This document shows positions 1 to 64,000 of a stretch of 64,000 nt of DNA, one piece after another. The number at the start of each line of letters is the position of its first letter. The first letter of the stretch is position 1. A program made the position numbers and the translations under genes. The stretch is taken from the NCBI RefSeq assembly GCF_001579845.1, contig NZ_CP007440.1:868001-932000 (forward strand), written 5' to 3'. The DNA comes from Rhodoplanes sp. Z2-YC6860 (GTDB lineage: Bacteria > Pseudomonadota > Alphaproteobacteria > Rhizobiales > Xanthobacteraceae). The notes under the pieces were generated by a model, which was not told where the DNA came from, did no database searches, and saw only the letters and a program-made list of their open reading frames with translations.

Positions 1-113
1 ATGCAGCGGGCCGCTTTCACGCTGCACGGCTTGTCTGCTAAGTTGACCGTTATTCCAGAACGAATCCCGGCAAAAATCGCGGCCCCGCGCCGTTCCGGGG
101 CCACGGAGTACCT
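1..113. other. Leader region upstream of cobS with a GC-rich hairpin
   Basis: No coding frame could be assigned here; it may be the tail of an upstream gene plus the cobS leader. A 7-bp stem (81-87 with 96-102, GGCCCCG/CGGGGCC) lies just before the GGAG ribosome-binding site at 105-108. It could be a terminator of an upstream gene or a leader structure. I saw no cobalamin-riboswitch B12 box. Confidence 0.35.
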
Positions 114-1100
114 ATGGCAACCGCACAACAAAACACACCCGGCACACCCGACATGAAGGTGTCAGTCCGGCAGCTTTTCAGCATCGACAGCGACATGGAG
201 GTCCCGGCCTATTCCAAGGGCGACGACCACGTGCCGGACGTCGATCCGGACTACCGTTTCGACCGCACCACGACGCTCGCGATCCTGGCCGGTTTCGCGC
301 ACAACCGTCGCGTCATCGTCTCGGGCTATCACGGCACCGGCAAGTCGACCCACATCGAGCAGGTCGCCGCGCGGCTCAACTGGCCCTGCGTGCGCGTCAA
401 CCTCGACAGCCACATCAGCCGTATCGATCTGATCGGCAAGGACGCCATCGTCATCAAAGAGGGCAAGCAGGTCACCGAATTCCGTGACGGCATCCTGCCC
501 TGGGCCTACGCCAACAACATCGCGCTCTGCTTCGACGAGTATGACGCCGGCCGCCCGGACGTGATGTTCGTCATCCAGCGCGTGCTGGAATCATCGGGCC
601 GTCTGACGCTGCTCGACCAGAGCCGCGTGATCAAGCCGCATCCGGCGTTCCGGCTGTTCGCCACTGCGAACACCATCGGCCTCGGCGACACCTCGGGCCT
701 CTATCACGGCACGCAGCAGATCAACCAGGCGCAGATGGACCGCTGGTCGATCGTGACCACGCTGAACTATCTGCCGCATGACAACGAGGTCGAGATCGTG
801 CTGGCGAAGGCCAAGCACTACCAGACCCAGGAAGGCCGCGACATCGTCAACAAGATGGTCCGCGTCGCCGACCTGACGCGCAACGCCTTCATCAACGGCG
901 ACCTGTCGACCGTGATGAGCCCGCGCACGGTGATCACCTGGGCCGAGAACGCCGACATCTTCAAGGATGTCGGCTTCGCGTTCCGGCTGACCTTCGTCAA
1001 CAAGTGCGATGAGCTCGAGCGGCCGATCGTCGCCGAGTTCTATCAGCGCTGCTTCGGCCAGGAGCTCCCGGAGAGCTCGGTCAACGTGGCGCTGAGCTGA
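114..1100 (+). CDS. cobS: Aerobic cobaltochelatase subunit CobS
   Basis: CobS is the AAA+ ATPase subunit of the CobN-CobS-CobT complex that inserts cobalt into hydrogenobyrinic acid a,c-diamide in aerobic cobalamin synthesis, in the cytoplasm. The 328-residue product has a Walker A motif GYHGTGKST (residues 71-79), a Walker B segment ending CFDEYDAG (about 139-146) and a sensor-1-like LFATANT (181-187). Length matches the family. The ATG is preceded by GGAG at 105-108. cobT follows on the same strand, but a palindromic repeat separates the two. The large subunit CobN is not in the window, which is usual in Rhizobiales. Confidence 0.95.
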
Positions 1101-1108
1101 GCGTAGAC

Positions 1109-1245
1109 GTCATTCCGGGGCGCGGGCGCAGCCCGCGAACCCGGAATCCAGTTCCGGACGCGAAGTGCGCGTCTGGATTCCGGGTTAGGCCATAGTGCGT
1201 GGAAGACGCGCGTAAACGCACTGGGGCGCGCCGCCCCGGAATGAC
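1109..1245. repeat. REPIN-like inverted repeat, 137-bp variant
   Basis: The element begins GTCATTCCGGGG and ends CCCCGGAATGAC, so its ends are inverted copies. The left unit (1109-1150) contains its own hairpin (CGCGGGC/GCCCGCG) and ends ACCCGGAATCCAG. The right unit starts CTGGATTCCGGG at 1173. Compared with the 105-bp copies at 13650, 38610 and 41306, the right unit carries a longer, different interior (about 1186-1222). It lies between cobS and cobT, so it is probably transcribed with them and may fold in the mRNA. Confidence 0.8.
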
Positions 1246-1274
1246 ATCCGAGAGATCGCGGTAGAACATAACCG

Positions 1275-3179
1275 ATGTCCTCCAATCAGAAGCCCAAGAC
1301 GCAGCAGAAGGAATCGCCGGCCGAGCCGTTCAAGCGGGCGGTCACCGGATGCCTGCGCGCGATCGCCAAAAAGTCCGATCTCGAAGTGTCGTTCGCGGCC
1401 GAGCGGCCCGGGCTCGTGGGCGGCAAGGTCCGCCTGCCTGAGCCCGCTCGCAAGCTCACCCGCGAGGAGGCCGCGATCGTGCGCGGCAACGCCGACGCGA
1501 TTGCGCTGAAGCTCGCCTGCCACGATCCGGCGGTGCATCGCAGGCTTCTGCCCGGCGGCCAGCAGGCCCGCGCGGTGTTCGATGCCGTCGAGCAGGCCCG
1601 TGTCGAAGCGATCGGGGCGCGCCGGATGCTGGGAGTGAAGAACAATCTCGCAGCGATGATCGACGACCGCTTCCATCGCGGCAAGTTCGACGAGATCACC
1701 GACCGCGCCGACGCGCCGATCGAGGAAGCGCTGTCGATGATCGTGCGCGAGCGGCTGACCGGCCAGGCGCCGCCGCCGGCCGCGAAAAAGATCGTCGAGT
1801 TGTGGCGGCCGTTCATCGAGGAGCGCATCGGCAAGGGGCTCGATAAGCTCGAGAAGGTGGTCGAGAACCAGCGCCGCTTCGGCGACGCGGTGCACGATCT
1901 CCTCGATCAACTCGACATGGGCGAGGATCGCTCGACCTCCGACGAGGAGGAAGAGGGCGAGGAGGGCGAGCAGGAGCGCCGCAAGGACGAGACCGGCGAG
2001 CAAGGCGAGGCCGCCGACTCCGAAGAGATGGAAAAGATGAGCATGGAGGACGCCGAAGCGTCCGCCGATGCTTCCGAGACTGCCGAAGAAGCCGTCGACG
2101 CGCCCGCCGCCGACATGGCCGACGATTCCGAGATGGGCGAGTCCGAGACCGCGGCTGAGCCGTGGCGCCCGCGCAACCGGCCGAACGAGCCGCGCGGCCC
2201 GGACTACAAGCCTTTCACGATGCGCTTCGACGAGACCATCGCGGCGGAAGATCTCTGCGAGCCTGAAGAGCTCGACCGGTTGCGCGGCTATCTCGACAAG
2301 CAGCTTTCGCACCTCCAAGGCGTCGTTGCGCGGCTTGCCAACCGGCTGCAGCGCCGCTTGATGGCGCAGCAGAACCGCGCCTGGGACTTCGATCTCGAAG
2401 AGGGCCTGCTCGATCCGTCGCGGCTGCCGCGCATCATCATCGATCCGCTGCATGCGCTGTCGTTCAAGCAGGAAAAAGAGACGAACTTCCGCGACACCGT
2501 GGTGACGCTGCTGCTCGACAATTCAGGCTCGATGCGCGGCCGGCCGATCACGGTCGCTGCGACCTGCGCGGACATTCTGGCGCGCACATTGGAACGCTGC
2601 GGCGTCAAGGTCGAGATTCTCGGCTTCACGACGCGGGCCTGGAAGGGCGGACAGGCGCGCGAGTCCTGGCTCGCCGCCGGCAAGACCGCCAATCCGGGCC
2701 GCCTCAACGATCTGCGCCACATCATCTACAAGTCGGCCGACGCGCCGTGGCGGCGTGCGCGCAAGAACCTCGGCCTGATGATGCGCGAGGGTCTGCTGAA
2801 AGAGAACATCGATGGCGAGGCGCTGGACTGGGCGCACAAGCGCCTGCTGGCTCGCACCGAGCAGCGCAAGATCCTGATGATGATCTCCGACGGCGCGCCG
2901 GTTGACGATTCCACGCTGTCGGTCAATCCCGGCAACTATCTCGAGCGTCATCTGCGCTGGATCATCGAGGAGATCGAGACCCGCTCGCCGGTCGAGCTGA
3001 TCGCCATCGGCATCGGGCACGACGTCACGCGCTACTACCGCCGCGCCGTGACCATCGTCGATGCCGAAGAATTGGGCGGCGCGATGACCGAAAAGCTGGC
3101 CGAGCTGTTCGAGGAGCACGCTGCCGAGGACGCGATGGCGCGCCCGACGCGCCGCGTCGCGCGTAAACTACATTCATGA
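1275..3179 (+). CDS. cobT: Aerobic cobaltochelatase subunit CobT
   Basis: CobT is the VWA/MIDAS-containing partner of CobS in the cobalt-chelating CobNST complex. The 634-residue product has a helical N-terminal domain, a very acidic Glu/Asp/Ala-rich linker (roughly residues 215-295) and a C-terminal VWA domain with the MIDAS motif DNSGSM (about 415). A second conserved segment, SDGAPVDD, lies about 120 residues further on. These features and the length are standard for the family. The start follows a 174-bp gap after cobS that holds a repeat. A perfect 10-bp hairpin follows the stop. Confidence 0.95.
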
Positions 3180-3184
3180 ATAAG

Positions 3185-3207
3185 CAGCCGCCCCCTCGGG
3201 GCGGCTG
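3185..3207 (+). terminator. Stem-loop after cobT
   Basis: A perfect 10-bp stem (3185-3194 with 3198-3207, CAGCCGCCCC/GGGGCGGCTG) with a CTC loop sits 5 bases after the cobT stop. There is no strong T-run behind it, so it may be a weak intrinsic terminator or an mRNA 3' end stabiliser. Confidence 0.55.
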
Positions 3208-3236
3208 TGCCATGATTTGGTAAAATAGCCCCGCTA

Positions 3237-3285
3237 GCGCATGTCCCGGAAAAGTGGACACCGGTTTTCCGGAAAGGACATGCGC
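3237..3285. repeat. 49-bp palindromic repeat (GCGCATGTCC ... GGACATGCGC)
   Basis: The two 10-bp ends are perfect inverted copies, with inner GGAAAA/TTTTCC pairing around a GTGGACACC centre. From memory, this palindrome type is widespread in intergenic regions of Bradyrhizobium and relatives; that is recollection, not a search. It lies upstream of the phytase-like gene at 3349 and should not be counted as coding. Confidence 0.7.
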
Positions 3286-3299
3286 CACCCGATAACCGG

Positions 3300-3333
3300 A
3301 GCCCATCGCGTTTCCTTTGAAACGGGATGGGCT
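3300..3333 (+). other. Leader hairpin upstream of the phytase-like gene
   Basis: Two stacked stems, 3300-3307 with 3326-3333 (AGCCCATC/GATGGGCT) and 3309-3314 with 3319-3324 (CGTTTC/GAAACG), are separated by one bulged base on each side. The hairpin ends 3 bases before the AAGGGG ribosome-binding site and 15 bases before the TTG start at 3349. Its position suits control of translation or an attenuator; this is inference. Confidence 0.5.
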
Positions 3334-3348
3334 CTAAGGGGTTTAGCC

Positions 3349-4371
3349 TTGAAAACCGTCGTCTCCCGCATCGCAGCCTTTCTGGCGATCCTCGCGCTCG
3401 CGCTGATTCCGGCTGCGGCGCAGCCGCCGCACGAGTCAGGCCCGCATCGGATCGACATCAAGGCGCAGGCGATCGATGCCTTCGATGCCCGCAATCCGAA
3501 GCAGACGCGTTTTGGCGCGCTGGATTTCCGGGGCGGGCTGTTGCTGGAATCGCCCGCGAGAGACTTCGGCGGCATCTCGGCCATTCGTGTCGCGGCCGAT
3601 GGGCAGAATTTTCTCGCGCTCACCGACAAGAGCAACTGGCTGCGCGGCCAGATCGTCTACCGCGGCATCGCGCCGATCGCGATCCGCGACGCCGAGATGG
3701 CGCCAATGCTGGGTCCCGATCGTCTGCCGCTCAAGCGACGCGGCTGGTACGACACCGAGTCGCTCGCCGAGGACGGCGGCACGGTCTATGTCGGCATCGA
3801 GCGCGTGCAACGGATCGTGCGGTTCGACTACGGCCGCGACGGGCTCACGGCGCGCGGTATTCCGATTCCGGTGCTGCCGGCGTTCAAGACGCTGCCGAAA
3901 AACGGCAGCCTCGAGTGCCTGGTGATGCCGCCGCACGGCGGGCCGCTGGCCGGGACCTTGATTGCGATCTCCGAGCAGGGCCTGGATGCCCGCGGCAACC
4001 GCTTGAGCTTCCTGATCGGAGGCGGCAACGACGGCACATTTGCGCTCAAGAATACCGATGATGATTTTGACATCAGCGATTGCGCGCTGACGCCCAATGG
4101 CAAGATGTTGGTCTTGGAGCGCCGCTTCTCCTGGACCAGCGGTTTTGCGATGCGCATCCGCTCCGTGCCGCTGGCGTCGATCAAGCCCGGCGCCACCGTT
4201 GACGGCCCGGTGCTGATCACCGCCGACATGGGCTCGCAGATCGACAACATGGAAGGCCTGTCGGTGCATCGCGCGGCCGACGGCACGCTGGTGCTGACGC
4301 TGATTTCCGACGACAACTTCTTCGCGCTGCAACGGACCGTGTTGCTGCAGTTCGGGCTGGTGGGGGAGTAA
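3349..4371 (+). CDS. Secreted esterase-like protein of the phytase-like family
   Basis: The product looks like a periplasmic protein of the phytase-like/esterase-like beta-propeller family (annotated elsewhere as 'esterase-like activity of phytase'); its substrate is unknown. I chose the TTG at 3349 because it follows AAGGGG and opens a clean signal peptide (LKTVVSRIAAF then a hydrophobic run ending IPAAAQ). Earlier in-frame ATGs lie inside the palindromic repeat at 3237. This gives 340 residues. Supporting segments include DFGGISAIR, a DTESLAED stretch and C-terminal DNMEGLS, which are typical acidic calcium-binding-like positions of the family. It appears to be a single-gene transcript. Confidence 0.75.
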   Translation: MKTVVSRIAAFLAILALALIPAAAQPPHESGPHRIDIKAQAIDAFDARNPKQTRFGALDFRGGLLLESPARDFGGISAIRVAADGQNFLALTDKSNWLRGQIVYRGIAPIAIRDAEMAPMLGPDRLPLKRRGWYDTESLAEDGGTVYVGIERVQRIVRFDYGRDGLTARGIPIPVLPAFKTLPKNGSLECLVMPPHGGPLAGTLIAISEQGLDARGNRLSFLIGGGNDGTFALKNTDDDFDISDCALTPNGKMLVLERRFSWTSGFAMRIRSVPLASIKPGATVDGPVLITADMGSQIDNMEGLSVHRAADGTLVLTLISDDNFFALQRTVLLQFGLVGE

Positions 4372-4443
4372 GCTCTCTCACCTGGTGATTCCGGGGCGCG
4401 AGCGTAGCGAGCGAACCCGGAATCCATAACCACGACTTTCGCG

Positions 4444-4731
4444 ATGGCGTACTACGTCTATCTGCTTGCCAGCGGCAAACACGGCACGCTTTACGCAGGC
4501 GTATCGCGCGACTTGGTGCGCCGCGTCTATCAACACAAGACAAAGGAAACGCCGGGCTTCACGTCACGCTATGACGTAACTCGCCTTGTCTGGTTTGAAG
4601 TCTATGACGATCCGATGTCAGCGATCGACCGCGAAAAAGAGATCAAGAAATGGCGGCGAGACTGGAAGGTCACGCTGATCGAAAATGAAAATCCCGACTG
4701 GGATGATCTCTACAACTCGATAACAAAATAG
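4444..4731 (+). CDS. Small GIY-YIG nuclease (UPF0213-like)
   Basis: This 95-residue protein is a minimal GIY-YIG endonuclease domain. Visible family features are YYVYLL (the GIY strand), GTLYAGV (the YIG strand, here YAG), the Arg-rich helix DLVRRVYQHK, and the IDREKEIKKWRR helix containing the conserved metal-binding Glu. The domain cuts DNA in known members; the role of stand-alone versions is unclear. There is no recognisable ribosome-binding site before the ATG. By eye, its base composition is less GC-rich than its neighbours. It is enclosed by inverted repeats (4385-4433 and 4771-4817), which suggests the gene travels with the repeat or acts on it. Confidence 0.88.
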   Translation: MAYYVYLLASGKHGTLYAGVSRDLVRRVYQHKTKETPGFTSRYDVTRLVWFEVYDDPMSAIDREKEIKKWRRDWKVTLIENENPDWDDLYNSITK

Positions 4732-4747
4732 GGCGGCAGAGCCGCCC
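4731..4747 (+). terminator. Hairpin at the end of the GIY-YIG gene
   Basis: A perfect 7-bp stem GGGCGGC/GCCGCCC (4731-4737 with 4741-4747) with an AGA loop begins on the last base of the stop codon. There is no T-run behind it. It is a probable 3' hairpin of the nuclease transcript inside the inverted-repeat element. Confidence 0.4.
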
Positions 4748-4855
4748 CATCGTCAAACCAATCGAGACTTGTGGTTATGGATTCCGGGTTCGCGCCTTCG
4801 GCGCGCCCCGGAATGACGCCGGAGAGACCGTCCGGCTCCGGAGCGAAATCGGCTA

Positions 4856-5146
4856 TCAGCTCGCCTTCGCGAGCTTCTTCTCGATTTCCTTCTTCAGCGT
4901 GCGCAGCCGCGGCGCGAGCACCTCGCTCTTGGCAGCCAGAAGATAGGCGTCGAGGCCGCCGCGGTGGTCGACCGACTTCAGCGCGTTGGCCGAAATGCGG
5001 AGTTTGACCGAGCGAGCGAGCGCGTCGGAGATCACCGTGACGTTGAGGAGGTTCGGCAGGAACCGCCGCTTGGTCTTGCGGTTCGAGTGGCTCACCTTGT
5101 GGCCGACCAGGGCCGATTTGCCGGTCAGATCGCAGCGGCGCGACAT
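4856..5146 (-). CDS. rpmB: 50S ribosomal protein L28
   Basis: L28 is a structural protein of the large ribosomal subunit. The 96-residue product begins [10 protein letters not shown] and contains the family hallmarks [19 protein letters not shown] and the C-terminal lysine-rich helix. I chose the ATG at 5146 because it gives the normal L28 length and N terminus; the frame stays open upstream but that stretch is leader. A well-formed promoter is at 5216-5244, and the leader carries a GGCGCC/GGCGCC hairpin (5170-5175 with 5181-5186). Transcription is monocistronic and opposite to both neighbours. Confidence 0.96.
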
Positions 5147-5215
5147 GGTAGATACCCTTGAAAACATGCGGCGCCATCTTGGCGCCGGAAAACGACGTTT
5201 TTCGTGGACCGCGGA

Positions 5216-5244
5216 CGTATAAAGACAGGGGCCTTGGGCGTCAA
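5216..5244 (-). promoter_or_regulatory. Sigma-70-type promoter of rpmB
   Basis: Read on the minus strand, TTGACG (5239-5244) and TATACG (5216-5221) are separated by 17 bases. This predicts a leader of about 60 bases before the rpmB ATG at 5146. A second TTGACG copy lies 10 bases further upstream (5249-5254). Confidence 0.6.
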
Positions 5245-5405
5245 CTGGCGTCAAGCCTGCGGCACCGCCCCGGATGCTCATCATATAAACGACTCATTCC
5301 GCTCCGAGACCGGGGATAAGCAGTCATCCCCCGCTCCATTGCCTTGATCGGGGCCGCCTTGCGCGGCAAAGCGGATACTCTAAAGCATTCGAGGAGAACG
5401 GAATC

Positions 5406-6287
5406 TTGGCCTCGGCGGCGGTTCGGTCGATGCTTGGGGTTGGGCTTGGGCTTACGGTGGCGGGCCTCGGGATTGTCGTGGCTGCACCGGCCTCGGCCCA
5501 GGGGCAGGCGCAGGCCCAGTCGGGCCGTCTCGACGCGCGCTATTCGGTGACGCTCGGCGGCGTGCCGATCGGCAAGGGCGCCTGGGTCATCGACATTACC
5601 GACACCCAGTACACCGCCGCGGCGAGTGGCGCGACCTCGGGCTTGCTGCGTGTGCTTTCGACCGGACAGGGGCAGGGTGCCTCCCGCGGCTATATCGTCG
5701 GCGGCAATCCGGTGCCGGCGAGCTTTGCGGCTAGCGTCACCACCGACAAGAAGACCGAAGAAATCCGCATGACGCTCGCCTCGGGTGACGTCAAACAGTT
5801 CTCCATCGTTCCGGAAGTCCCGCCGGATGACGACCGCATCCCGGTCACCGAGGCGCACAAGCGCGGTGTCAGCGACCCGATGACCGGCTCGCTGGTCCGG
5901 GTGCCGGGAACCGGCAATCCGGTCGGCCCCCAGGCCTGCCAGCGCACCAATCAGATCTTCGACGGCCGCATGCGTTACAATCTGCAATTCGCCTACAAGC
6001 GAATGGAGCAGGTGAAGGCCGAAAAGGGCTATGAGGGCCCGGCGGTGGTGTGTTCCGTCACCTTTGTGCCGTTGGCCGGCTATGTGCCGCATCGCGCGGC
6101 GATCAAATACCTGGTTGCGCAGCGCGACATCGAAATCTGGCTGGCCCCGATCGCTGCCACCCGCGTGCTGGTTCCCTTCCGGGTTTCGATCCCGACTCCG
6201 ATCGGGACCGGCGTGATGCAGGCAACCCAGTTCGTTTCGATGCCGCCGCCGCCGCATGCGGCAGCCGTCGGTTCCAGAACACAGTAA
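5406..6287 (+). CDS. DUF3108 domain-containing exported protein
   Basis: This 293-residue protein has an N-terminal signal peptide (MASAAVRSMLG, a hydrophobic stretch, then APASAQ) and a DUF3108-type domain. That family is predicted beta-rich and periplasmic or envelope-associated, and its function is not established. The domain starts at LDARYSVTLGGVPIGKG (about residue 40). The start is a TTG preceded by GAGGAG. The gene stands alone between divergent rpmB and the helicase gene. The call rests on overall pattern, not catalytic residues. Confidence 0.75.
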   Translation: MASAAVRSMLGVGLGLTVAGLGIVVAAPASAQGQAQAQSGRLDARYSVTLGGVPIGKGAWVIDITDTQYTAAASGATSGLLRVLSTGQGQGASRGYIVGGNPVPASFAASVTTDKKTEEIRMTLASGDVKQFSIVPEVPPDDDRIPVTEAHKRGVSDPMTGSLVRVPGTGNPVGPQACQRTNQIFDGRMRYNLQFAYKRMEQVKAEKGYEGPAVVCSVTFVPLAGYVPHRAAIKYLVAQRDIEIWLAPIAATRVLVPFRVSIPTPIGTGVMQATQFVSMPPPPHAAAVGSRTQ

Positions 6288-6656
6288 GCGACCCAATCGC
6301 CGCGCTTGGCGCTTGCGCCGCGGTCCGTTCGACGACATTTATTCACAGGTTGCCCACAGGGTTGCGCTGCGGCAGGCGTTGACTCTTCGCGATTGGCGGT
6401 CGCGGACCCGTGTTAACGAATGGCCGGCCGTTTGCGCTGGATCGAATGAGGTTTCGTAGCCCGATGTTGTGGTTTTTCAATGCGATAGACCGAAATGTCG
6501 GGGAGAACGAAGGGCGATGGCGCGCGAGTCAGCGATTCGGGCGCGATTCGTTCCAGACTCGTTCGCTTGTTTAACGCCGGCGCCCTCTAGGCGTCGCATT
6601 GTGGTACAGAAAGGCGTGCCCGCGATGGTCCGGGCCACTCCCATCCTGGAAATCTG
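6288..6656 (+). other. Long intergenic region with two DnaA-box-like 11-mers
   Basis: This stretch of about 370 bases before the helicase gene has no convincing reading frame. Two tandem copies of TTNNNCACAGG with exactly 11-base periodicity lie at 6339-6360 (TTATTCACAGG then TTGCCCACAGG). The first differs from the consensus DnaA box TTATCCACA at one position. No AT-rich unwinding region accompanies them. The rest may hold the helicase promoter, but I could not define it. Confidence 0.35.
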
Positions 6657-9600
6657 ATGTCGCTTTCGTTCTCGTCGCCTGCCTCCCGCGACGCCCGCGC
6701 CCGTGGCGCTGGCGTCACCGCCGTCCTTGGCCCGACCAACACGGGCAAGACCCATCTCGCCATCGAGCGGATGCTGGCGCATTCGTCCGGCCTGATCGGC
6801 CTGCCGCTGCGGCTCTTGGCGCGTGAGGTCTACAACAAGGTGGTCGACCGGGTCGGCGCCGAGAACGTCGCGCTCGTCACCGGCGAGGAGAAGATCAAGC
6901 CGCGCAACCCGCGATTCTGGGTGTCGACGGTCGAAGCCATGCCGCGCGATCTCGATTGCGCCTTTGTCGCGATCGACGAGATCCAGCTCGGATCGGACTT
7001 GGACCGGGGCCACGTCTTCACCGACCGCATGCTCAACCGCCGCGGCCGCGAGGAAACCCTGGTGCTCGGCGCCGCGACCGTGCGGCCGATGGTCGAGCGG
7101 CTGCTGCCGGGCGCCAACATCGTGCAGCGCCCCAGGCTTTCGACCCTCATTCATTCGGGGGACCGCAAGATCACCCGGCTGCCGCGGCGAAGCGCAATCG
7201 TCGTCTTCTCGGCCGACGAGGTCTACGCCATCGCCGAGCTCATCCGCCGCCAGCGCGGCGGCGCCGCGGTCGTGCTGGGCGCACTGTCGCCGCGCACGCG
7301 AAACGCCCAGGTCGAACTCTATCAATCGGGCGATGTCGATTATCTGATCGCCACCGACGCGATCGGCATGGGATTGAACCTCGACGTCGATCACGTGGCC
7401 TTCGCATCCGACAGCAAATTCGACGGCTATCAGTTCCGCAGGCTCAATCCTTCCGAAATGGCACAGATCGCGGGCCGGGCCGGTCGTGCGCAGCGCGATG
7501 GCACGTTCGGCACCACCGGACGATGTCCGCCATTCGACAACGAACTGGTCCATCAGCTCGAAAGTCACGCTTTCGAGCCGATCAGAGTGCTGCAATGGCG
7601 CAACACCGATCTGGATTTTTCAACCATCGGCGCGTTGCAGGCGTCGCTTTCGCTGACACCGACCGAACAAGGTCTGACGCGCGCCCCGGTCGCGGAAGAC
7701 ATTCTGGTGCTCGAACATGCGGCGCGCGATGAAGAAATCCGCGGCATGGCGACCAGCAAGGCCGCAGTCCAGCGTTTGTGGGATGTGTGTCAGGTGCCGG
7801 ACTACCGTAAAATTGCGCCGGCGTCGCACGCCGAACTTATCGTGACCCTCTATGGTTTCTTGATGCGAGAGGGTAAAATCCCGGCCGACTGGTTCTCCGC
7901 GCAAGTGGCACAGGCTGATCGGACCGATGGCGACATCGATACGCTTTCGAATCGAATTGCGCATGTCCGCACCTGGACCTTCGTGGCGAACCGTCCCGAC
8001 TGGCTTGCCGATCCGGAGCATTGGCAGGCCGTTGCGCGGGGCGTGGAGGACAAGCTCTCGGATGCGTTGCATGAACGTCTCACCGAGCGGTTCGTCGACC
8101 GGCGCACCAGTGTGTTGATGCGGCGGTTGCGCGAGAACTCGACATTGGAAACTGAAATTAAAAAGACTGGCGAAGTGGTGGTTGAGGGGCACGAGATCGG
8201 GCGCCTCGACGGGTTCACCTTTGTTGCGGATGCATCCGCGGCGGGCTCCGAGGCGAAGGCCTTGCAAGCCGCGGCGCGGAGCGCGCTCTCGGGTGAGATC
8301 GATGCGCGGGCGACCAAGCTCACGCATGCGCCGGAGCGCGAATTCGTGCTCGATTCCGACGGCACCGTGCGCTGGATCGGCACGCCGGTCGGCAAGCTTC
8401 TGCCGGGCGAGGATGTGCTGCGGCCGCGCTTGCGTGTGATCGCCGACGAGCAGCTCAACGGCGCGTCGCGCGAGGCGGTGCAGACGCGGCTCGAGCTTTG
8501 GCTCAAGACCCATATCGAGCGGCTGCTTGGTCCGCTGTTCGCGCTCGCCGCCGCCGAAGACATCACCGGCATTGCCCGTGGCGTGGCCTATCAGCTCATC
8601 GAAGCGCTTGGCGTGCTCGAGCGGCAGAAGGTCGCCGAGGAGGTCAAAGGCCTCGATCAGGCCGCACGCGCCCTGCTGCGCAAATACGGCGTCCGCTTCG
8701 GCGCCTACCATCTCTATCTGCCGGCGTTGCTCAAGCCCGCGCCGCGCAGCCTCGCGGCGCAACTGTGGCTCCTGAAGAACGGCACGCCCGACGACAAGGG
8801 GCTCGCCGAACTGCAGCGGCTTGCGTCGAGCGGCCGCACCTCGATTCCGGTCGACAAGGACACGCCGAAGCCGCTCTACCGCACCATCGGTTATCGGGTG
8901 TGCGGCGAGCGCGCGATCCGCGTGGACATCCTGGAGCGGCTCGCCGATCTGATCCGTCCGGCGATGTCCTGGCGCGAAGGCTCGAGCGCGACGCGGCCGC
9001 CCGGTGCGTTCAACGGCTATGGCTTTACCGTTACCGGCGCGATGACGTCGCTCACCGGCGCGTCGGGCGAGGACTTCGCTTCGATCCTGCGCTCGCTCGG
9101 CTACCGCATGGAGAGGCGGCCGAAACCGCCGGAGGCTGAGAAGCCGGCTGAGGCCGAGAAGCAAGCGGATGCGGCCGCCGCTGCGACCGAAGCTGCGGCT
9201 TCCACGGAAACGGCCGCCGTACATGACGACGTGATGGCCGATGGCGAGATGCCGGAGGTCGAGCACGCGGAGCACAGCGAGCACGAAGCGGCCGAGCCCG
9301 CGTCAGACGAAGCCGATGCGCCCGTTGAGGCCGCGGCCGAAGCCCCTGCCGAGGCTGAGAAACATGTTGAGGCTGAGCCGGCGGCTGCTGAAGCCGTCGC
9401 CGCTGAGCCGGTTGCTGCAGAACCTGTTGCTGCTGAACCTGTCGCCGCAGAGACTGCGACCGAAGTTGTCGCTGCTGAAGCCGCGCCGGCCGAGGCCGCT
9501 ACGACCGAAACTGCAACTCCTGCTGAAGCCGCTGCGCCTGCTGCACCTGCCGAGCCCGAGATGATCGAGGTGTGGCGGCCGGGCCGTCCGCTCGGCGAAC

Positions 9601-10073
9601 GGCGGCCCCGCGACAACGAAGGCCGCAACCGCCGCCCCAGGCATCGCGGTCACAAACCGGGCCAGGCGGCAGCACAGCCGGCCGGCGACGGCGCTGCTGC
9701 TGCGGCGGCGCCCGACCAGGCCGCAGCATCCACCGACGCGACGCCTGCGGGCGAGAACGGCCGAGAGCATCATCAAGGCCGCCGCAAGTTTCATGGCCGC
9801 GATCGGGAGCAGGGCGAGCGTCGCGATGGCCAGGCGGAGCGTCACGGCAAGCGTGACGACAATCGCAAGGGCCGTCCCGAGCGTCGCGACCGCGAGGATG
9901 GCGGTGGTCGTCCGCCGCGGCGGGATCGCGATCGACGCGACCGTGATGACAACCGGCCGTCGCGCACCTGGAGTTCCAGCGAGCAGAAGCGCGGCGGCAA
10001 GGAACCCGATCCGAATTCGCCGTTTGCCAAGCTGCTCGCTCTGAAGGAGCAGCTCGAAGGCAACAAACGCTGA
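6657..10073 (+). CDS. SUV3-like ATP-dependent RNA helicase with a long low-complexity C-terminal tail
   Basis: The N-terminal part is a superfamily-2 helicase of the SUV3 type, known in mitochondria as the RNA-degradosome helicase. Motif I is GPTNTGKTH (25-33), motif II is DEIQ (107-110), and motif VI is QIAGRAGRAQRDG (about 270-283). A middle region of about 500 residues follows the helicase core. From about residue 825 the 1138-residue protein becomes Ala/Glu/Val-rich, with four 5-residue repeats encoded at 9396-9455, then an Arg/Asp/Gly-rich basic tail resembling RNA-binding regions. The S4-domain gene starts 18 bases downstream and is likely cotranscribed, which fits a joint role in RNA handling. 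A function in RNA turnover is inferred. Confidence 0.85.
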   Translation: MSLSFSSPASRDARARGAGVTAVLGPTNTGKTHLAIERMLAHSSGLIGLPLRLLAREVYNKVVDRVGAENVALVTGEEKIKPRNPRFWVSTVEAMPRDLDCAFVAIDEIQLGSDLDRGHVFTDRMLNRRGREETLVLGAATVRPMVERLLPGANIVQRPRLSTLIHSGDRKITRLPRRSAIVVFSADEVYAIAELIRRQRGGAAVVLGALSPRTRNAQVELYQSGDVDYLIATDAIGMGLNLDVDHVAFASDSKFDGYQFRRLNPSEMAQIAGRAGRAQRDGTFGTTGRCPPFDNELVHQLESHAFEPIRVLQWRNTDLDFSTIGALQASLSLTPTEQGLTRAPVAEDILVLEHAARDEEIRGMATSKAAVQRLWDVCQVPDYRKIAPASHAELIVTLYGFLMREGKIPADWFSAQVAQADRTDGDIDTLSNRIAHVRTWTFVANRPDWLADPEHWQAVARGVEDKLSDALHERLTERFVDRRTSVLMRRLRENSTLETEIKKTGEVVVEGHEIGRLDGFTFVADASAAGSEAKALQAAARSALSGEIDARATKLTHAPEREFVLDSDGTVRWIGTPVGKLLPGEDVLRPRLRVIADEQLNGASREAVQTRLELWLKTHIERLLGPLFALAAAEDITGIARGVAYQLIEALGVLERQKVAEEVKGLDQAARALLRKYGVRFGAYHLYLPALLKPAPRSLAAQLWLLKNGTPDDKGLAELQRLASSGRTSIPVDKDTPKPLYRTIGYRVCGERAIRVDILERLADLIRPAMSWREGSSATRPPGAFNGYGFTVTGAMTSLTGASGEDFASILRSLGYRMERRPKPPEAEKPAEAEKQADAAAAATEAAASTETAAVHDDVMADGEMPEVEHAEHSEHEAAEPASDEADAPVEAAAEAPAEAEKHVEAEPAAAEAVAAEPVAAEPVAAEPVAAETATEVVAAEAAPAEAATTETATPAEAAAPAAPAEPEMIEVWRPGRPLGERRPRDNEGRNRRPRHRGHKPGQAAAQPAGDGAAAAAAPDQAAASTDATPAGENGREHHQGRRKFHGRDREQGERRDGQAERHGKRDDNRKGRPERRDREDGGGRPPRRDRDRRDRDDNRPSRTWSSSEQKRGGKEPDPNSPFAKLLALKEQLEGNKR
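9396..9455 (+). repeat. Four 15-bp coding repeats (VAAEP units)
   Basis: Four consecutive 15-base units inside the helicase gene (9396-9410, 9411-9425, 9426-9440, 9441-9455) encode VAAEP, VAAEP, VAAEP and VAAET. They differ mostly at synonymous positions, so the peptide is better conserved than the DNA. They lie in the disordered Ala/Glu linker and may vary in number between strains. Confidence 0.8.
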
Positions 10074-10091
10074 GCTTGATGCTCAGCCGAG

Positions 10092-10484
10092 GTGGTCGCG
10101 CCGTTGGACCGTCAGCGGGTCGATAAATGGCTCTGGCATGCTCGCGTGGTGCGCACCCGCTCTGCGGCCGCCGCGCTGGTGGATGGCGGCCTGGTCCGCA
10201 TCAACAGCGAGCGTGTGGAACAGGTGAGCCGCCTGGTGCGGCCCGGTGACGTTCTCACCATTGCGTTGGACCGCAACGTTCGCATCTTGAAGGTGGCGGG
10301 CTTTGCCGAGCGCCGCGGCTCGGCCACGCTCGCCCGGGTCCTTTTTGAGGATCTGACTCCTGCCGTGGTTCCAACGCCCTCGGACCCGCCGTCCGCGATT
10401 CGCGAGGAGGGCGCCGGCCGTCCCACCAAGCGGGAGCGCCGAGACATCGACCGGCTGCTCGGCCGCGACGATTTCGGCGATTAA
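10092..10484 (+). CDS. S4-domain RNA-binding protein (Hsp15-like)
   Basis: The 130-residue product carries an S4 RNA-binding domain near its N terminus. It contains [16 protein letters not shown], then the [11 protein letters not shown] turn and VRPGDVLTI, the normal S4 order. This matches the Hsp15/HslR family, which in E. coli binds stalled 50S subunits carrying peptidyl-tRNA. The C-terminal tail is basic and proline-rich. I used the GTG at 10092, 18 bases after the helicase stop, so the two genes are probably one operon. Confidence 0.85.
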
Positions 10485-10573
10485 CACCATTGCGGACAAG
10501 AGTTTTATGGCCGCAATCGCTTGCGGACCGGCGGTCCATGCGGTACGGACCGAGCCACGTTTGGAGCGGTGGT

Positions 10574-10912
10574 ATGACCTACGTCGTCAACGATAACTGT
10601 ATCAAGTGCAAGTACACGGACTGTGTCGAAGTCTGCCCGGTCGATTGCTTCTATGAAGGCGAGAACATGCTCGTCATTCATCCGGACGAATGCATCGATT
10701 GCGGCGTCTGCGAGCCCGAATGCCCGGCCGAGGCGATCAAGCCCGACACCGAACCCGGCCTCGAGAAGTGGCTGGGGCTGAACGCCGAATACGCCAAGAC
10801 CTGGCCGAACATCACGGTGAAGAAGGAAGCGCCTGCCGACGCCAAGGATTGGGAAGGCGTGGCCGGCAAGTTCGAGAAATTCTTCTCTGCGGAACCGGGC
10901 CAGGGTGACTGA
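10574..10912 (+). CDS. fdxA: 7Fe ferredoxin FdxA
   Basis: FdxA is a small cytoplasmic electron carrier with one [3Fe-4S] and one [4Fe-4S] cluster. The cysteine pattern is complete: C9, C17 and C50 for the 3Fe cluster, and C21, C40, C43 and C46 for the 4Fe cluster (segments [10 protein letters not shown] and [11 protein letters not shown]). The 112-residue length is normal. I chose the ATG at 10574, which begins the conserved MTYVVNDNC, rather than an earlier in-frame ATG. The S4 gene lies upstream and carD downstream, an arrangement common in Rhizobiales. Confidence 0.95.
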
Positions 10913-10934
10913 TCCGTATTCTGGGTTGCAGCAA

Positions 10935-10958
10935 GACGGCATTTTAAGGCCTGCCGTC
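10935..10958 (+). terminator. Probable terminator of fdxA
   Basis: A 7-bp stem GACGGCA/TGCCGTC (10935-10941 with 10952-10958) with a 10-base loop lies 22 bases after the fdxA stop. A short run ending AATTTT follows about 10 bases further on. This is a moderate intrinsic terminator. Confidence 0.45.
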
Positions 10959-11027
10959 GTTAACCAATTTTAACGCCGCGATTGCTGGAAAATCGCGATT
11001 GTTGCCTTTTTGCAGTGCAACAACGCT

Positions 11028-11055
11028 TTGATTCTGACCGAAAATGTGTTATGCA
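11028..11055 (+). promoter_or_regulatory. Candidate promoter of carD
   Basis: TTGATT (11028-11033) and TATGCA (11050-11055) are separated by 16 bases, about 110 bases upstream of the first possible carD start. A separate inverted pair TTGTTGC/GCAACAA lies just upstream (about 10999-11024). The match is partial. Confidence 0.35.
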
Positions 11056-11162
11056 CATGACAACATGGATTTTGGCTCGAGGCTCCCGGTGGGAGCATTA
11101 TTTTTCGGGTGTGGATCCCCATATAAACCCGAATAGGGGCGTGCCGTACGCACGCATAAGCT

Positions 11163-11966
11163 GTGGCAGGGAAGATGCGTCAGAAGTCCAAGAAGGGTGC
11201 GTCCGGCTCTAACAGCCGCCGTACCAAGAAATCATCCGCAGGCGCAGCCCGGCGGACATCGCAGGTTGCACGTGGCACGACGACCCCCCGCCGCGCGGCA
11301 GCCCCCGTGACCAAGACAGCAGCCGCCGGCCGCAAGCCGGTTGAGCAAGGAGCAGTTCCTGGAATGACAGCCGCCAAAAAGACCACCCAACGGCAGGGCT
11401 TCAAGACCAACGAATACATCGTCTATCCGGCGCATGGCGTTGGTCAGATCATGGCAATCGAGGAACAGGAGGTTGCGGGCGCGAAGCTCGAGCTGTTCGT
11501 CATCAATTTCGTCAAGGACAAGATGACGCTCCGGGTTCCGACGGCCAAGGTGGCCGCGGTCGGCATGCGCAAGCTCGCCGAAGGCGGTCTGGTCAAGCGC
11601 GCTCTTGAGACCCTCAAGGGCCGGGCCCGGATCAAGCGCACCATGTGGTCGCGCCGCGCCCAGGAGTACGAAGCCAAGATCAATTCGGGCGATATCGTCG
11701 CCATCGCCGAGGTCGTTCGCGACCTGTTCCGGTCGGAATCGCAGCCCGAGCAGTCCTACAGCGAGCGGCAGCTCTACGAAGCCGCGCTCGACCGGCTGTC
11801 GCGCGAGATCGCCGCGGTTCAGCACGTGACCGAGACCGAGGCCGTGAAGGAGATCGAGGGCGCGCTCGCCAAGGGCCCTCGCCGCGGTCCGAAGCCTGCC
11901 GGCGAAGCCGAGGCCAGCGATGCCGACGCCACCGCCGAAGAGGCGGTCGAGGAAGAAGCCGCGTAA
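11163..11966 (+). CDS. carD: CarD/CdnL-family transcription regulator
   Basis: CarD-family proteins bind the RNA polymerase beta subunit and stabilise open complexes, notably at rRNA and stress promoters. The recognisable region begins QGFKTNEYIVYPAHGVGQI, the RNAP-interacting Tudor-like domain, followed by a helical DNA-binding domain with RTMWSRRAQEYEAK. The longest frame (267 residues, GTG start) has a Lys/Arg/Ala-rich N-terminal extension of about 67 residues. An internal ATG at 11364 follows AAGGAGC and would give about 200 residues starting MTAAKKTTQ, so the true start is uncertain. The acidic Ala/Glu tail is poorly structured. A strong terminator follows. Confidence 0.9.
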   Translation: MAGKMRQKSKKGASGSNSRRTKKSSAGAARRTSQVARGTTTPRRAAAPVTKTAAAGRKPVEQGAVPGMTAAKKTTQRQGFKTNEYIVYPAHGVGQIMAIEEQEVAGAKLELFVINFVKDKMTLRVPTAKVAAVGMRKLAEGGLVKRALETLKGRARIKRTMWSRRAQEYEAKINSGDIVAIAEVVRDLFRSESQPEQSYSERQLYEAALDRLSREIAAVQHVTETEAVKEIEGALAKGPRRGPKPAGEAEASDADATAEEAVEEEAA

Positions 11967-11992
11967 GCTTCGACTTCGCAGCAAGAATCGAG

Positions 11993-12028
11993 AAAGGCCC
12001 GGTCGCAAGACCGGGCCTTTTGCTTTTT
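11993..12028 (+). terminator. Strong intrinsic terminator after carD
   Basis: A perfect 12-bp stem AAAGGCCCGGTC/GACCGGGCCTTT (11993-12004 with 12009-12020) with a GCAA loop is followed by TGCTTTTTT. This is a textbook rho-independent terminator, 26 bases after the carD stop. Confidence 0.9.
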
Positions 12029-12107
12029 TGCGGCTTCTGGAGCCAAACCCCACTGTCGCCGCATCGAAGAGCGAGGGTGAGGAAAGGACTGCGAGGACCA
12101 TCACGAC

Positions 12108-12641
12108 GTGAACCGCTCCGAACACGACAAAATGCTGGCCGGCGAGCTCTATCGACCGAACGATCCGGAGATCCAGGCTGCACTCGCCGCAACGGCGCAT
12201 TGGCTCGCGCGCTACAACGTCTCGCTCCCGCCGGACCGGCCGGCGCTCCTGCGGGAGCGGCTCGCGAGCGTCGGGCAGGGGGCTCAAATCCGTCCGCCGT
12301 TCTTTTGCGATTACGGCACCAACATCCGGCTCGGCAGCGGCGTGTTCCTCAACTTCAACTGCGTCATCCTCGACGTGGTCGAAGTGACGATCGGCGATGA
12401 CACGCAGATCGGTCCGGCGGTGCAGATTTATGCCGCCGATCATCCACGCGACCCGGAGCAGCGCAGGTCGGGACTTGAGCTGGGCCGCCCTGTCCGTATC
12501 GGCCGCAACGTCTGGATCGGGGGCGGCGCGATCATCCTTCCCGGCATCACGGTGGGCGACGATGCGGTGATCGGCGCTGGCAGCGTCGTCACCAAGAACG
12601 TTGCAGCCGGCGCTATCGTGAAAGGCAACCCGGCGCGGTAG
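12108..12641 (+). CDS. Maltose/galactoside O-acetyltransferase-like protein (left-handed beta helix)
   Basis: The 177-residue product matches the Maa/NodL/LacA group that transfers acetyl from acetyl-CoA to a sugar hydroxyl. The N terminus has the typical Mac domain (MLAGELYRPNDPEIQ). The rest is hexapeptide repeat coil, including DDTQIGP, IGRNVWIGGGAIILPG and DDAVIGAGSVVTK. AADHPRD supplies the conserved catalytic-type His. It ends KGNPAR, a few residues shorter than most relatives. Start is GTG at 12108. It lies downstream of the carD terminator, so it has its own promoter. The acceptor is unknown. Confidence 0.85.
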   Translation: MNRSEHDKMLAGELYRPNDPEIQAALAATAHWLARYNVSLPPDRPALLRERLASVGQGAQIRPPFFCDYGTNIRLGSGVFLNFNCVILDVVEVTIGDDTQIGPAVQIYAADHPRDPEQRRSGLELGRPVRIGRNVWIGGGAIILPGITVGDDAVIGAGSVVTKNVAAGAIVKGNPAR

Positions 12642-12729
12642 CTGGTGGCATGCACGGGGTGCCGACCTCATGGACCACGGCTTCGGATAGACTCCTTCGC
12701 AGCGCCGCGGCGCTCGGGAGGAAAACAAA

Positions 12730-13617
12730 ATGAACGACGCCCTGTCCGGTCCGCCGATGTGCGCGGGGCCGCACCTCGACATCCGCAAGCCGAAGCTCAA
12801 GCTCCCGCCGAAGGCCGCCGACTGCCACTGCCATGTGTTCGGTCCGCGCGACCGCTACCCGTGGGCCGCGAACCGCCTCTACACGCCGCCGCAGGTTACG
12901 CTCGACCATTATCTCGCGATGCTCGACACCGTGGGTTTCGAGCGCGGCGTCATGGTGCAGACCGGGCTCTACGGCAACGACAACCGTTTCATCGTTGACG
13001 CCATCAAGGCGCATCCCAAGCGGTTGCGCGCCATAGCGTTGATCGGCGAGAGCATCACCGACCGAGAACTGGAGGATCTGGCGCGCGCGGGCGTGCGCGG
13101 CTTCCGCGTCAATCGCACCGCCAAGACCGGGCTCGCCTTCGATGTCGCGCGCAAGCTTGCCGAGCGCGTGAAGGGTTACGGCATGCACGTGCAGTTCCTG
13201 CTCGACATCGAGGATCATCCCGACATCGACACGTTCCTCGGCAGCTTCGCGACCGAGGTGGTGATCGACCATATGGGCCGGCCCGATCCGAAGCAGGGCG
13301 TCAACGCGCCGGGCTTCCGGGCGCTCATTCGCCTGCTCAAGTCCGGCCGCGGCTGGGCCAAGATGTCGGCGCCGTATCGCACGTCGTTGCAGCAGCCTCC
13401 TTACGACGACATCACGCCGTTCGCCCATGCATTGGTTGCCGCAGCGCCCGACCGCCTGGTCTGGGGCTCGGACTGGCCGCATGTGCTGCTGGAGACGACG
13501 ATGCCGAACGACGGCGATTTGGTGGATCAGATTGCGGTCTGGGTGCCGGACGAGGCGACGCGCAAGCGCATCCTGGTCGACAACGCCGAACGGCTTTACG
13601 GATTCGAGCGGGCGTAG
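12730..13617 (+). CDS. Amidohydrolase, 2-pyrone-4,6-dicarboxylate hydrolase (LigI)-like
   Basis: This is a TIM-barrel amidohydrolase of 295 residues. It has the N-terminal HxH pair (DCHCHVFGP, about residues 35-43), a later His in IDHMGRPDP, and the C-terminal catalytic Asp in WGSDWPHVL. This set is characteristic of the LigI/amidohydrolase-2 group, which hydrolyses lactones such as 2-pyrone-4,6-dicarboxylate in protocatechuate 4,5-cleavage. No other lig genes are adjacent, so the substrate is open. ATG at 12730 follows GGAGG. It is followed by a REPIN-like repeat and a convergent monooxygenase gene. Confidence 0.85.
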   Translation: MNDALSGPPMCAGPHLDIRKPKLKLPPKAADCHCHVFGPRDRYPWAANRLYTPPQVTLDHYLAMLDTVGFERGVMVQTGLYGNDNRFIVDAIKAHPKRLRAIALIGESITDRELEDLARAGVRGFRVNRTAKTGLAFDVARKLAERVKGYGMHVQFLLDIEDHPDIDTFLGSFATEVVIDHMGRPDPKQGVNAPGFRALIRLLKSGRGWAKMSAPYRTSLQQPPYDDITPFAHALVAAAPDRLVWGSDWPHVLLETTMPNDGDLVDQIAVWVPDEATRKRILVDNAERLYGFERA

Positions 13618-13649
13618 CGTTTTCTATAAAAGCCGCCAGGCTCACAGCC

Positions 13650-13754
13650 GTCATTCCGGGGCGCGCCGAAGGCGCGAACCCGGAATCCAGAAACGAGAGT
13701 GGAGTTTGCATCTGGATTCCGGGTTCACTCGCTGCGCTCGCGCCCCGGAATGAC
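13650..13754. repeat. 105-bp REPIN-like element
   Basis: Two inverted half-units, 13650-13690 (GTCATTCCGGGG ... GGAATCCAG) and 13712-13754 (CTGGATTCCGGG ... GGAATGAC), flank a 21-base spacer. Each half-unit has its own mini-hairpin, CGCGCC GAA GGCGCG on the left and CGCTGCG-centred on the right. It sits between two convergent genes. It has exactly the same length as the copies at 38610 and 41306. Confidence 0.85.
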
Positions 13755-13761
13755 GGCGGAG

Positions 13762-14955
13762 CTAAACCGCCACCGCCGTCGCGTCATATGCGTACAGCCA
13801 CTCCATCCGCTCGCGCACGCGCTCCTGCTGCCATTCGCGCGCCACTTCGACCGCCACCGCATTGGGGTCGCCCAGGGCCGGGCTGAAGGCCGAGCGGCGG
13901 TTTTCGTGCGACTTTCGCACCACGGCGGCGGTGCGCTCGCGCCGCTCGCTCTCGTAATGCGCGAACGCGGCTTCCGGATTGTCGAAATATTTGGCGATGC
14001 ACTCGGCGACGATATAGCCGTCTTCGATCGCCATCACACCGCCCTGGCCGAGGAACGGCAGCGTCGGATGGCAGGCGTCGCCGAGGAGCGTGACACGGCC
14101 CTGGCTCCAGCGCGGCATCGCGTCACGCACCATCATGGCCCATTTGTAGGGCGTCTCGATGCGCCGGATGATCTCGTGCACATCCGTGTGCCAGCCGCGG
14201 AAGTCGTTGGCGAGTTCGTCCTTGGTGCCCTGCGTCACCCAAGATTCGATCTGCCAATCGTCGCGCTCGACGAAGCTGATGAAGTTCATGATCTCGCCGC
14301 GCCGCACCGGATAGTGCAGCACATGGCCGTGCGGGCCGAGCCAGTTGACGCCCTGCATCTGCTGCAGATGCGGCGGCAATTCCTTCATCGGCACAAGCCC
14401 GCGCCAGGCCACCGCGCCGGTGAAGACGGGCTTGTCGGCGCCGAACATCGCGGCGCGCGCTTTCGAGTGGATGCCATCGGCGCCAATCGCGTAGGCGGCC
14501 TGCATGGCGCCGCCGTCGTCGAATTGCACCACGGCGTTTTCGCCGGACGTGGCCACTGAGGCGCAGCGCCGGTTCAGCTTCACGGCGTCCGGCTTGATCG
14601 CCTTCACGGCGTCGGCCAGGAGTGCGTGCAGATCGCCCCGATGCAGCATGACGTGCGGCGTGCCGTAGCGCTGCGCCGTCACCGCGCCGAGATCGAACCA
14701 GTTCCAGGTCTCTCCGCTGCTCCAATGCCGGATCACGCGGCGGGACGGCAGCACCTGCACGCGCTTCAGCGCGTCTTCGAGGCCGAGCGCGTAGAGCACG
14801 CGGGTTCCGTTCGAGCTGATCTGGATGCCGGCGCCAACCTCCTTCAATTCGGGCGCCTGCTCGTAGATGTCCACGTCGATGCCGCGCTTGAGCAGCGACA
14901 GCGCCGCGGCCAGTCCCCCGATGCCGGCGCCGACGATGATGATTTTCTTCTCCAC
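13762..14955 (-). CDS. FAD-dependent aromatic monooxygenase (salicylate / 3-hydroxybenzoate 6-hydroxylase-like)
   Basis: This is a class A flavoprotein monooxygenase of 397 residues. It has the N-terminal dinucleotide fold IIIVGAGIGGLAAALSL (residues 5-21), the DG-type motif AIGADGIHS (mid-protein), and the GD motif GDACHPTLPFLGQGG (about 295-309). Relatives hydroxylate phenolic acids using NAD(P)H and O2; the exact substrate cannot be read here. Start is GTG with GGAGG upstream. Two Bug-family binding-protein genes lie immediately upstream in the same operon (12-base gap), suggesting they capture its substrate or a related acid. Confidence 0.87.
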   Translation of the reverse strand: MEKKIIIVGAGIGGLAAALSLLKRGIDVDIYEQAPELKEVGAGIQISSNGTRVLYALGLEDALKRVQVLPSRRVIRHWSSGETWNWFDLGAVTAQRYGTPHVMLHRGDLHALLADAVKAIKPDAVKLNRRCASVATSGENAVVQFDDGGAMQAAYAIGADGIHSKARAAMFGADKPVFTGAVAWRGLVPMKELPPHLQQMQGVNWLGPHGHVLHYPVRRGEIMNFISFVERDDWQIESWVTQGTKDELANDFRGWHTDVHEIIRRIETPYKWAMMVRDAMPRWSQGRVTLLGDACHPTLPFLGQGGVMAIEDGYIVAECIAKYFDNPEAAFAHYESERRERTAAVVRKSHENRRSAFSPALGDPNAVAVEVAREWQQERVRERMEWLYAYDATAVAV

Positions 14956-14967
14956 GCGATCCTCCAG

Positions 14968-15939
14968 CTACTGCGCCTTGACGCCTGTCTGTTTCACGAT
15001 CTCGGTCCAGCGCGGCGTTTCTTCGGCGATGAATTTGGCGAAATCCTGCGGCGAGCCGATCTTGGCGTCAAAGCCGAGCTTGTTCATGGCAGCCTTCGTC
15101 TCGTCGGAGGCGAGCGTCTCGTTGATCGCAGCGTTGAGCTTGCCGATCACATCTTGTGGGGTACCGGCGGGCGCCAGCGCGCCGGCCCAGAACTCCAGCG
15201 TCAGCGACGACAGGCCCACCTCGCGCGCGGTCGGCACGTCCGGCAGATCGGCGACGCGCGCGGGACTCGTGATCATCAGCGCCCGCATCTTGCCCTCGCG
15301 AATGAGCGGCAGGCTCGTCGACGGAGTCGGATTCAGCACCTGGATGCGTCCGCCGAGAAAGTCAGGCAGGGCGGCGGCGCCGCCTTTGTAGGGCACGATC
15401 AGCATGTCGGCGGTGCTGAGCTGCTTGAAACGCTCCGCCACCAGCATCGCCGCCGTGCCCTGGGTCGCGGCGAAGTTCACCGTGCCGGGATGCGCCTTGG
15501 TGTAGGCCACGAACTCCGGCAAGGTCTTCACCTGCAGCGTTGGTGAGACCGTGATCAACCAGGACGTCGTGTTGGTGCTGGCGACCGGCGTGAACTCCTT
15601 GAACGGGTCGTAAGCCTGCCCCTTCATCGCCGGATCGATGATCAGCGCCGAACTGATGAAAAGCAGCGTATAGCCGTCCGGCTCCGCAGAGGCCGCGGCC
15701 TTCGTACCGATCGCGGTGCCGCCGCCCGGCTTGTTGTCGATGACGATCGCCTGCCCGAGCCGCGTCTGGAGGTGCTGCGTGAGCAGCCGCGCCATCACGT
15801 CGTTGGGCGAGCCTGCCGTGTATGGCACGACGAGCTTGATCACCCGCGACGGATAGTTGTCCGCGCGCGCCGTTTGCACGCATCCGCTGGCAATCGCAAA
15901 CGCCGCGAGGGCCGCTGCGACTTGCCGGCGGGCGAGCAT
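14968..15939 (-). CDS. Bug/TctC-family solute-binding protein (first of tandem pair upstream of the monooxygenase)
   Basis: This 323-residue exported protein belongs to the tripartite tricarboxylate transporter receptor (Bug) family. These are periplasmic clamshell proteins that bind small carboxylates, amides or aromatic acids. The signal peptide ends near GCVQTARA, and a Cys in IASGC could be a lipobox. Family features are YPSRVIKLVVPYTAGSPND and IVIDNKPGGGT. It starts 3 bases after the upstream Bug gene and ends 12 bases before the monooxygenase, so all three look cotranscribed. No TctA/TctB membrane genes are nearby. Confidence 0.9.
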   Translation of the reverse strand: MLARRQVAAALAAFAIASGCVQTARADNYPSRVIKLVVPYTAGSPNDVMARLLTQHLQTRLGQAIVIDNKPGGGTAIGTKAAASAEPDGYTLLFISSALIIDPAMKGQAYDPFKEFTPVASTNTTSWLITVSPTLQVKTLPEFVAYTKAHPGTVNFAATQGTAAMLVAERFKQLSTADMLIVPYKGGAAALPDFLGGRIQVLNPTPSTSLPLIREGKMRALMITSPARVADLPDVPTAREVGLSSLTLEFWAGALAPAGTPQDVIGKLNAAINETLASDETKAAMNKLGFDAKIGSPQDFAKFIAEETPRWTEIVKQTGVKAQ

Positions 15940-15942
15940 CGG

Positions 15943-16941
15943 TCAGTTCTTCGGCTTGAAGTTGATCGCCTTGACCACCGCAGCGATGTTCCTTCGCTGC
16001 TCGTCGATGGATTCGGCGAACTCCTTCGGACCGCCCACGTTGATCGTCTGTGCGGTGGATTTGAGCCGGTCGGCGATGCTGCCATCGGCGGCCGCCGCCC
16101 TGAAGTCGGCGGCGATTTTCTCCTTCAGCTCTTCCGACATGGTCTTGAGCCCGAACAGGCCGACGAGACCTTCCACTTCGAGCGACGGATAGCCGCTCTC
16201 CCGCGCGGTCGGGAGGTCCGGAAACGCCGGCGCGCGAGTCTTGTTGTTGACGATCAGCGGCCGGATTCGGCCGGCCAGGATCTGCGGCTGCACGATCGCA
16301 TAGGACGACATCACCACCTGGATGCGGTCTTCGCCGAGATCGGTCGGCGCCACGTTGATGTCGCGGTAGGGCACTTGAGGGATGTCGAGCTTCTGTTCGT
16401 TGGTGTAGCCCCAGAAAGTGAATTCGGTGATGCCCTGCACCAGGCCGGCATTGAATTTGCCGGGCGCCTTGCGCGCTGCTTCGGTGAAGTCCTTCATGGT
16501 CTTGTAGGGAGCATCCTGCTTCACGGCGAGCGCCAGAATGGTGTTGGAGGCGCGCGCGATCGGAATGAGGTCGGCCGGATTGTAGGACAGCTTGCTGTAG
16601 TTGAACGGATGCACGGTGAAATTGCCGGCCGGTCCGAACAGCAGCACGTGGTCGTCGTTCGCGGACAGGAAGGCCTGGATGGCGACGATGCTGTCGCCGC
16701 CCGGTCGGTTCTCGACCACGACCGCTTGGCCCCACCTCTGCGAAAGCTTGTCGGCGAACAGCCGCGCGCCGATGTCGGCGCCGGCGCCCGGACCGAACGG
16801 CACGATGAACTTCACGGGCCGCGTCGGCCAGCTCTGTGCCTGCGCGGGCGCTTGCGCGAACAACGCCCCGGCGGCGACGACCGCGGCGAGCACAGACCTG
16901 ATCAGCCACCCACTCAAGTTGGATTTGGTCACGTAAGACAT
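15943..16941 (-). CDS. Bug/TctC-family solute-binding protein (second of tandem pair)
   Basis: This is a 332-residue periplasmic binding protein of the Bug family. After the signal peptide (ending APAQAQ) come the family segments WPTRPVKFIVPFGPGAGAD and VVENRPGGDS. I placed the start at the ATG at 16941 because GGGGAG lies 7 bases upstream, although the frame is open 10 codons further. It is only moderately similar to the downstream Bug gene, so this is not a recent duplication. It is the first gene of the operon leading to the flavin monooxygenase, and divergent from the esterase gene at 17099. Confidence 0.9.
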   Translation of the reverse strand: MSYVTKSNLSGWLIRSVLAAVVAAGALFAQAPAQAQSWPTRPVKFIVPFGPGAGADIGARLFADKLSQRWGQAVVVENRPGGDSIVAIQAFLSANDDHVLLFGPAGNFTVHPFNYSKLSYNPADLIPIARASNTILALAVKQDAPYKTMKDFTEAARKAPGKFNAGLVQGITEFTFWGYTNEQKLDIPQVPYRDINVAPTDLGEDRIQVVMSSYAIVQPQILAGRIRPLIVNNKTRAPAFPDLPTARESGYPSLEVEGLVGLFGLKTMSEELKEKIAADFRAAAADGSIADRLKSTAQTINVGGPKEFAESIDEQRRNIAAVVKAINFKPKN

Positions 16942-17098
16942 CGGCGTTTCTCCCCACTGGCTTTTTGCCAATTGACGGAAACGCTAAGCATTTTTGCTGT
17001 GGAAGACAACGATTCTGCATGCACCGGCATGCGCGGGTTGTCGCGGTGGGCCATTTGCGCGACAATGATGTTTCACCCCGACACAGCGAGCGCTCATC

Positions 17099-17998
17099 AT
17101 GGATGCGAAAACCGCCGAAGCCCGGACCCACGAGTTCGATGCGCAGGATGTCGAATACATTCGCCACGGCGACAAGCCGCTCTTGGCCAAGGTCTACAAG
17201 CCGCGCGGCGATGGGCCGTTTCCCGCGCTGGTCGATCTGCATGGCGGCGCCTGGTGCATCGCCGACCGCAACACCGACAAGGTGCGTCACGAGTTCCTCG
17301 CGAGTCACGGCTGCACCGTGGTCTCGATCGACTTTCGCATGGCGAAAGAGGGCGCCTATCCGATCGCGCTGCAGGACATCAATTACGCGGTGCGCTGGAC
17401 CAAGCTTCACGCCAAGGAGCTGAAGACGAGGCCCGATCTCGTCGGCATCTCCGGCCAATCGAGCGGCGGGCACCTGGCGATGCTGGCCGCGATGCGGCCG
17501 CGCGATCCGCGCTACACGGCGATCCCGCTGCCGGCGGGCTCTCCCGCGCTCGATGCCACGGTGAAGTTCGCCGTGCTGTCATGGCCGGTGATCAATCCGC
17601 TGAGCCGCTATCGCCATGCCAAGCGGAACGCGGCGCTGCCCACTCCGCCGGAGTGGCCCAAGGGCATCATCGACAAGCATCATCAGTTCTGGGGCACCGA
17701 GGACAACATGGCCGAGGGCAACCCGATGCTGATGCTGGAGCGAGGCGAAAAAGCCGAGATGCCGCCGGCGATCTGGCACCAGGGCCGCGGCGATATCCTG
17801 CACGACTACAAGGACGAGGACTCGAGTTCGCCCGACACCGAAGCGCCGCGCTTCTGCAAGAACTACAAGAAGGCCGGTGGCGACATCGAGCTGTGTTATT
17901 TCGACAGCGACCGGAAGCCCGGCCATTCGCCGGACCTCACGAAGATCGGCGACACGTTCCAGCGCATGCTGGCGTTCATCGAAAAGCACGGGAAGTAA
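17099..17998 (+). CDS. Alpha/beta hydrolase (HSL/carboxylesterase-like)
   Basis: This 299-residue serine hydrolase has the oxyanion-hole motif HGGAW (48-52) and nucleophile motif GQSSG (119-123, Ser121), the arrangement of the hormone-sensitive-lipase esterase family. There is no signal peptide, so it is cytoplasmic. A C-terminal catalytic His is expected in the KPGHSPDL segment. It is divergent from the Bug-Bug-monooxygenase operon, with about 160 bases between them, which may be a shared control region. It probably hydrolyses a small ester linked to that pathway (inference). Confidence 0.85.
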   Translation: MDAKTAEARTHEFDAQDVEYIRHGDKPLLAKVYKPRGDGPFPALVDLHGGAWCIADRNTDKVRHEFLASHGCTVVSIDFRMAKEGAYPIALQDINYAVRWTKLHAKELKTRPDLVGISGQSSGGHLAMLAAMRPRDPRYTAIPLPAGSPALDATVKFAVLSWPVINPLSRYRHAKRNAALPTPPEWPKGIIDKHHQFWGTEDNMAEGNPMLMLERGEKAEMPPAIWHQGRGDILHDYKDEDSSSPDTEAPRFCKNYKKAGGDIELCYFDSDRKPGHSPDLTKIGDTFQRMLAFIEKHGK

Positions 17999-18015
17999 GC
18001 CGCTTGCTCAGCTTA

Positions 18016-18039
18016 CCTCTCCCCGCTTGCGGGCAGAGG
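18016..18039. repeat. CCTCTCCCCGC/GCGGGCAGAGG hairpin repeat
   Basis: A near-perfect hairpin (CCTCT with AGAGG, and CCCGC with GCGGG) lies just after the esterase stop. It resembles half of the CTCTCCCGC/GCGGGAGAG repeat at 32617-32745, so it is probably a single unit of that dispersed family. It may also end the esterase transcript. Confidence 0.45.
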
Positions 18040-18073
18040 GGGTGCATCGCCACCGTTGCGGTAGAATCGTCAA

Positions 18074-18310
18074 ATGAAGAAACTTCTATTCTGTGTGTCC
18101 GCTATTCTGCTCTTCACAGTAACAGCCCGCGCCGAACCGGTTCGCTGCAGCAACGAGCTCAAGGCCTGCATCGCCGCCTGCGGCTCGCTTCCAGCCGGCC
18201 AGCGCTCGTCGCCGTGCATCACCGCCTGCCAGATGCGAATGAACTCATGCCGGCAGAACGGCTGCTGGGACAACGGCGCGTCGCGTTATTGCGGGCTGCT
18301 GCGGCAGTAG
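18074..18310 (+). CDS. Small cysteine-rich exported protein, function unknown
   Basis: The 78-residue product has a clear signal peptide (MKKLLFCVSAILLFT ... ARA, cleavage near residue 20). The mature part of about 58 residues contains eight cysteines spaced as if forming disulfides (CSNELKACIAAC, CITAC, then later CRQNGC and C). I do not recognise a family. The ATG is preceded by a weak purine stretch. It lies alone between the esterase and the convergent methyltransferase. A role in the periplasm or as a secreted peptide is plausible but unproven. Confidence 0.7.
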   Translation: MKKLLFCVSAILLFTVTARAEPVRCSNELKACIAACGSLPAGQRSSPCITACQMRMNSCRQNGCWDNGASRYCGLLRQ

Positions 18311-18332
18311 CCGCTGGGCAGCGTCGGCGAGA

Positions 18333-19082
18333 CTACCGGTTCCGGCGCCAGTAAACGCCCATGCCGTCGATCGGCAGAATCACCTCGGTGATCCCGTGCT
18401 TGGCACGGAATTCGTTGATCGCCTGGGCGCAGGGCGGCAGGAAATAGTCGTCAACGATCAGGAAGCCGCCGGGCGACAGTTTGCCATAGAGCGCATCCAT
18501 CGCCTGGATGGTCGATTCGTACATGTCGCCGTCGACGCGGAGCACCGCGAGCTTCTCGATCGGCGCGACATGCAGCGTGTCCTTGAACCAGCCTTCGAGA
18601 AACATCACGCGCTCGTCGAGCAGCTGGTAGCTTCGGAAATTGTCCTCGACGTCCTGGCGTGACACCGCAAGCTGCTTGTGGGTGTGGTGCGTGTCGCCCT
18701 TGTCGGCTGCATATTTATCGGCGTCGGGCTCGGGCAATCCCATGAAGCTGTCGGCGACGAACACGCGGCGCTCGCGCTCGCCATAGGCTTCGATGATGCC
18801 CTTCATGAAGATGCAGGCGCCGCCGCGCCAGACGCCGGTCTCTATGAAGTCGCCCGGGATGCCGTCCAGGATCACGGTCTCGCAGGCGTTGCGCAGATTG
18901 CCCATGCGCGCGGTGCCGATCATGGTCTGCGCCAGCGCCGGCCAGTCACGGCCGAGCGCGCGGAGCAGTGGATTGTGGGTGGGACCGGCCCAAGGGTCCT
19001 GAGGAGGATCTTTGTAGAGCGTTCCGACCAGAGATGCTTCGAGCAGATTGAGGTACTTATTGATCAGCCGCATCTCATTCAT
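18333..19082 (-). CDS. TylF/MycF-family O-methyltransferase
   Basis: This 249-residue SAM-dependent methyltransferase belongs to the macrocin O-methyltransferase (TylF) family. The SAM-binding segment is GDFIETGVWRGGACIFMKG (about residues 75-93). The metal-binding acidic segment is RVDGDMYES, then FLIVDDYFLPPC near the C terminus. Family members methylate sugar hydroxyls in antibiotics or surface glycans. It is divergent from a glycosyltransferase-like gene (19252), so a surface polysaccharide role is suggested. Start is ATG at 19082 with a weak ribosome-binding site. Confidence 0.88.
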   Translation of the reverse strand: MNEMRLINKYLNLLEASLVGTLYKDPPQDPWAGPTHNPLLRALGRDWPALAQTMIGTARMGNLRNACETVILDGIPGDFIETGVWRGGACIFMKGIIEAYGERERRVFVADSFMGLPEPDADKYAADKGDTHHTHKQLAVSRQDVEDNFRSYQLLDERVMFLEGWFKDTLHVAPIEKLAVLRVDGDMYESTIQAMDALYGKLSPGGFLIVDDYFLPPCAQAINEFRAKHGITEVILPIDGMGVYWRRNR

Positions 19083-19251
19083 GATCTTGGATCTGCTCGT
19101 GTTCTTTCGCTGGGCCGGTGCGCGTACTCCTGCTCACAATATTTCGTCGCCGAATCAGTGATAACATTTTACACGGATGCGGAGAAGCCGAGCGGTCTTC
19201 GCACGCGTTGTCGCGTCCCCTCACGCATCGAATATTCAAGGCTTTCGGCAC

Positions 19252-20091
19252 ATGAGCCGTTACTCGATATGGGTCGTGTCGCCGCCGAACTACATTCACA
19301 GTCAGGCCTTCGACGAAGTTGCGCTCGGTTTGAACGCCGCGTTCGGTGCGTTGGGCCTCGAATGCGAGATCGTCCGGGAACCGTCGCGGCTCGGCGACGT
19401 CACCATCGTGCTCGGCGGCAACCTGCTCTCGGCCGTGCCGGTGCCGCAAGGCAAGCGGCTGATCCTGTTCAATCTCGAACAGATCACGCCGGGCTCGCCG
19501 TGGCTGACCGATGCTTATCTCGCGCTGCTGCGCCGCTATCCGGTGTGGGACTACAGCGAGGGCAACATCGCCGAGCTCGCGCGCATGGGCATTGCGGCCA
19601 CGCATTGCGGGATCGGCTATGTGCCGGAACTGACCCGCATTGCGCCCGCGCCGGAGGATATCGACGTGCTGTTCGTCGGCTCGGTGAACGACCGGCGGCT
19701 CGCGGTGCTGAAGCAGCTCGCCGCGCAGGGCGTCAACGTCGAGGCGCGGTTCAACGTCTACGGCGCGGAGCGCGACGCGTTCCTGGCGCGCAGCAAGATC
19801 ATGCTCAACGTGCACTTCTACGACTCGCGGCTGTTCGAGATCGTCCGGGTCTCTTATCTGCTCGCCAACAGCAAATGTGTGGTGTCGGAGACCGGCGCCG
19901 ACCGGGCGATCGAGCAGCAGTTCGAGCCCGGCATTGCATTTGCGCCGTACGAAAAGCTTGCCGAGACTTGCATCGCGTTGCTGCGAAATCCAAACGCGCG
20001 CCGTGAAACGGCCCAGGCGGGGTTCGCGCGCATCAAAGCCATGCCGCAGAGCGAATATCTGCGCCGGGCGCTTTCGAGCGTGCAGCCGTAA
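19252..20091 (+). CDS. Glycosyltransferase-like protein
   Basis: This is a soluble protein of 279 residues. It contains a Rossmann-like core (VLFVGSVNDRR), and then KIMLNVHFYDSRLFEIVRVSYLLANSK, the type of segment that binds the nucleotide-sugar in GT-B glycosyltransferases (glycosyl transferases group 1-like). It lacks the full N-terminal GT-B signature, so the assignment is tentative. I chose the ATG at 19252 (MSRYSIWVV) over an in-frame start 75 bases earlier, because the upstream stretch is basic and unlike a folded N terminus. It is divergent from the TylF methyltransferase, consistent with glycan decoration. Confidence 0.6.
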   Translation: MSRYSIWVVSPPNYIHSQAFDEVALGLNAAFGALGLECEIVREPSRLGDVTIVLGGNLLSAVPVPQGKRLILFNLEQITPGSPWLTDAYLALLRRYPVWDYSEGNIAELARMGIAATHCGIGYVPELTRIAPAPEDIDVLFVGSVNDRRLAVLKQLAAQGVNVEARFNVYGAERDAFLARSKIMLNVHFYDSRLFEIVRVSYLLANSKCVVSETGADRAIEQQFEPGIAFAPYEKLAETCIALLRNPNARRETAQAGFARIKAMPQSEYLRRALSSVQP

Positions 20092-20096
20092 ATCCG

Positions 20097-21059
20097 CTAT
20101 TTCGGCTTTGTGGCGACGGCTTCCGCAACCGCGGCGACTTTCGCGCGCTGCTCTTCGATCGCGGCCGCGAATTCCGCGGCGTTGCCCGGCCGCATCGTCG
20201 AGCCGGTGGGCTTCAGCCGCTCGGCCACCGCAGGATCGTTTGCGATCTCACGCACGTCCGCGGCGATCCGCGCTTTCAGGCTCTCCGGCATGCCGCGCCA
20301 ACCATAGATGCCGTTGACGCCGTTGAAGCTCAGCTCGGGGAAGCCGGCTTCGGCCGGCGTGGGAACTTCAGGGGCAAGCGGCGAGCGCGCACTGTTCGTC
20401 ACCATCAGGAATTTGCCACGGCCCGATTGCACCTGCGGCAGCAACAGCGTGATGCCGGTGGCGAGAAGCTGCACGCGGCCGGTGGCAAAATCCTGAAACG
20501 CCGGGCTGAAGTCGCGATAGGCGATCTGCGTGATGTCGATGCCGGCGGACTTCTGCAGCGCCGCCACCACGTAGAGCGGCAGGCCGGTGGTCGCCGCCCA
20601 GTTGAGCTGGCCGGGCCGCTCCTTCGCCGCTTTGACGAAATCAGCGAGCGTGCCGAGCTTCAGCGTGTCCGACACGGTCAGCGCCAGTGTGGAATCGATG
20701 GCGCTCGCCACCGGCACCACGTCGCGCACGTCATAAGGCAGCTTGTCGCCGTGAATGAGCGGGTTGATTGAGAGCAGCCCCGCGAAGGCGAACATCAGCG
20801 AGTGATTGTCGCGATCGGAGAGGAACGACTGCACGGCCAGGATGCCGTCGGCGCCCTGCCGGTTCTCGACCACGACCGGCTGGCCCCATTTCGCCGACAG
20901 CCGCTCGGCAAACACGCGGGCAGAGGCATCCATGCCGCTGCCGGGCCCGAGCGGCGTGATCAGCCGCACGGTGTGCTGCGGCCAGACTGGCGATTGCGCC
21001 GATGCCGTCGCGGGCGCGAGCAAGATCGCCAAGCCGCAAATGAGCCACGGCACCCGCAT
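20097..21059 (-). CDS. Bug/TctC-family solute-binding protein (third copy)
   Basis: This is a 320-residue periplasmic binding protein with signal peptide (MRVPWLICGLAI ... ATASAQS). Family segments are HTVRLITPLGPGSGMDAS and VVENRQGADG. The start at 21059 is supported by GGGAGG 6 bases upstream. That Shine-Dalgarno sequence is partly paired in a strong 10-bp hairpin (21067-21092), which may control translation. It is a solitary gene convergent with the glycosyltransferase-like gene, with no transporter membrane subunits nearby. The ligand is unknown. Confidence 0.88.
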   Translation of the reverse strand: MRVPWLICGLAILLAPATASAQSPVWPQHTVRLITPLGPGSGMDASARVFAERLSAKWGQPVVVENRQGADGILAVQSFLSDRDNHSLMFAFAGLLSINPLIHGDKLPYDVRDVVPVASAIDSTLALTVSDTLKLGTLADFVKAAKERPGQLNWAATTGLPLYVVAALQKSAGIDITQIAYRDFSPAFQDFATGRVQLLATGITLLLPQVQSGRGKFLMVTNSARSPLAPEVPTPAEAGFPELSFNGVNGIYGWRGMPESLKARIAADVREIANDPAVAERLKPTGSTMRPGNAAEFAAAIEEQRAKVAAVAEAVATKPK

Positions 21060-21066
21060 GACATCC

Positions 21067-21092
21067 TCCCGCCGGCACATCGGCCGGCGGGA
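21067..21092 (-). promoter_or_regulatory. Hairpin overlapping the ribosome-binding site of the third Bug gene
   Basis: On the minus strand the leader folds as TCCCGCCGGC/GCCGGCGGGA, a perfect 10-bp stem (21083-21092 with 21067-21076) with a 6-base loop. Its 3' arm contains most of the GGGAGG site used by the gene starting at 21059. A stem this strong would hide the site unless melted or displaced. Confidence 0.5.
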
Positions 21093-21135
21093 AAACTATA
21101 GCAGAGCGCGCCTGGCTCAAGAGTGGTTGGCGCGC

Positions 21136-22182
21136 TTACGCGATCGGCAGCGCCGGATGGTCGAACTCGTCGAGCTTGCCGCCCGTCATGCGCTGCTGCA
21201 GTTCGCGGCCACTGAGCATCCCGTGCGGGAAGGCGAGGGCGGGTGCGCTGGCCTTGTCGAGCCGCGCGATCTGCTCCGCCGTCAGCTTGAGGTCGGCCGC
21301 GCCGAGGTTGTCTTCGAGTTGTTCGAGGCTGCGTGGCCCGATGATCGGCAGGGAGCCTTTCGTAGCGACCCAGGCGACGGCGACCTGGCTCGGCGTCGCG
21401 CCGATGTCTTTCGCAACGGCCAGCAATTCATCGAGCACGGCCGTGCGTTGCGCGTTGTTCTCGGCCTGGAACACCCGGCCGCCAAGGCCTTCGGCCCGCC
21501 CCTGTTCGCCGCGCCGGTACTTGCCGGTGAGCATGCCGCCGCCGAGCGGCGACCAAGCGACAATACCAAGCCCCAGCGCCTGGCCCATCGGCAGCAGGTC
21601 CTGCTCGGTGCTGCGCTCGACCAGGCTGTGCTCGACCTGAAGGCCCGCGATCGGCGCGGAGCCGCGCAGCTCGGCGATCGTTGCGGCGCGCGCGACGCGC
21701 CAGGCCGGAAAGTCCGACAGTCCCGCATAGAGCACCTTGCCGGAGCGCACCAGATTGTCGAAGCCGCGCACGATCTCCTCGGCAGGCGTGACGCCATCGG
21801 GGAAATGCACCCAGTAGAGGTCGATGTGGTCGGTCTTCAGCCGCTTCAGGCTCGCCTCGACCGAAATGCTCATTGCCTTGCGGCTGTTGCCGGTGACCAA
21901 GATGCCGCCTTTGGGCGTGGGACTCTGCGTGAACTTCGTCGCCAGCACGAAATCGTCGCGGCGGCCTTGCAGGTACTCGCCGAGCAGCTCTTCGGATTCG
22001 CCGAACTGATAGGCGTCCGACGTGTCGATGAAATTGCCGCCGGCCTCGGCGTAGCGGTCGAAAATGCGCCGCCCCTCGTCGGGCTTCGCACCATGGCCCC
22101 AGCGGGTGCCGAAGTTGCCGGCCCCCAGCACCAGTTCCGAAACCCGCAGGCCGGTGTGCCGGCCGAACACCTTGTAACGCAT
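21136..22182 (-). CDS. Aldo/keto reductase
   Basis: This is a 348-residue NADPH-dependent (beta/alpha)8 oxidoreductase. Catalytic residues are visible: the FIDTSDAYQFGESEELLG segment with Asp and Tyr, Lys in LATKF, and His in YWVHFPD. Near the C terminus, IIGPRSLEQLEDN binds the cofactor phosphate. It resembles the YajO/PhdYeshin general reductase group; the substrate is unknown. I chose the ATG at 22182, which follows GAGGAG. It is divergent from a TetR regulator, and the shared promoters overlap palindromes, so it is probably repressed by that regulator and induced by an electrophile or aldehyde. Confidence 0.92.
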   Translation of the reverse strand: MRYKVFGRHTGLRVSELVLGAGNFGTRWGHGAKPDEGRRIFDRYAEAGGNFIDTSDAYQFGESEELLGEYLQGRRDDFVLATKFTQSPTPKGGILVTGNSRKAMSISVEASLKRLKTDHIDLYWVHFPDGVTPAEEIVRGFDNLVRSGKVLYAGLSDFPAWRVARAATIAELRGSAPIAGLQVEHSLVERSTEQDLLPMGQALGLGIVAWSPLGGGMLTGKYRRGEQGRAEGLGGRVFQAENNAQRTAVLDELLAVAKDIGATPSQVAVAWVATKGSLPIIGPRSLEQLEDNLGAADLKLTAEQIARLDKASAPALAFPHGMLSGRELQQRMTGGKLDEFDHPALPIA

Positions 22183-22215
22183 TGGGAAACTCCTCACGAA
22201 GCCGCGTGTTTTTAA

Positions 22216-22260
22216 ATGATGATCATCATCATTGTTGATTTTATATGTCGATCATCATAT
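22216..22260. promoter_or_regulatory. Candidate TetR operators between AKR and tetR-like gene
   Basis: A perfect 14-bp palindrome ATGATGATCATCAT occupies 22216-22229. A second, imperfect inverted repeat ATATG...CATAT with a shared GATCATCAT core occupies 22243-22260. The second lies between the -35 and -10 elements of both divergent promoters, so a bound repressor would block both genes. This is the usual layout for TetR-type autoregulation. Confidence 0.6.
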
Positions 22261-22263
22261 AAC
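22235..22263 (+). promoter_or_regulatory. Promoter of the TetR-family gene
   Basis: TTGATT (22235-22240) and TATAAC (22258-22263) are separated by 17 bases. This places the transcription start about 27 bases before the ATG at 22297. It overlaps the divergent promoter for the aldo/keto reductase. Confidence 0.55.
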
Positions 22264-22269
22264 GGTCAA
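22240..22269 (-). promoter_or_regulatory. Promoter of the aldo/keto reductase gene
   Basis: On the minus strand, TTGACC (22264-22269) and TATAAA (22240-22245) are separated by 18 bases. The predicted leader to the ATG at 22182 is about 50 bases and contains the 14-bp palindrome. Confidence 0.55.
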
Positions 22270-22296
22270 GCCTGGACGATTTTGGGAGCGCTTCAC

Positions 22297-22890
22297 ATGA
22301 AGGTGAGCCGCGAGGAGGCCGAGGCCAATCGCGAGCGGATCATCGAGGCGGCCAGCCGGTTATTCCGGGAAAAGGGCCTCGACGGCATCGGCGTCGCCGA
22401 TCTGATGAAGGGCGCAGGCCTGACGCATGGCGGCTTCTACGGGCATTTCAAATCGAAGGACGATCTCGCGGCGCAGGCCGCAGGACGCGCGCTCCAACGC
22501 AGCAACGCGAAGTGGGTCGACCTGATCGAGAAATCCAAGGGCGATTCGTTCGCCTTGGTGGCGAAGGGCTATCTGTCGGAAGAGCATCGAGACAAGCTCG
22601 GCAGCGGTTGCGCATTCGCGGCGCTTGGCGCCGATGCCGCGCGGCAGGGCCGCTCGTTTCGCCAGGCGTTCACGGATGGTCTCAATGCGGCGATCGGCAT
22701 CCTCGCCGGCATCGTGTCCGGGCGTTCCAAGGCCGACAAACGCAAGCACGCCCTCGCCGCCATGTCGCAGATGGTGGGAGCATTGGTGCTGTCGCGCGCG
22801 GTCGACGATCGCGATCTCTCCGGCGAAATTCTGCGTGCCGCGCTCGACGATATTATTGGACGGAACGCCACGGGATCGGACGTCCGATAG
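22297..22890 (+). CDS. TetR/AcrR-family transcriptional regulator
   Basis: This is a 197-residue repressor-type protein. The N-terminal helix-turn-helix is typical (RIIEAASRLFREKGLDGIGVADLMKGAG then LTHGGFYGHFKSKDDL; residues about 13-60). The C-terminal half is the variable ligand-binding domain. It belongs to the subgroup often paired with reductases or efflux pumps. I placed the start at the ATG at 22297 behind GGGAG; the frame is open further upstream but that stretch lies in the control region. It is likely autoregulated and controls the divergent aldo/keto reductase through the palindromes at 22216-22260. Confidence 0.92.
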   Translation: MKVSREEAEANRERIIEAASRLFREKGLDGIGVADLMKGAGLTHGGFYGHFKSKDDLAAQAAGRALQRSNAKWVDLIEKSKGDSFALVAKGYLSEEHRDKLGSGCAFAALGADAARQGRSFRQAFTDGLNAAIGILAGIVSGRSKADKRKHALAAMSQMVGALVLSRAVDDRDLSGEILRAALDDIIGRNATGSDVR

Positions 22891-22911
22891 GCTTCGGGAT
22901 TTGACCGCGCG

Positions 22912-25122
22912 TCAGCGCTGCAACACGCCGATCGCCCGGCTGGCAAAGCTCAGGCGTTCGGCCATCACGGCGATCACGTAGCTGAGCAGCGCCTGGCCGA
23001 GCGCCGGACGCTGCTCCTTGATGCGGCGGTAGTCGTCGGCGCTGAGCTCATACAGCACGCTGTCGATCTCGGCCTGGATTGCGGCGCTGCGCGGCCGTCC
23101 GGTGATCAATCCCATTTCGCCGATCGTGGTGTGGCGGCCGAGGCTGCGGACCCGCACGGTATGGCCTTCGCCGAGATCGACGATGACGCCGACGCGGCCT
23201 TCGAGGATGAAATGCATGGAGTCGGATGGCTCGCCCTGGCGGGCGATGGTCTCGCCGGCCGGGACCTCGAGCCGCCGGCAATGCTCGACCAACATGTCGG
23301 CGTGCTCCGAACTGCCGAGCGCTTCGGTGAGCCAGTCGTGCAGCGAACGCGCCTCGCCGCCGTCGGCCCGATGCACGTCGATCACCGCCTGCTCGCAGGA
23401 TTCCAGCGCACGGTCGAGGTTCGGCGCGATGATCACGTCGTCGGTGATGAAGCGGGCGATGCGGAATGGCCTTTCCAGCTCGGCTGTCAGGTTCACCAGC
23501 ACGAGCCTGGCGCCGCATTCGGCGGCCGCGTCCTTGATCTGGGAGAAGCTGTGCGTGGCCGACGAATCGATGCCAGTGACGAGCCGCAGGTCGAACAGCA
23601 GGAAGCGGCATTCGGAGCGCTGCGCGAGCAGCGACTTGACGTATTCGTAGAGCCGGTTGGCCGAGCCGAAGAACAGGTAGCTCTGCAGCGCCACGCCCTG
23701 GATCTCGCGGCCATGGCGCGCCAGCAGGGCAAGCTCAGTCGGGCTGCGGTCGAGCGAACTGCGGTATTCGGAGCCGTCGAAGCTGAACTTGATGGCGTTG
23801 ACGCGGCTGACGCTCAACGCAAAGGTCGCGCAGCCGATCACGATGCCGATCATCACGCCCGCGATGAAGCCCCAGGAGACGATGATCAGCGCGATCGCGA
23901 GCAGCGACAGATATTCGAGCGGCTGCAGCTGCCGCACCGAATGGATCAGCCAGCGGTAGCAGAGATTCCAGCCTGCAAAGAACAGCAAGCCGCCGAGCGC
24001 GAATTTCGGCACATAGCCGAGAAAGTCCGGGTTGACCACCAGCATGGCGGCGCTGATCGCGGCGAGCGTGAGGCCCGACAGCCGGCCGGTCGCGCCGGCC
24101 GCGTTGTTCAGCGTGGTCCGGCTGAGCGACAGGCAGCTGACAAAGCCGCCCAGCGCCGAGCTGCACAGGCAAGCGATGCCGAGCGCGTTCAGCTCCCGCT
24201 CGATGTTGGCCTCGCGCTTGGTCGCGATCTCGACGCCGGTGGTGTTGAGGAGGAGGCTGATGGTCGTCACGAACATCACGGCGAGAAGGTCGCCGGCGAG
24301 CCAGGGCAGGGTGGCCCAGGGGAAGCTTCTGAGCGATTCGAGCTGCCATGGCGAATGCAGCGACGCGGCCGATTGCAGATGGAACGTCCAGCCGTTGGCC
24401 TTGGCTTCGGCGGGCGATGAGCCGGTCAGCAGGATCACCAGCTGCGTGACTGCGACAGCGGCGAGCAGCACGGCCGGCAGGATGTAGGGACTGCGCGATC
24501 GCCCGATGAAAAGCCTGAGCACGGCCGCGACCGCAATGCCGGCCATCACCTTGGCGGCCATCTGGCCATGCAGGAAGGTCTCGGCGCTCGCCAAGGTGAG
24601 CCGTTGGTCGGTGATCACCTGGATCGCGCCCATGATCATCAGCACGCCGGTCGCGCCGAGAAATCCGCCGATCACCGGATAGGGTACGAAGCGGATCGCG
24701 CGCCCCGCGCGGGTCATGCCGAGCACGCAAAGGACGATGCCGGTCACGGCGGTGCCGAGCGCCATCACGATCAGCGCCGGTTCCAACAGATGGCTGGTCC
24801 CTTCGCCCGAAAGCCGCGTCATCATCGCGGCGACCAGCGTGGCGGTCACCGCCGATGTCGAGGTGTCGGGTCCGGCGATGGCGAAAGGCAGCGAGCTGCG
24901 CCACGCGACAACGGCGGCAGCGATCGCGGCGGACAGGAACGTCACCGCGATGCCGTAGGACAGCCAGCGCGACAGCGGCCCGGAGAAGATGAGCGCCGCA
25001 TAGGACAGGCAATAGGCGATCGACAGCACGCTGCAGATCGCGCCGGCGAGCATATCGCGCAGCGCACCGCGTAGCGGTTGGCTGGCCCCGGCGGAGTCGC
25101 CAACGGCGCTATCGATCGACAT
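22912..25122 (-). CDS. SulP-family anion transporter with STAS and cyclic-nucleotide-binding domains
   Basis: This 736-residue inner-membrane protein has three parts. Residues about 20-430 are a SulP/SLC26-type permease with many transmembrane helices and the segment FAIAGPDTSTSAVTA. A STAS domain (about 470-580) contains FDLRLVTGIDSSATHSF. A C-terminal cNMP-binding (Crp/cAMP-type) domain (about 610-730) contains ARQGEPSDSMHFILEGRVGV and GEMGLITGRPRSAAIQA. The likely substrate is sulfate, bicarbonate or another anion, with gating by a cyclic nucleotide (inference). Start at 25122 follows GGGAG. A hairpin lies just before that site. It is monocistronic. Confidence 0.88.
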   Translation of the reverse strand: MSIDSAVGDSAGASQPLRGALRDMLAGAICSVLSIAYCLSYAALIFSGPLSRWLSYGIAVTFLSAAIAAAVVAWRSSLPFAIAGPDTSTSAVTATLVAAMMTRLSGEGTSHLLEPALIVMALGTAVTGIVLCVLGMTRAGRAIRFVPYPVIGGFLGATGVLMIMGAIQVITDQRLTLASAETFLHGQMAAKVMAGIAVAAVLRLFIGRSRSPYILPAVLLAAVAVTQLVILLTGSSPAEAKANGWTFHLQSAASLHSPWQLESLRSFPWATLPWLAGDLLAVMFVTTISLLLNTTGVEIATKREANIERELNALGIACLCSSALGGFVSCLSLSRTTLNNAAGATGRLSGLTLAAISAAMLVVNPDFLGYVPKFALGGLLFFAGWNLCYRWLIHSVRQLQPLEYLSLLAIALIIVSWGFIAGVMIGIVIGCATFALSVSRVNAIKFSFDGSEYRSSLDRSPTELALLARHGREIQGVALQSYLFFGSANRLYEYVKSLLAQRSECRFLLFDLRLVTGIDSSATHSFSQIKDAAAECGARLVLVNLTAELERPFRIARFITDDVIIAPNLDRALESCEQAVIDVHRADGGEARSLHDWLTEALGSSEHADMLVEHCRRLEVPAGETIARQGEPSDSMHFILEGRVGVIVDLGEGHTVRVRSLGRHTTIGEMGLITGRPRSAAIQAEIDSVLYELSADDYRRIKEQRPALGQALLSYVIAVMAERLSFASRAIGVLQR

Positions 25123-25134
25123 TGGACAACTCCC

Positions 25135-25155
25135 GCCCGCCGCAAACCGGCGGGC
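25135..25155 (-). promoter_or_regulatory. Leader hairpin adjacent to the SulP ribosome-binding site
   Basis: A perfect 8-bp stem GCCCGCCG/CGGCGGGC (25135-25142 with 25148-25155) with a 5-base loop abuts the GGGAG site used by the gene starting at 25122. It may tune translation or act as an attenuator. Confidence 0.4.
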
Positions 25156-25314
25156 ATGCCCCTGAACTATAAACGACAGAATTATGACAGTGGCTTGAAG
25201 GCCCAACGTATTGGAATCATGCAGAAAGGATTGCAACACCACGTCAGCCGATCAGCGGACGGCGGTAGCGTGATCTTTTTGATGGATGGCAGGCGTCCGG
25301 GTCGTGGCGGAAGA

Positions 25315-26811
25315 TTACTCCACCACCACCTTCACGAGGTCGCCGGGGTTCAGGCGGTCCTTCTCGCCGAGCCCGTTGAGCACCCGGAACCGCTCGGCGG
25401 CGCGGTCGGCGACCGCCATGCGCTTGGCGAACTTCTCGACGGTGTCCCCGGGCCGCACATCGAACACCTTGAGCCGCAGCGGCCGCGCCGACTGCATCTC
25501 GGTGAGGCTCATGCGGCGGAAGGTGTTGATCGAGTCGCGGAAGGTGCGGTCCACCAGGTCGGTGCGATTCTTCGCCGCGAAGATCACGCGATAGACCTCG
25601 CTGCCGAAGCGCACGACGTAGAGCCGGAACGTCCACTGGTCGCCGTTGGCGGTCGCGGTCGCGGCCGGGAAGCCCCCGACGGTGAGTTCCTCGACGCTCT
25701 TGGTGTCGATGTTCTCGATCCAGCCGGACACCAGATACTCGGGCAGGGTCTGCTCGGACGGCACGCGCACCACGTCGAGGCGGAGCGCCTGCGCGCCGCC
25801 TTCCTTGACGCCGAACACCGCCTGCGCCGAGTTGTCGAGCGTGAAGCCTTCGGGAGCCGTGAACGTGAAGCCGAGCTTGGGATGCAGGAACCTGCGGCCG
25901 CGGACGAAACCCTCGCTCGGGTCCTCGCCGTAGACCAGGCCGTCGAGCATCGTGAGATATTCGTTCCTGGCGCGTTCGCCCGAACCCGGACCCGCGAACT
26001 GCCGCGCATTGGCGATGGCATTGGTGACGCGCTCGGGCGTCGCCGGATGCGACGACAGGAAGTCCGGCGCGCGCGGATCGATGGCGCGCTGGGTTTTGAG
26101 CTGCGCGTTGTGGCCCATCGAGGTCAGGAACCGTTCGGCGCCGTAGGGGTCGTAGCCCGCCTTCGCCGAGATGCCGACGCCGATGCCGTCGGCCTCGAAC
26201 TCCTGGGCGCGCGAGAAGTTTGCGAGCGCGATCTTGGATTTGGCGAGCGCCAGCGCGCCGAGTTGCGGATCGCTGAGCAGGTCGGTCGCGACGCGGTTGA
26301 CGAGGGCGGCCTGCCGCGCCTGGTCCTCGCGGATCGCGGCGTGGCGCGCGATGACGTGCGCCATCTCGTGCGCCATCACCGACGCCAGCTCGGAATTGTC
26401 GTTGGCGAGCGCGATCAGGCCGCGCGTCACATAGAGCTGGCCGTTGGGCAGCGCGAAGGCGTTGACGGCGGGCGAGTTGAGCATCGTCACCTGATACTTG
26501 AGGTCGGGCCGTTCGGACGCCGCGATCAGCTTCTCGACCGTGCGGTCGAGCATGACCTGAAGCTTTTCGTTGTCGTATTGCCCGCCATAGGCGGCGAGAA
26601 TGCGCAGGTGCTCGCGCTCTTCGCCCGGCGCGAGCTCGGCCTGCCGGCGCGGCTGCGGCGGATTCGCCGTCGTCACCTTCTGCAAGGTCGCGCTGGTGCA
26701 GGCGCTGAGCAGGACCGCGAGCGCGGCGAAAGCGGCGAGCACGCGCGCGCCGGCGCGCGGCTTCCCGCGCCCGTCCGCTCCGCCTTCTGCCCTGGTCCGT
26801 CCGCCGCTCAC
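25315..26811 (-). CDS. M48-family metalloprotease lipoprotein with C-terminal LysM-like domain
   Basis: This 498-residue protein is a BepA/LoiP-like zinc protease of the envelope. The signal peptide ends in a lipobox, LLSAC (Cys38). The zinc motif is HEMAH (148-152), and a downstream EFEADGIGV supplies the third ligand. The last 60 residues contain VRPGDTVEKFAKRM and LNPGDLVKVVV, a LysM-like fold that would bind peptidoglycan. Its role is probably outer-membrane protein quality control (known for the family). GTG start overlaps the upstream nuclease-like gene by 4 bases, so the two form an operon. Confidence 0.9.
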   Translation of the reverse strand: MSGGRTRAEGGADGRGKPRAGARVLAAFAALAVLLSACTSATLQKVTTANPPQPRRQAELAPGEEREHLRILAAYGGQYDNEKLQVMLDRTVEKLIAASERPDLKYQVTMLNSPAVNAFALPNGQLYVTRGLIALANDNSELASVMAHEMAHVIARHAAIREDQARQAALVNRVATDLLSDPQLGALALAKSKIALANFSRAQEFEADGIGVGISAKAGYDPYGAERFLTSMGHNAQLKTQRAIDPRAPDFLSSHPATPERVTNAIANARQFAGPGSGERARNEYLTMLDGLVYGEDPSEGFVRGRRFLHPKLGFTFTAPEGFTLDNSAQAVFGVKEGGAQALRLDVVRVPSEQTLPEYLVSGWIENIDTKSVEELTVGGFPAATATANGDQWTFRLYVVRFGSEVYRVIFAAKNRTDLVDRTFRDSINTFRRMSLTEMQSARPLRLKVFDVRPGDTVEKFAKRMAVADRAAERFRVLNGLGEKDRLNPGDLVKVVVE

Positions 26812-27587
26812 GGCTGCTCCACAATCTCAATCTGGCCCGGATGGATCACCTCGATCCATGGGCCGCCTCGTTCCTCGACCGTGCCCCTGACCCGAATCCG
26901 CCGGCCCGCCAGCTTCTTGAGCGGCAGGCCCGCGGCCTCGAAAGTGCGCTCGTTGCGCTTCAAAGTCGTGACGGTGAAGTCCTCCGACCAGCGTCGCCCG
27001 AAATTGACGTAGACAACGCTGCCGCTCTCGCGGACCGACAGAACCTTGCCCTCGACCACTGCGAAGTGGCCCCGAAACGCCAGGACTCCCGACGGGTCCT
27101 CGGCATTGGTCTTGGCATAATATGCGGTCTTCCACAGTCCAAAACCAGCCACACGGGCGGCTTTTTCTGCATTCAAAAAAGCCACGCTGCAGCCAGTATT
27201 TGCGGCGGCCGATGCGGACAACGCCAGGCCGTCCGCCAGAAGCTCGAGTTGCACGGGCTTTTCGTTGTCGTCGAGGGTGAGGCCCGCGGTCAGCCGGCCG
27301 TAACGATCGCTGTCCGGCCCCATCTGCAGCAACAGAACCTCTTGGCCCGCCACGCGTTTTTCCAGCGCAGCACGGGCGGCCGCGGCGTTGCCGTCATTCT
27401 CGGGCACTTCGATGCCGGGCAGCCGCAACTCGCGGCCATCGTCGAGTGTGACAGTCCTGCCGTCGATGACCGATTGCACGGTCGCCGATCCGATCACATC
27501 CGGACTGCAAGCGGGCTTGTCGTCGGCCCGAGCCGCACCCGCGATCATGATCGCAAGCGCGCAGACGCCAACCATGCGGTGACGCAC
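26808..27587 (-). CDS. Exported thermonuclease (SNase)-fold protein
   Basis: The 259-residue product has an SNase-like OB-fold domain (about residues 30-150). It includes VIDGRTVTLDDGRELRLPGI, with VPE where classic nucleases have DAPE, and DRYGRLTAG. These partly preserve the Arg and Glu catalytic positions, so activity is uncertain. The C-terminal 100 residues form a second beta-rich domain. I chose the GTG at 27587: GGGGAGGG lies 7 bases upstream and it opens a short signal peptide (VRHRMVGVCAL ... GAARA). It is translationally coupled to the downstream M48 protease, hinting at a joint envelope function. Confidence 0.75.
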   Translation of the reverse strand: MRHRMVGVCALAIMIAGAARADDKPACSPDVIGSATVQSVIDGRTVTLDDGRELRLPGIEVPENDGNAAAARAALEKRVAGQEVLLLQMGPDSDRYGRLTAGLTLDDNEKPVQLELLADGLALSASAAANTGCSVAFLNAEKAARVAGFGLWKTAYYAKTNAEDPSGVLAFRGHFAVVEGKVLSVRESGSVVYVNFGRRWSEDFTVTTLKRNERTFEAAGLPLKKLAGRRIRVRGTVEERGGPWIEVIHPGQIEIVEQP

Positions 27588-27745
27588 CAGCCAACCCTCC
27601 CCACGCCGCGGAGCAAACCGCGCGACCATGGCGGCGCTATGGCGGAACAAGGGAACCTGTTTGGACGAGTTTCAAGCTGGCCCGGCCACGCGCGCCGGAC
27701 CACTCACGTTGTCGACATCAGGCCGATGATCGGCCGTAGAGAATT

Positions 27746-27961
27746 TCAGGTCTCGGCGAGCGACGGACTGTCCGTCGTCTGCGTCTCGCCTTCGAGCACC
27801 GCTTCAGCCGGCTTGATCTGATGTCCGGCCATGCAGTGCGGGCACCACACCCAGATGGTCAAATCCATCGCGCGCATTTTGACCAGGGTGTCATTGCCAG
27901 TTTCGATGGCCGTCGTGACCTCTTCGCCCGAGGTCGGGCACCGATAGCACACAACACTCAT
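27746..27961 (-). CDS. Small zinc-ribbon-like hypothetical protein
   Basis: The 71-residue protein has two Cys pairs: CYRC near the N terminus and CPHC about 35 residues later, with a His two residues beyond (AGH). This spacing suggests a structural zinc ribbon. The acidic tail is short. I chose the ATG at 27961, which follows GGAGGGG; the open frame continues upstream. I do not recognise a named family or function. It is a single gene between the nuclease-fold gene and the ubiD-like gene. Confidence 0.6.
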   Translation of the reverse strand: MSVVCYRCPTSGEEVTTAIETGNDTLVKMRAMDLTIWVWCPHCMAGHQIKPAEAVLEGETQTTDSPSLAET

Positions 27962-28063
27962 ACGCAACCCCTCCGCCGCGTCTATTAAAATGCGGAGGTT
28001 GAACGATTGGGTCAAGAAAATTCTAAGGTTAACCAGAGCTTAACGCGCTGCGACGTCGCGGAC

Positions 28064-29767
28064 TCACTTGCGCGATTTCGGTTTCGGGTTTTTCGGCGCG
28101 CTCTCGTCGACGCGGCGCACTTCGGTGTTCATGCCGATGTCGCTGCGACGGCGTTGCTCCAGCGAATCCGCATTGTCCATGTAATCGCCGCGTGTCGCGC
28201 GCTCCGCCAGGGCATCGAACTCCTGGCCCCATTCGCCGAGCGAGTAGCCGAACCACGGCGACTCCGGCTTGAGCTTGGGCAGGCCGAGTTCCTCCCAGAT
28301 CTGCTTGGCGCGCTCCATGTATTCGCGCTTGGGCAGCGAGATCGGCGGGAAGTCCTCCTTCAGCGTGGCGTCGATCAGCACCGAGGCATCTTGGCCGCCG
28401 TTGCGCAGGCTCCGCGGGCCGTGGCCCGGGTCGCGGTGCGGCAGCACGTGGATGTCGAGGCTGGCATTGGCGCGATACGACATTGCCCAGAGCAACGCAT
28501 CGGCGTTGGTCGGATCGATGTCGTCGTTGATGGCGATGACGAACTTGCCCGCGGCGCGATGCAGGACAGCTGCGCCGTACATCGCGCGCCACACTTCGGT
28601 GGCCGGCATGTCGCGCTCGCAGATCAGCGCGATCACCTTGCGGATGTTGGTCAGCGGCTCGTGCAGCGAGACGCGCTTGACGCCCTTGATGCCGAGCGTG
28701 TTGCGCAGGAAGTTGAGGAACAGCGGTTCCATGCCGATCAGTTTGATCAGGCTCGATTCCGACGGCGTCACCTGCGAGATGATCGAGGTCAGGATCGCGT
28801 CCTTCCGCCGGGTGATGGCGGTGACGTCCATGAAGGCGTTGAACTCCTGCAGGTTGACGTGGCCGTGCGACTCGCCGAACGGCGCCTCCGGTTCGAGATA
28901 TTCGGTGTCGATGAATCCTTCGATCACGATCTCGGCTTCGGCCGGCACCAGCAGGTCGACGGTCTTGGCCTTCACCACATTGATCGGCGTGCCGACCAGC
29001 GCACCGGCGACATGCAGTTCGTCGAGCGTCTCGGGCAGTTTCTGCACGGACGCAAAGGTGACGACCGGCGGCGCACCGAGCACCACGGCGCAAGGCAGCT
29101 TCTTGAAGCCACGCGCGCGCAGCTTTTCCCAGTGGTTGTAGATGCCGGGGCGCAGTTCCAGCGACGGGTTCATACCGAGCCGCCGCCGCGCCTTCACCTG
29201 GCCGCGGTAGTTGCCCATGTTCTGGACGCCGGTGTCCGGGTCCTTGGTGATGTACTGCGACAGCGTCGCGTAGGGCGCGGAGTCCCAGCCCGGCGTCGAG
29301 ATCGGCAGCGGGACGCCGTCGAGGCCTTTGCCGGGCTTGTCGAGCTCCTTGCCGGTGATGACGATCTCATGGCATGGCGCGTTCTCGACGATGTTCGGCG
29401 GCAACGGAGCCTGTGCGGCCTTCACCCAACGCGCATCGATCTCTTCAAACGGACAGTTGACGCCGATGCGATAGATCTCGCGGTTGGCGGCGAGGCCGCC
29501 GACCAGAACCGGAATGTCGTATTTGCGGCCCTTCGAGTCGGTGACGTTGGTGAACAGGAACGCCTTGCGGTCCTTCTCCTCGATGCCGCCGCGGAACTGC
29601 CAGCGCACCAGCGGGTGCATCTCGGTGTCCTTGTTGATCGGGCGGTCGACGCGAATGAGCTGGCCGGCTTTCTCCAGCGCAGCGACGTGATCGTGCAGGT
29701 CGGGGTAGGACGGCTTGGCGGACGACGACGCGGCGGGTTTGCGTTTTGATTTTGTCGTGGCGTCCAT
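28064..29767 (-). CDS. UbiD-family (prenylated-FMN) decarboxylase
   Basis: This 567-residue cytoplasmic enzyme belongs to the UbiD (de)carboxylase family, which uses prenylated FMN to decarboxylate aromatic or alpha,beta-unsaturated acids. Supporting segments are EAPFGESHGHVN, FVIAINDDIDPTNADALLWAM and YLEPEAPF. It is longer than E. coli UbiD. The N and C termini are Lys-rich and probably disordered. UbiX, needed to make the cofactor, is not in the window. Start at 29767 follows AGGACA. The upstream neighbours are a Bug binding protein and an ornithine-cyclodeaminase-like gene; they may work on the same aromatic acid (inference). Confidence 0.9.
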   Translation of the reverse strand: MDATTKSKRKPAASSSAKPSYPDLHDHVAALEKAGQLIRVDRPINKDTEMHPLVRWQFRGGIEEKDRKAFLFTNVTDSKGRKYDIPVLVGGLAANREIYRIGVNCPFEEIDARWVKAAQAPLPPNIVENAPCHEIVITGKELDKPGKGLDGVPLPISTPGWDSAPYATLSQYITKDPDTGVQNMGNYRGQVKARRRLGMNPSLELRPGIYNHWEKLRARGFKKLPCAVVLGAPPVVTFASVQKLPETLDELHVAGALVGTPINVVKAKTVDLLVPAEAEIVIEGFIDTEYLEPEAPFGESHGHVNLQEFNAFMDVTAITRRKDAILTSIISQVTPSESSLIKLIGMEPLFLNFLRNTLGIKGVKRVSLHEPLTNIRKVIALICERDMPATEVWRAMYGAAVLHRAAGKFVIAINDDIDPTNADALLWAMSYRANASLDIHVLPHRDPGHGPRSLRNGGQDASVLIDATLKEDFPPISLPKREYMERAKQIWEELGLPKLKPESPWFGYSLGEWGQEFDALAERATRGDYMDNADSLEQRRRSDIGMNTEVRRVDESAPKNPKPKSRK

Positions 29768-29935
29768 GATGAGATGTCCTGTCTTGAGCTCAGCGGACTT
29801 CTCTTACGCCTGTGCCATGACCCGCTCAATCCGGTTATCATCGCGCTGATGAATGGCTTTATGCGATGACAGCGTGCTCGCCAGCGGAACGGCTTGCCGC
29901 ATTCTGCATGGCAGAACTGTCCCGGCAGAAATGGC

Positions 29936-31018
29936 TCAAGGCTTGCTCGAAGGGCGTGACGTCTTTGCTGCCGGCTCGATTCCGGCCGTGTTGATCGCGT
30001 CTTCATAGAAGGCCCGATCTCTCTTCAAGATATTGAAGAACTCCTCCTGTGTCGTGCCATCAGTGGCAACGCCCAAGGCGGCAAAACGCTGGATGATCAT
30101 CGGGTCCTTGGAAACTTCGGCAGTCGCATCCACCATCGCATCGACGATGGATTTCGGCGTTCCAGGCGGTGCCATGAACGCTTCCCATGTGGAGACCTGG
30201 AATCCGGGATAGAACTCCGCCACCGCTGGCGTGTCCGGAAGCTTGGCCAGACGCTTGGCGCCCGACGTTGCCAGGATCCTGATCCTGTCGCTCGTCAGGT
30301 GCTGCATCATTTCCGGCGAGCCTGCGAAATACATGTCTACTTCGCCGGACAGCAATGCCGCGGTCGCGGGAGCCGCGCTCTTGTAGGGCACATGCACGGC
30401 GCTGAGCCCTGCTGTCTTGAGGAACAACACGGAGACGAGATAGCCGATGCCTCCGACGCCAGCGCTCGCGTAGTTCAGCTTGTCTGGATTGGCCTTGGCG
30501 TAAGCGATGAACTCCGGGAGTGATTTCGGCGGGAGCGATGACTTGATCCCGAGCAGGAAGGGCAGGTTGCCCAGCACGCTGATCGGAATGAGGCTGTCCG
30601 GGTCGTAGCTGACCTTTTGCAGCAGGGGTTGCGTCAAAATGGTCGAAGGCGACGTGAACAGGAACGTGTAGCCATCCGGTTGGGCAGTGGCCACCTGGGT
30701 GGCGCCGATGACACCGGCGCCGCCCGGACGATTCTCAACAATGAACGCTTGCCCGAACTTGCGCGTCAGATGATCCGCAGCCATCCGCGCCATGATGTCG
30801 GTGAAGCCGCCAGGCGCATTGGGAACAATGATCGTGACGGCTCGGGTGGGCCAGCTTGATTCCGCCTGAGCGCGCAACGGGGCCGCGATCGTCAAGGCGA
30901 TGGCCAGCCACAGGCGCAGCCAGCTCAGAACACAGGGCCGCGATCGACCGGCCGCCGTCGAATCAGGGATGCTCGTCTTCCAGGAACCAATCGGTTGGAA
31001 TCTCACGGCCGACTCCAT
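29936..31018 (-). CDS. Bug/TctC-family solute-binding protein (fourth copy)
   Basis: This is a periplasmic binding protein of the tripartite tricarboxylate receptor family. It contains WPTRAVTIIVPNAPGGFTDIMA and FIVENRPGGAGVIG. The start is uncertain: the ATG at 31018 gives 360 residues with a long N-terminal region before the hydrophobic signal core (LWLAIALTIAAPLRAQA), and would overlap the upstream gene by 56 bases. No good alternative start exists between that ATG and the signal core. It follows the ornithine-cyclodeaminase-like gene in the same direction. The C terminus (PAAKTSRPSSKP) is unusual for the family. Confidence 0.85.
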   Translation of the reverse strand: MESAVRFQPIGSWKTSIPDSTAAGRSRPCVLSWLRLWLAIALTIAAPLRAQAESSWPTRAVTIIVPNAPGGFTDIMARMAADHLTRKFGQAFIVENRPGGAGVIGATQVATAQPDGYTFLFTSPSTILTQPLLQKVSYDPDSLIPISVLGNLPFLLGIKSSLPPKSLPEFIAYAKANPDKLNYASAGVGGIGYLVSVLFLKTAGLSAVHVPYKSAAPATAALLSGEVDMYFAGSPEMMQHLTSDRIRILATSGAKRLAKLPDTPAVAEFYPGFQVSTWEAFMAPPGTPKSIVDAMVDATAEVSKDPMIIQRFAALGVATDGTTQEEFFNILKRDRAFYEDAINTAGIEPAAKTSRPSSKP

Positions 31019-32063
31019 TCTCGCTCGCTTTTGCATGAGCAAGCGCAGCGAGCGCAGCAAATTGCATACCAAGACCGATGACGTTGACGAAGCATGTCAT
31101 GCCGCCGTGCGGCGGGGGCTGGACATGGCCTGCGACCAATTCGCCAAGATCGGGCCGCTCCGCCAAATCGGCACGGCTCTTGCGGGCGCCGCGCGTTGTT
31201 TGCAGGTTCTCCGCCAGAGCCTCCTTCGGGTCGTGGTCGTAGATCGGCTCCTCGCCCTTTCCGATGATGTAATTCGCCGGACGTCCGAGGCGCGTATGCA
31301 CGATGACCTGGGCGCTCCGTTCAAGAATCCGGTCGTCGAGCTCCAGCTCTTTCACGCATGTGACGTGAGCTTGCGGGTCGAGCCAATCGACGTCGAGGAC
31401 AGGTGTGAGGCTGTTGGTGGCGGTGCCGACGATATGCGCGCCGCGCACCGCGGTGCGTGCATCGTCCACCGCCCGCACGTCGATGCCGAGTTGCTCCTTA
31501 AGCTCCGCGGCAAGGCGTTCGCGCTTCTCGGGGTTGGGGCTGTAGATGCGGATTTCCTTGAGCTGCCTGACATTGGCCATGGCCACCGCCTGCGCGCCGG
31601 CCTGCCATCCGGAGCCAAGCAGGCCATAGACCGAGGCATTCTTGGGAGCCATGTATTTCGCAGCGATGGCGTTGGCGCAGGCCACGCGCAGACGCTGGAT
31701 CACGCCGTCCGGCATGATCGCCAGAGGCTCGCCGTTGCGGGTGCTGAACAGCATGATGAGGCCAACGTATTTGTTGCCGGCCGCGGCGCGCTGCTTGTCT
31801 TTGCGGATTCCGCCCGGGCCCGCGCCCCATCGAATGACATCGGAATTGAGACGCACCGCAGCAGCTTCGAAGCGCGGCACCATGCCGTCCATGGTCTTGA
31901 AGACATAGCGGCCGTTGTCGTGAACCGGGCCGTAGATGTCGCTACGCGTGCGGTTGATTGCGCGCCCTTCACCGAGGTCCCGGTAGGCTTCGTCCAACTG
32001 GGCGAGACAATCCGCCATCGGCAGCAGGGCGGTGATCTCTTCATTGTTGAGGATCAGCGTCAT
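30963..32063 (-). CDS. Ornithine cyclodeaminase / mu-crystallin family protein
   Basis: This 366-residue NAD(P)-binding protein has the family layout: an N-terminal substrate domain (ALLPMADCLAQLDEAYRDL, residues about 12-30) and a Rossmann domain with GLLGSGWQAGAQA (about 140-152). Family members include ornithine cyclodeaminases, imine reductases and opine-type enzymes, so the reaction is not certain. At the position where many members have a Lys near the substrate carboxylate, this one has Arg (AAAVRLNSD). ATG at 32063 was chosen over an in-frame start 48 bases upstream. Its 3' end overlaps the Bug gene. Confidence 0.85.
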   Translation of the reverse strand: MTLILNNEEITALLPMADCLAQLDEAYRDLGEGRAINRTRSDIYGPVHDNGRYVFKTMDGMVPRFEAAAVRLNSDVIRWGAGPGGIRKDKQRAAAGNKYVGLIMLFSTRNGEPLAIMPDGVIQRLRVACANAIAAKYMAPKNASVYGLLGSGWQAGAQAVAMANVRQLKEIRIYSPNPEKRERLAAELKEQLGIDVRAVDDARTAVRGAHIVGTATNSLTPVLDVDWLDPQAHVTCVKELELDDRILERSAQVIVHTRLGRPANYIIGKGEEPIYDHDPKEALAENLQTTRGARKSRADLAERPDLGELVAGHVQPPPHGGMTCFVNVIGLGMQFAALAALAHAKASENGVGREIPTDWFLEDEHP

Positions 32064-32117
32064 ATCTGGAAGCTCCTCCCGTGCGCCCAAGTGTAGCGCG
32101 GATGGAGGCAAGCGCCA

Positions 32118-32507
32118 TTACGGTCTGACCTCGCGCTTTTGCATGAGCGTTCTGGAGTCGAGAACCCAATGGGTGCCCTGCATGCGGCCTTCGGTCAGCA
32201 TCTCCACGCTGACCTGATGAGCCTTCGGCGTGTGGCCCACGATCTTGACGGACATCGGATAGAGGAACTGCCAGGCGTCGCGGTTACGCAGCTTCTGCTC
32301 CTGATAGGATGTCAGTGCAGCCGCATGGCCGCGCTTCCTGAGTTTTTGCCAATGCGTCAGCATGGCGATGTCTTGAAACCAGATGGAATTGGGCTTCACC
32401 GTCACGGTGTCGCCCACGCGGATTTCCGCCGCACCGACGCTGACGCTTCCGGCCAGCAGAACAAGCAACGCGAGATGCGCTTTGATCAATGCGGTCATTC
32501 GATTCAT
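32118..32507 (-). CDS. Exported hypothetical protein
   Basis: A 129-residue protein with a signal peptide (MNRMTALIKAHLALLVLLAG ... GAA). The mature part contains VGDTVTVKPNSIWFQDIA followed by a basic helical region rich in Arg/Lys. No family is recognised. It ends just upstream of the ornithine-cyclodeaminase-like gene on the same strand (gap about 55 bases), so cotranscription is possible. Confidence 0.6.
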   Translation of the reverse strand: MNRMTALIKAHLALLVLLAGSVSVGAAEIRVGDTVTVKPNSIWFQDIAMLTHWQKLRKRGHAAALTSYQEQKLRNRDAWQFLYPMSVKIVGHTPKAHQVSVEMLTEGRMQGTHWVLDSRTLMQKREVRP

Positions 32508-32616
32508 GCCAGCGTTGTCATGCCAGGCGTTGCCGCCATGCTACTCCGCGATCGGTGGCCGTGCATCCAGCACAAACAGTCAGGGCTATCGCATTTGGCG
32601 TCATTGGCGCAGTCTG

Positions 32617-32745
32617 GTCCCTCGCCCCGCGAAGCGGGGAGAGGGTCCCGAGCGAATGCGAGGGGGGAGAGGGGCGCTGCAACAGAAGAGCCCTCTCCCG
32701 GCTCGCCTTCGCTCGCCACCCTCTCCCGCAAGCGGGAGAGGGGAC
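32617..32745. repeat. CTCTCCCGC/GCGGGAGAG-type inverted repeat element
   Basis: The element begins GGTCCCTCGCCCCGC and ends GCGGGAGAGGGGAC; ends are inverted copies and each side has its own GCGAAGCGGGG or CCCGCAAGCGGG hairpin. The centre contains a further CCCTCTCCCGGCTCGCC unit. This is a second REP-like family distinct from the GTCATTCCGGGG family. It fills most of the 337-base gap between two leftward genes; the remaining bases showed nothing further except the terminator at 32793. Confidence 0.7.
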
Positions 32746-32792
32746 AAGAGCCGCATCAGTCGTCATGTGCGATTGCCCCGCACGAAAGATCA

Positions 32793-32817
32793 GGGCCGGG
32801 CTTGGCGAGCCCGGCCC
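32793..32817 (-). terminator. Intrinsic terminator of the lectin-like gene
   Basis: A perfect 10-bp stem (32793-32802 with 32808-32817, GGGCCGGGCT/AGCCCGGCCC) with a 5-base loop lies 27 bases beyond the stop of the leftward gene ending at 32845. On that strand no long T-run follows, so termination strength is moderate. Confidence 0.5.
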
Positions 32818-32844
32818 CTTTACGATTCACAGTCTGCTGCTGCG

Positions 32845-33543
32845 TCAGTTGCTCGCGAAGCAATAGAGCAGGCCGTCTCCGCCCGTCCCGCGCAAATCCG
32901 CTTGGCTGCATCCGCCATCCGGGCCACGCGACGGGTGCGAAGAATTCCAAGACTTCGCGGGATCGTCGTCGCGCAGGCCTTTCCGGTCGATGTGGCCGAG
33001 CATCGCCGCGCCCTGGGTGCTGCTCGTCCAATTGCGGCACGTGCGGTCCTCGCCGGCCGGGAAGGCGCGGCCATCGGCGGTGGAGCCGGTCAGCACATCG
33101 TGCCGGTTCGGTGCGTATCCGACGCCCGGGATGAGAAAGCCGCGCTCGGAGATCGAGTTGTCGAAGCTCAGCTTGTTGTTGGCGCTGTGCAGATCGTCGA
33201 CGCTGGTGGCGACGACGGTGCCTTTGAAGTTCTGCCACGGGCCATTGCCGATACGGTCGCGGGCGTTGATGGCGGGCTTGCCGTCAGCGGCCTGCGTGCT
33301 CAGGTAGGCGCGCCAGGTCTTGCCGCCGGCGCCGTGACGCGCGGCAAGCGTCTGGCAATGCTGATCGGCGCCCTCGATGCCGCCGAGATCGGCGCCCTTG
33401 CCGGGGCCCGCGCCGGTGACGAAGAACGTCATGTTCGGCGCCTGCGGCAGCTGCGGCGGAGCCGCCTGTTGCTGTTGTGCGTTGACGCCGGACGATACGC
33501 CCAGCGCCAATGCGGCCGCGAATAGAATGCTAGACTTACTCAT
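32845..33543 (-). CDS. Exported lectin-like / endostatin-like fold protein (tentative)
   Basis: The 232-residue product has a signal peptide (MSKSSILFAAALALG ... VNAQQQQ) and a Pro/Gln-rich linker. It contains FFVTGAGPGKGADLGG, GADQHCQTLAARHGAGGKTWRAYLST and a C-terminal GGCSQADL...LLYCF with paired cysteines. This pattern recalls lectin-like and endostatin-like (DUF1554-type) proteins, in which Cys pairs hold the fold. I am not sure of the family. The start at 33543 follows AGGGAGG; an open frame continues upstream. It is monocistronic. Confidence 0.6.
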   Translation of the reverse strand: MSKSSILFAAALALGVSSGVNAQQQQAAPPQLPQAPNMTFFVTGAGPGKGADLGGIEGADQHCQTLAARHGAGGKTWRAYLSTQAADGKPAINARDRIGNGPWQNFKGTVVATSVDDLHSANNKLSFDNSISERGFLIPGVGYAPNRHDVLTGSTADGRAFPAGEDRTCRNWTSSTQGAAMLGHIDRKGLRDDDPAKSWNSSHPSRGPDGGCSQADLRGTGGDGLLYCFASN

Positions 33544-33675
33544 GGATGTCGCCTCCCTTTGAACTCGCTCTTGGACCTTGAGTCTTGGACTTGGACCAAG
33601 CGAGCGGCCGGATGGTAGCCCATCGCCCGCCGCGTCAAATCCACGAAAGCGTGAACACCGGGCGCCGCTCATCCA

Positions 33676-34635
33676 TCATGCTGCATAAAGCCGCATCCAT
33701 TCCGCGAGGTCTTTCACCGCGGCTTGCAGCGGAAACTCCGGCTCCCAGCCGAGATGCCGCTTGGCCCGCGTCAGTTCGGCATGGTGATCGCGGTTCGACA
33801 GCGACACGCCGGTGCCGGCGGGGGCCTCGAACTTCACCTTCGCGCCGGGCGCGACGGCCTGGATCGCGCCGGCCATCTCGGCGGGGGTGGTCATCGCGCC
33901 CATGGTGATGTTGAACACGCGGCTGCCGAGGTCCTTGGTCTCCAGCGCCATCACCGTGCCGCGCGCCGCGTCCTTTGAGTACACCCACTCCATGGTGCCG
34001 GGCGGCACGGTTGCCTCCTTGCCGGCGAGAGCGTTGCGCATCGCCTCGCGGATCACATTCGACGGTCCGCCGCCGCCTGAGCCGCTCCACGGCCCGAACA
34101 CCGCGCCATAGCGCAGGCCCGCGAATTCGATGCCGCACCACTTCGCATAGTTCAGGCCTAAGCTTTCGACCGCCTGCTTGGTCGCCGAGTAGAACGTGGT
34201 CGGCCGCGGGAATGCCTCCTCCTTGCCGAAGTCGCCGCGGTCCTCGCCGCCGTCGAGGTAATGGTTGAGCACGCTCGATGACGACACCACGACGCGCTTG
34301 AGCCCGGTCACGCGCGCGGCCTCCAGCACGTTCACAGTGCCCATGATGTTGAGATTGATCGCGGCATAGGGGTCGCGCTGCGCGCCGACTGTGAGCAGCG
34401 GATTGGCGGCGGTGTGGGCGATCCGCGTGATGCCGTGGGTGCGCAGCACGTCGACGATCGACAGCGGCCGCAGGATGTCGCCGCTCGTCAGCGTCACCTT
34501 GGATATGTCGACAATCTGGCCGATCGCTGCGGGTTGCGCCGCCACGTCCATCAGCACCGGCTTTTCGCCGCGCTCGACCAGGAGACGTGCGACCTGCGAG
34601 CCGATCAGCCCTGCGCCGATGACCAGTGTCGTCAT
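33676..34635 (-). CDS. NAD-dependent epimerase/dehydratase (extended SDR)
   Basis: This is a 319-residue extended short-chain dehydrogenase. The N-terminal nucleotide motif is VIGAGLIGSQVARLL (residues 5-19), and the catalytic motif YSATK (about 154-158) has its upstream Ser in SSSSVLNHY. Family members act on nucleotide sugars or related diols; this one is shorter than GalE and has no identified substrate. ATG at 34635 follows GGGAGG. It is divergent from the VOC-GST-AhpD operon (59-base gap) and may be functionally linked to it. Confidence 0.88.
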   Translation of the reverse strand: MTTLVIGAGLIGSQVARLLVERGEKPVLMDVAAQPAAIGQIVDISKVTLTSGDILRPLSIVDVLRTHGITRIAHTAANPLLTVGAQRDPYAAINLNIMGTVNVLEAARVTGLKRVVVSSSSVLNHYLDGGEDRGDFGKEEAFPRPTTFYSATKQAVESLGLNYAKWCGIEFAGLRYGAVFGPWSGSGGGGPSNVIREAMRNALAGKEATVPPGTMEWVYSKDAARGTVMALETKDLGSRVFNITMGAMTTPAEMAGAIQAVAPGAKVKFEAPAGTGVSLSNRDHHAELTRAKRHLGWEPEFPLQAAVKDLAEWMRLYAA

Positions 34636-34694
34636 TTGATCCTCCCTGTTGTTGGCCTTATTCTTGATCGAAACGGAGATAAAGGAGAAGCCCG

Positions 34695-35093
34695 ATGGAC
34701 ATGAGCGTCGGCGTGCTCGATCACTACAACGTCTCGACCCGCAAGCTCCCGGAGACCATCAAGTTCTACGAGGAGGTGCTGGGCTTCAAGAACGGCCCGC
34801 GGCCGCCGTTCAACTTCCCCGGCGCCTGGCTCTACAGCTCGGGCCATCCGGTGCTGCACATCAACGACATCTCGCAGACCGACCGCGAGCAGCGGCCGGA
34901 CTCCGGCGTCATCGATCATGTGGCGTTCGGCAGCCGCGGTTTCGAGGCGATGAAGAAGCACCTGGCCGGGAAGGGCATCGCGCACCGCGTCAATCAGGTG
35001 CCCAAGAGCACGCGCTGGCAGATCTTCCTCCGCGATCCGAACAACGTGGAGATCGAACTGAATTTCGAAACCAAGAACGAGATCGGAGCGTAG
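34695..35093 (+). CDS. VOC-superfamily (glyoxalase/bleomycin-resistance-like) protein
   Basis: A 132-residue metal-dependent VOC fold protein. Metal-ligand candidates are His in LDHYNVST (near residue 9), His in VIDHVAFG and Glu in NNVEIELNFE, matching the glyoxalase/dioxygenase pattern. The function could be isomerase, lyase or small dioxygenase. ATG at 34695 follows AAGGAG. The GST gene starts 4 bases after its stop, so the operon is VOC, GST, then AhpD-like; such trios occur in degradation of aromatic ring-cleavage products. Confidence 0.85.
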   Translation: MDMSVGVLDHYNVSTRKLPETIKFYEEVLGFKNGPRPPFNFPGAWLYSSGHPVLHINDISQTDREQRPDSGVIDHVAFGSRGFEAMKKHLAGKGIAHRVNQVPKSTRWQIFLRDPNNVEIELNFETKNEIGA

Positions 35094-35097
35094 AACC

Positions 35098-35793
35098 ATG
35101 GCGAAGTATCTTCTCGTCAGCTTCAAGACTTGCCCGTGGGTGCAGCGCGCCGCCATCGTGCTGCGCGAGAAGGGAGTCGACTTCGAATTCCGTCACATCG
35201 ACCGCGACAACCGCCCCGACTGGTTCCTCGCCATCTCGCCGCACAAGAAGGTGCCGGTGCTGAGCGTCGACGGCAAGGTGTCGCTGTTCGAGTCGAACGC
35301 GATCGCCGAATACCTGGACGAGACGATCGCGCCGCGGCTGCATCCGGAGGACCCGGTGCAGCGCGCCGTCAACCGTGCCTGGACCGACTTTCTGCCGACC
35401 TTCGCCGACATGGTGACGGGGCAGGCCTATTCGGAGGACGAGGCGGAGTACAAAGCGGATATCGCGAAGATTCCGTTAGCGTTCGAGAAGCTCGAGGGCG
35501 CGCTGAAAACGCAAAGCGCCCAGGGTCCGTTCTTCAACGGCACGAAATACTCGCTGGTCGATGCGGCCTATGCGCCGTTTCTGCAGCGCTATGACTTTCT
35601 CGATCGCATCAAGCCGCTCGGCACGATCGAGAAGTTTCCGAGGGTGAAGGCGTGGGCCGAGACGCTGCTGAAGCGGCCGTCGACGCATTCATTCCCGGAG
35701 GCCGAGTTCGAGGGGCTGTACCGGTTGAACGTGAAGCTGCGAAAGAAATATCTGTCGCAGTTCATCGCCGACGCCGCGGTGGCGGCAGAGTAG
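35098..35793 (+). CDS. Glutathione S-transferase (omega-like, Cys type)
   Basis: A 231-residue cytoplasmic GST. The N-terminal thioredoxin-like domain has CPWV (Cys12-Val15) as catalytic Cys motif, KKVPVLSV (the cis-Pro) and FESNAIAEYLDE (glutathione binding). The C-terminal helical domain follows. Cys rather than Ser/Tyr catalysis points to the omega or tetrachlorohydroquinone-dehalogenase-like groups, which reduce or isomerise small substrates using glutathione. It lies between the VOC and AhpD-like genes with gaps of 4 and 12 bases. Confidence 0.9.
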   Translation: MAKYLLVSFKTCPWVQRAAIVLREKGVDFEFRHIDRDNRPDWFLAISPHKKVPVLSVDGKVSLFESNAIAEYLDETIAPRLHPEDPVQRAVNRAWTDFLPTFADMVTGQAYSEDEAEYKADIAKIPLAFEKLEGALKTQSAQGPFFNGTKYSLVDAAYAPFLQRYDFLDRIKPLGTIEKFPRVKAWAETLLKRPSTHSFPEAEFEGLYRLNVKLRKKYLSQFIADAAVAAE

Positions 35794-35805
35794 GGCGGAC
35801 GTACC

Positions 35806-36264
35806 GTGACCCAACGACTCGACTACGGGAAGATCGCGCCGAACGGCGTCAAGGCTCTTGGCGGCGTCTACGGCTATGTCATGCAGAGCGGTCTTCCCGC
35901 CGAGCTGGTGGATCTTGTCTATCTGCGTGTCTCGCAGATCAACAACTGCGCCTACTGCCTCGACATGCACACGCGCGACCTCCTCAAGAAAGGCGTGAAA
36001 ATCGAGAAGCTCGCATTGGTGCAGGCCTGGGCCGAAGCCGGCCATCTCTTCAGTGAGCGTGAGCGCACAGCGCTCGCCTGGGCCGAGACGGTGACCCGCG
36101 TGTCGGAAACCGGCGTGCCGGATGAGGCGTTCGAGGCCGCGCGCGCGGTCTTCGAGGAAAAGGAACTGGTCGATCTCACGATCGCGATCGGTCTGATGAA
36201 CGCCTACAACCGGATGGCCATCAGCTTCCGCAACACGCCGCAGGCGGTGCTCGCTTCGGCTTGA
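35806..36264 (+). CDS. Carboxymuconolactone decarboxylase/AhpD-family protein
   Basis: The 152-residue product has the AhpD core YLRVSQINNCAYCLDMHTRD with the redox motif CAYC and the following His. Members are alkylhydroperoxidase-like thiol-disulfide enzymes or carboxymuconolactone decarboxylases; the CxxC favours the peroxidase-type. GTG start at 35806, 12 bases after the GST stop. It is the last gene of the operon and is followed by a short hairpin and the long intergenic region. Confidence 0.87.
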   Translation: MTQRLDYGKIAPNGVKALGGVYGYVMQSGLPAELVDLVYLRVSQINNCAYCLDMHTRDLLKKGVKIEKLALVQAWAEAGHLFSERERTALAWAETVTRVSETGVPDEAFEAARAVFEEKELVDLTIAIGLMNAYNRMAISFRNTPQAVLASA

Positions 36265-36291
36265 TGCCGCTGTCTTGGTGCGCAAGCGGCA
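36265..36291 (+). terminator. Possible weak terminator of the VOC-GST-AhpD operon
   Basis: A 6-bp stem TGCCGC/GCGGCA (36265-36270 with 36286-36291) with a 15-base loop begins immediately after the AhpD stop and is followed by AAAATATTCGG. The rest of the span 36292-36480 shows no gene or strong structure. Confidence 0.3.
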
Positions 36292-36480
36292 AAATATTCG
36301 GTTTGCATTTCCGCAAATCACGTGTAGACGCGAATTTGCCTCGTTCACTGAGGGCGTCATCTAGAGACGTCTATTTGGCGGAGCGGGGTGTGGCGCCTGC
36401 AGGCGTGGCTCGTGACCACGTCCCAGGGTGTGAGGTCATCGTCCGTCCCCGATGAGGGGGCCGCCTTCAGTGGCAGGACG

Positions 36481-36737
36481 CGATCGGGTGAAAGCGGGCG
36501 CAAATGCCCCCTGGAGCATGGTGGGTGAAAACCCAGCCGGTCCGATCGAATCTCGAACGGTGGCCTCGCAATAAATCGCCACAGTGGAGCGCCGGGAGGC
36601 GAGCGGGCCTGATCGCAAAGGTCCGCGGGCGCCCTCGCAAAGCGCCCAGATATCTGCGCCGTCTCGGCGCTCCGCTCCCTCTGTGAGGGGAAGGAAAAAG
36701 AGAGAGGCGCTGGCCCCGCGCCTGCTTTGAAGGGGCC
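36481..36737. ncRNA. Highly structured intergenic element, candidate noncoding RNA or mobile DNA
   Basis: This segment folds densely. A 7-bp closing stem CGATCGG/CCGATCG (36481-36487 with 36542-36548) encloses two hairpins: GGGC/GCCC (36496-36499 with 36506-36509) and TGGGT-GAAA-ACCCA with a GNRA loop (36522-36526 with 36531-36535). Further stems are CTCGC/GCGAG (36565-36569 with 36599-36603), GGGCGC/GCGCCC (36627-36632 with 36642-36647), CCCTC/GAGGG (36677-36681 with 36685-36689) and GGCCCC/GGGGCC (36712-36717 with 36732-36737). It lacks the marker sequences of RNase P RNA, tmRNA or a cobalamin riboswitch. Short reading frames cross it but none looks real. Strand is undetermined. Confidence 0.45.
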
Positions 36738-36785
36738 GATGAATCACGTCTGGATGGATATTGAGGAGACGCGTTGAGGAACGCG

Positions 36786-36803
36786 GGCTGTTTGACAATT
36801 GAA
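36786..36803 (+). other. boxA-like sequence downstream of the structured element
   Basis: GGCTGTTTGACA matches 9 of 12 bases of the antitermination boxA of rRNA operons (TGCTCTTTAACA). It lies between the structured element and a REPIN-like repeat. No rRNA gene is nearby, so this may be chance or a remnant. Confidence 0.25.
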
Positions 36804-36836
36804 TCAGGATTTCACTGCTGCCAACCCAAAGGCGGT

Positions 36837-36946
36837 GTCATTGCCGGGCTTGACCCGGCAATCCATGAGCGCGTTCAGCAAAGCCAGTCGCAAGCGTGTG
36901 TTCTGTCGCGCCAGCGTATGGACCCCCGTGTCAAGCACGGGGGTGA
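36837..36946. repeat. REPIN-like element of a third family (GTCATTGCCGGG...)
   Basis: The left unit (36837-36868) contains TTGCCGGGCTTGACCCGGCAA, a hairpin of TTGCCGGG/CCCGGCAA; the right unit (36917-36946) contains ACCCCCGTG TCAAG CACGGGGGT. Both centre on a TCAAG/CTTGA loop. The outer ends GTCATT and GGTGAC are approximately inverted. The remaining 66 bases up to the next gene at 37012 show nothing notable. Confidence 0.65.
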
Positions 36947-37011
36947 CGACCACCTTAGTTGATAGAGGCCCGGGACCATGCCGCAGCCGATGCGGCAACA
37001 GCGACTCTCGA

Positions 37012-38583
37012 TTAAGCCGAAACCTTCTGCCGCCCGACCCAGTCCTCGCGCAGCTTGTCGCGCAGCACCTTGCCGCGATCGCTCTTCGGCAGGTCCGGCA
37101 CAATCAGCACCTGCTTCGGCGTCTTGGCCGGCGGCAGGAATTTGCGGCTGTGCTCCAGCACGGCCGCTTCGGTCAGCGCCGCATCTTTCGGCACCACGTA
37201 GCAGATGACCTCTTCGCCGTAGATCTTGTCCGGCACGCCGACCGCGGCGGCTTCGGCCACGCCACTATGCTTCAACAGGATCTCGTCGATCTCCAGCGGC
37301 GCGATGTTGACGCCGCCGCGGATGATCAGGTCCTTGCTGCGGCCCGAGACGCGGACGAAGCCTTCGGTGTCCTTGATGCCGAGGTCGCCGGTCTTGATGC
37401 GCTTGCCCAGCACCGGGTCGATCGAGCCGTCGTCGAGCAGATAGCCGATCGCCATCTGCGGGCCGCCGACCGTGATCTCGCCTTCGACGCCGGGCGGGCA
37501 TTCCTTGCCGTTGGCATCGGTGATGATCAGCTCCTGGTGCAGGGCCGGCAGGCCGACGGTGCCCATTTTCTTGGCGTAATGCCGGTTGCCGCAGACCCAG
37601 CCGGTCTCCGACATGCCGTACATCTGAAGGAGCGTGACGCCGTACATCTCCTCGAACTGCAGCCACTGCTGCGCGGTGAGCGGCGCGGTCGAGCAGCTCA
37701 TCAGCCGCAAGGTCGGAATGTCCTTCGCCGTATAACCGAGCGGCTTATTGAGCAGCATGTTCAGCACGGTCGGCACGCCGGCCGAGAACGTGATGCCGTA
37801 CTTCTGCACCCACTCGAAAAAGCGGCTGTGCGAAAAGCGCTTCGCCATGTGCACGGTGAGGCCCTTCTGCAGGAACGGCAGCAGCGTCAGCACCTGCGCC
37901 GAGTTCCAGCCGAACGAGCGGTATTCCAGCGTGCGGTCGTCTTCGGTGAGCCCGAGGAATTCCAGCGTGTCGAGGCCGTTCATCCAGTAGGCGGCGTGGT
38001 TGTAGATCACGATCTTCGGCCGGGCCGTGGTGCCCGAGGTGCAGAAGATGCAGGCCATGTCTTCGGCGTTGTTGCGTTCGGGCAGGCTCGCCGCGTTGCC
38101 GCGCGGCAGGTTTGCGAAGAACTCATCCTGCGGGTCTTTCGTGCCGCCCGACGACCACGCACCGAAGCGCACGCGCGGCGCCGGCGCATCGCCGACCAGA
38201 GCCTGAACGTTGATGTCCTTGTGGTAGAGGATCAACTCGGGCTTGAGAGCCGCGGTCAGATTGACCATCTGCTTCTCGTTGATCTCGAGATTGAACGGGC
38301 ACATCACCGCGCCGAGGCGCCAGACGCCCATCCAGATCAGCAGCTTCTCGATGTATTCGTCGGACAGCACCAGCACGCGGCTGCCCTTCTTCAGGCCCTT
38401 GCTCTTCAGATAGGCCGCGATGTCGATCGCGACGCGCTCCAATTCGCCGAACGCGATCGACGTGCCGGACTCGAGGTCGACGATCGCGGTCTTGCCCGCG
38501 TCGCGCTTGGCGTATTTCGCCAGCAGGTCGGCGACGGGTTCGTAGGGAATCTTGAGCTGATGATCGCCGAACGGGCCTGCCAT
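37012..38583 (-). CDS. AMP-binding acyl-CoA ligase
   Basis: This 523-residue adenylate-forming enzyme activates a carboxylic acid to its CoA thioester. The P-loop-like motif is IFCTSGTTARPK (about residues 181-192), the A8 region includes DLIIRGGVNIAPLEIDEIL, and the catalytic Lys lies in SDRGKVLRDKL near the C terminus. Members range from fatty acid to aromatic acid-CoA ligases; the specificity loop cannot be read reliably. ATG at 38583 follows AGGAG. It is separated by a 105-bp repeat from the leftward hydrolase cluster upstream, and probably ends that pathway. Confidence 0.9.
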   Translation of the reverse strand: MAGPFGDHQLKIPYEPVADLLAKYAKRDAGKTAIVDLESGTSIAFGELERVAIDIAAYLKSKGLKKGSRVLVLSDEYIEKLLIWMGVWRLGAVMCPFNLEINEKQMVNLTAALKPELILYHKDINVQALVGDAPAPRVRFGAWSSGGTKDPQDEFFANLPRGNAASLPERNNAEDMACIFCTSGTTARPKIVIYNHAAYWMNGLDTLEFLGLTEDDRTLEYRSFGWNSAQVLTLLPFLQKGLTVHMAKRFSHSRFFEWVQKYGITFSAGVPTVLNMLLNKPLGYTAKDIPTLRLMSCSTAPLTAQQWLQFEEMYGVTLLQMYGMSETGWVCGNRHYAKKMGTVGLPALHQELIITDANGKECPPGVEGEITVGGPQMAIGYLLDDGSIDPVLGKRIKTGDLGIKDTEGFVRVSGRSKDLIIRGGVNIAPLEIDEILLKHSGVAEAAAVGVPDKIYGEEVICYVVPKDAALTEAAVLEHSRKFLPPAKTPKQVLIVPDLPKSDRGKVLRDKLREDWVGRQKVSA

Positions 38584-38609
38584 TGTTTCGCTCCTGTCAT
38601 TCCGCCTCT

Positions 38610-38714
38610 GTCATTCCGGGGCGCGCCGAAGGCGCGAACCCGGAATCCAGTTACGGATAAAGTTCCTGCTGGTCTGGATTCCGGGTTCGCCACTTCGTGG
38701 CGCCCCGGAATGAC
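38610..38714. repeat. 105-bp REPIN-like element
   Basis: Half-units 38610-38650 and 38674-38714 (both 41 bases) are inverted copies with a 23-base spacer. The left mini-hairpin is CGCGCC GAA GGCGCG and the right is CGCCAC TTC GTGGCG; the arms differ in sequence but both pair perfectly. It lies between the CoA ligase and MBL genes. Confidence 0.85.
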
Positions 38715-38742
38715 AGCGGAGAGGTCTTTCGCCTCATTGGTT

Positions 38743-39867
38743 TCACACGAAATACGGCTCGACGCGCTTGTCTTTGGCACTGATCCGCCGGTAGCGAACC
38801 TGGGTTTCCGTCTCGATCATTTCCAGATGACCAAGCGCGACGAGATGATTGAGATGAGCGATCGCCTCGCCCATGGCGAAGCCGACCTGATGGCCGTCGA
38901 GGCCCGGCGTGAACATCACGTCGATCAGGGCACCGGCCGAGGACTCGGCGCCGACCGCGTCGAGCACCACGTTGAGCCGTTGCGCGTGATGCACCGCGAG
39001 CTGCCTGAGCCGGTGCTGCACGTTGTAGAACGGCTTGCGATGCGACGGCAGGATCAGCGTCTCGGGATGCAGGATGTCGAGGAACTTCTTGCAGCTCTTC
39101 AGAAACGCGCCGACCGCGTCGAATTCCGGCTCGATGTGCCAGGTGCTGACATTGGTGGTGATGCTCGGCAGGATCTGGTCGCCGGCGATCAGGATCTTCC
39201 GCTCCGCGCAGTAGAGCGACACGTGCTCCGGCGCGTGGCCCTCGCCGATGATGACGCGCCAGCGGTCGTTGCCGATGGTGATGAAATCGTCTTCGCGCAG
39301 GCGGCGGAAGCTCTTCGGCAAGGTCACGCCGTCGCTGTAGAGCACCACGCCTTTGAGGAAGCGCTCGACGCGCGCCTCGTCGAGGCCTTGGCGGCGATAG
39401 AAGATGCCGCGCGACTGCACGTGGTCGGTGTTGCGGTTGAGCACCGCGAGATTGGCGGTCAGCCACTCGCCGTGCGACATCCACGGACGCAGGCCCCATT
39501 TCTCGGAAATCCAGCCCGAGCCGCCGGCATGATCCGGATGGAAATGCGTGACGACGAGCTGCTTGATCGGCTTGCCGCCGAGGAGCTTGGCCCAGACGGC
39601 TTCGATCAGCTCGCGCTGCTGCTGGCCGCCGTAGCTGCAGTCGATCATGGCCCAGCCGTCGCCGTCGCGAAGCAGCCACAGGTTGACCTGCTTGAGGCCG
39701 ACGAACGGCACCGGTGTCGACACCCAGAAGATGCTGTCGGCGACTTCGATGCTTTCGCCCGCTGCCGGAAAATCCGCGAACGGGAACATCAGCCCGTCGA
39801 TCACGTCGCCGGGCTTCTGCTGCGGTCTCGGCTTGGCCTTGGTGCTGGCTTCGGTTTTGGCGTCCAT
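38743..39867 (-). CDS. MBL-fold metallo-hydrolase
   Basis: A 374-residue metallo-beta-lactamase-fold hydrolase with the metal motif THFHPDHAGG (about residues 95-104), a later His in GEGHAPEH and Asp in AGDQIL. These are the usual dinuclear metal ligands. Substrate may be a thioester, lactone or similar. The ATG at 39867 overlaps the upstream amidohydrolase stop (TGATG), giving translational coupling. The Lys/Pro-rich N-terminal 20 residues look disordered. Confidence 0.88.
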   Translation of the reverse strand: MDAKTEASTKAKPRPQQKPGDVIDGLMFPFADFPAAGESIEVADSIFWVSTPVPFVGLKQVNLWLLRDGDGWAMIDCSYGGQQQRELIEAVWAKLLGGKPIKQLVVTHFHPDHAGGSGWISEKWGLRPWMSHGEWLTANLAVLNRNTDHVQSRGIFYRRQGLDEARVERFLKGVVLYSDGVTLPKSFRRLREDDFITIGNDRWRVIIGEGHAPEHVSLYCAERKILIAGDQILPSITTNVSTWHIEPEFDAVGAFLKSCKKFLDILHPETLILPSHRKPFYNVQHRLRQLAVHHAQRLNVVLDAVGAESSAGALIDVMFTPGLDGHQVGFAMGEAIAHLNHLVALGHLEMIETETQVRYRRISAKDKRVEPYFV

Positions 39868-41264
39868 CACGTCACCGGCCATTTCAGCTGCACCATCTGG
39901 TCGACCTTGAGGTGTTTGCTGAATCGCGACACCGCGACGGGGATTTCCTCGTACAGCTTGCTCTCGTCGATCTTGGTCAGCGTGCCGTCCGCGACCACGT
40001 GCTCGCCCGCCACGAACACGTCGCGCACCGAGTCGCCGGTGGCGCTGTACACGAGGTTGGCAACCGGGTTGATCAGCGGCTGCCATTCGGGGCGGCGCGT
40101 GTCGAACAGCACCACGTCGGCTTCCTTGCCAACCTCGATGGAGCCGATGCGTTGATCGAGCAGCGCCGCCTTCGCACCGTTGATGGTCGCCATTTCGATG
40201 CCGGTCTCGGGCGGCATGACCCGCGGATTGATCCGGGTTTCCTTGTAGCAGCAGCAGGCGAGCCGCATCTCTTGCGACATGTCGACGATACCGGAGGAGG
40301 CGTGGTCGGAGCCGACCGCCACGTTGACGCCGAGCGCGATCAGCTCCGGCAGCTTGCCGACGACGAAGTTACCGTAGCCGTTGTGCAGGCTCGACGAGGG
40401 CGCGCAGACCAGCGACGGCTTGCGCTTCGCCAGCATCGCGACCTCCTGCGGCTCGAGCCAGCCGGAGTGCACGATCAGCATCCGCTCATCGAGCACGCCG
40501 AGATGCTCCAGGCGTTCGATCTCGGCGAGTCCGCCGCGGGCGATGCTGGAGTCGTGCGTCGAATAGGAGAAGCAGGCGTGGGTCTGCAGCAGCGTGCTGT
40601 ACTTCTTGGCGAGCTTGTCGAGGCCGGTGATGAGCTCGTCCGAGGCGTTGTTGAGCCCGCGGAACGAGGCGCTGGCGGTGAGCCGCGGATTGCCGGTCTT
40701 GCCGTATTTCTCCAGCACCGCCTCGGCGCGCTCCAGCGCGGTCGCGGTGTTCTCGATCATCCGCTCGGGCAGGAGGCCCAGCACCGACTTGGTGAGATCG
40801 AACGAGGAGCGCGACACCACCATGCGGATGCCGGTCGACATCACGCCCTCGACCGAAGCCTCCGGATGGTAGTTGCCGGGGTCGATGAAGCAGGTGACGC
40901 CGTGCTTGAGCAGCTCGGTCGCGGCAAGCGTCGCGGACACGCGGACGTCATCGCCGTCGAGGGCTGCCTCGTAGGGATACATGCGGTCGAACAGGAACGA
41001 CTGCGCGTTGGCCTCGTCGGCAAGGCCGCGCGACAGCTGGAACGAGGAATGCAGATGGCAGTCGACGTAGCCCGGCGTCGCCACGGTGTTGCGGCCGTCG
41101 ATGGTGTTCTTGCCGGTGTAATTCTTGGCAAGGTCGGCGGACTTGCCGACCGCCACGATTTTCCCGGCCTGCACCGCAATCGCCGCATCGCGGATGATGC
41201 GGCGCTGCGGGTCGACGGTGATCAGCCAGGCAATGTCTTTGATAACGAGGTCGACGGTCTGCAC
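39867..41264 (-). CDS. Amidohydrolase of the AtzA/TrzN/SAH-deaminase group
   Basis: This 465-residue metal-dependent TIM-barrel hydrolase has the N-terminal HxH motif VDCHLHSS (about residues 64-71), later His residues in LQTHACF and LIVHSGWLE, and the metal-binding Asp in VGSDHASSG (about 306-314). This order matches the deaminase/dechlorinase subgroup that acts on nitrogen-rich rings or purine-like compounds. Start is GTG at 41264. It is coupled to the downstream MBL gene by a 1-base overlap. A 105-bp repeat separates it from the upstream cupin gene. Confidence 0.88.
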   Translation of the reverse strand: MQTVDLVIKDIAWLITVDPQRRIIRDAAIAVQAGKIVAVGKSADLAKNYTGKNTIDGRNTVATPGYVDCHLHSSFQLSRGLADEANAQSFLFDRMYPYEAALDGDDVRVSATLAATELLKHGVTCFIDPGNYHPEASVEGVMSTGIRMVVSRSSFDLTKSVLGLLPERMIENTATALERAEAVLEKYGKTGNPRLTASASFRGLNNASDELITGLDKLAKKYSTLLQTHACFSYSTHDSSIARGGLAEIERLEHLGVLDERMLIVHSGWLEPQEVAMLAKRKPSLVCAPSSSLHNGYGNFVVGKLPELIALGVNVAVGSDHASSGIVDMSQEMRLACCCYKETRINPRVMPPETGIEMATINGAKAALLDQRIGSIEVGKEADVVLFDTRRPEWQPLINPVANLVYSATGDSVRDVFVAGEHVVADGTLTKIDESKLYEEIPVAVSRFSKHLKVDQMVQLKWPVT

Positions 41265-41305
41265 TTAAGTACTGTCCCAAAATTTGAACTGACGAATTCT
41301 CCGCA

Positions 41306-41410
41306 GTCATTCCGGGACGGCGCGAAGCGCCGGACCCGGAATCCAGACGCAAATTCGGCGCCCGGAACTGGATTCCGGGTTCGCGAGCTTCGCTCGCGCC
41401 CCGGAATGAC
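41306..41410. repeat. 105-bp REPIN-like element
   Basis: Half-units 41306-41346 and 41368-41410 flank a 21-base spacer. The left mini-hairpin is CGGCGC GAA GCGCCG and the right is GCGAGC TTC GCTCGC, again different sequences that both pair. It occupies most of the gap between the cupin and amidohydrolase genes. Confidence 0.85.
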
Positions 41411-41417
41411 AGCTGCC

Positions 41418-41927
41418 TCACTTCTTCTTGTCGTCTCCGACATAGGTCAGATCGTCGGCGATCTTTAGCTCGATCAGCACGTTGTCGTCGGTGGAATCCT
41501 CGCACAGCATCGAGCGGTGGCCGATGCCCTTCGGGATGAACAGCATGTCGCCGGGATGCATGATCTTGATGCCCATCTCGGTCTCCCACTTCAGCGCGCC
41601 CTTGACGCAGAAGATGATCTCGTGGGCGTCGACGTTGCGGTGCCAGAAGCCCATGTCGTGCTTGCGGCGCTTGGATACGTCGACCTTGACGCGGTCCGAG
41701 GTGTAAAGCCGCAGCGGCGTGCCGTCGGCCTTGTCGATGTTGGTCGGCGAGAACTTCTCGTCGAAAATGTTGAACATGCGGAAGATCTCGGCCATCTCCA
41801 GTACGCCGGCATTGACCACCGGCGGTTCGTTGTGGGCGAGCACGACGTTCTTGCCGCCGATGGTGACAAGCTCGCGATAGACCGGCTTGGCCTGCTGCGT
41901 CGCGCCTTTCTTGGTCTGTTCGTTCAT
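41418..41927 (-). CDS. Cupin-domain protein (homogentisate-dioxygenase-like beta barrel)
   Basis: A single-domain cupin of 169 residues. Motif 1 reads FWHRNVDAHEIIF (His, His, Glu; about residues 101-113) and motif 2 reads HPGDMLFIPKGIGHRS with the expected final His, so all four metal ligands are present. The FWHRNVD segment recalls the catalytic cupin of homogentisate dioxygenase, but the protein is much shorter. It could be a small ring-cleavage enzyme or isomerase. It lies 39 bases downstream of the molybdenum-hydroxylase small-subunit gene. Confidence 0.85.
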   Translation of the reverse strand: MNEQTKKGATQQAKPVYRELVTIGGKNVVLAHNEPPVVNAGVLEMAEIFRMFNIFDEKFSPTNIDKADGTPLRLYTSDRVKVDVSKRRKHDMGFWHRNVDAHEIIFCVKGALKWETEMGIKIMHPGDMLFIPKGIGHRSMLCEDSTDDNVLIELKIADDLTYVGDDKKK

Positions 41928-41966
41928 CGTCAGCTCCTGTTGTTGTTTCTTCTTCAGGCTATTTCT

Positions 41967-42455
41967 TCAGCCAATTCCCGCGGCCTCTTTCAAGGCCGCC
42001 ATGATTCCCGCATAGCCCGTACAGCGACAGATGTGGCCGCTGAGGACCTCGCGCAACTCGTCCTCGGTGGGTTTCGGGTTCCGCGAGAGATAGTCGGTGA
42101 ACGACATCAGGATGCCCGGCGTGCAGAAGCCGCATTGCAGCGCGTGATGATTCTGGAACGCCTGCTGCAGCTTGTTGAGCCTGCCGTCGGGATCGGCCAG
42201 CGACTCGACCGTTCGCACCTCGCGGCCTTCGGCCTGCAGCGCGAGCGTCAGGCACGAGCGCACCGCCGCGCCGTCGATCTGCACGGTGCAGCAGCCGCAG
42301 ACGCCGTGCTCGCAGCCCACGTGGGTGCCGGTTGCGCCGAGCGCATGCCGCAGAAAATCGCTGAGCAAGGTGCGCGGCTCGGTTTCGGCCGACAGCTTGC
42401 GGCCGTTGAGCGTGAGCGACACGCGCACCTTCTGGTCTTTGTTCACGCGGCGCAT
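41967..42455 (-). CDS. Molybdenum hydroxylase small subunit, 2x[2Fe-2S] (CoxS/XDH-type)
   Basis: This 162-residue iron-sulfur subunit has an N-terminal plant-type ferredoxin cluster (CEHGVCGCC, about residues 49-57) and a C-terminal cluster (CGFCTPGI and CRCTGYAG). It carries electrons from the molybdopterin site to FAD. Its start overlaps the FAD-subunit gene by 13 bases. With the genes at 42443 and 43258 it forms one heterotrimeric hydroxylase that inserts water-derived oxygen into heteroaromatic or aldehyde substrates. Confidence 0.95.
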   Translation of the reverse strand: MRRVNKDQKVRVSLTLNGRKLSAETEPRTLLSDFLRHALGATGTHVGCEHGVCGCCTVQIDGAAVRSCLTLALQAEGREVRTVESLADPDGRLNKLQQAFQNHHALQCGFCTPGILMSFTDYLSRNPKPTEDELREVLSGHICRCTGYAGIMAALKEAAGIG

Positions 42456-43261
42456 GCCAGCGCCTCCTCGATTACCACCGGAGCCAGATTGCGCAGGATG
42501 TCCCGGCGCAATTCGGCCGAGGCGTGCAGGTCCTCGTATCCTTCGAGCTCGTCGGCGAGTTCGCCGATCGCTTCCTTGGCGCCATCGAGCGGCACGCGCC
42601 GCACCACAGGCTTGCCGGCGATGCCGCCGATGCCGATGCGCGCGGTCTTGTCGTCCTCGATCACCGCGCCGACCGCGATGATGGCGAAGTCGCCGTGGCG
42701 GCGCGCCACTTCGCGAAATGCCGCCTTGCGGCTGGTCGCGATCGGAAACCGCACCGCGGTGATCAGCTCGTCCGGCTCCCGCGCCGTGGTCAGCATGTCG
42801 AGCTGGAAGCTCTTGGCGCCGACCGTGCGCGTGCCGCGCTTCGATCGCAGCACCACCTCGCCTTCGAGAAGCGCCAGCGACAGCGGCAACTCCGAGCTCG
42901 GATCGGCATGCGCGATCGAGCCGCAGACCGTGCCTTTGTTGCGGGTCTGGAAGTGGCCGACGTTGGGCAGCGCCACGGCGACCAGCGGCAGCTTGCCAGC
43001 GAGCTTCGGCCAGGAGAGCAGCTTGTTCTGCGTCACCGCGGCGCCAACCTCGATCCGGCTGCCGAGATCGCGGATCTGGTCGAGCTCGGGAATTCGCGCG
43101 ATGTCGATCAGCACCGACGGATCGGCGAGGCGGAGATTCATCATCGCCATCAGCGACTGGCCGCCGGCTAGCACGCGCGCGTCGTCGCCATATTCGGCGA
43201 GCAGCGCGATGGCTTCCTCGGCGCTGTCGGGCCGCGCATAGTCGAATGGGCGCGGCTTCAT
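42443..43261 (-). CDS. Molybdenum hydroxylase FAD subunit (CoxM-type)
   Basis: A 272-residue FAD-binding subunit of the xanthine-dehydrogenase family. The FAD-binding motif AGGQSLMAMM lies near residues 32-41, and TRNKGTVCGSIAHADPSSELP (about 98-118) is characteristic. It accepts electrons from the 2Fe-2S subunit and passes them to an acceptor. It overlaps both neighbours (4 bases with the large-subunit gene, ATGA), showing tight translational coupling. Confidence 0.94.
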   Translation of the reverse strand: MKPRPFDYARPDSAEEAIALLAEYGDDARVLAGGQSLMAMMNLRLADPSVLIDIARIPELDQIRDLGSRIEVGAAVTQNKLLSWPKLAGKLPLVAVALPNVGHFQTRNKGTVCGSIAHADPSSELPLSLALLEGEVVLRSKRGTRTVGAKSFQLDMLTTAREPDELITAVRFPIATSRKAAFREVARRHGDFAIIAVGAVIEDDKTARIGIGGIAGKPVVRRVPLDGAKEAIGELADELEGYEDLHASAELRRDILRNLAPVVIEEALACAA

Positions 43262-45690
43262 TGCTTGGTTCCGTTCTGCGTCATCAGCGCATGGATGCGC
43301 CGTGGCGTCGCCGGCAGCTTGACGTCGTCAACGCCAAGCGCGTCGGCGATCGCATTGGCGATCGCAGCCGGCACGCTCATGCAGTTGCCTTCGGCGAGGC
43401 CCTTTGCGCCCAGCGGCGTCAGTGGCGTGGGCGACTCCATGTGGATCAGCTCGACCTTCGGCACCTCGCTCACGGTCGGCACCAGATAGTCGGCGAAGGT
43501 GCCGGTGAGGAACGCGCCCTCTTCGTTGGTGACGAATTCCTCGTAGAGGGCTGCGGCGATGCCTTGCGCGAACGCGCCGTAGATCTGGCCGTTGGCGATC
43601 AGCGGATTGAGGATTTTGCCCGCGTCATGCATCGAGACGTAGCGGTCGACCTTCACCTGATAGGTGATCGGATCGATCTCGATGCCGCACATGTCGAACA
43701 CGAAGCCGTACGTCAGCGAGGTGTTGATGCGATCGTCGTGCGCCGGCGGCTCGAGCTCCGGCGGATTCCACACGCCGGTCTCGCTGAGCGCGGGCGCCAT
43801 GCCGTCGGGCAGCATCACCGGCGACCAATGCGAGGTGCCGGCGACGCGGCCGAACGGCAGCGCGTTGTCCGGGTTGCTGATGCTGCGGATCTTGCCGCTG
43901 GCGAGCTCCACGTCCTCGGCCATCACGTTGAGCTGCTTGGCTCCGATCTTCTTCAGCTTGTCGGCCATCTGCCCCGCGGCCATCTTGGCCGCGACGGCGG
44001 TGCCCGGCGTGAAGCGGCACGAATAGGTGCCGGCCGCGATCGACCATTTGTCTTTAGCGGTGTCCATTTCGAGCGTGACGTCGACGTCCTCGGGCCGCAG
44101 CCCGAGCTCGCCCGCGACGATCTGCGACAGCACGGTCTCGTGGCCCTGGCCCTGCACGGTCACGTCGGCCGTTACCGACACCGCGCCGAGCGGATCGATG
44201 TTGACCGTCACCATCGAGGTCGCGCCGTTCTTCGGTCCGGCCTTGTCGCGGGCCTCGGGCGTCAAGAGCGTCGAGAGATAGCCCATGTTCGACATCGCGG
44301 GCTCGACCACGACGGCAAAGCCGATGCCGTATTTCTTGCCGGCCGCGCGCGCCGCGTCGCGGCGCTTTTTCAGGTCGTCGAGCCGGCCGCCGCCGGTCGC
44401 GATCTCGACGGCTTTTGGATAATCGCCGGAGTCGTAAAGCGCGCCGGCCGCGGCGCGATAAGGGAATTTCTCAGGCGGCACCAGATTGCGCTTGATGACG
44501 TCGAGATGATCGAGCCCGAGCTCGACCGAAATCTTGTGCACCAGCCGCTCCAGCGCGAGGTAGAGCTGCGGCCCGCCGAAGCCGCGAATGAGGCTCGCCG
44601 GCATCTTGTTGGTGAGCACGACGCGGTTGACGACGTCGCAGTTCGGGATGTCATAGCCGCCGGTCGCGGCGCCATGCATGCGGTAGAGCGGGCCCGGCAT
44701 CGGCGCGCGCAGGAACGCGCCGTAGTCCTCAAGCTGATCCATCTTGAGCCCGAGGATCTTGCCATCGTTCGTCACCGCGGCTTCGATCTCGGTGACGCGG
44801 TTGGGGCCGGTGCTCGCCGCGACCAGATGCTCGGCGCGGTCCTCGACCCACTTCACCGGACGGCCGGTGATCTTCGCGGCCAATGCCGCGAGTACGACAT
44901 AAGGAAACACCGAGAGCTTGATGCCGAAGCTGCCGCCGGAATCCGGCGGAATGCGAAGCCGCATCTTGGGGCCGGGCACGCGCAAGGCCTTCGCCATCAC
45001 GGGGTGCGTGCTGAACGGTCCCTGGAAGTTGGCCATGCAGTCGTAGCTGCGGTCGGCCGGATTGTAGGTCGCGACGCAGACGTAGCATTCCATCGGCGTG
45101 AACGAGAGCCGGTGGAAGTCGACCGTCATCTTCACGACGCGGTCGGCCTGTTCGAACGCCGTCTTGGTGTCGCCGTAGTGGAACGCGCGCACCGAGACCT
45201 CGTTGGTCTTGGCCTCGGGATGCAGCAGCGTCGCGCCAGGCTTCTTCGCTTCGAGCGGATCGATCACCGCATCAAGCGGTTCGTATTCGATCTGCACCAG
45301 CTCGGCGGCGTCCTCGGCGATGTAGCGACTCTCGGCCACCACCAGCGCCACCGGCTCGCCGACAAAGCGCACCCGCTCGACCGCCAGCGACCATTGATGG
45401 ATCGGGGCCTTCAGCGCCACCAGGAATGGATCGGAGATTTTCCGGATGTCCTCGCCGGTGATCACCGCCCAGACACCGTCCTTGGCCAAGGCTTCTGCGG
45501 CGTCGATGCTCTTGATCTCGGCGTGCGGATGGGGCGAGCGGACCACATGGGCGTGCAGCGTGCCGGGGGGCACCGGCAGGTCGTCGGCATAACGGCCGCG
45601 GCCCGACAGCAGCGCCGGATCTTCCTTGCGAACCACAGGTTTGCCGAGCCGCTCTGCCACCGCACTCACCTTGAAGGATACTCGGGACAC
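43258..45690 (-). CDS. Molybdenum hydroxylase large subunit (molybdopterin-binding)
   Basis: This is the catalytic subunit of a xanthine-dehydrogenase-family hydroxylase. With the GTG start at 45690 it has 810 residues, the normal length, and begins just before RLGKPVVRKEDPALLSGRGRYADD. A longer frame exists upstream but overlaps the divergent promoter region. The C-terminal catalytic Glu is in LGAKGLAEGN. The CO-dehydrogenase loop (AYxCSFR) is absent, so it is not a CO dehydrogenase; RGFGGPQ occupies the corresponding region. The substrate is probably a heteroaromatic or aldehyde. It is first in the leftward operon with the FAD and FeS subunits. Confidence 0.9.
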   Translation of the reverse strand: MSRVSFKVSAVAERLGKPVVRKEDPALLSGRGRYADDLPVPPGTLHAHVVRSPHPHAEIKSIDAAEALAKDGVWAVITGEDIRKISDPFLVALKAPIHQWSLAVERVRFVGEPVALVVAESRYIAEDAAELVQIEYEPLDAVIDPLEAKKPGATLLHPEAKTNEVSVRAFHYGDTKTAFEQADRVVKMTVDFHRLSFTPMECYVCVATYNPADRSYDCMANFQGPFSTHPVMAKALRVPGPKMRLRIPPDSGGSFGIKLSVFPYVVLAALAAKITGRPVKWVEDRAEHLVAASTGPNRVTEIEAAVTNDGKILGLKMDQLEDYGAFLRAPMPGPLYRMHGAATGGYDIPNCDVVNRVVLTNKMPASLIRGFGGPQLYLALERLVHKISVELGLDHLDVIKRNLVPPEKFPYRAAAGALYDSGDYPKAVEIATGGGRLDDLKKRRDAARAAGKKYGIGFAVVVEPAMSNMGYLSTLLTPEARDKAGPKNGATSMVTVNIDPLGAVSVTADVTVQGQGHETVLSQIVAGELGLRPEDVDVTLEMDTAKDKWSIAAGTYSCRFTPGTAVAAKMAAGQMADKLKKIGAKQLNVMAEDVELASGKIRSISNPDNALPFGRVAGTSHWSPVMLPDGMAPALSETGVWNPPELEPPAHDDRINTSLTYGFVFDMCGIEIDPITYQVKVDRYVSMHDAGKILNPLIANGQIYGAFAQGIAAALYEEFVTNEEGAFLTGTFADYLVPTVSEVPKVELIHMESPTPLTPLGAKGLAEGNCMSVPAAIANAIADALGVDDVKLPATPRRIHALMTQNGTKQ

Positions 45691-45837
45691 AAAGCCCTGA
45701 TTTCCGGCGGGAATCAAGCGTTGACCCGGTGGGCCGCCGTCCCCATAACGCATGGCGGTTTCTTGGTCGCATGCTGGCCGAACGTTCGGATTGCGAAAAC
45801 GCGCCAGCGCGGAAACATTCTCTCGTGGAGTCTGCCG

Positions 45838-46749
45838 ATGCAGTTTGAAATTCCCGTGCCCACCGAGACCTTCGAGGTCCCGTTGAGCGATGGCGCACGC
45901 ATCCTGATGCGCCGGCACGGCAAGGCGGATGGGGTGCGGCTCCTGGTCACCCATGGCAACGGCTTCGCGGCCGACGCCTATTATCCGTACTGGCGGCAGC
46001 TCCTCGCGAAATTCGACGTGCTGGTATTCGATTTCCGCAACCACGGCCGCAACGTTCCGGTCGTGCCGTCGAACCACAATTACGGGCAGCTCGCCGACGA
46101 CCTCGAACGCGTGGTGCAGGCGGTCAACGCCAAGCTCGGCGCCAAGAAGACCGCGGGCATCTTCCATTCGATGTCGGCGCGCACCGCGATGAAGCACGCG
46201 ATCGAGATCGGCTGGCGTTGGGACGCGCTCATGCTGTTCGATCCCCCCGACGTGCCGCTCAAAGGCCATCCGCTCTACGAGGCGATGGAGATCTTCGAAA
46301 ACAAACTGACCGAATGGGCGAAAGGCCGCCGGCGCAAGTTCAACTCGGTCGAGGAGTTGGTCGAGGAGTACCGGGCCTCGCGCGCGACGCGCAACTGGGT
46401 GCCCGGCATGCACGAGTTGATGGCGCAATCAGTGTTGCGCAAGTCGCCGGACGGCAACGGCTATGAGCTTGTCTGTGCGCCGGAGAACGAAGCCAACATC
46501 TATGCGCAGGCATTGACGCTCGACCTTTGGCCGAAAGCATCCGAATTCGGCGGGCCGGTGAAGCTCATCGGTTGCGACCCGAACTTCAAGGGCGCGCCCG
46601 CCACGGGCCCGGCCAACCAGGCGCTTGGCCGCGAAGGCGGCTACGACTACGACTTCGTCGAGGGCACCGGGCACCTGCTGCAGATCGAAAAGCCCGACGA
46701 GTGCGTCCGCCTGACGCTGGAGTTCTTGGGCAAGCACGGGCTCGCCTAG
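45838..46749 (+). CDS. Alpha/beta hydrolase
   Basis: This 303-residue hydrolase has the segments VTHGNGFAADAYYPYW (oxyanion region), VFDFRNHGRN and IFHSMSARTAM, where HSMSA is the nucleophile elbow (GxSxG with His and Ala at the Gly positions). The C-terminal His is likely in GTGHLLQ. The start at 45838 follows GGAG; the frame is open far upstream but antisense to the hydroxylase gene. It is divergent from the molybdenum-hydroxylase operon; a TTGACC/CATAAC promoter candidate lies at 45721-45749. It probably hydrolyses a pathway intermediate (inference). Confidence 0.85.
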   Translation: MQFEIPVPTETFEVPLSDGARILMRRHGKADGVRLLVTHGNGFAADAYYPYWRQLLAKFDVLVFDFRNHGRNVPVVPSNHNYGQLADDLERVVQAVNAKLGAKKTAGIFHSMSARTAMKHAIEIGWRWDALMLFDPPDVPLKGHPLYEAMEIFENKLTEWAKGRRRKFNSVEELVEEYRASRATRNWVPGMHELMAQSVLRKSPDGNGYELVCAPENEANIYAQALTLDLWPKASEFGGPVKLIGCDPNFKGAPATGPANQALGREGGYDYDFVEGTGHLLQIEKPDECVRLTLEFLGKHGLA

Positions 46750-46856
46750 CCGGCGGCCCACTGGCGACGTTCATGTCTTGAGGAGACGCGATCCCGAATC
46801 TCGGCTGGGAGCAACGGGCTCCTGAAAGCCATATCAAGCGTATCAGGCGCACCACC

Positions 46857-47228
46857 ATGCTTACCGCGGCTGCTGTTCTGATCACCTATTCGATAGCGAT
46901 TGTTGCGGCTGGACACGGCGCGGTTCCGATGGCCCTCCTGCTCGTGATGGGCGGCGCCGACTCTTGGTGGCTCCCGGGCGAGATCATCGGCTGGGTCGGT
47001 GTCGCTGGCTTGGTCCTGGCCACCTTGCTGTTTCGCTCGGATGCCAAAAGACAGATCACCTTCCAGCTTCTGGCGTGTATCGTCCTGTACCTGTCCTGGC
47101 TGGTGGTTGCTTACATTGGCAATGGCGAAAGTGGCTCGCTCTGGAGCAGCTTTGTCCTGTCGGCTCCCTTCCATATCGCGCTTCTCGTCATTGCGTATCG
47201 AGCTGTGTTTCACCGGGTGCGCCGCTAG
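46857..47228 (+). CDS. Small integral membrane protein, function unknown
   Basis: A 123-residue protein with four predicted transmembrane segments: AAAVLITYSIAIVA, GWVGVAGLVLATLLF, LLACIVLYLSWLVVAYI and PFHIALLVIAYRAV. Charged residues in the loops follow a plausible topology. No family is recognised. The gene lies 107 bases after the alpha/beta hydrolase and just before the tRNA, without a clear ribosome-binding site. Confidence 0.6.
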   Translation: MLTAAAVLITYSIAIVAAGHGAVPMALLLVMGGADSWWLPGEIIGWVGVAGLVLATLLFRSDAKRQITFQLLACIVLYLSWLVVAYIGNGESGSLWSSFVLSAPFHIALLVIAYRAVFHRVRR

Positions 47229-47344
47229 GCAGGTCGTGCGACCCGTGGTACACGCCGCTTTGCAGACAAGGCCCGGCGCCCGAGAGCCCGCGCTCCGAAA
47301 GCCCGCTTGAACGGTGTTTGGCTAAGCTGTTGTAATTGCCGGAT

Positions 47345-47421
47345 GGTCCCGTAGCTCAGCTGGATAGAGCAGCGGTTTCCTAAACCGAAGGTCGCAAGTT
47401 CGAGTCTTGCCGGGATCACCA
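47345..47421 (+). tRNA. tRNA-Arg(CCT)
   Basis: A full cloverleaf can be drawn: acceptor GGTCCCG/CGGGATC (one G-T pair), D stem GCTC/GAGC, anticodon loop TTCCTAA with anticodon CCT, T stem GCAAG/CTTGC, then A and encoded CCA. It reads the rare AGG arginine codon. The first anticodon-stem pair is a G-A mismatch. Length is 77 bases. The 210 bases after it (47422-47632) contain no gene and no integrase. Confidence 0.95.
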
Positions 47422-47632
47422 GGATTGTTTTCGCTAAACCGAAATCACATCAATAACTTAATCGGAGCGTTCTCCTCGGCTCCTTCAAATTGAGCGCGCG
47501 TTTGAGGCGCGCAAAGTCAATCAACGCGCTGGCAGTATGCACCGGAGAGAGAGCAAGGCGGCGATTTCGGCCGGCCCTGCTCCTTCTGGTGATCTTGAAT
47601 CAGAGGTGACCCGATTGTCGCTGGTGGATCCC

Positions 47633-48706
47633 TCAGCCTTTTCCTGCGGTCTGTAGCTCGACAAGCTGCTTCCTGGCCTGTTGCGCCAGATAGCGGCGCA
47701 GCCGGATGACGCCGGCATCGTGCTGATACAGCATCTCGTGCTTCTCCAGTCCTGGTTTGACGCCAGCGAGGATTTCGCGATCCTGCTCGAGCACGTGCCA
47801 ATGGCGCGGTTCGAGATTGGTCTTGTACAGGAAGCGCCACGTGTCGCGTTGCCAGCCGCTCACCTTGCGAACCCGCCAGAAGAACGCTGCGAGATTGTTC
47901 TCGTCCGCTGGTGTTGCGAATCCGACGATCCCGAAGTTGCCTCCCGGGCCCCCCGATTTCGGATACGGGATTTCCAGGCGCACATACAGCGCGTCGTGAT
48001 CGACGAACTCGCTCCAGTCGAAGTTGACATCGCGCTGGCCATCCTTCTCGAAGAAGAAGCCGTGCGGCGTGTCGCGCGTCACGAAGTGCGCCTGAGTTTC
48101 GCCCTGGTACATGGTGTGCGAGTTGGCATGCAGGAACGTGCCGTGCATCGGATCCATCAAATTGTCGTAGGCGTAGCGCCAGGCCATCTCCCAGTCGGCA
48201 TAGCAGAGGAATTGGGAATACTCCGGCGCCACGAGTTGCTCAGGCGGCTCGAAGTCCGGGGCATCTTCGTGCAGCGCATCGCCGAACCAGGTGAAGATCG
48301 CGCCTGCGATCTCGCGTGATGGATAGGTCTTCACGGCCTTCTTGCCCTCCAACGGGCAGCCCGGCTGGCCGGGCACCTTCAGCACGGTCCCGTCGGGGCC
48401 GACCTCGACGCCGTGATAATTGCAGCGAAGCCGGTCGCCCTCGTTGATGCCGCGCGACAGCGGCACCGCGCGGTGCGGACAGCGGTCGGTCTGGACATGC
48501 ACGGCGCCGGCGGAATCGCGCCAGATCACCAGCGGCTCGCCCAGCCGCATGATGCCGAACGGCTTGGCGCCGGCCTCGATGAAACGCGATGGCAGGATCG
48601 GCCACCAGCGATTGCGGAGCCCGGTCCGCAGATAAGCTTGCACCTGCTGGTCGGTCGGCGCGGTGCTGGTGGCGCGGGTGCGGTCGATGGTTGTTGCGAC
48701 GTTCAT
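47633..48706 (-). CDS. Rieske-type aromatic ring-hydroxylating oxygenase, alpha subunit
   Basis: A 357-residue oxygenase. The Rieske [2Fe-2S] motif is CPHR...CNYHG (CPHRAVPLSRG and CNYHGVEVG, about residues 76-97). The mononuclear iron site is NLMDPMHGTFLH (about 180-191). This size and layout match single-component alpha subunits (vanillate demethylase, dicamba or phthalate-type) rather than alpha-beta dioxygenases. I chose the ATG at 48706 behind CGGAG. It is the last gene of the leftward operon. The reductase at 50043 is its likely electron donor. Confidence 0.92.
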   Translation of the reverse strand: MNVATTIDRTRATSTAPTDQQVQAYLRTGLRNRWWPILPSRFIEAGAKPFGIMRLGEPLVIWRDSAGAVHVQTDRCPHRAVPLSRGINEGDRLRCNYHGVEVGPDGTVLKVPGQPGCPLEGKKAVKTYPSREIAGAIFTWFGDALHEDAPDFEPPEQLVAPEYSQFLCYADWEMAWRYAYDNLMDPMHGTFLHANSHTMYQGETQAHFVTRDTPHGFFFEKDGQRDVNFDWSEFVDHDALYVRLEIPYPKSGGPGGNFGIVGFATPADENNLAAFFWRVRKVSGWQRDTWRFLYKTNLEPRHWHVLEQDREILAGVKPGLEKHEMLYQHDAGVIRLRRYLAQQARKQLVELQTAGKG

Positions 48707-48708
48707 GG

Positions 48709-48936
48709 TCAGACTCCGAGCTCGTGCATCACGGCTTTGAAGTTTTCTGCGGTCCATTCGCCGCCGCTGGGCGGCCGCACGCGGGACTGATTGAGGCCCG
48801 CCACGACTTCGTCGAGCTCCTGGGCGCCTTTGGTGAACACGGCCTCGATCGCGTTGGCGAGTTCGAGTTGCCAGGCGTTCGGCTCGCCCGTCCGCGTTTG
48901 GCGCGGGCTGAGGTAGGGAAAATGATAATCCGACAT
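48709..48936 (-). CDS. Small recombinase-like helix-turn-helix protein
   Basis: A 75-residue protein lying 2 bases upstream of the Rieske gene start, so the two are translationally coupled. The C-terminal part (GEWTAENFKAVMHELGV) resembles the winged HTH seen in some serine recombinases. It has no obvious catalytic residues. From memory, such small proteins recur next to Rieske oxygenase genes; their role is unknown. It might help assembly of the oxygenase rather than bind DNA (inference). Confidence 0.6.
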   Translation of the reverse strand: MSDYHFPYLSPRQTRTGEPNAWQLELANAIEAVFTKGAQELDEVVAGLNQSRVRPPSGGEWTAENFKAVMHELGV

Positions 48937-48999
48937 CGGCGCCTCCTGCTTTTGCTGTCGGCCGGATCGCGCGACGCGCGACGTAGCCGCACGTGGTCC

Positions 49000-50025
49000 C
49001 TATCGGTTCCCGGGCCTCGCCGGCGATTCCGTGACGACGGGTTGATCGCCGATGGTGATCGTCATCAGATCGTGGCCGACCTGCAGCGGCCCATCGTATA
49101 CCGAGCGGGTTCGCGCAACCAGATCCTCGACACGCGCGTCGCCGTTCAATCCGATGTGACTGTACACCGCGAGCCGGGGTCGCGCTTCGGCGAACACCTT
49201 CGCCGCATCCTCCGGCGATGACAGATGCTGATAGATGGCCTGATAGGCCGGGATGCGTTTCAAAAGGTCGTCCGGGATCACGGTGACGCAGTGGATGAGA
49301 AGGTCGGCGCCCTTGCCTTGCGCCGCCACCTCGGCGCTGTAGCGGGTGTCGCCCGACAGCACCACTTTGTGCCCGCTGTATTCGATGGTGTAGCCGTAGC
49401 TCGGTGTCACGAGCCGGCCATGATCGTTGGCGAACGCGGTCACCTTCACGCCGTCCACGTCATAGATGACGCCGGGCTGCACCTCGTGCGGATCGAACGC
49501 GATGCCCTCCGCGGGGTCATGCTCGTCTTCGCTGCGGATTTCGATGTCGCGGCTGAACGCCTCGGTCAGTCCCTTGGTCAGCTTGGCGACGCCCGGCGGA
49601 CCATAGATCTCGAACGGCTTGTCGCGATGGCCGTAGGGTGGTCGCAGCCAGCCGGTCAGCCAGAGATCCGGCAGGCCCACCAGATGGTCCGAATGGAAGT
49701 GCGTCAGGAAATGCGCGTTGATTTTGCCGAATGGAATCTGAAGCTCCGCGAGGCGGATGGTCAGGCCGCGTCCGAAATCGAAGACGAGCTTCTGGCTGCC
49801 GGCTTCGACCAGCGTGCTATAGCCGAACCGCTCCGCCGACGGCACCGGCGTACCGGTGCCGAGCAATGTCACCCGGAATTCGCCCTGGGCAGCACTCGGC
49901 GCAGCGCTGGCGAGCGTGAGCGCGATCGCGGCGCAGGCCGTGCGCACAGCGGACCACAGTGTCCGACGTGGCGACGGCTGCGCCGAAACCTGGTCGATAC
50001 GGGGTGGTTGCTTCACTGTCGTCAC
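49000..50025 (-). CDS. Exported MBL-fold hydrolase (RNase Z-like)
   Basis: A 341-residue metallo-beta-lactamase-fold protein with an N-terminal signal-like segment (after RRTLWSAVRT, a hydrophobic stretch, ASAAPSAAQ). It shows GTGTPVPSAERFGYST, THFHSDHLVGL (metal motif) and LSGDTRYS, as in RNase Z and arylsulfatase-like MBL proteins. The exported location makes tRNA processing unlikely; a lactone or phosphoester/sulfoester substrate is more likely. GTG at 50025 follows AAGGA. It is 17 bases downstream of the reductase gene. Confidence 0.85.
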   Translation of the reverse strand: MTTVKQPPRIDQVSAQPSPRRTLWSAVRTACAAIALTLASAAPSAAQGEFRVTLLGTGTPVPSAERFGYSTLVEAGSQKLVFDFGRGLTIRLAELQIPFGKINAHFLTHFHSDHLVGLPDLWLTGWLRPPYGHRDKPFEIYGPPGVAKLTKGLTEAFSRDIEIRSEDEHDPAEGIAFDPHEVQPGVIYDVDGVKVTAFANDHGRLVTPSYGYTIEYSGHKVVLSGDTRYSAEVAAQGKGADLLIHCVTVIPDDLLKRIPAYQAIYQHLSSPEDAAKVFAEARPRLAVYSHIGLNGDARVEDLVARTRSVYDGPLQVGHDLMTITIGDQPVVTESPARPGNR

Positions 50026-50042
50026 GGATCGCGATCCTTGTC

Positions 50043-51038
50043 TCAAACGTCCAGCACCAGCCGCGGGCCCTTGGAGCGGGACACGCACACCATCATCGTG
50101 GCGCTGGCGGCGCGCTCCGACGACGACAGAATGCTGTCGCGGTGATCGACCTCGCCGGAAATCACGCGCAATTCGCAGGTGCCGCACACGCCTTGCTCGC
50201 AGGAGCGCGGGACCTCGATGCCGTTCTCGCCCAGCACCTCCAGGATCGACTTGTCGGCCGGCACCGTCACGGTGATCCCCGACTGTTGGCACACGACCTC
50301 GAAGCTGCCGTCCGGCTGGTCGGACGCGCGGCTCCGCGGCGCGAACCATTCGAAGTGAACGGTGCCCTCGGGCCAGTCCTTGGTGGCTTCCTCGACCGCG
50401 GTCATCAGGCTTTCGGGGCCGCAGCAATAGACCACAGCGTCCTGCTCGACGGTGCTGAAGCGCTTGGCCACATCAAGCCGGGTGCCGGCCTCGGACGAAT
50501 GCAGCGAAATCTCGCCGCCGATCGTCCTGATCTCGGCCAGGAACGGCGCGTCCTGGTTGCGCTTGTTGCAGTAGATCAGCGTCCATGGCCGGCCCTTGGC
50601 GCTCGCTTCGCGCATCATCGGGATGAACGGCGTGATGCCGATGCCGCCGGCGACGAAGATGTAGTGCTTGGAATCGACCAGCGGAAAATTGTTGCGCGGC
50701 GTGCTGACGGTCAGCAGTTCACCGGGACGCAGCGCCTTGTGCACGAAGGTCGACGACAGGCCGCCGGAAATGGCGCGGATGCCAAGCCGATAATGCGAGG
50801 TGTCGTTCGGATCGCCGCACAGCGAATACTGCCGCAGAGTGCCATTGGGCAGCTTCAGGTCGATGTGCGCACCCGGCTCGAAGGGCGGCAGCGGACCGCC
50901 GTCGGCCGCGGTCAGTTGCAGCGACAGCACGCCGGGCGCTTCCCAGATCAGCGCGCGCAGGCGAACCTGCAACGTCTGTTCCCCGGGGCGCGGTGCCGCC
51001 ACGGTCGATGGCTTGTCTGCGTTGACCATCTCGCTCAT
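50043..51038 (-). CDS. PDR/VanB-family oxidoreductase (FMN, NAD and 2Fe-2S)
   Basis: A 331-residue phthalate-dioxygenase-reductase-type protein. The flavin domain contains RQYSLCG (about residues 68-74). The NAD-binding part has AGGIGITPFIPMM (about 132-144). The C-terminal plant-type ferredoxin has CEQGVCGTCE. It transfers electrons from NAD(P)H to a Rieske oxygenase, here most likely the one at 47633. It starts 7 bases after the aldehyde-dehydrogenase gene and ends just before the MBL gene. Confidence 0.94.
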   Translation of the reverse strand: MSEMVNADKPSTVAAPRPGEQTLQVRLRALIWEAPGVLSLQLTAADGGPLPPFEPGAHIDLKLPNGTLRQYSLCGDPNDTSHYRLGIRAISGGLSSTFVHKALRPGELLTVSTPRNNFPLVDSKHYIFVAGGIGITPFIPMMREASAKGRPWTLIYCNKRNQDAPFLAEIRTIGGEISLHSSEAGTRLDVAKRFSTVEQDAVVYCCGPESLMTAVEEATKDWPEGTVHFEWFAPRSRASDQPDGSFEVVCQQSGITVTVPADKSILEVLGENGIEVPRSCEQGVCGTCELRVISGEVDHRDSILSSSERAASATMMVCVSRSKGPRLVLDV

Positions 51039-51045
51039 CGCAGCC

Positions 51046-52536
51046 TCACAGCGATTTCTTCGCCCACGGGTGCGGCGCCTGGCTCAAGTCGCAATAGAGC
51101 GACTTCTGCGCCATCCAGGCGCGGATGCCGTCCCGCCCTTTTTCGCGCCCGAGCCCGCTGTCCTTGGTGCCGCCGAACGGCGTTGAGATCGAGAACTGCT
51201 TGTAGGTGTTGATCCAGACGGTGCCGGTGTCGATGGCCCGCGCCACCCGCCAAGCCTTCGGGAAGTCGCCGGTGTAGATGCCGCAGGCAAGGCCGTAGCT
51301 GTTGTCGTTGCACTGGCGGATCAGGTCGGCTTCGTCGTCGAACGGCAGAACCGCGAGCACCGGACCAAACACCTCATCGCGACACAGGCTGGCGGTGTTA
51401 TCGAGCCCAGCGATGATGGTCGGCAGGTAGTAAGTGCCGCCGGCATAGTCAACGCCGGCAGGCCGTTCGCCACCGGTCAGGATCACGCCGCCGTCGTCAC
51501 GGGCGCGTTTGACATGGCCTTCCACCTCGTCGCGGTGCTTCGGCCGGATCAGCGGGGCGACCTGAGTCGCGGCTTCGAATGGATGCCCGACATGCAACCG
51601 CTTGGTGGCAGCGACGAGCTTGGCGACGAAGGCGTCGTAGATGCTGCGCTCGACGAACAGCCGCGAGCCAGCGATGCAGGACTGGCCCGTGGACGAGAAG
51701 ATGCCGAACATCACGCCGGCGCATGCGACATCGAGATCGGCGTCGGCAAAGACGATGGCCGGCGACTTGCCGCCGAGTTCGAGCGAAACCGGCATCAGCT
51801 TGTCGGCGGCCTTGCGGGCGATGTCGCGTCCGGTTTCGGTGCCGCCGGTGAACGACACCTTGCGGATGGCGGGATGCGTGACCAGCCGCTCGCCGACGAT
51901 CGAGCCGGCGCCAGGCAAGGTCGAGAACAGCCCTTTCGGCAGGCCGGCGGCTTCGATCACCCGCGCCAGTTCGAGACAGACCAGCGGGCTCCACGACGAC
52001 GGCTTGAGCAGGATCGCATTGCCGGCCGCGAGAGCCGGCGCCACCTTTTGCGCGTCCGATGCGATCGGCGAATTCCACGGCGTGATGCCGGCGGTGACGC
52101 CGAGCGGTTCGTACACCGACATGGTCAGGAAGTTGCCGCGCGACGGTGTCAGCGCATCTTCCATGGTCTCGAGCGTCGCCGCCATGTAGCGGAAGGTGCC
52201 GGCGGCGCTCATCGCGAGCGCGCGCGTCTCGGTCAGCGTCTTGCCGGTGTCGCGCGACTGGACCTGCGAGATGCGGTCGGCGCTTTGCGCGATGCCGTCT
52301 GCAATCCGATAGAGATAGGACGCGCGCTCGTGCGGCAGCAGGTGCCGCCATGCCGGATCGGCCGCGGCGTCCTGGGCGCGCTCGATGGCGAGGTCGACGT
52401 CCTCCAGCGACGCGCCGGGCAGGTGGGCGTTCAGCGAGCCGTCGGCGGGGAAGTTCGAGGTGATCTCGGCGCCGCGGCCGCGCCGCCATTCGCCGCCGAT
52501 GTAGAGCTTGTCGTGCTGCAGGGTCGGTTGATCCAT
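51046..52536 (-). CDS. Aldehyde dehydrogenase
   Basis: A 496-residue NAD(P)-dependent aldehyde dehydrogenase. Catalytic Glu is in LELGGKSP (about residues 251-258), and catalytic Cys in STGQSCIAGSRL (about 280-291). NAD-binding GITPWNSP and SFTGGTETGRDI are also visible. It oxidises an aldehyde intermediate to an acid. It begins about 10 bases after the aspartate-dehydrogenase-like gene, within the leftward operon. Confidence 0.95.
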   Translation of the reverse strand: MDQPTLQHDKLYIGGEWRRGRGAEITSNFPADGSLNAHLPGASLEDVDLAIERAQDAAADPAWRHLLPHERASYLYRIADGIAQSADRISQVQSRDTGKTLTETRALAMSAAGTFRYMAATLETMEDALTPSRGNFLTMSVYEPLGVTAGITPWNSPIASDAQKVAPALAAGNAILLKPSSWSPLVCLELARVIEAAGLPKGLFSTLPGAGSIVGERLVTHPAIRKVSFTGGTETGRDIARKAADKLMPVSLELGGKSPAIVFADADLDVACAGVMFGIFSSTGQSCIAGSRLFVERSIYDAFVAKLVAATKRLHVGHPFEAATQVAPLIRPKHRDEVEGHVKRARDDGGVILTGGERPAGVDYAGGTYYLPTIIAGLDNTASLCRDEVFGPVLAVLPFDDEADLIRQCNDNSYGLACGIYTGDFPKAWRVARAIDTGTVWINTYKQFSISTPFGGTKDSGLGREKGRDGIRAWMAQKSLYCDLSQAPHPWAKKSL

Positions 52537-52545
52537 CGCGGCCTC

Positions 52546-53379
52546 CTAGATGACGACCGTGCCGACGCGGTTGAGCAGTTCCCGCGCCACGCTGTAACCC
52601 GCCATCAGCGATGTCTTCGGGTTGTCGGGGGACGGCCGGCCTTCGAGCTTGATGCTGAAATCGCCGCAACCCGACCGCACCGCGAATTCGTGCACGTTGC
52701 GGCTGACGCCCGGGTCGGCGACCAGCCGCACCCGCGTGGCCTCGAAGCCGATGCCGGCGAGCCCGAGCGTGGCGGCGACGTTGGCGTTGAACGGATACTC
52801 CTGCGCGGCGGCTCGCGCCGTGCCTTCGAAGAACGTCACCGGCTCTTTGAGGCCCGCCAGATCGACCAGCTTTTCGGCCGGCGTTCCGCGCCAGGCATTC
52901 GGCGGCTTGCGGCCGGTGTACACCACCGATTCCAGGCCGGACAGCCGCGCCGCAACCAGCGCGTCGATGCCGCCGATCGCGCCGGACACGAGCACGAGCC
53001 GGCTCTTGCCGTTCTTTGCTGCGCGTTCGAGCTTGTTGAAAAGCGCGTCGTCCGAGAGCGAGCCGATCGACACGACGATCAGGTCACATCCCGCGTCGAG
53101 GATCGGCGGTCCGAACTCCTGCACAGCCGTGTGCGAGGCGCATTCGGCAACCACCTGCGGCTTGTCGTCGAGGAATGCAGCGAGGTCGGTCCGAACCACG
53201 CGCGACTTCGCGAGGCCATCGCCCAAACTGTCCAGCAGCGCCGTTGCCTGCGACGCGAACGCAGGCGGCACCAGGATCGAGGTCAGCGCCAGAGGCGCCG
53301 CCTGGTCGCGCGCGAGCGTGGAGAGCGCCACCTTGGCGATACCGCCCGCTCCGATGATGCCGAGTCGTTGCAATGTCAT
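52546..53379 (-). CDS. L-aspartate dehydrogenase-like protein (NadX family)
   Basis: A 277-residue NAD-binding protein with the N-terminal motif GIIGAGGIAKVAL (residues 6-18). The mid segment VVAECASHTAVQEFG and the C-terminal catalytic-type segment PFNANVAATLGLAG match the aspartate dehydrogenase family. In known NadX the reaction is NAD(P)-dependent conversion between aspartate and iminoaspartate. In a catabolic operon it may act on another amino or imino acid. ATG at 53379 overlaps the ThDP enzyme gene by 4 bases (ATGA). Confidence 0.85.
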   Translation of the reverse strand: MTLQRLGIIGAGGIAKVALSTLARDQAAPLALTSILVPPAFASQATALLDSLGDGLAKSRVVRTDLAAFLDDKPQVVAECASHTAVQEFGPPILDAGCDLIVVSIGSLSDDALFNKLERAAKNGKSRLVLVSGAIGGIDALVAARLSGLESVVYTGRKPPNAWRGTPAEKLVDLAGLKEPVTFFEGTARAAAQEYPFNANVAATLGLAGIGFEATRVRLVADPGVSRNVHEFAVRSGCGDFSIKLEGRPSPDNPKTSLMAGYSVARELLNRVGTVVI

Positions 53380-55082
53380 GATGCTGGCTTTCCTGCGGCG
53401 CCGGCCGGCGGGCCGGCGAAACTCTGGCTGAACGGACCGATCGCCACCATGTCGATTTCGATCAGGCATGGGCCTGGCGTGTCGAGCGCGCGTTGCAGCG
53501 TCGCGCTGAAATCGCCGATGTGGCGCACCAGCATGTGAGGCAGACCGACCGCTTGGCAGACCAGCGCGAAATTCGGCGTCAGGATGTCGGCATAGACATG
53601 CCGGCCTCCGTACTGTGCGTCCTGGATGTTCCGGATCACACCGTAGCCGCGGTCGTTCATCAGGACGAAGACGAGATTGGCTTTCGACTCGACCGCTGTT
53701 GCAAGCTCGCCGATCATCAATTGCGAGCCGCCGTCACCGAGCAGCGTGATGGTCTTGGCCGGAACGCCGGCCAGCGCGGCGCCGATCCCCATGGCGATGC
53801 CCTGGCCGATGCCGCCGCCCAGCGCGTGCACGCCGAGATGCGGCGCCGCGAGGCGGACGTAACGGTTGCCGAACGTGCTGTTGGAGATGGTGACGTCGCG
53901 CACCCACGGGCGTGCCTCGTCATGGACGCGGCGGCTGAGCTCGTCGGCCAGCGGACCGTAGGGGCCAAGGCCGGCGCGAAGCGCGGTTTCGCCGTCGCGG
54001 CGCGCGGCGGCGAAGCTTTCGAGAAAGGCCGCATCGGTGTCGAGCCGCGCCGGCAGGCGGCTCAACAAGCCTTCGAGAGCAAGCCGCGCATCGCCGTTGA
54101 TGAACATATCGACCGGGTAGTTGCGCGCGCCTTGTCCCGGCTCGGCATCGATCTGCACCAGCGGGGGCAACACCATGCGATTGTTTTTGGTCTCGTTGCC
54201 GCGCAGCCGCGAGCCGACCACGATCATCAGATCGGATTGGCGGTAGATGGCCTCAGCTGCTGGCGTCATGTTGAATGCGCCCAGGCTGTGGCCGTGACTT
54301 TCCGGCACCACGGCGCGGCCCTGTGTGCTGGTCACGATGCCGAAGCCGCGATCGGCCAACGCCTTCGCCGCTGCCGCCGCGCCCCGCGCGCCGCCGCCGA
54401 GCCAGAGCATCGGCCGCCGCGACTTCAGCACGCGCTGCGCCAGCGTATCGAGCTGCGCGCCGTCGGGCACCACCGCCGGGATGGCGGGCACCCCGGACAG
54501 GGTGCGTGACGGGATTTCGGTCCGTTGCACGTCGACCGGGATTTCCAGCGTGACCGGCCCGGTCGGGGCGGTGAGCGCGTGTCGCACGGCGGTCAGCAAT
54601 GTCTCGATCGCCGCCGCGGGTTCCCAGATGCGCAGATACGACTTGCTGATCGCCTTCAGCATGTCGGGCTGGCGTGGCACGTCATGGATGGCGGCACGGT
54701 CGCGATCGACGAACTCGCGGTCGACCTGGGTGGTGATGTGCAGCACCGGCGAGCCTGCGGTCAGCGCCTCGACCTGGGACCCGGCTGCGTTGCCGGCCGC
54801 GGTGCCGGTGCTCGTGAAGCAGACGCCGATCGAGCGCGACACCCGGGCGTAGGCGTCGGCCATGTTCATGGCGCCGGCCTCGCCGCGCGCCGGCACGAAG
54901 CGGATGCGGCCCTGCCGTGCAATCGCGTCGAGGATCGGCATGTTGTGGATCGAGATGACGCCGAAGGCGGTGGTCACGCCCATATCGGCGAGCGCGCGCG
55001 CGATGGCGTCGCCAACGGACTCTTGCGCTGGGGCTTTCGAGACCGAGGTCGCGATCGGCGGTTTGGCTACGGAAACGTTCAT
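53376..55082 (-). CDS. Thiamine-diphosphate-dependent enzyme (acetolactate synthase / decarboxylase-like)
   Basis: A 568-residue ThDP enzyme. The N-terminal domain has the catalytic Glu in ARGEAGAMNMADAYAR. The C-terminal ThDP-binding motif is LLGDGGSQLMIGELATAVES (Gly-Asp-Gly) ending with Asn in LMNDRGY. The family includes acetolactate synthases, benzoylformate decarboxylases and oxalyl-CoA decarboxylases. Its operon position favours decarboxylation of a 2-keto acid to an aldehyde, which the ALDH would then oxidise (inference). Confidence 0.92.
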   Translation of the reverse strand: MNVSVAKPPIATSVSKAPAQESVGDAIARALADMGVTTAFGVISIHNMPILDAIARQGRIRFVPARGEAGAMNMADAYARVSRSIGVCFTSTGTAAGNAAGSQVEALTAGSPVLHITTQVDREFVDRDRAAIHDVPRQPDMLKAISKSYLRIWEPAAAIETLLTAVRHALTAPTGPVTLEIPVDVQRTEIPSRTLSGVPAIPAVVPDGAQLDTLAQRVLKSRRPMLWLGGGARGAAAAAKALADRGFGIVTSTQGRAVVPESHGHSLGAFNMTPAAEAIYRQSDLMIVVGSRLRGNETKNNRMVLPPLVQIDAEPGQGARNYPVDMFINGDARLALEGLLSRLPARLDTDAAFLESFAAARRDGETALRAGLGPYGPLADELSRRVHDEARPWVRDVTISNSTFGNRYVRLAAPHLGVHALGGGIGQGIAMGIGAALAGVPAKTITLLGDGGSQLMIGELATAVESKANLVFVLMNDRGYGVIRNIQDAQYGGRHVYADILTPNFALVCQAVGLPHMLVRHIGDFSATLQRALDTPGPCLIEIDMVAIGPFSQSFAGPPAGAAGKPAS

Positions 55083-55097
55083 GGCTTTGATCCGAAG

Positions 55098-55889
55098 TTA
55101 AATATGGCGGGACACGCCGCCCGAGATTTCAAGACTGGCCCCGGTGATGTAGCTCGCCGCAGGCGAACCGAGGAAAACGATAGCGCGAGCAGGCTCGTCG
55201 GGAACGCCGAGGCGCTGCATCGGGATTTCTTTCTCGCGCGCCAGCGCCGCAAACCATTGCTCGCGGCTCTGCGCCTTGTCCGCGCGAGCCTCGAAACGCC
55301 GCTGCCATTGGCCTGAATCCACCAGTCCGAGCAGCACAGAATTGACGCGAATGCGCGGCGCGAGTTCGATGGAGAGCGACTTCAGCAGGCTCTGCACGCC
55401 GGCGCGCGCCGCCGAGGTGCACACCATGTGAGCCTCGGGCTGGATTGAGAGCAGCGAATTGACGCCGACGATGGCCGGCGCATCGCTGGCCTCCAGCAGG
55501 GAACGGAACGCCCGGATCGGCAGGATCTGGCTGAAGAACTTCAGCTCCAGCTCCTCGCGCCATTGCGCGTCGGTGGTCGATGCGAATGTCGACATGCGCC
55601 CCTGACCGGCGTTGTTGACCAGGATATCGACGCGGCCGCCGCTCCATGCGCCGACCTCGCGGGCGAACGACGCCACCGCTGCGGCGTCGAGCACATCGCA
55701 GACGCTGGCCAACGTGCCGCCCGGCCGGACCGCATCGAGCTCGGTCTTCGCAGCGGCCAGCCGGTCCGCATTGCGACCACAGATCGCAACCTTGGCGCCG
55801 TCCGCGAGCAGCAGCTTTGCGGCGGCAAGCCCGATGCCGGAACTGCCGCCGGTCACCACTGCCACACGCTCGTTCAGTCCAAGATTCAT
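55098..55889 (-). CDS. Short-chain dehydrogenase/reductase with altered active site
   Basis: A 263-residue classical SDR fold. The nucleotide motif is VVTGGSSGIGLAAAK (residues 10-24), and LVNNAG is intact. At the expected YxxxK catalytic site, the sequence reads CTSAARAG, so Tyr is replaced by Thr and Lys by Arg. The Ser of the triad region (NSLLS) is present. The enzyme may use a different mechanism or be catalytically weak. ATG at 55889 follows AGAGG. It is 15 bases upstream of the ThDP enzyme gene. Confidence 0.85.
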   Translation of the reverse strand: MNLGLNERVAVVTGGSSGIGLAAAKLLLADGAKVAICGRNADRLAAAKTELDAVRPGGTLASVCDVLDAAAVASFAREVGAWSGGRVDILVNNAGQGRMSTFASTTDAQWREELELKFFSQILPIRAFRSLLEASDAPAIVGVNSLLSIQPEAHMVCTSAARAGVQSLLKSLSIELAPRIRVNSVLLGLVDSGQWQRRFEARADKAQSREQWFAALAREKEIPMQRLGVPDEPARAIVFLGSPAASYITGASLEISGGVSRHI

Positions 55890-55899
55890 GCTCTGCCTC

Positions 55900-56751
55900 T
55901 CATGCGCCGTGGCCGGCCGCAGCGGGACCACGCGAATCCGGCTCGGAGCCGAGCCAGCCGAGGCGCCGGGAAATCTGCGCCGTCGCAGAGCGGACCGCTG
56001 CTTCGATCTCGGCGCGACGCGCGGGGCCGGCAAAGTCATCGGAATGGCCGCTGACGTTGAGGGCAGCGACCGGTGCGCCCGTCACGTCGAACACGGCCGC
56101 CGCAACCGAACTGATGCCGGCTTCATAGTTGCCATCGCTCCAGGCCAGGCCACGGGCGCGATCCATCTCGAGCTGGGCGTGCAGCTTGGCAAGGGTGACG
56201 GCGGTGTGGGCGGTCACCGGCTTGAGGGTCGAGCCGGAATAGAGCCGGTCGACGCGGGCCGGCGGCAGGTTGGCCAGGATGATCCGGCCCATGTTCGCCG
56301 CGTGCGCGGGCAGCCGGCTGCCGACGCGGATGTTGCTCGCAAAGGCGTGGTTCGGCACGCGCCGCACCAGATAGACGATCTCGGTGCCGTCGAGGACGCC
56401 GAGATGGGCGGACAGGCCGAGCTTCTCGGCGAGCTCCGTCAGCACAGGCACCGAGGTCTGCACCAGATCCTCCGAGAAGAACGCCTGCGCGGCGAGGCCG
56501 ATCAGGCCGACGCCGATCCGCCAGCCGGTCCCTTCGGGGCGCGGCTCGATGAAGCGCTCGGTGTGCAGCGTGTGCAGCAAGCGAAGCAGCGTGGTGCGGT
56601 TGATGCCGAGCTCACGTGCGGTCCGCGAGATGTTGGTCACCGCGTCGCCTTCGCCGATATGCCGCAGCAACCGTGCCGCACGCTGCACCGGCGGCGAGGC
56701 GTAAGTGTCGTCGGCCTGCTCAACCGGTGCATCGTTCATCGTGTCGTTCAT
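55900..56751 (-). CDS. IclR-family transcriptional regulator (within the operon)
   Basis: A 283-residue IclR-type regulator. The N-terminal winged HTH spans RAARLLRHIGEGDAV then ISRTARELGINRTTLLRLLHTL. The C-terminal effector domain includes LAWSDGNYEAGISSVAAAVFD. Family members sense aromatic acids or their degradation products. It sits inside the leftward operon, overlapping the alpha/beta hydrolase by 4 bases and 10 bases before the SDR, so it is coexpressed with the pathway. A second IclR gene is at 60495. Confidence 0.92.
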   Translation of the reverse strand: MNDTMNDAPVEQADDTYASPPVQRAARLLRHIGEGDAVTNISRTARELGINRTTLLRLLHTLHTERFIEPRPEGTGWRIGVGLIGLAAQAFFSEDLVQTSVPVLTELAEKLGLSAHLGVLDGTEIVYLVRRVPNHAFASNIRVGSRLPAHAANMGRIILANLPPARVDRLYSGSTLKPVTAHTAVTLAKLHAQLEMDRARGLAWSDGNYEAGISSVAAAVFDVTGAPVAALNVSGHSDDFAGPARRAEIEAAVRSATAQISRRLGWLGSEPDSRGPAAAGHGA

Positions 56752-57563
56752 GCGAGCTCCGACAGCAGGCGTGCCACGGCGTCCGGCTGCTCCTGTGGCA
56801 CGGCGTGGCCGGCGCCGGAGACTTCATGGAAGGCCGCAGCTTTCGGGAACGCCGCACATGCGGTGCGCGCATTGTCGGGCGGAGTGATGACATCTTTGGA
56901 GCCGACCGCCACCAGGGCGGGAGCGGTGATGCGAGCGATGTCGGCCAGGAGATCGCCGGCGCCGAGTGCACGAACGGCCTGGGCATATCCGGCCGGGTTC
57001 ACTGCGGACATCGCGCTGCGGACCGCTTCGACCACGCGCGGATGCCGTTCGGGCTCGCCGACCAGGCGCGCCGCCCGCTTGGCGGCGAATGCGGTCGGGC
57101 CGAGCGACTCGATCTCGTCGATCCGCGACTGCACCGTCGGCGGCAGTGGCGCGCCGGCGGCAACGCGATAGCCAAGCGCAGGCGAGAGCAGGGCAACCGC
57201 ACGCACCCGCTCCGGGTAAGCGGCGGCGAAGCTTGCCGCGAACAGGCAGCCCAACGAATGACCGACCACCGTGGCCGACGCGATCGCAAGCTCGTCGAGC
57301 ATCGCCTTCAGCGCCTCGGCATAGTGCCGGGGTGCCGGCGCGGGCGTTGCCAGGGCGCGCGAGCCGCCATAGCCGGGCGCGTTCCAAGCCAACAGCGGCC
57401 GGGAGGCGCCGAGCGCGGACATCAATGGCTCGAAGCTTTGGGCGTTGCTGCCGATGCCGTGGAGCAGCACCAAGGTGTGGGCGCTCGATCCCGGCTGGCG
57501 CAGGTATTCGATGCCGGCGGCTTCGCCGCGCTCGATCGCCGGGTTCTGCACGAGCAGAGTCAT
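56748..57563 (-). CDS. Alpha/beta hydrolase
   Basis: A 271-residue serine hydrolase. Oxyanion region is LLHGIGSNAQS, the nucleophile elbow is GHSLGC (about residues 99-104), and the catalytic His lies in GAGHAVPQ near the C terminus. It resembles ring-cleavage product hydrolases (MhpC/BphD-like) and lactonases. Four-base overlaps with both the permease and IclR genes mark it as part of the operon. Confidence 0.9.
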   Translation of the reverse strand: MTLLVQNPAIERGEAAGIEYLRQPGSSAHTLVLLHGIGSNAQSFEPLMSALGASRPLLAWNAPGYGGSRALATPAPAPRHYAEALKAMLDELAIASATVVGHSLGCLFAASFAAAYPERVRAVALLSPALGYRVAAGAPLPPTVQSRIDEIESLGPTAFAAKRAARLVGEPERHPRVVEAVRSAMSAVNPAGYAQAVRALGAGDLLADIARITAPALVAVGSKDVITPPDNARTACAAFPKAAAFHEVSGAGHAVPQEQPDAVARLLSELA

Positions 57564-58420
57564 GATTGAACCTGTGGCGGCGCTTCAAGCGCGCGTGGCA
57601 CGTAGTGCAGGACACGCGTCTCGATGCTGGTGACGGCCCAGTACATGACGATGCCGATCACCGTCAGCAGCAGGATGGCGTCGAACACCATCGCGGTGTT
57701 GGCTTGGCCCTGGCCGAAGCTGATCAGATAGCCGAGACCGATTTCGCCGCCGACCAGTTCGCCGACGGTGATGCCGATCACCGCAAGCGTTGCGCCGATC
57801 CGCAGGCCGGCCATGAGGTTCGGCATCGAGAACGGCACCATGACCTTCCAGAAGATCTTGGCGGGACTCATGTTGTAGGCGCGCGCCAGGTTGACGAGGT
57901 CGCGATCCATGATGCGCATCGCCTGCAGCACGTTGACCAGGATCGGGAAGAACACGACCAGGATGGTCACGATCAGTTTCGGCCACGCGTTGTAGCCGAA
58001 CCACAGGATGAACAGTGGCGCGAACGCGACCTTGGGGGCGATCTGCAAGGCGAGGATGTAGGGGGACAGCACCCGTTCCCATGTAGGCAGCAGACCGAGC
58101 GCATAGCCGAATATGGCACCCAGCAAGCCGCCGAGCACGAAGCCGAGAATCGACATCGATGCGGTCGAGATGAAATGGGTGAGCAGGTTCTCCTGCTGCC
58201 ACATCCGCACGCCCTCATCCCAAAGCTCGCTGACGCGCGGGATGATGAATTTCGGAATGCCGAGCGCCGGCGGCAAATACTGCCAGGCGATCAGCATCAC
58301 GACCGCCAACGCCAGGCTGGCCATCGGCACGGCGGCGTTGCCGCCAAAAACACCCGCGCCACCTCCGCTGCGAGCGGCGGCCGGGGTTGCGCCGACGGTC
58401 TGGTTGGCTTGGTCGGTCAT
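57560..58420 (-). CDS. ABC transporter permease (SsuC/TauC-like)
   Basis: A 286-residue inner-membrane permease with about six hydrophobic segments and the EAA loop NLARAYNMSPAKIFWKVMVPFSMPN, the contact point for the ATPase. It belongs to the nitrate/sulfonate/taurine-type importer group. It overlaps the downstream hydrolase gene by 4 bases and lies 18 bases after the binding-protein gene. With genes at 58439 and 59460 it forms a complete importer. Confidence 0.92.
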   Translation of the reverse strand: MTDQANQTVGATPAAARSGGGAGVFGGNAAVPMASLALAVVMLIAWQYLPPALGIPKFIIPRVSELWDEGVRMWQQENLLTHFISTASMSILGFVLGGLLGAIFGYALGLLPTWERVLSPYILALQIAPKVAFAPLFILWFGYNAWPKLIVTILVVFFPILVNVLQAMRIMDRDLVNLARAYNMSPAKIFWKVMVPFSMPNLMAGLRIGATLAVIGITVGELVGGEIGLGYLISFGQGQANTAMVFDAILLLTVIGIVMYWAVTSIETRVLHYVPRALEAPPQVQS

Positions 58421-58438
58421 GGTCGGCGTCCCATCCGG

Positions 58439-59416
58439 TTAGCTGACGAACTCGTTGGTGTAGAGATCAGCGACCGGCACGGCGGTCTTGATGATGTTGT
58501 TTTCGACGTAGAACGACTGCACCGTCTTCAGCCGGGCCGGATCGAATTTGCCGAGGGCCGATGCCGGCTGGGTCGCGTAGACCTGCGTGACGTAGCGGCG
58601 CAGGATGCGCTCGATCTCGACCTCCTTGCCGGTGTGCTGCGGCGTGGCTGCGACGTAGTCGCGGGCGGCCGCGGCGGGATCGGCCATACAGTCGCGAAGC
58701 GACTGCATGACCGCCTTGACGAAACCGCGCACCACCGCCGGCCGTTCCTTGATGACCTTGTCGGACGCGAGGATCGCCTGCGCCATGGCCGGCAGGACCG
58801 GCTCGATCGGGAAGTAATCCAGCGCGATCCCGGCGGATTCGATGGTGTCGGCCCATTCCGGCACCGCGACGATGCCGTCGATGCTCTTGGCGATCATGAG
58901 CTGGGTGACGCCGGCGGGGCCGACCGCCTGAACTTCGAGGTCCGAACGCTTGAGATTGGCCGATGCCAGCACGGCGAGCAGCGCGTAATAGCCGGTGTCC
59001 TGATAGCCGATCACGCCGAGCTTCTTGCCGCGCAGATCGGCCAGGGTCTTGATACCGCTTTCCTTGCGGGTGACGAGCTGAAACAGCGGATGCGAACCGA
59101 GCAGCGCGACGCCGCGCACCGGCAGATCGTTCGGCCGCACGATCATCGAGGTTTCGCCAACGCCACCGCCCATGTCGACGTTGCCGGCGCCCACTTGCGT
59201 GGCGACGTCTGCGCCGCCGCGGCCGGTCCGATACGTGACCGCGAGGTTGTTGTCGGCGAAGTAGTTGCGCTTGACCGCGAGCTGGAACGGAATGAACGCG
59301 GGCAGGAAGGACGGTGCCGGGAACAGATACGTCACCGGCTCGGGTGCGGCCAGTGCCGGCCGGGCCACGGCCGCCGCCATCATGCCGCCGATCGCGGTCC
59401 GTCGGGTGATATGCAT
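58439..59416 (-). CDS. ABC transporter substrate-binding protein (SsuA/NMT1-like)
   Basis: A 325-residue exported binding protein. The N terminus has a twin-arginine-like RRTAIGG followed by a hydrophobic run and ARPALAAPE, so it may be exported by Tat. Segments such as QLAVKRNYFADNNLAV and GADVATQVGAGNVDMG are typical of the SsuA/TauA/NMT1 family, which binds sulfonates, aromatic acids or pyrimidine-like compounds. The ligand is unknown but probably the operon substrate. It is 43 bases downstream of the ATPase gene. Confidence 0.9.
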   Translation of the reverse strand: MHITRRTAIGGMMAAAVARPALAAPEPVTYLFPAPSFLPAFIPFQLAVKRNYFADNNLAVTYRTGRGGADVATQVGAGNVDMGGGVGETSMIVRPNDLPVRGVALLGSHPLFQLVTRKESGIKTLADLRGKKLGVIGYQDTGYYALLAVLASANLKRSDLEVQAVGPAGVTQLMIAKSIDGIVAVPEWADTIESAGIALDYFPIEPVLPAMAQAILASDKVIKERPAVVRGFVKAVMQSLRDCMADPAAAARDYVAATPQHTGKEVEIERILRRYVTQVYATQPASALGKFDPARLKTVQSFYVENNIIKTAVPVADLYTNEFVS

Positions 59417-59459
59417 GGTGTCTCCTTGCGCTGAAGTGCGTTGATCTGGCGCGAGCGCG

Positions 59460-60260
59460 TTATGCGTCGAGCCGGTTGTCGATGTGCAATGCGTCGAACA
59501 AATGCGCGACGATCTCCGCCGCGCGCGGCTTGGCGGCTCGCGCGATCGGGTTGCTGCGGTCGGGCAAGCCGACGATGATTTCCTCGACGACGCGGCCGGG
59601 ACCGTCGCTCATCACCAGGATGCGGTCGGACATCGCGACCGCCTCGGCAAGATCGTGGGTGATGAGAAGCGTGGTCAGGCCGGAGCCGGCGATGGTTTCG
59701 GCGAAGCTCTTCTGGATGATCAGCTTGGTCTGCGCGTCGAGGGCGGAAAACGGTTCGTCGAGCAGCACCACGGTTGGATCGATCGCCAACGTGCGCGCCA
59801 GCGCGGCGCGTTGCCGCTGACCGCCGGAGAGCTGGTAGGGGTAGCGATCGGCAAAATCGACAAGACGGCAGCGCTTCAATTCCCGCTCGGCACGGGCGCG
59901 CCGCTCGCTGGCGCTGATGTTGCTGGCCTCGAGTCCGAACTCGATGTTGTGCCGCACGGTGCGCCACGGCAGCAGCAGATCCTTCTGCAGCATGAAGCCG
60001 ACGTGCGAACTGGGGCCGGTGACCTCGGTGCCGTTGAGCCGCACGGTGCCTTCGCTGGGACGGTCCAGCCCGGCGACGAGGTTGAGCAGCGTGCTCTTGC
60101 CGCAGCCTGACGGTCCGACGACCGAGACGAACTCGCCCTTGTCGACATGAAGGCTGAGGTTTCGGACGGCGGTGAAGGGCGGTGCGCCTCGCGCGCGCCC
60201 TGGAAAGCGCCGGGCCACGTTGTCGAGTGTGAGAACATTGGAAACGAATGCGTCCATCAT
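59460..60260 (-). CDS. ABC transporter ATP-binding protein
   Basis: A 266-residue ATPase: Walker A GPSGCGKSTLL (about residues 49-59), signature LSGGQRQR (about 144-151) and Walker B VVLLDEPFSALD. It pairs with the permease and binding protein downstream. It is the first gene of the leftward catabolic operon. Two adjacent ATGs at 60260 and 60257 are possible starts; neither has a strong ribosome-binding site. The promoter lies about 26-55 bases upstream. Confidence 0.93.
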   Translation of the reverse strand: MMDAFVSNVLTLDNVARRFPGRARGAPPFTAVRNLSLHVDKGEFVSVVGPSGCGKSTLLNLVAGLDRPSEGTVRLNGTEVTGPSSHVGFMLQKDLLLPWRTVRHNIEFGLEASNISASERRARAERELKRCRLVDFADRYPYQLSGGQRQRAALARTLAIDPTVVLLDEPFSALDAQTKLIIQKSFAETIAGSGLTTLLITHDLAEAVAMSDRILVMSDGPGRVVEEIIVGLPDRSNPIARAAKPRAAEIVAHLFDALHIDNRLDA

Positions 60261-60273
60261 TCGACCCGCGTCT

Positions 60274-60324
60274 GTTCAAATATGAACTATATGTTCACAT
60301 TTTATACAGTCAACCAAATGTTCA
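60274..60324. promoter_or_regulatory. Candidate IclR operator with TGAAC/GTTCA half-sites
   Basis: Half-sites occur as GTTCA (60274-60278), TGAAC (60283-60287), GTTCA (60293-60297) and GTTCA (60320-60324). The middle pair forms TGAAC-N5-GTTCA, an inverted repeat that overlaps the -10 of the leftward promoter. Its location between two IclR-controlled transcripts suggests repressor binding with several contacts. Confidence 0.6.
60286..60313 (-). promoter_or_regulatory. Promoter of the leftward catabolic operon
   Basis: On the minus strand, TTGACT (60308-60313) and TATAGT (60286-60291) are separated by 16 bases. The predicted start lies about 20 bases before the ATPase ATG at 60260, giving a very short leader. 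Confidence 0.6.
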
Positions 60325-60434
60325 CCTCTGAGTCAATCCCAGCAAGGAAGCAACCTTGGCGGGCAAGAAGTCGCACCGGTTGGTCCATCGGGATGAACCG
60401 TGGAGCCGGATCGCGCCACTCGTGAAATTGGAGC

Positions 60435-60482
60435 TTGCCGACGTTTGTTTCTTATGCTATACGTTGTTTAGCTAATTAAACA
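60435..60482 (+). promoter_or_regulatory. Promoter and autoregulatory site of the rightward IclR gene
   Basis: TTGCCG (60435-60440) and TATACG (60458-60463) are 17 bases apart. An inverted repeat TGTTTA-N6-TAAACA (60465-60482) covers the predicted start point, 12 bases before the GTG at 60495. This would allow the IclR protein to repress its own gene. Confidence 0.5.
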
Positions 60483-60494
60483 TGCGTTGTTTTC

Positions 60495-61433
60495 GTGGCC
60501 GAGCACCCTCAAGACGAACATCTCCAGGACGACGAGTCTCGTCCATCAGACGGAGCGCAAGCCGCGCCGGCCGGCGATGATTCGCGGCAATCGGCGCCCG
60601 GCTCTGGGCTGACGGTCGATAAAGCCGCGGATGAGCGCTACCTAGTGCCGGCGCTGACCCGCGGTCTCGAAATCCTGTCCATCCTGTCGGGCGAGAGGCG
60701 CAAGCTGACGCTGTCGGAGGTGGCGGCCACGCTCGGCGTGACCCGGTCGTCGGCGTACCGGCTGCTCTATACGCTGGGACATCTGGGCTTCGTCGATTAC
60801 GACGCCGGCAGCAAGAGCTATCAGCTCGGGCCGCAGGTTCTGAACCTGGGGTTCGGCTATCTCGCCTCGCGTGATCTGGTCGAGGTGGCGATGCCGCATC
60901 TGCTTCGGCTGCGCGACCGCACCGGCTGGTCGGCGCACCTCGGCGAACTGCACGGCAGCGAGGTTGTCTATCTGGCGCGGGTGGCAACCCGCCGCGCGAT
61001 TTCCAGCACCATACATGTCGGCACCCGGCTGCCGGCGCGTGCCACCACCATGGGCCGTGTCCTGCTGGCAGGATTGTCGGAGCGCGAGATCCGCGACCTT
61101 TATGATCGCGAGTCCGCCGTGCAGCCGCGCGGCGGCGGGATCGCTCAATTGATCGAGCAGCTGGCCGCCGATCGTGCACGCCGTTTCGTGGTCCAGAACT
61201 CGATCTACGAGCCTGGCGTTGCGAGCGTCGCGGCGCCGATCGTCGACGCCAACGACCGCACCATCGCTGCGGTCAATATCTCGGCGGTCGCGATGTTTAC
61301 CGATGACGCCGAACTCAACGGACTTCTGAAGACCGAGGTCGTGGCGGCCGCCGAAGCGATCTCGCGCGAAATCGGCGGCGACAAGGCGCTTGCCGGACTT
61401 TCGGCGCGCTCGGACTTTCGCAAGAGCAACTGA
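60495..61433 (+). CDS. IclR-family transcriptional regulator (divergent)
   Basis: A 312-residue IclR-type regulator with a disordered acidic N-terminal extension of about 50 residues. The winged HTH contains LTRGLEILSILSGERRKLTL then EVAATLGVTRSSAYRLLYTL. The effector domain has YEPGVASVAAPIVDANDRTIAAVN. It probably senses the imported aromatic compound or its ring-cleavage product. GTG start at 60495. It likely controls both the divergent leftward operon and its own rightward operon through the sites at 60274-60482. Confidence 0.92.
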   Translation: MAEHPQDEHLQDDESRPSDGAQAAPAGDDSRQSAPGSGLTVDKAADERYLVPALTRGLEILSILSGERRKLTLSEVAATLGVTRSSAYRLLYTLGHLGFVDYDAGSKSYQLGPQVLNLGFGYLASRDLVEVAMPHLLRLRDRTGWSAHLGELHGSEVVYLARVATRRAISSTIHVGTRLPARATTMGRVLLAGLSEREIRDLYDRESAVQPRGGGIAQLIEQLAADRARRFVVQNSIYEPGVASVAAPIVDANDRTIAAVNISAVAMFTDDAELNGLLKTEVVAAAEAISREIGGDKALAGLSARSDFRKSN

Positions 61434-61472
61434 ACTCGAAACCAACGAAACGAACATCAACAGGAGAGACAC

Positions 61473-62003
61473 ATGGACGACGTCACCCGGACCAAGGGCC
61501 ATTCCTGGGATCGGCCCAATGGTGCAAGCTTCGAGAAGTGGATGAACAGCCGCGTCGCGCGCGTGGCCGAGCGCAGCTATGACTGGAACGCGCTCAAGTT
61601 CCAGGCCGACTACGATCCCAAGTATCGCCGCGCGCAGAAGCGCTTCATCGGCACGGGCGGCACCGGCGTCGCCACCGATTCCAACGTTATCCCGGCCGAG
61701 AACTTCACGCTCTCCAACATGATCCTGCCGCCCGGCGCCGAAGGGCCGATGCATCTGCATGTCGATGCTGAGGAGGTGTTCTTCGTGCTGCGCGGCAAGG
61801 TCAAAGTGATGACCGAGAAGGACGGCGAGAAGTGGGAGGCCGTGCTTGGCGAGCGCGACTGCGTTTCGATCCCGCCCGGCGTCTATCGCGGCGAGATCAA
61901 CGTCGGCGAGGAGGAAGCGGTCATGATGGTGATGATCGGGTCCCCGAAGCCAGTGACGCCGACCTATCCGCCGGAGCATCCGCTGGCCAAGGTCAAGCGC
62001 TAA
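61473..62003 (+). CDS. Cupin-domain protein with incomplete second motif
   Basis: A 176-residue single-domain cupin, 39 bases after the IclR gene and preceded by AGGAGAG. Motif 1 is MHLHVDAEEVFFVLRG with both His and the Glu. Motif 2 reads PPGVYRGEINVG, where the usual His is Arg, so one metal ligand is missing. It may bind metal weakly, act as an isomerase or bind a small ligand. It belongs to the rightward part of the catabolic locus. Confidence 0.87.
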   Translation: MDDVTRTKGHSWDRPNGASFEKWMNSRVARVAERSYDWNALKFQADYDPKYRRAQKRFIGTGGTGVATDSNVIPAENFTLSNMILPPGAEGPMHLHVDAEEVFFVLRGKVKVMTEKDGEKWEAVLGERDCVSIPPGVYRGEINVGEEEAVMMVMIGSPKPVTPTYPPEHPLAKVKR

Positions 62004-62092
62004 GCCCGACCGGTCGACCGTCAACGAGTTTGCTGCCGCGTGGCGCGCGCCGGGACGTCCGGCGCCGCCGAGGATGAAGGGATTTGGTTGTC

Positions 62093-63043
62093 ATGTCCGT
62101 GACCGGTATTGATGCCGTGGTGTTCGGCGTCGGCGATATGTCCGAGGCCAAGCGGTTTCTCGACGATTGGGGGGTGACGCCGGTCTCGGCCACCAGCGAT
62201 CGCTTGGTCTACCGCACCCGAAACGGGGCGGAGGTCATCGTCCGTCCCAAGGATGCCGCGGACCTTCCGTCGGCCATCGAAAGCGGTAACACGGTGCGCG
62301 AGATCGTCTGGGGCGCGGCCGACGCCGCGGCTCTCGAAGAGACGCTGAAGCCGTTGCGGTCGTTGCCGAGCTTTCGCACCGGCGCGGATGGAATGGCGCG
62401 GGTCACCGATCCGAACGGTCTCTCGCTGGCGTTCCGCGTCACCAAGCGCTCGGAGGTCGACGTCAAGCCGACGCCGTCCAACGCACCGGGCTCGCATCAG
62501 CGGATCAATCAGCGCTCGCCGGTCCATCAGCGCGCCAATCCGATCAACATCGGACATGTGGTCGTGTTCGCGTCGGATTTTGCCGCGATGCGCGCGTTCT
62601 ACACGGACACGCTGGGTTTCGCGATCAGCGACGAGTATCCGGGGCATGGTGTCTTCACGCGCTGCAAGCGGGTCGGCGAGCACCACAACCTGTTCATGCT
62701 CAACCGGCCCGGCAAGCCCGGCATCAACCATGTGGCATTCACGCTCGCCGACATCCACGAGGTGATCGGCGGTGGCATCGCGATGAGCAAGAAGGGCTGG
62801 AAGACCGAGATCGGTCCGGGCCGCCATCCGATTTCGTCGGCCTACTTCTGGTATTTCGAGAATCCGCTGTCCGCGCCGCTCGAATACTATGCGGATGAGG
62901 ATTTCTGCACCGAGGAGTGGAAGCCCGGCTCGCACGAGCGCAAGCCCGAGTTGTTCGCCGAATGGGCCATCGTCGGCGGCATCGACGGGACCACGCGCCG
63001 CCAGGTTCGCTCGGTCGATCAAAGCGGGCGCGGTCATGCCTAG
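62093..63043 (+). CDS. VOC-family extradiol-dioxygenase-like protein
   Basis: A 316-residue two-domain VOC protein like catechol 2,3-dioxygenases. The C-terminal domain shows the likely Fe(II) ligands: His in INIGHVVVFASD, His in PGINHVAFTLAD and Glu in APLEYYADE. The N-terminal domain is degenerate, as in the family. It likely cleaves or rearranges an aromatic ring product. Start at 62093 follows AAGGGA. It sits 89 bases after the cupin gene in the same direction. Confidence 0.88.
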   Translation: MSVTGIDAVVFGVGDMSEAKRFLDDWGVTPVSATSDRLVYRTRNGAEVIVRPKDAADLPSAIESGNTVREIVWGAADAAALEETLKPLRSLPSFRTGADGMARVTDPNGLSLAFRVTKRSEVDVKPTPSNAPGSHQRINQRSPVHQRANPINIGHVVVFASDFAAMRAFYTDTLGFAISDEYPGHGVFTRCKRVGEHHNLFMLNRPGKPGINHVAFTLADIHEVIGGGIAMSKKGWKTEIGPGRHPISSAYFWYFENPLSAPLEYYADEDFCTEEWKPGSHERKPELFAEWAIVGGIDGTTRRQVRSVDQSGRGHA

Positions 63044-63054
63044 CGGAACGGGCC

Positions 63055-63420
63055 ATGCGTCCTGAGATCCGGCGCATCATTGCGGTCGAGGCGCATCGGC
63101 GGCGCACCGGACAATGTCCGGTGCGCGTGCATTCCTTGGGCACCGGCGAAACCTTCGAAATCCGACCGACGGTGGATGGCTTCGTTGACGAGGCTTCGAA
63201 CCTTGCCGTGCGCATTTCCAACGAGCGCATCCTGATTCCGGATGCGAACGCAGCCGTCGATTTGAAGCTGACTGGAGACATCGCCTTCGAGGGCTTCGAC
63301 AACGACAGCCAGGAAACATTCACCGGACGCGCCGGCGGCGGCGCTTCAGTCACAATATACGACGCCGCCACCGTCGACTTCTTTCAGTACGCGGTCGCAA
63401 CGCCGACCATGCAGGTTTAG
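63055..63420 (+). CDS. Hypothetical protein in the catabolic operon
   Basis: A 121-residue protein with a basic N terminus (MRPEIRRIIAVEAHRRRTG) and a beta-rich body (VRVHSLGTGETFEIRPTVDGF). The C terminus is FFQYAVATPTMQV. I recognise no family. The start at 63055 is 12 bases after the VOC stop. Its location suggests a subunit or helper for the pathway. An earlier in-frame ATG overlaps the VOC gene and was not used. Confidence 0.55.
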   Translation: MRPEIRRIIAVEAHRRRTGQCPVRVHSLGTGETFEIRPTVDGFVDEASNLAVRISNERILIPDANAAVDLKLTGDIAFEGFDNDSQETFTGRAGGGASVTIYDAATVDFFQYAVATPTMQV

Positions 63421-63442
63421 AGCAGCAGGAAGGGGGGGCCGC

Positions 63443-64000
63443 GTGATCGTAGAGAGTCGATTTTCCGGCAAGCGCATCGTGGTCACCGGCGCGGGTCGGG
63501 GGCTCGGATTTGCGTTCGCCGAGCGGCTGGGCCGCGAGGGCGCGAGCATCATCATCGCTGAGATCGACGACGCGCTCGGCACCGATGCGGAGCGCAAGCT
63601 GAAGGGGCAGGGGATCGACGCCCGCTTCGTGCGAACCGATATCTCGTCCGAAACATCCGTTGAAGCAATGGCCAAGATCGCAAGTTGCGATTGCGATGGC
63701 ATCCACGGCCTGGTGACGAACGCCGCCTGGGCCAACAATGTCGGCGGCAAGAGCTACACCGACATCCCGCCGGACGTTTTCGATCGCATGCTGGCGATCA
63801 ACGTGCGCGGCACCTGGCTGACCATTCGGGCGATCGGGCCGCGGATGAAGGATGGCGGAGCCATCGTCACCGTGTCCTCCGACACGATCTACTGGGGCGC
63901 GCCGCGACTGCTGCATTACGTGACCAGCAAGTCGGCGATCGTTGGCATGACCCGGTCGCTGGCGCGCGAATTGGGTGACCGCATGGTGCGGGTCAACTGC
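63443..64000 (+). CDS. Short-chain dehydrogenase/reductase, cut off by the window end
   Basis: The first 186 codons of an SDR. The nucleotide motif VVTGAGRGLGFAFAE is intact. NAA replaces NNAG (GLVTNAAW). The catalytic site is HYVTSKSAI, so Tyr and Lys are both present, unlike the SDR at 55098. GTG start at 63443 follows AGGAAGGGGG. It probably oxidises or reduces an intermediate such as a cis-diol. The 3' end lies beyond the window. Confidence 0.85.
   Translation, partial: MIVESRFSGKRIVVTGAGRGLGFAFAERLGREGASIIIAEIDDALGTDAERKLKGQGIDARFVRTDISSETSVEAMAKIASCDCDGIHGLVTNAAWANNVGGKSYTDIPPDVFDRMLAINVRGTWLTIRAIGPRMKDGGAIVTVSSDTIYWGAPRLLHYVTSKSAIVGMTRSLARELGDRMVRVNC

Follow-up and report, generated by a model that had tools for sequence, protein, structure and literature searches.

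A small GIY-YIG nuclease as the probable dedicated enzyme of CGTC-type REP repeats

A family of small GIY-YIG nucleases is coupled with REP repeats of the CGTC type, and this coupling is well supported. We consider it probable that the nuclease is the dedicated enzyme of these repeats, nicking at the hairpin tag and mobilising or copying REP pairs. The repeats that flank the genes, the pairing of each gene with the abundance of its own repeat, and the lack of a RAYT match in the host genome all count for this reading. CGTC-type REPs form a large repeat family for which the accessible text of a 2013 survey names no enzyme (PMC3733652). If the reading is true, an orphan repeat class gains a mechanism and the little-studied UPF0213 family gains a function. 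The mobility of bacterial repeats would also have been invented twice, with unrelated nucleases. Natural pairs of enzyme and hairpin, whose specificity varies by clade, make the question directly testable.

The gene-bearing element and its repeat family

The window, by which we mean the whole stretch of 64,000 nucleotides that was analyzed, carries the element at 4385-4818. Its gene (4444..4731, plus strand) codes for a UPF0213-like GIY-YIG nuclease of 95 aa and was assigned by its open reading frame, Pfam match, conserved residues, and dN/dS. The left REP unit (4385..4426, plus strand) consists of the tag GTG, a hairpin with the stem ATTCCGGG/CCCGGAAT, and the tail CCA. Its inverted arms, its folding, and its membership in the same family as 162 genomic units identified it. 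The right REP unit (4778..4818, minus strand) is inverted, with a TGG tail, a hairpin, and a GACG tag, and was identified by sequence, pattern match, and folding. The inverted arms pair 4395-4441 with 4763-4809 and 4385-4400 with 4802-4817. Folded as single-stranded DNA, the arms gave z values of -3.67 (0 of 200 shuffles equal) and -3.24 (3 of 200). The original prediction of a 95-codon GIY-YIG gene enclosed by inverted REP units was confirmed by the open reading frame, the PF01541 match, and the inverted arms. The left tag (4385-4387) is GTG, whereas most copies have GTC, and the pattern search described below skips the left unit for that reason. The mutated tag suggests that the window element may be a partly decayed copy.

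Between the REP units and the gene, TAACCAC (4427..4433) and GTGGTTA (4771..4777) were read on the plus strand as the two halves of a 7-bp inner extension. The prediction had described this extension as absent from copies without the gene. The extension itself was there as claimed, but it was not confined to the gene-bearing copy. The gene-less copy L252, located at about 960.45 kb of the host genome, carries both halves as CCATAACCAC...GTGGTTATGG (1 of 20 own-genome pairs read by eye), which ruled the extension out as a hallmark of gene-bearing copies. Another gene-less pair, L256, has CCATGACCAC on one side only (again 1 of 20, by eye). The inner ends of the 20 gene-less pairs, also read by eye, were CCAG...CTGG in 15 and mixed in 3.

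The pattern GTCATTCCGGGN{5,35}CCCGGAAT had 8 matches in the window, and the mean in 100 shuffles was 0.00. Six of the matches made up three gene-less REP pairs (REPINs) of the same family: 13650..13754 (units at 13650 and 13716; fold z -10.45; L250), 38610..38714 (units at 38610 and 38678; fold z -11.54; L251), and 41306..41410 (units at 41306 and 41372). The remaining two were a single unit on the plus strand (1109..1147) and the right unit of the nuclease element. The host genome (8.19 Mb, one contig) contains 76 + 86 = 162 exact units with the CC tail. In 20 own-genome regions, picked for looking paired, a pair was found in all 20. The REPINs were 99-106 nt long in 19 of these, and L252 with its TAACCAC extension was 138 nt long. 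Outside the tag they share a degenerate extension (consensus region CTCCCCGCGGTC), which is strongest at -8 to -3. No target-site duplication was found in the 20 REPINs (k=4, 2 of 20 versus 0.43 expected; k=5-7, 0 of 20), and we count this against the nuclease as the partner of the repeats. An Rfam search gave tRNA as its sole match.

The host genome has five genes related to the window nuclease, one of them distant. Its four UPF0213-like genes (L011, L012, L013, and L014) are accompanied by four different stem families. The distant GIY-YIG gene L009 had a flank score of 11, under the threshold of 14. A search for the Y1 transposase domain of RAYTs (PF01797) found no match in the host genome, whereas 5 of 14 genomes gave a match in the control search, so a RAYT route appears unlikely for the repeats of this genome.

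Against Pfam, the window protein matched only PF01541 (GIY-YIG, E 6.9e-15); PHROGs and NCBIfam gave it no name. Among 64 sequences, Y6, Y17, R27, H31, and N83 were invariant, and E64 was kept in at least 90%. We take the catalytic residues of the GIY-YIG domain to be Tyr, Tyr, Arg, Glu, and Asn, here Y6, Y17, R27, E64, and N83. The catalytic-residue set of the superfamily (PF01541) thus appears to be kept in this family, and nuclease activity is predicted. The dN/dS ratio was about 0.04 between the window gene and L016, a pair whose synonymous sites are almost saturated, and ranged over 0.015-0.13 for eight further gene pairs, pointing to strong purifying selection on the nuclease gene. The sole solved relative found by sequence was PDB 1zg2 (BH0048, E 0.0054).

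Flanks of related genes and repeat abundance

Relatives of the nuclease were gathered by protein similarity, not by repeats. The main sample consisted of the best 80 of 378 confirmed genomic loci, the loci of the own genome and genus, and six plasmid records; L010 and the UvrC-like L015, which stops short of the end of its gene, were left out of the flank test. We compared 150 nt on each side of the gene, and a score of at least 14 was taken as matching inverted flanks. Of 115 distinct related genes, 114 had flanks that could be used, and 89 of these matched in this way. The controls were ORFs of at least 150 aa from the same loci, longer than the nuclease genes, and 4 of 380 reached the score. 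In a second sample, 29 loci found by an order-level search, the numbers were 16 of 29 genes and 0 of 46 controls. These flank counts are not independent because many loci come from related species; in a larger set, flank comparison sorted 192 genes into 53 clusters, the largest of them, with 132 genes, being possibly over-merged. Most related GIY-YIG genes were therefore flanked, as the original prediction had expected. The genes below the threshold (25 of 114, and 13 of 29 in the second sample) count against the nuclease as a REP partner.

Hairpins were scored separately, and a GTC-tagged hairpin was required within 200 nt on each side. Around the nuclease genes (n = 115), tagged hairpins stood on both sides in 64 cases, on one side in 26, and on neither in 25. 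The corresponding numbers for the control ORFs (n = 380) were 4, 61, and 315. The tags in 154 scored flanks were CGTC (92), TGTC (40), AGTC (12), and GGTC (10), GTC being required by the scoring itself; 115 of the 154 flanks had the CCA tail. The usual order was GTC tag, hairpin, CCA tail, about 20 nt, and start codon, with the mirror image past the stop. The median distance from the nearest left hairpin to the start codon was 20 nt (IQR 18-23), and that from the stop to the right hairpin was 15.5 nt (12-28). Tagged hairpins on both sides also occurred in records titled Planctomycetaceae, Elusimicrobia, Ignavibacteriae, and Magasanikbacteria (L079, L081, L083, and L087); these records are MAGs, so contamination is possible.

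Some loci had features of their own. A Sinorhizobium GIY-YIG gene (L156 1250-2520, and L165) has long mosaic repeats on both sides; these carry a CCTC-like tag and a CCA tail and look similar to RIME elements. On a Planktothrix plasmid (L160), a related GIY-YIG gene has a type IIL restriction enzyme on one side and DISARM drmA on the other. Several entries listed as plasmids in PLSDB (CP090106.1, NZ_CP119140.1, and similar ones), 2-5 Mb in size, look like chromosomes.

The stems differ among loci (ATTCCGGG, ATTGCCGG, ATGGCCGG, ATCGCCGG, GTCCCGGG, GTCCCCGC, ATTCCCGC, and others). On a tree of 45 thinned labelled proteins, which excluded four long-branch rows and every row without a label, the stem label changed 14 times. 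In 300 shuffles it never changed fewer than 16 times (mean 18.6). Support in the full nuclease tree was low for most forks, with 9 of 106 inner branches starred. Judged by the labelled tree, stem sequence goes with nuclease clade. Repeat family E (stem GTCCCGGG) has its own nuclease clade and is without the usual unpaired GTC tag before the stem (L011, L104, L111-L113, L117, and L119). The tag scoring skips this family and therefore undercounts tagged flanks. The arrangement also varied by clade. Genes of clade A1 lie mostly inside one REP pair. Genes of clade A2 (L274-L276 and most of L299-L326) have whole REP pairs with a CTCGAG centre around them, mostly within about 35 nt of the start or stop. 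That A2 genes lie mostly between whole pairs and not inside one counts against the partner reading.

Repeat abundance was compared with gene presence in 195 Bradyrhizobium genomes, assigned to this genus through their named relatives. Exact A1 units and A2 dimer centres with the CTCGAG spacer were counted, exact patterns only. The A1 and A2 gene sets were compiled by hand from match lists after the A2 repeat had been seen; an internal stop was present in 6 of 54 A1 and 3 of 41 A2 gene matches, and a few matches were partial. The median number of A1 units was 80 in the 54 genomes with the A1 gene versus 25 in the 141 without it (p 7.8e-12). The median number of A2 units was 25 in the 41 genomes with the A2 gene versus 5 in the 154 without it (p 7e-11). 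The cross terms, one clade's gene against the other's repeat, gave p values of 0.16 and 0.23 in the same 195 genomes. Each nuclease clade predicted the abundance of its own repeat and not that of the other, which is a double dissociation. Together with the negative search for a Y1 transposase in the host genome, it supports the earlier suggestion of a REP partner different in kind from RAYTs.

To control for kinship, groEL regions from 100 of the 195 genomes were used; four under 1500 nt were dropped, and independent pairs on supported branches were drawn from the remaining 96. For the A1 gene and A1 units, 7.9 of 16 pairs agreed in direction and 0.8 were opposite (median p 0.039, range 0.001-0.73). 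For the A2 gene and A2 units, 7.3 of 14 agreed and 0.1 were opposite (median p 0.016, range 0.002-0.22). The cross terms gave 3.9/3.6 and 4.0/2.7 (median p 1). The control on 96 genomes agreed with the double dissociation, with sign-test values reaching up to 0.73 for A1 and 0.22 for A2.

A first classification by E-value (75 versus 120 genomes, medians 64 and 23.5, p 7e-9) had mixed clades A1 and A2 and was replaced. Under that classification, at least 60 A1 units were present in 23 of the 120 genomes without a matching gene, indicating that the enzyme is not required for the repeats to persist. In an order-level sample, 7 of 150 genomes had exact A1 units. According to the tables, they were present in 3 of 7 genomes with a GIY-YIG match of at least 60% versus 4 of 143 others. 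This association is suggestive, but kinship and the use of an exact pattern confound it, and the comparison was therefore moved to a single genus.

Occupied and empty sites, and the alternatives

The window element lies between an ORF (3241-4371) and a convergent rpmB-like gene, an order kept in 22 of 30 loci. Two of the 22 syntenic loci (G000 and G004) carried the element, and 20 were without it. An intact A1 pair was missing from 19 of these 20 gene-less sites, which are divergent and were read by eye.

In Bradyrhizobium, an element is located between genes that we take to be groEL and lepB, and 17 of 195 genomes had a full-length match there. Another 20 groEL-lepB sites were read by eye; 19 of them were chosen mainly for a short gap, and the following counts are not a frequency. 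Five had single fused hairpins, three had end remnants, one was repeat-free, and one was uninformative. One had an internally deleted element with both inner ends kept, and nine had a different, GTAG-like REPIN (L207-L209 and L211-L216). The site is a common landing place of two unrelated repeat systems, the GIY-YIG element and the GTAG-like REPIN. The gene at this site in L270, L271, L273, and L297, with REP units around it, is opposite in orientation to that in L049. In L270, L271, and L273, both REP units point in the same direction.

Where relatives carry the full element, L201, L203, L205, L206, L210, L162, and L169 have a lone fused hairpin that is tagged at each end (GTC...GAC, degenerate in some). 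A fused hairpin with a head at both ends is the expected product of deletion between the arms of two units. It is perhaps the scar of excision or of such an arm-to-arm deletion. In two Sphingobium plasmids, a fused hairpin likewise stood at the place of the gene in relatives, and two others had neither. A supposed empty site in Sinorhizobium was discarded, as the compared genome carries the gene too. The whole unit was present in some relatives and absent in others at orthologous sites, although the sites are not base-exact. Sites without the element thus exist, as the prediction required, both at the window locus (2 of 22 with the element) and at groEL-lepB. The opposite outcome, a gene in syntenic position in all relatives with flanks unrelated to the repeats, was not what we found.

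The ends of the unit were examined with pairs of elements at different loci. In the closest pair, L281/L075 (88% identical in the gene, two genomes, unrelated flanks), similarity ran from CTCGTC to GACGAG and then ended on both sides. Among the other close pairs, L290/L175 had the same tag-to-tag ends, L176/L066 was clear on the left only, and L287/L292 was unclear. In 34 more distant pairs (12 flank clusters), identity was 0.27 outside the tags and 0.28 over the 16 nt that precede the start codon; the matched heads were picked by motif and are identical by construction. Since identity is at chance both outside the tags and in the inner linker, the ends cannot be placed from these distant pairs alone. 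The main grounds for a tag-to-tag unit are the close pairs and the site comparisons. Recent movement was not caught, the best pair being 88% identical and from two genomes in a comparison not designed for within-genome copies, and we count this against the partner reading.

The main rival is homing into REP pairs. A free-standing GIY-YIG homing endonuclease would cut between the halves of an existing pair and be copied in by repair through homology of the REP arms, so that the repeats would be its target and not its vehicle. GIY-YIG enzymes are known homing endonucleases, A1 genes lie mostly inside a REP pair, and both gene orientations occur at groEL-lepB (groEL downstream in L270, L271, L273, and L297, and upstream in L049), all as homing would have it. 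However, the 20 gene-less groEL-lepB sites mostly lacked an intact family pair, the one pair being the internally deleted element, and so did 19 of the 20 gene-less window sites by eye, with divergent sites in both cases. A2 genes lie mostly outside a pair, and homing alone leaves the higher repeat number with the matching gene unexplained. We consider homing unlikely, yet the strongest of the alternatives.

Somewhat less likely still, the nuclease might serve the host by processing or stabilising REP hairpins as DNA or RNA, with repeat abundance driving retention of the gene. The correlation between gene and repeat has no direction, the gene is under apparently strong purifying selection, and 17 of 195 genomes have the element at groEL-lepB, which would suit a host function. 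Such a function does not explain why repeats stand on both sides of the gene at fixed distances, or why the gene is so patchy (54 and 41 of 195 genomes).

The nuclease could also be incidental, if small isolated genes gather REPs at both ends simply through the landing of REPs in intergenic DNA. The accessible text of Di Nocera 2013 (PMC3733652) places REPs mainly between genes, and our controls were not size-matched. This idea is nevertheless very improbable: the controls gave 4 of 380 and 0 of 46, though with longer ORFs (at least 150 aa), the left and right flanks match each other, the stems are clade-specific, and the double dissociation contradicts it. Movement of CGTC REPs in trans by RAYT-type tyrosine transposases, for which GTAG-like REPINs at the same groEL-lepB site (9 of 20) might speak, is just as hard to credit, given 162 exact units in a host genome with PF01797 unmatched (control search positive in 5 of 14 genomes) and no tyrosine-transposase gene flanked by CGTC repeats in the accessible text of Di Nocera 2013 (PMC3733652).

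With the nuclease as the enzyme of the repeats, we infer the following route, including its direction of cause and movement in present-day cells. The REP pair would become single-stranded, as on the lagging strand, or be extruded. The nuclease would recognise the hairpin together with the GTC tag at its foot and would most likely nick at this tag. Release or copying of the pair, whether or not it encloses the gene, would then bring it to a new site. Gene-less pairs (REPINs) would multiply as non-autonomous passengers, and the nuclease gene would stay at few copies. The low-copy gene looks more like the helper of many gene-less copies than like an insertion sequence. We give about even chances to the broader proposal that REP-mobilising enzymes evolved independently a second time, as GIY-YIG nickases specific for hairpin and tag that move DNA in bacteria with no need of an HUH, DDE, serine, or tyrosine transposase and that gave rise to the CGTC-type repeats of many phyla.

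Comparison with known systems

By fold family, as judged from sequence, and by conserved residues, the protein belongs with the UPF0213/GIY-YIG single-domain family (BH0048, PDB 1zg2). The literature searched by family names, as far as its accessible text goes, gave neither a function nor a repeat association for UPF0213. With classical insertion sequences and MITEs, the nuclease element shares presence and absence at orthologous sites; the target-site duplication of such elements was absent here (20 own-genome REPINs). I-TevI and I-BmoI are GIY-YIG homing endonucleases, and the catalytic domain and selfish spread are common to both them and our family. Unlike them, the nuclease has 95 aa, which leaves no room for an extra DNA-binding domain, and its flanking repeats exist in many gene-less copies.

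The accessible text of Di Nocera, De Gregorio, and Rocco (2013) describes a CGTC super-family whose hairpin has a CGTC (or TGTC/CCTC) tag at its base, a stem of 8-9 bp beginning with AT, and a CCA tail (PMC3733652). Its members form inverted dimers and are found mainly in alpha-proteobacteria, with Bradyrhizobium named as a host (PMC3733652). The window repeats have the tag (GACG in the right unit), a stem beginning with AT (ATTCCGGG), the CCA tail, and inverted dimers (three pairs); all membership features, namely tag, stem and tail, and mostly inverted dimers, were thus present, the left tag of the nuclease element being mutated. In the same text, CGTC repeats are apparently without a dedicated transposase, and a GIY-YIG gene is not mentioned for them (PMC3733652). 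In titles and abstract starts of the literature searched, no link was found between GIY-YIG, UPF0213, or YhbQ and REP, REPIN, RAYT, MITE, or palindromic repeats; preprints and most subscription journals lay outside the search, and earlier publication is possible. The accessible part of a Moraxella paper has a RayT gene and a GIY-YIG gene both among clade-specific genes, without joining them.

The closest likeness is to the RAYT/REPtron/REPIN system. PMC3116915 is presumably Bertels and Rainey 2011. Its accessible text describes RAYTs as single-copy genes with their own REPIN groups (PMC3116915). Both systems have tagged hairpins in inverted pairs, a low-copy, diverse, and clade-specific enzyme gene flanked by its own repeat, and gene-less pairs in tens to hundreds of copies. 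The RAYT system combines GTAG-tagged REPs with an IS200/IS605-like HUH/Y1 tyrosine transposase, whereas here the tag is CGTC with a CCA tail, and the enzyme, a GIY-YIG nuclease, shows no match to the Y1 domain.
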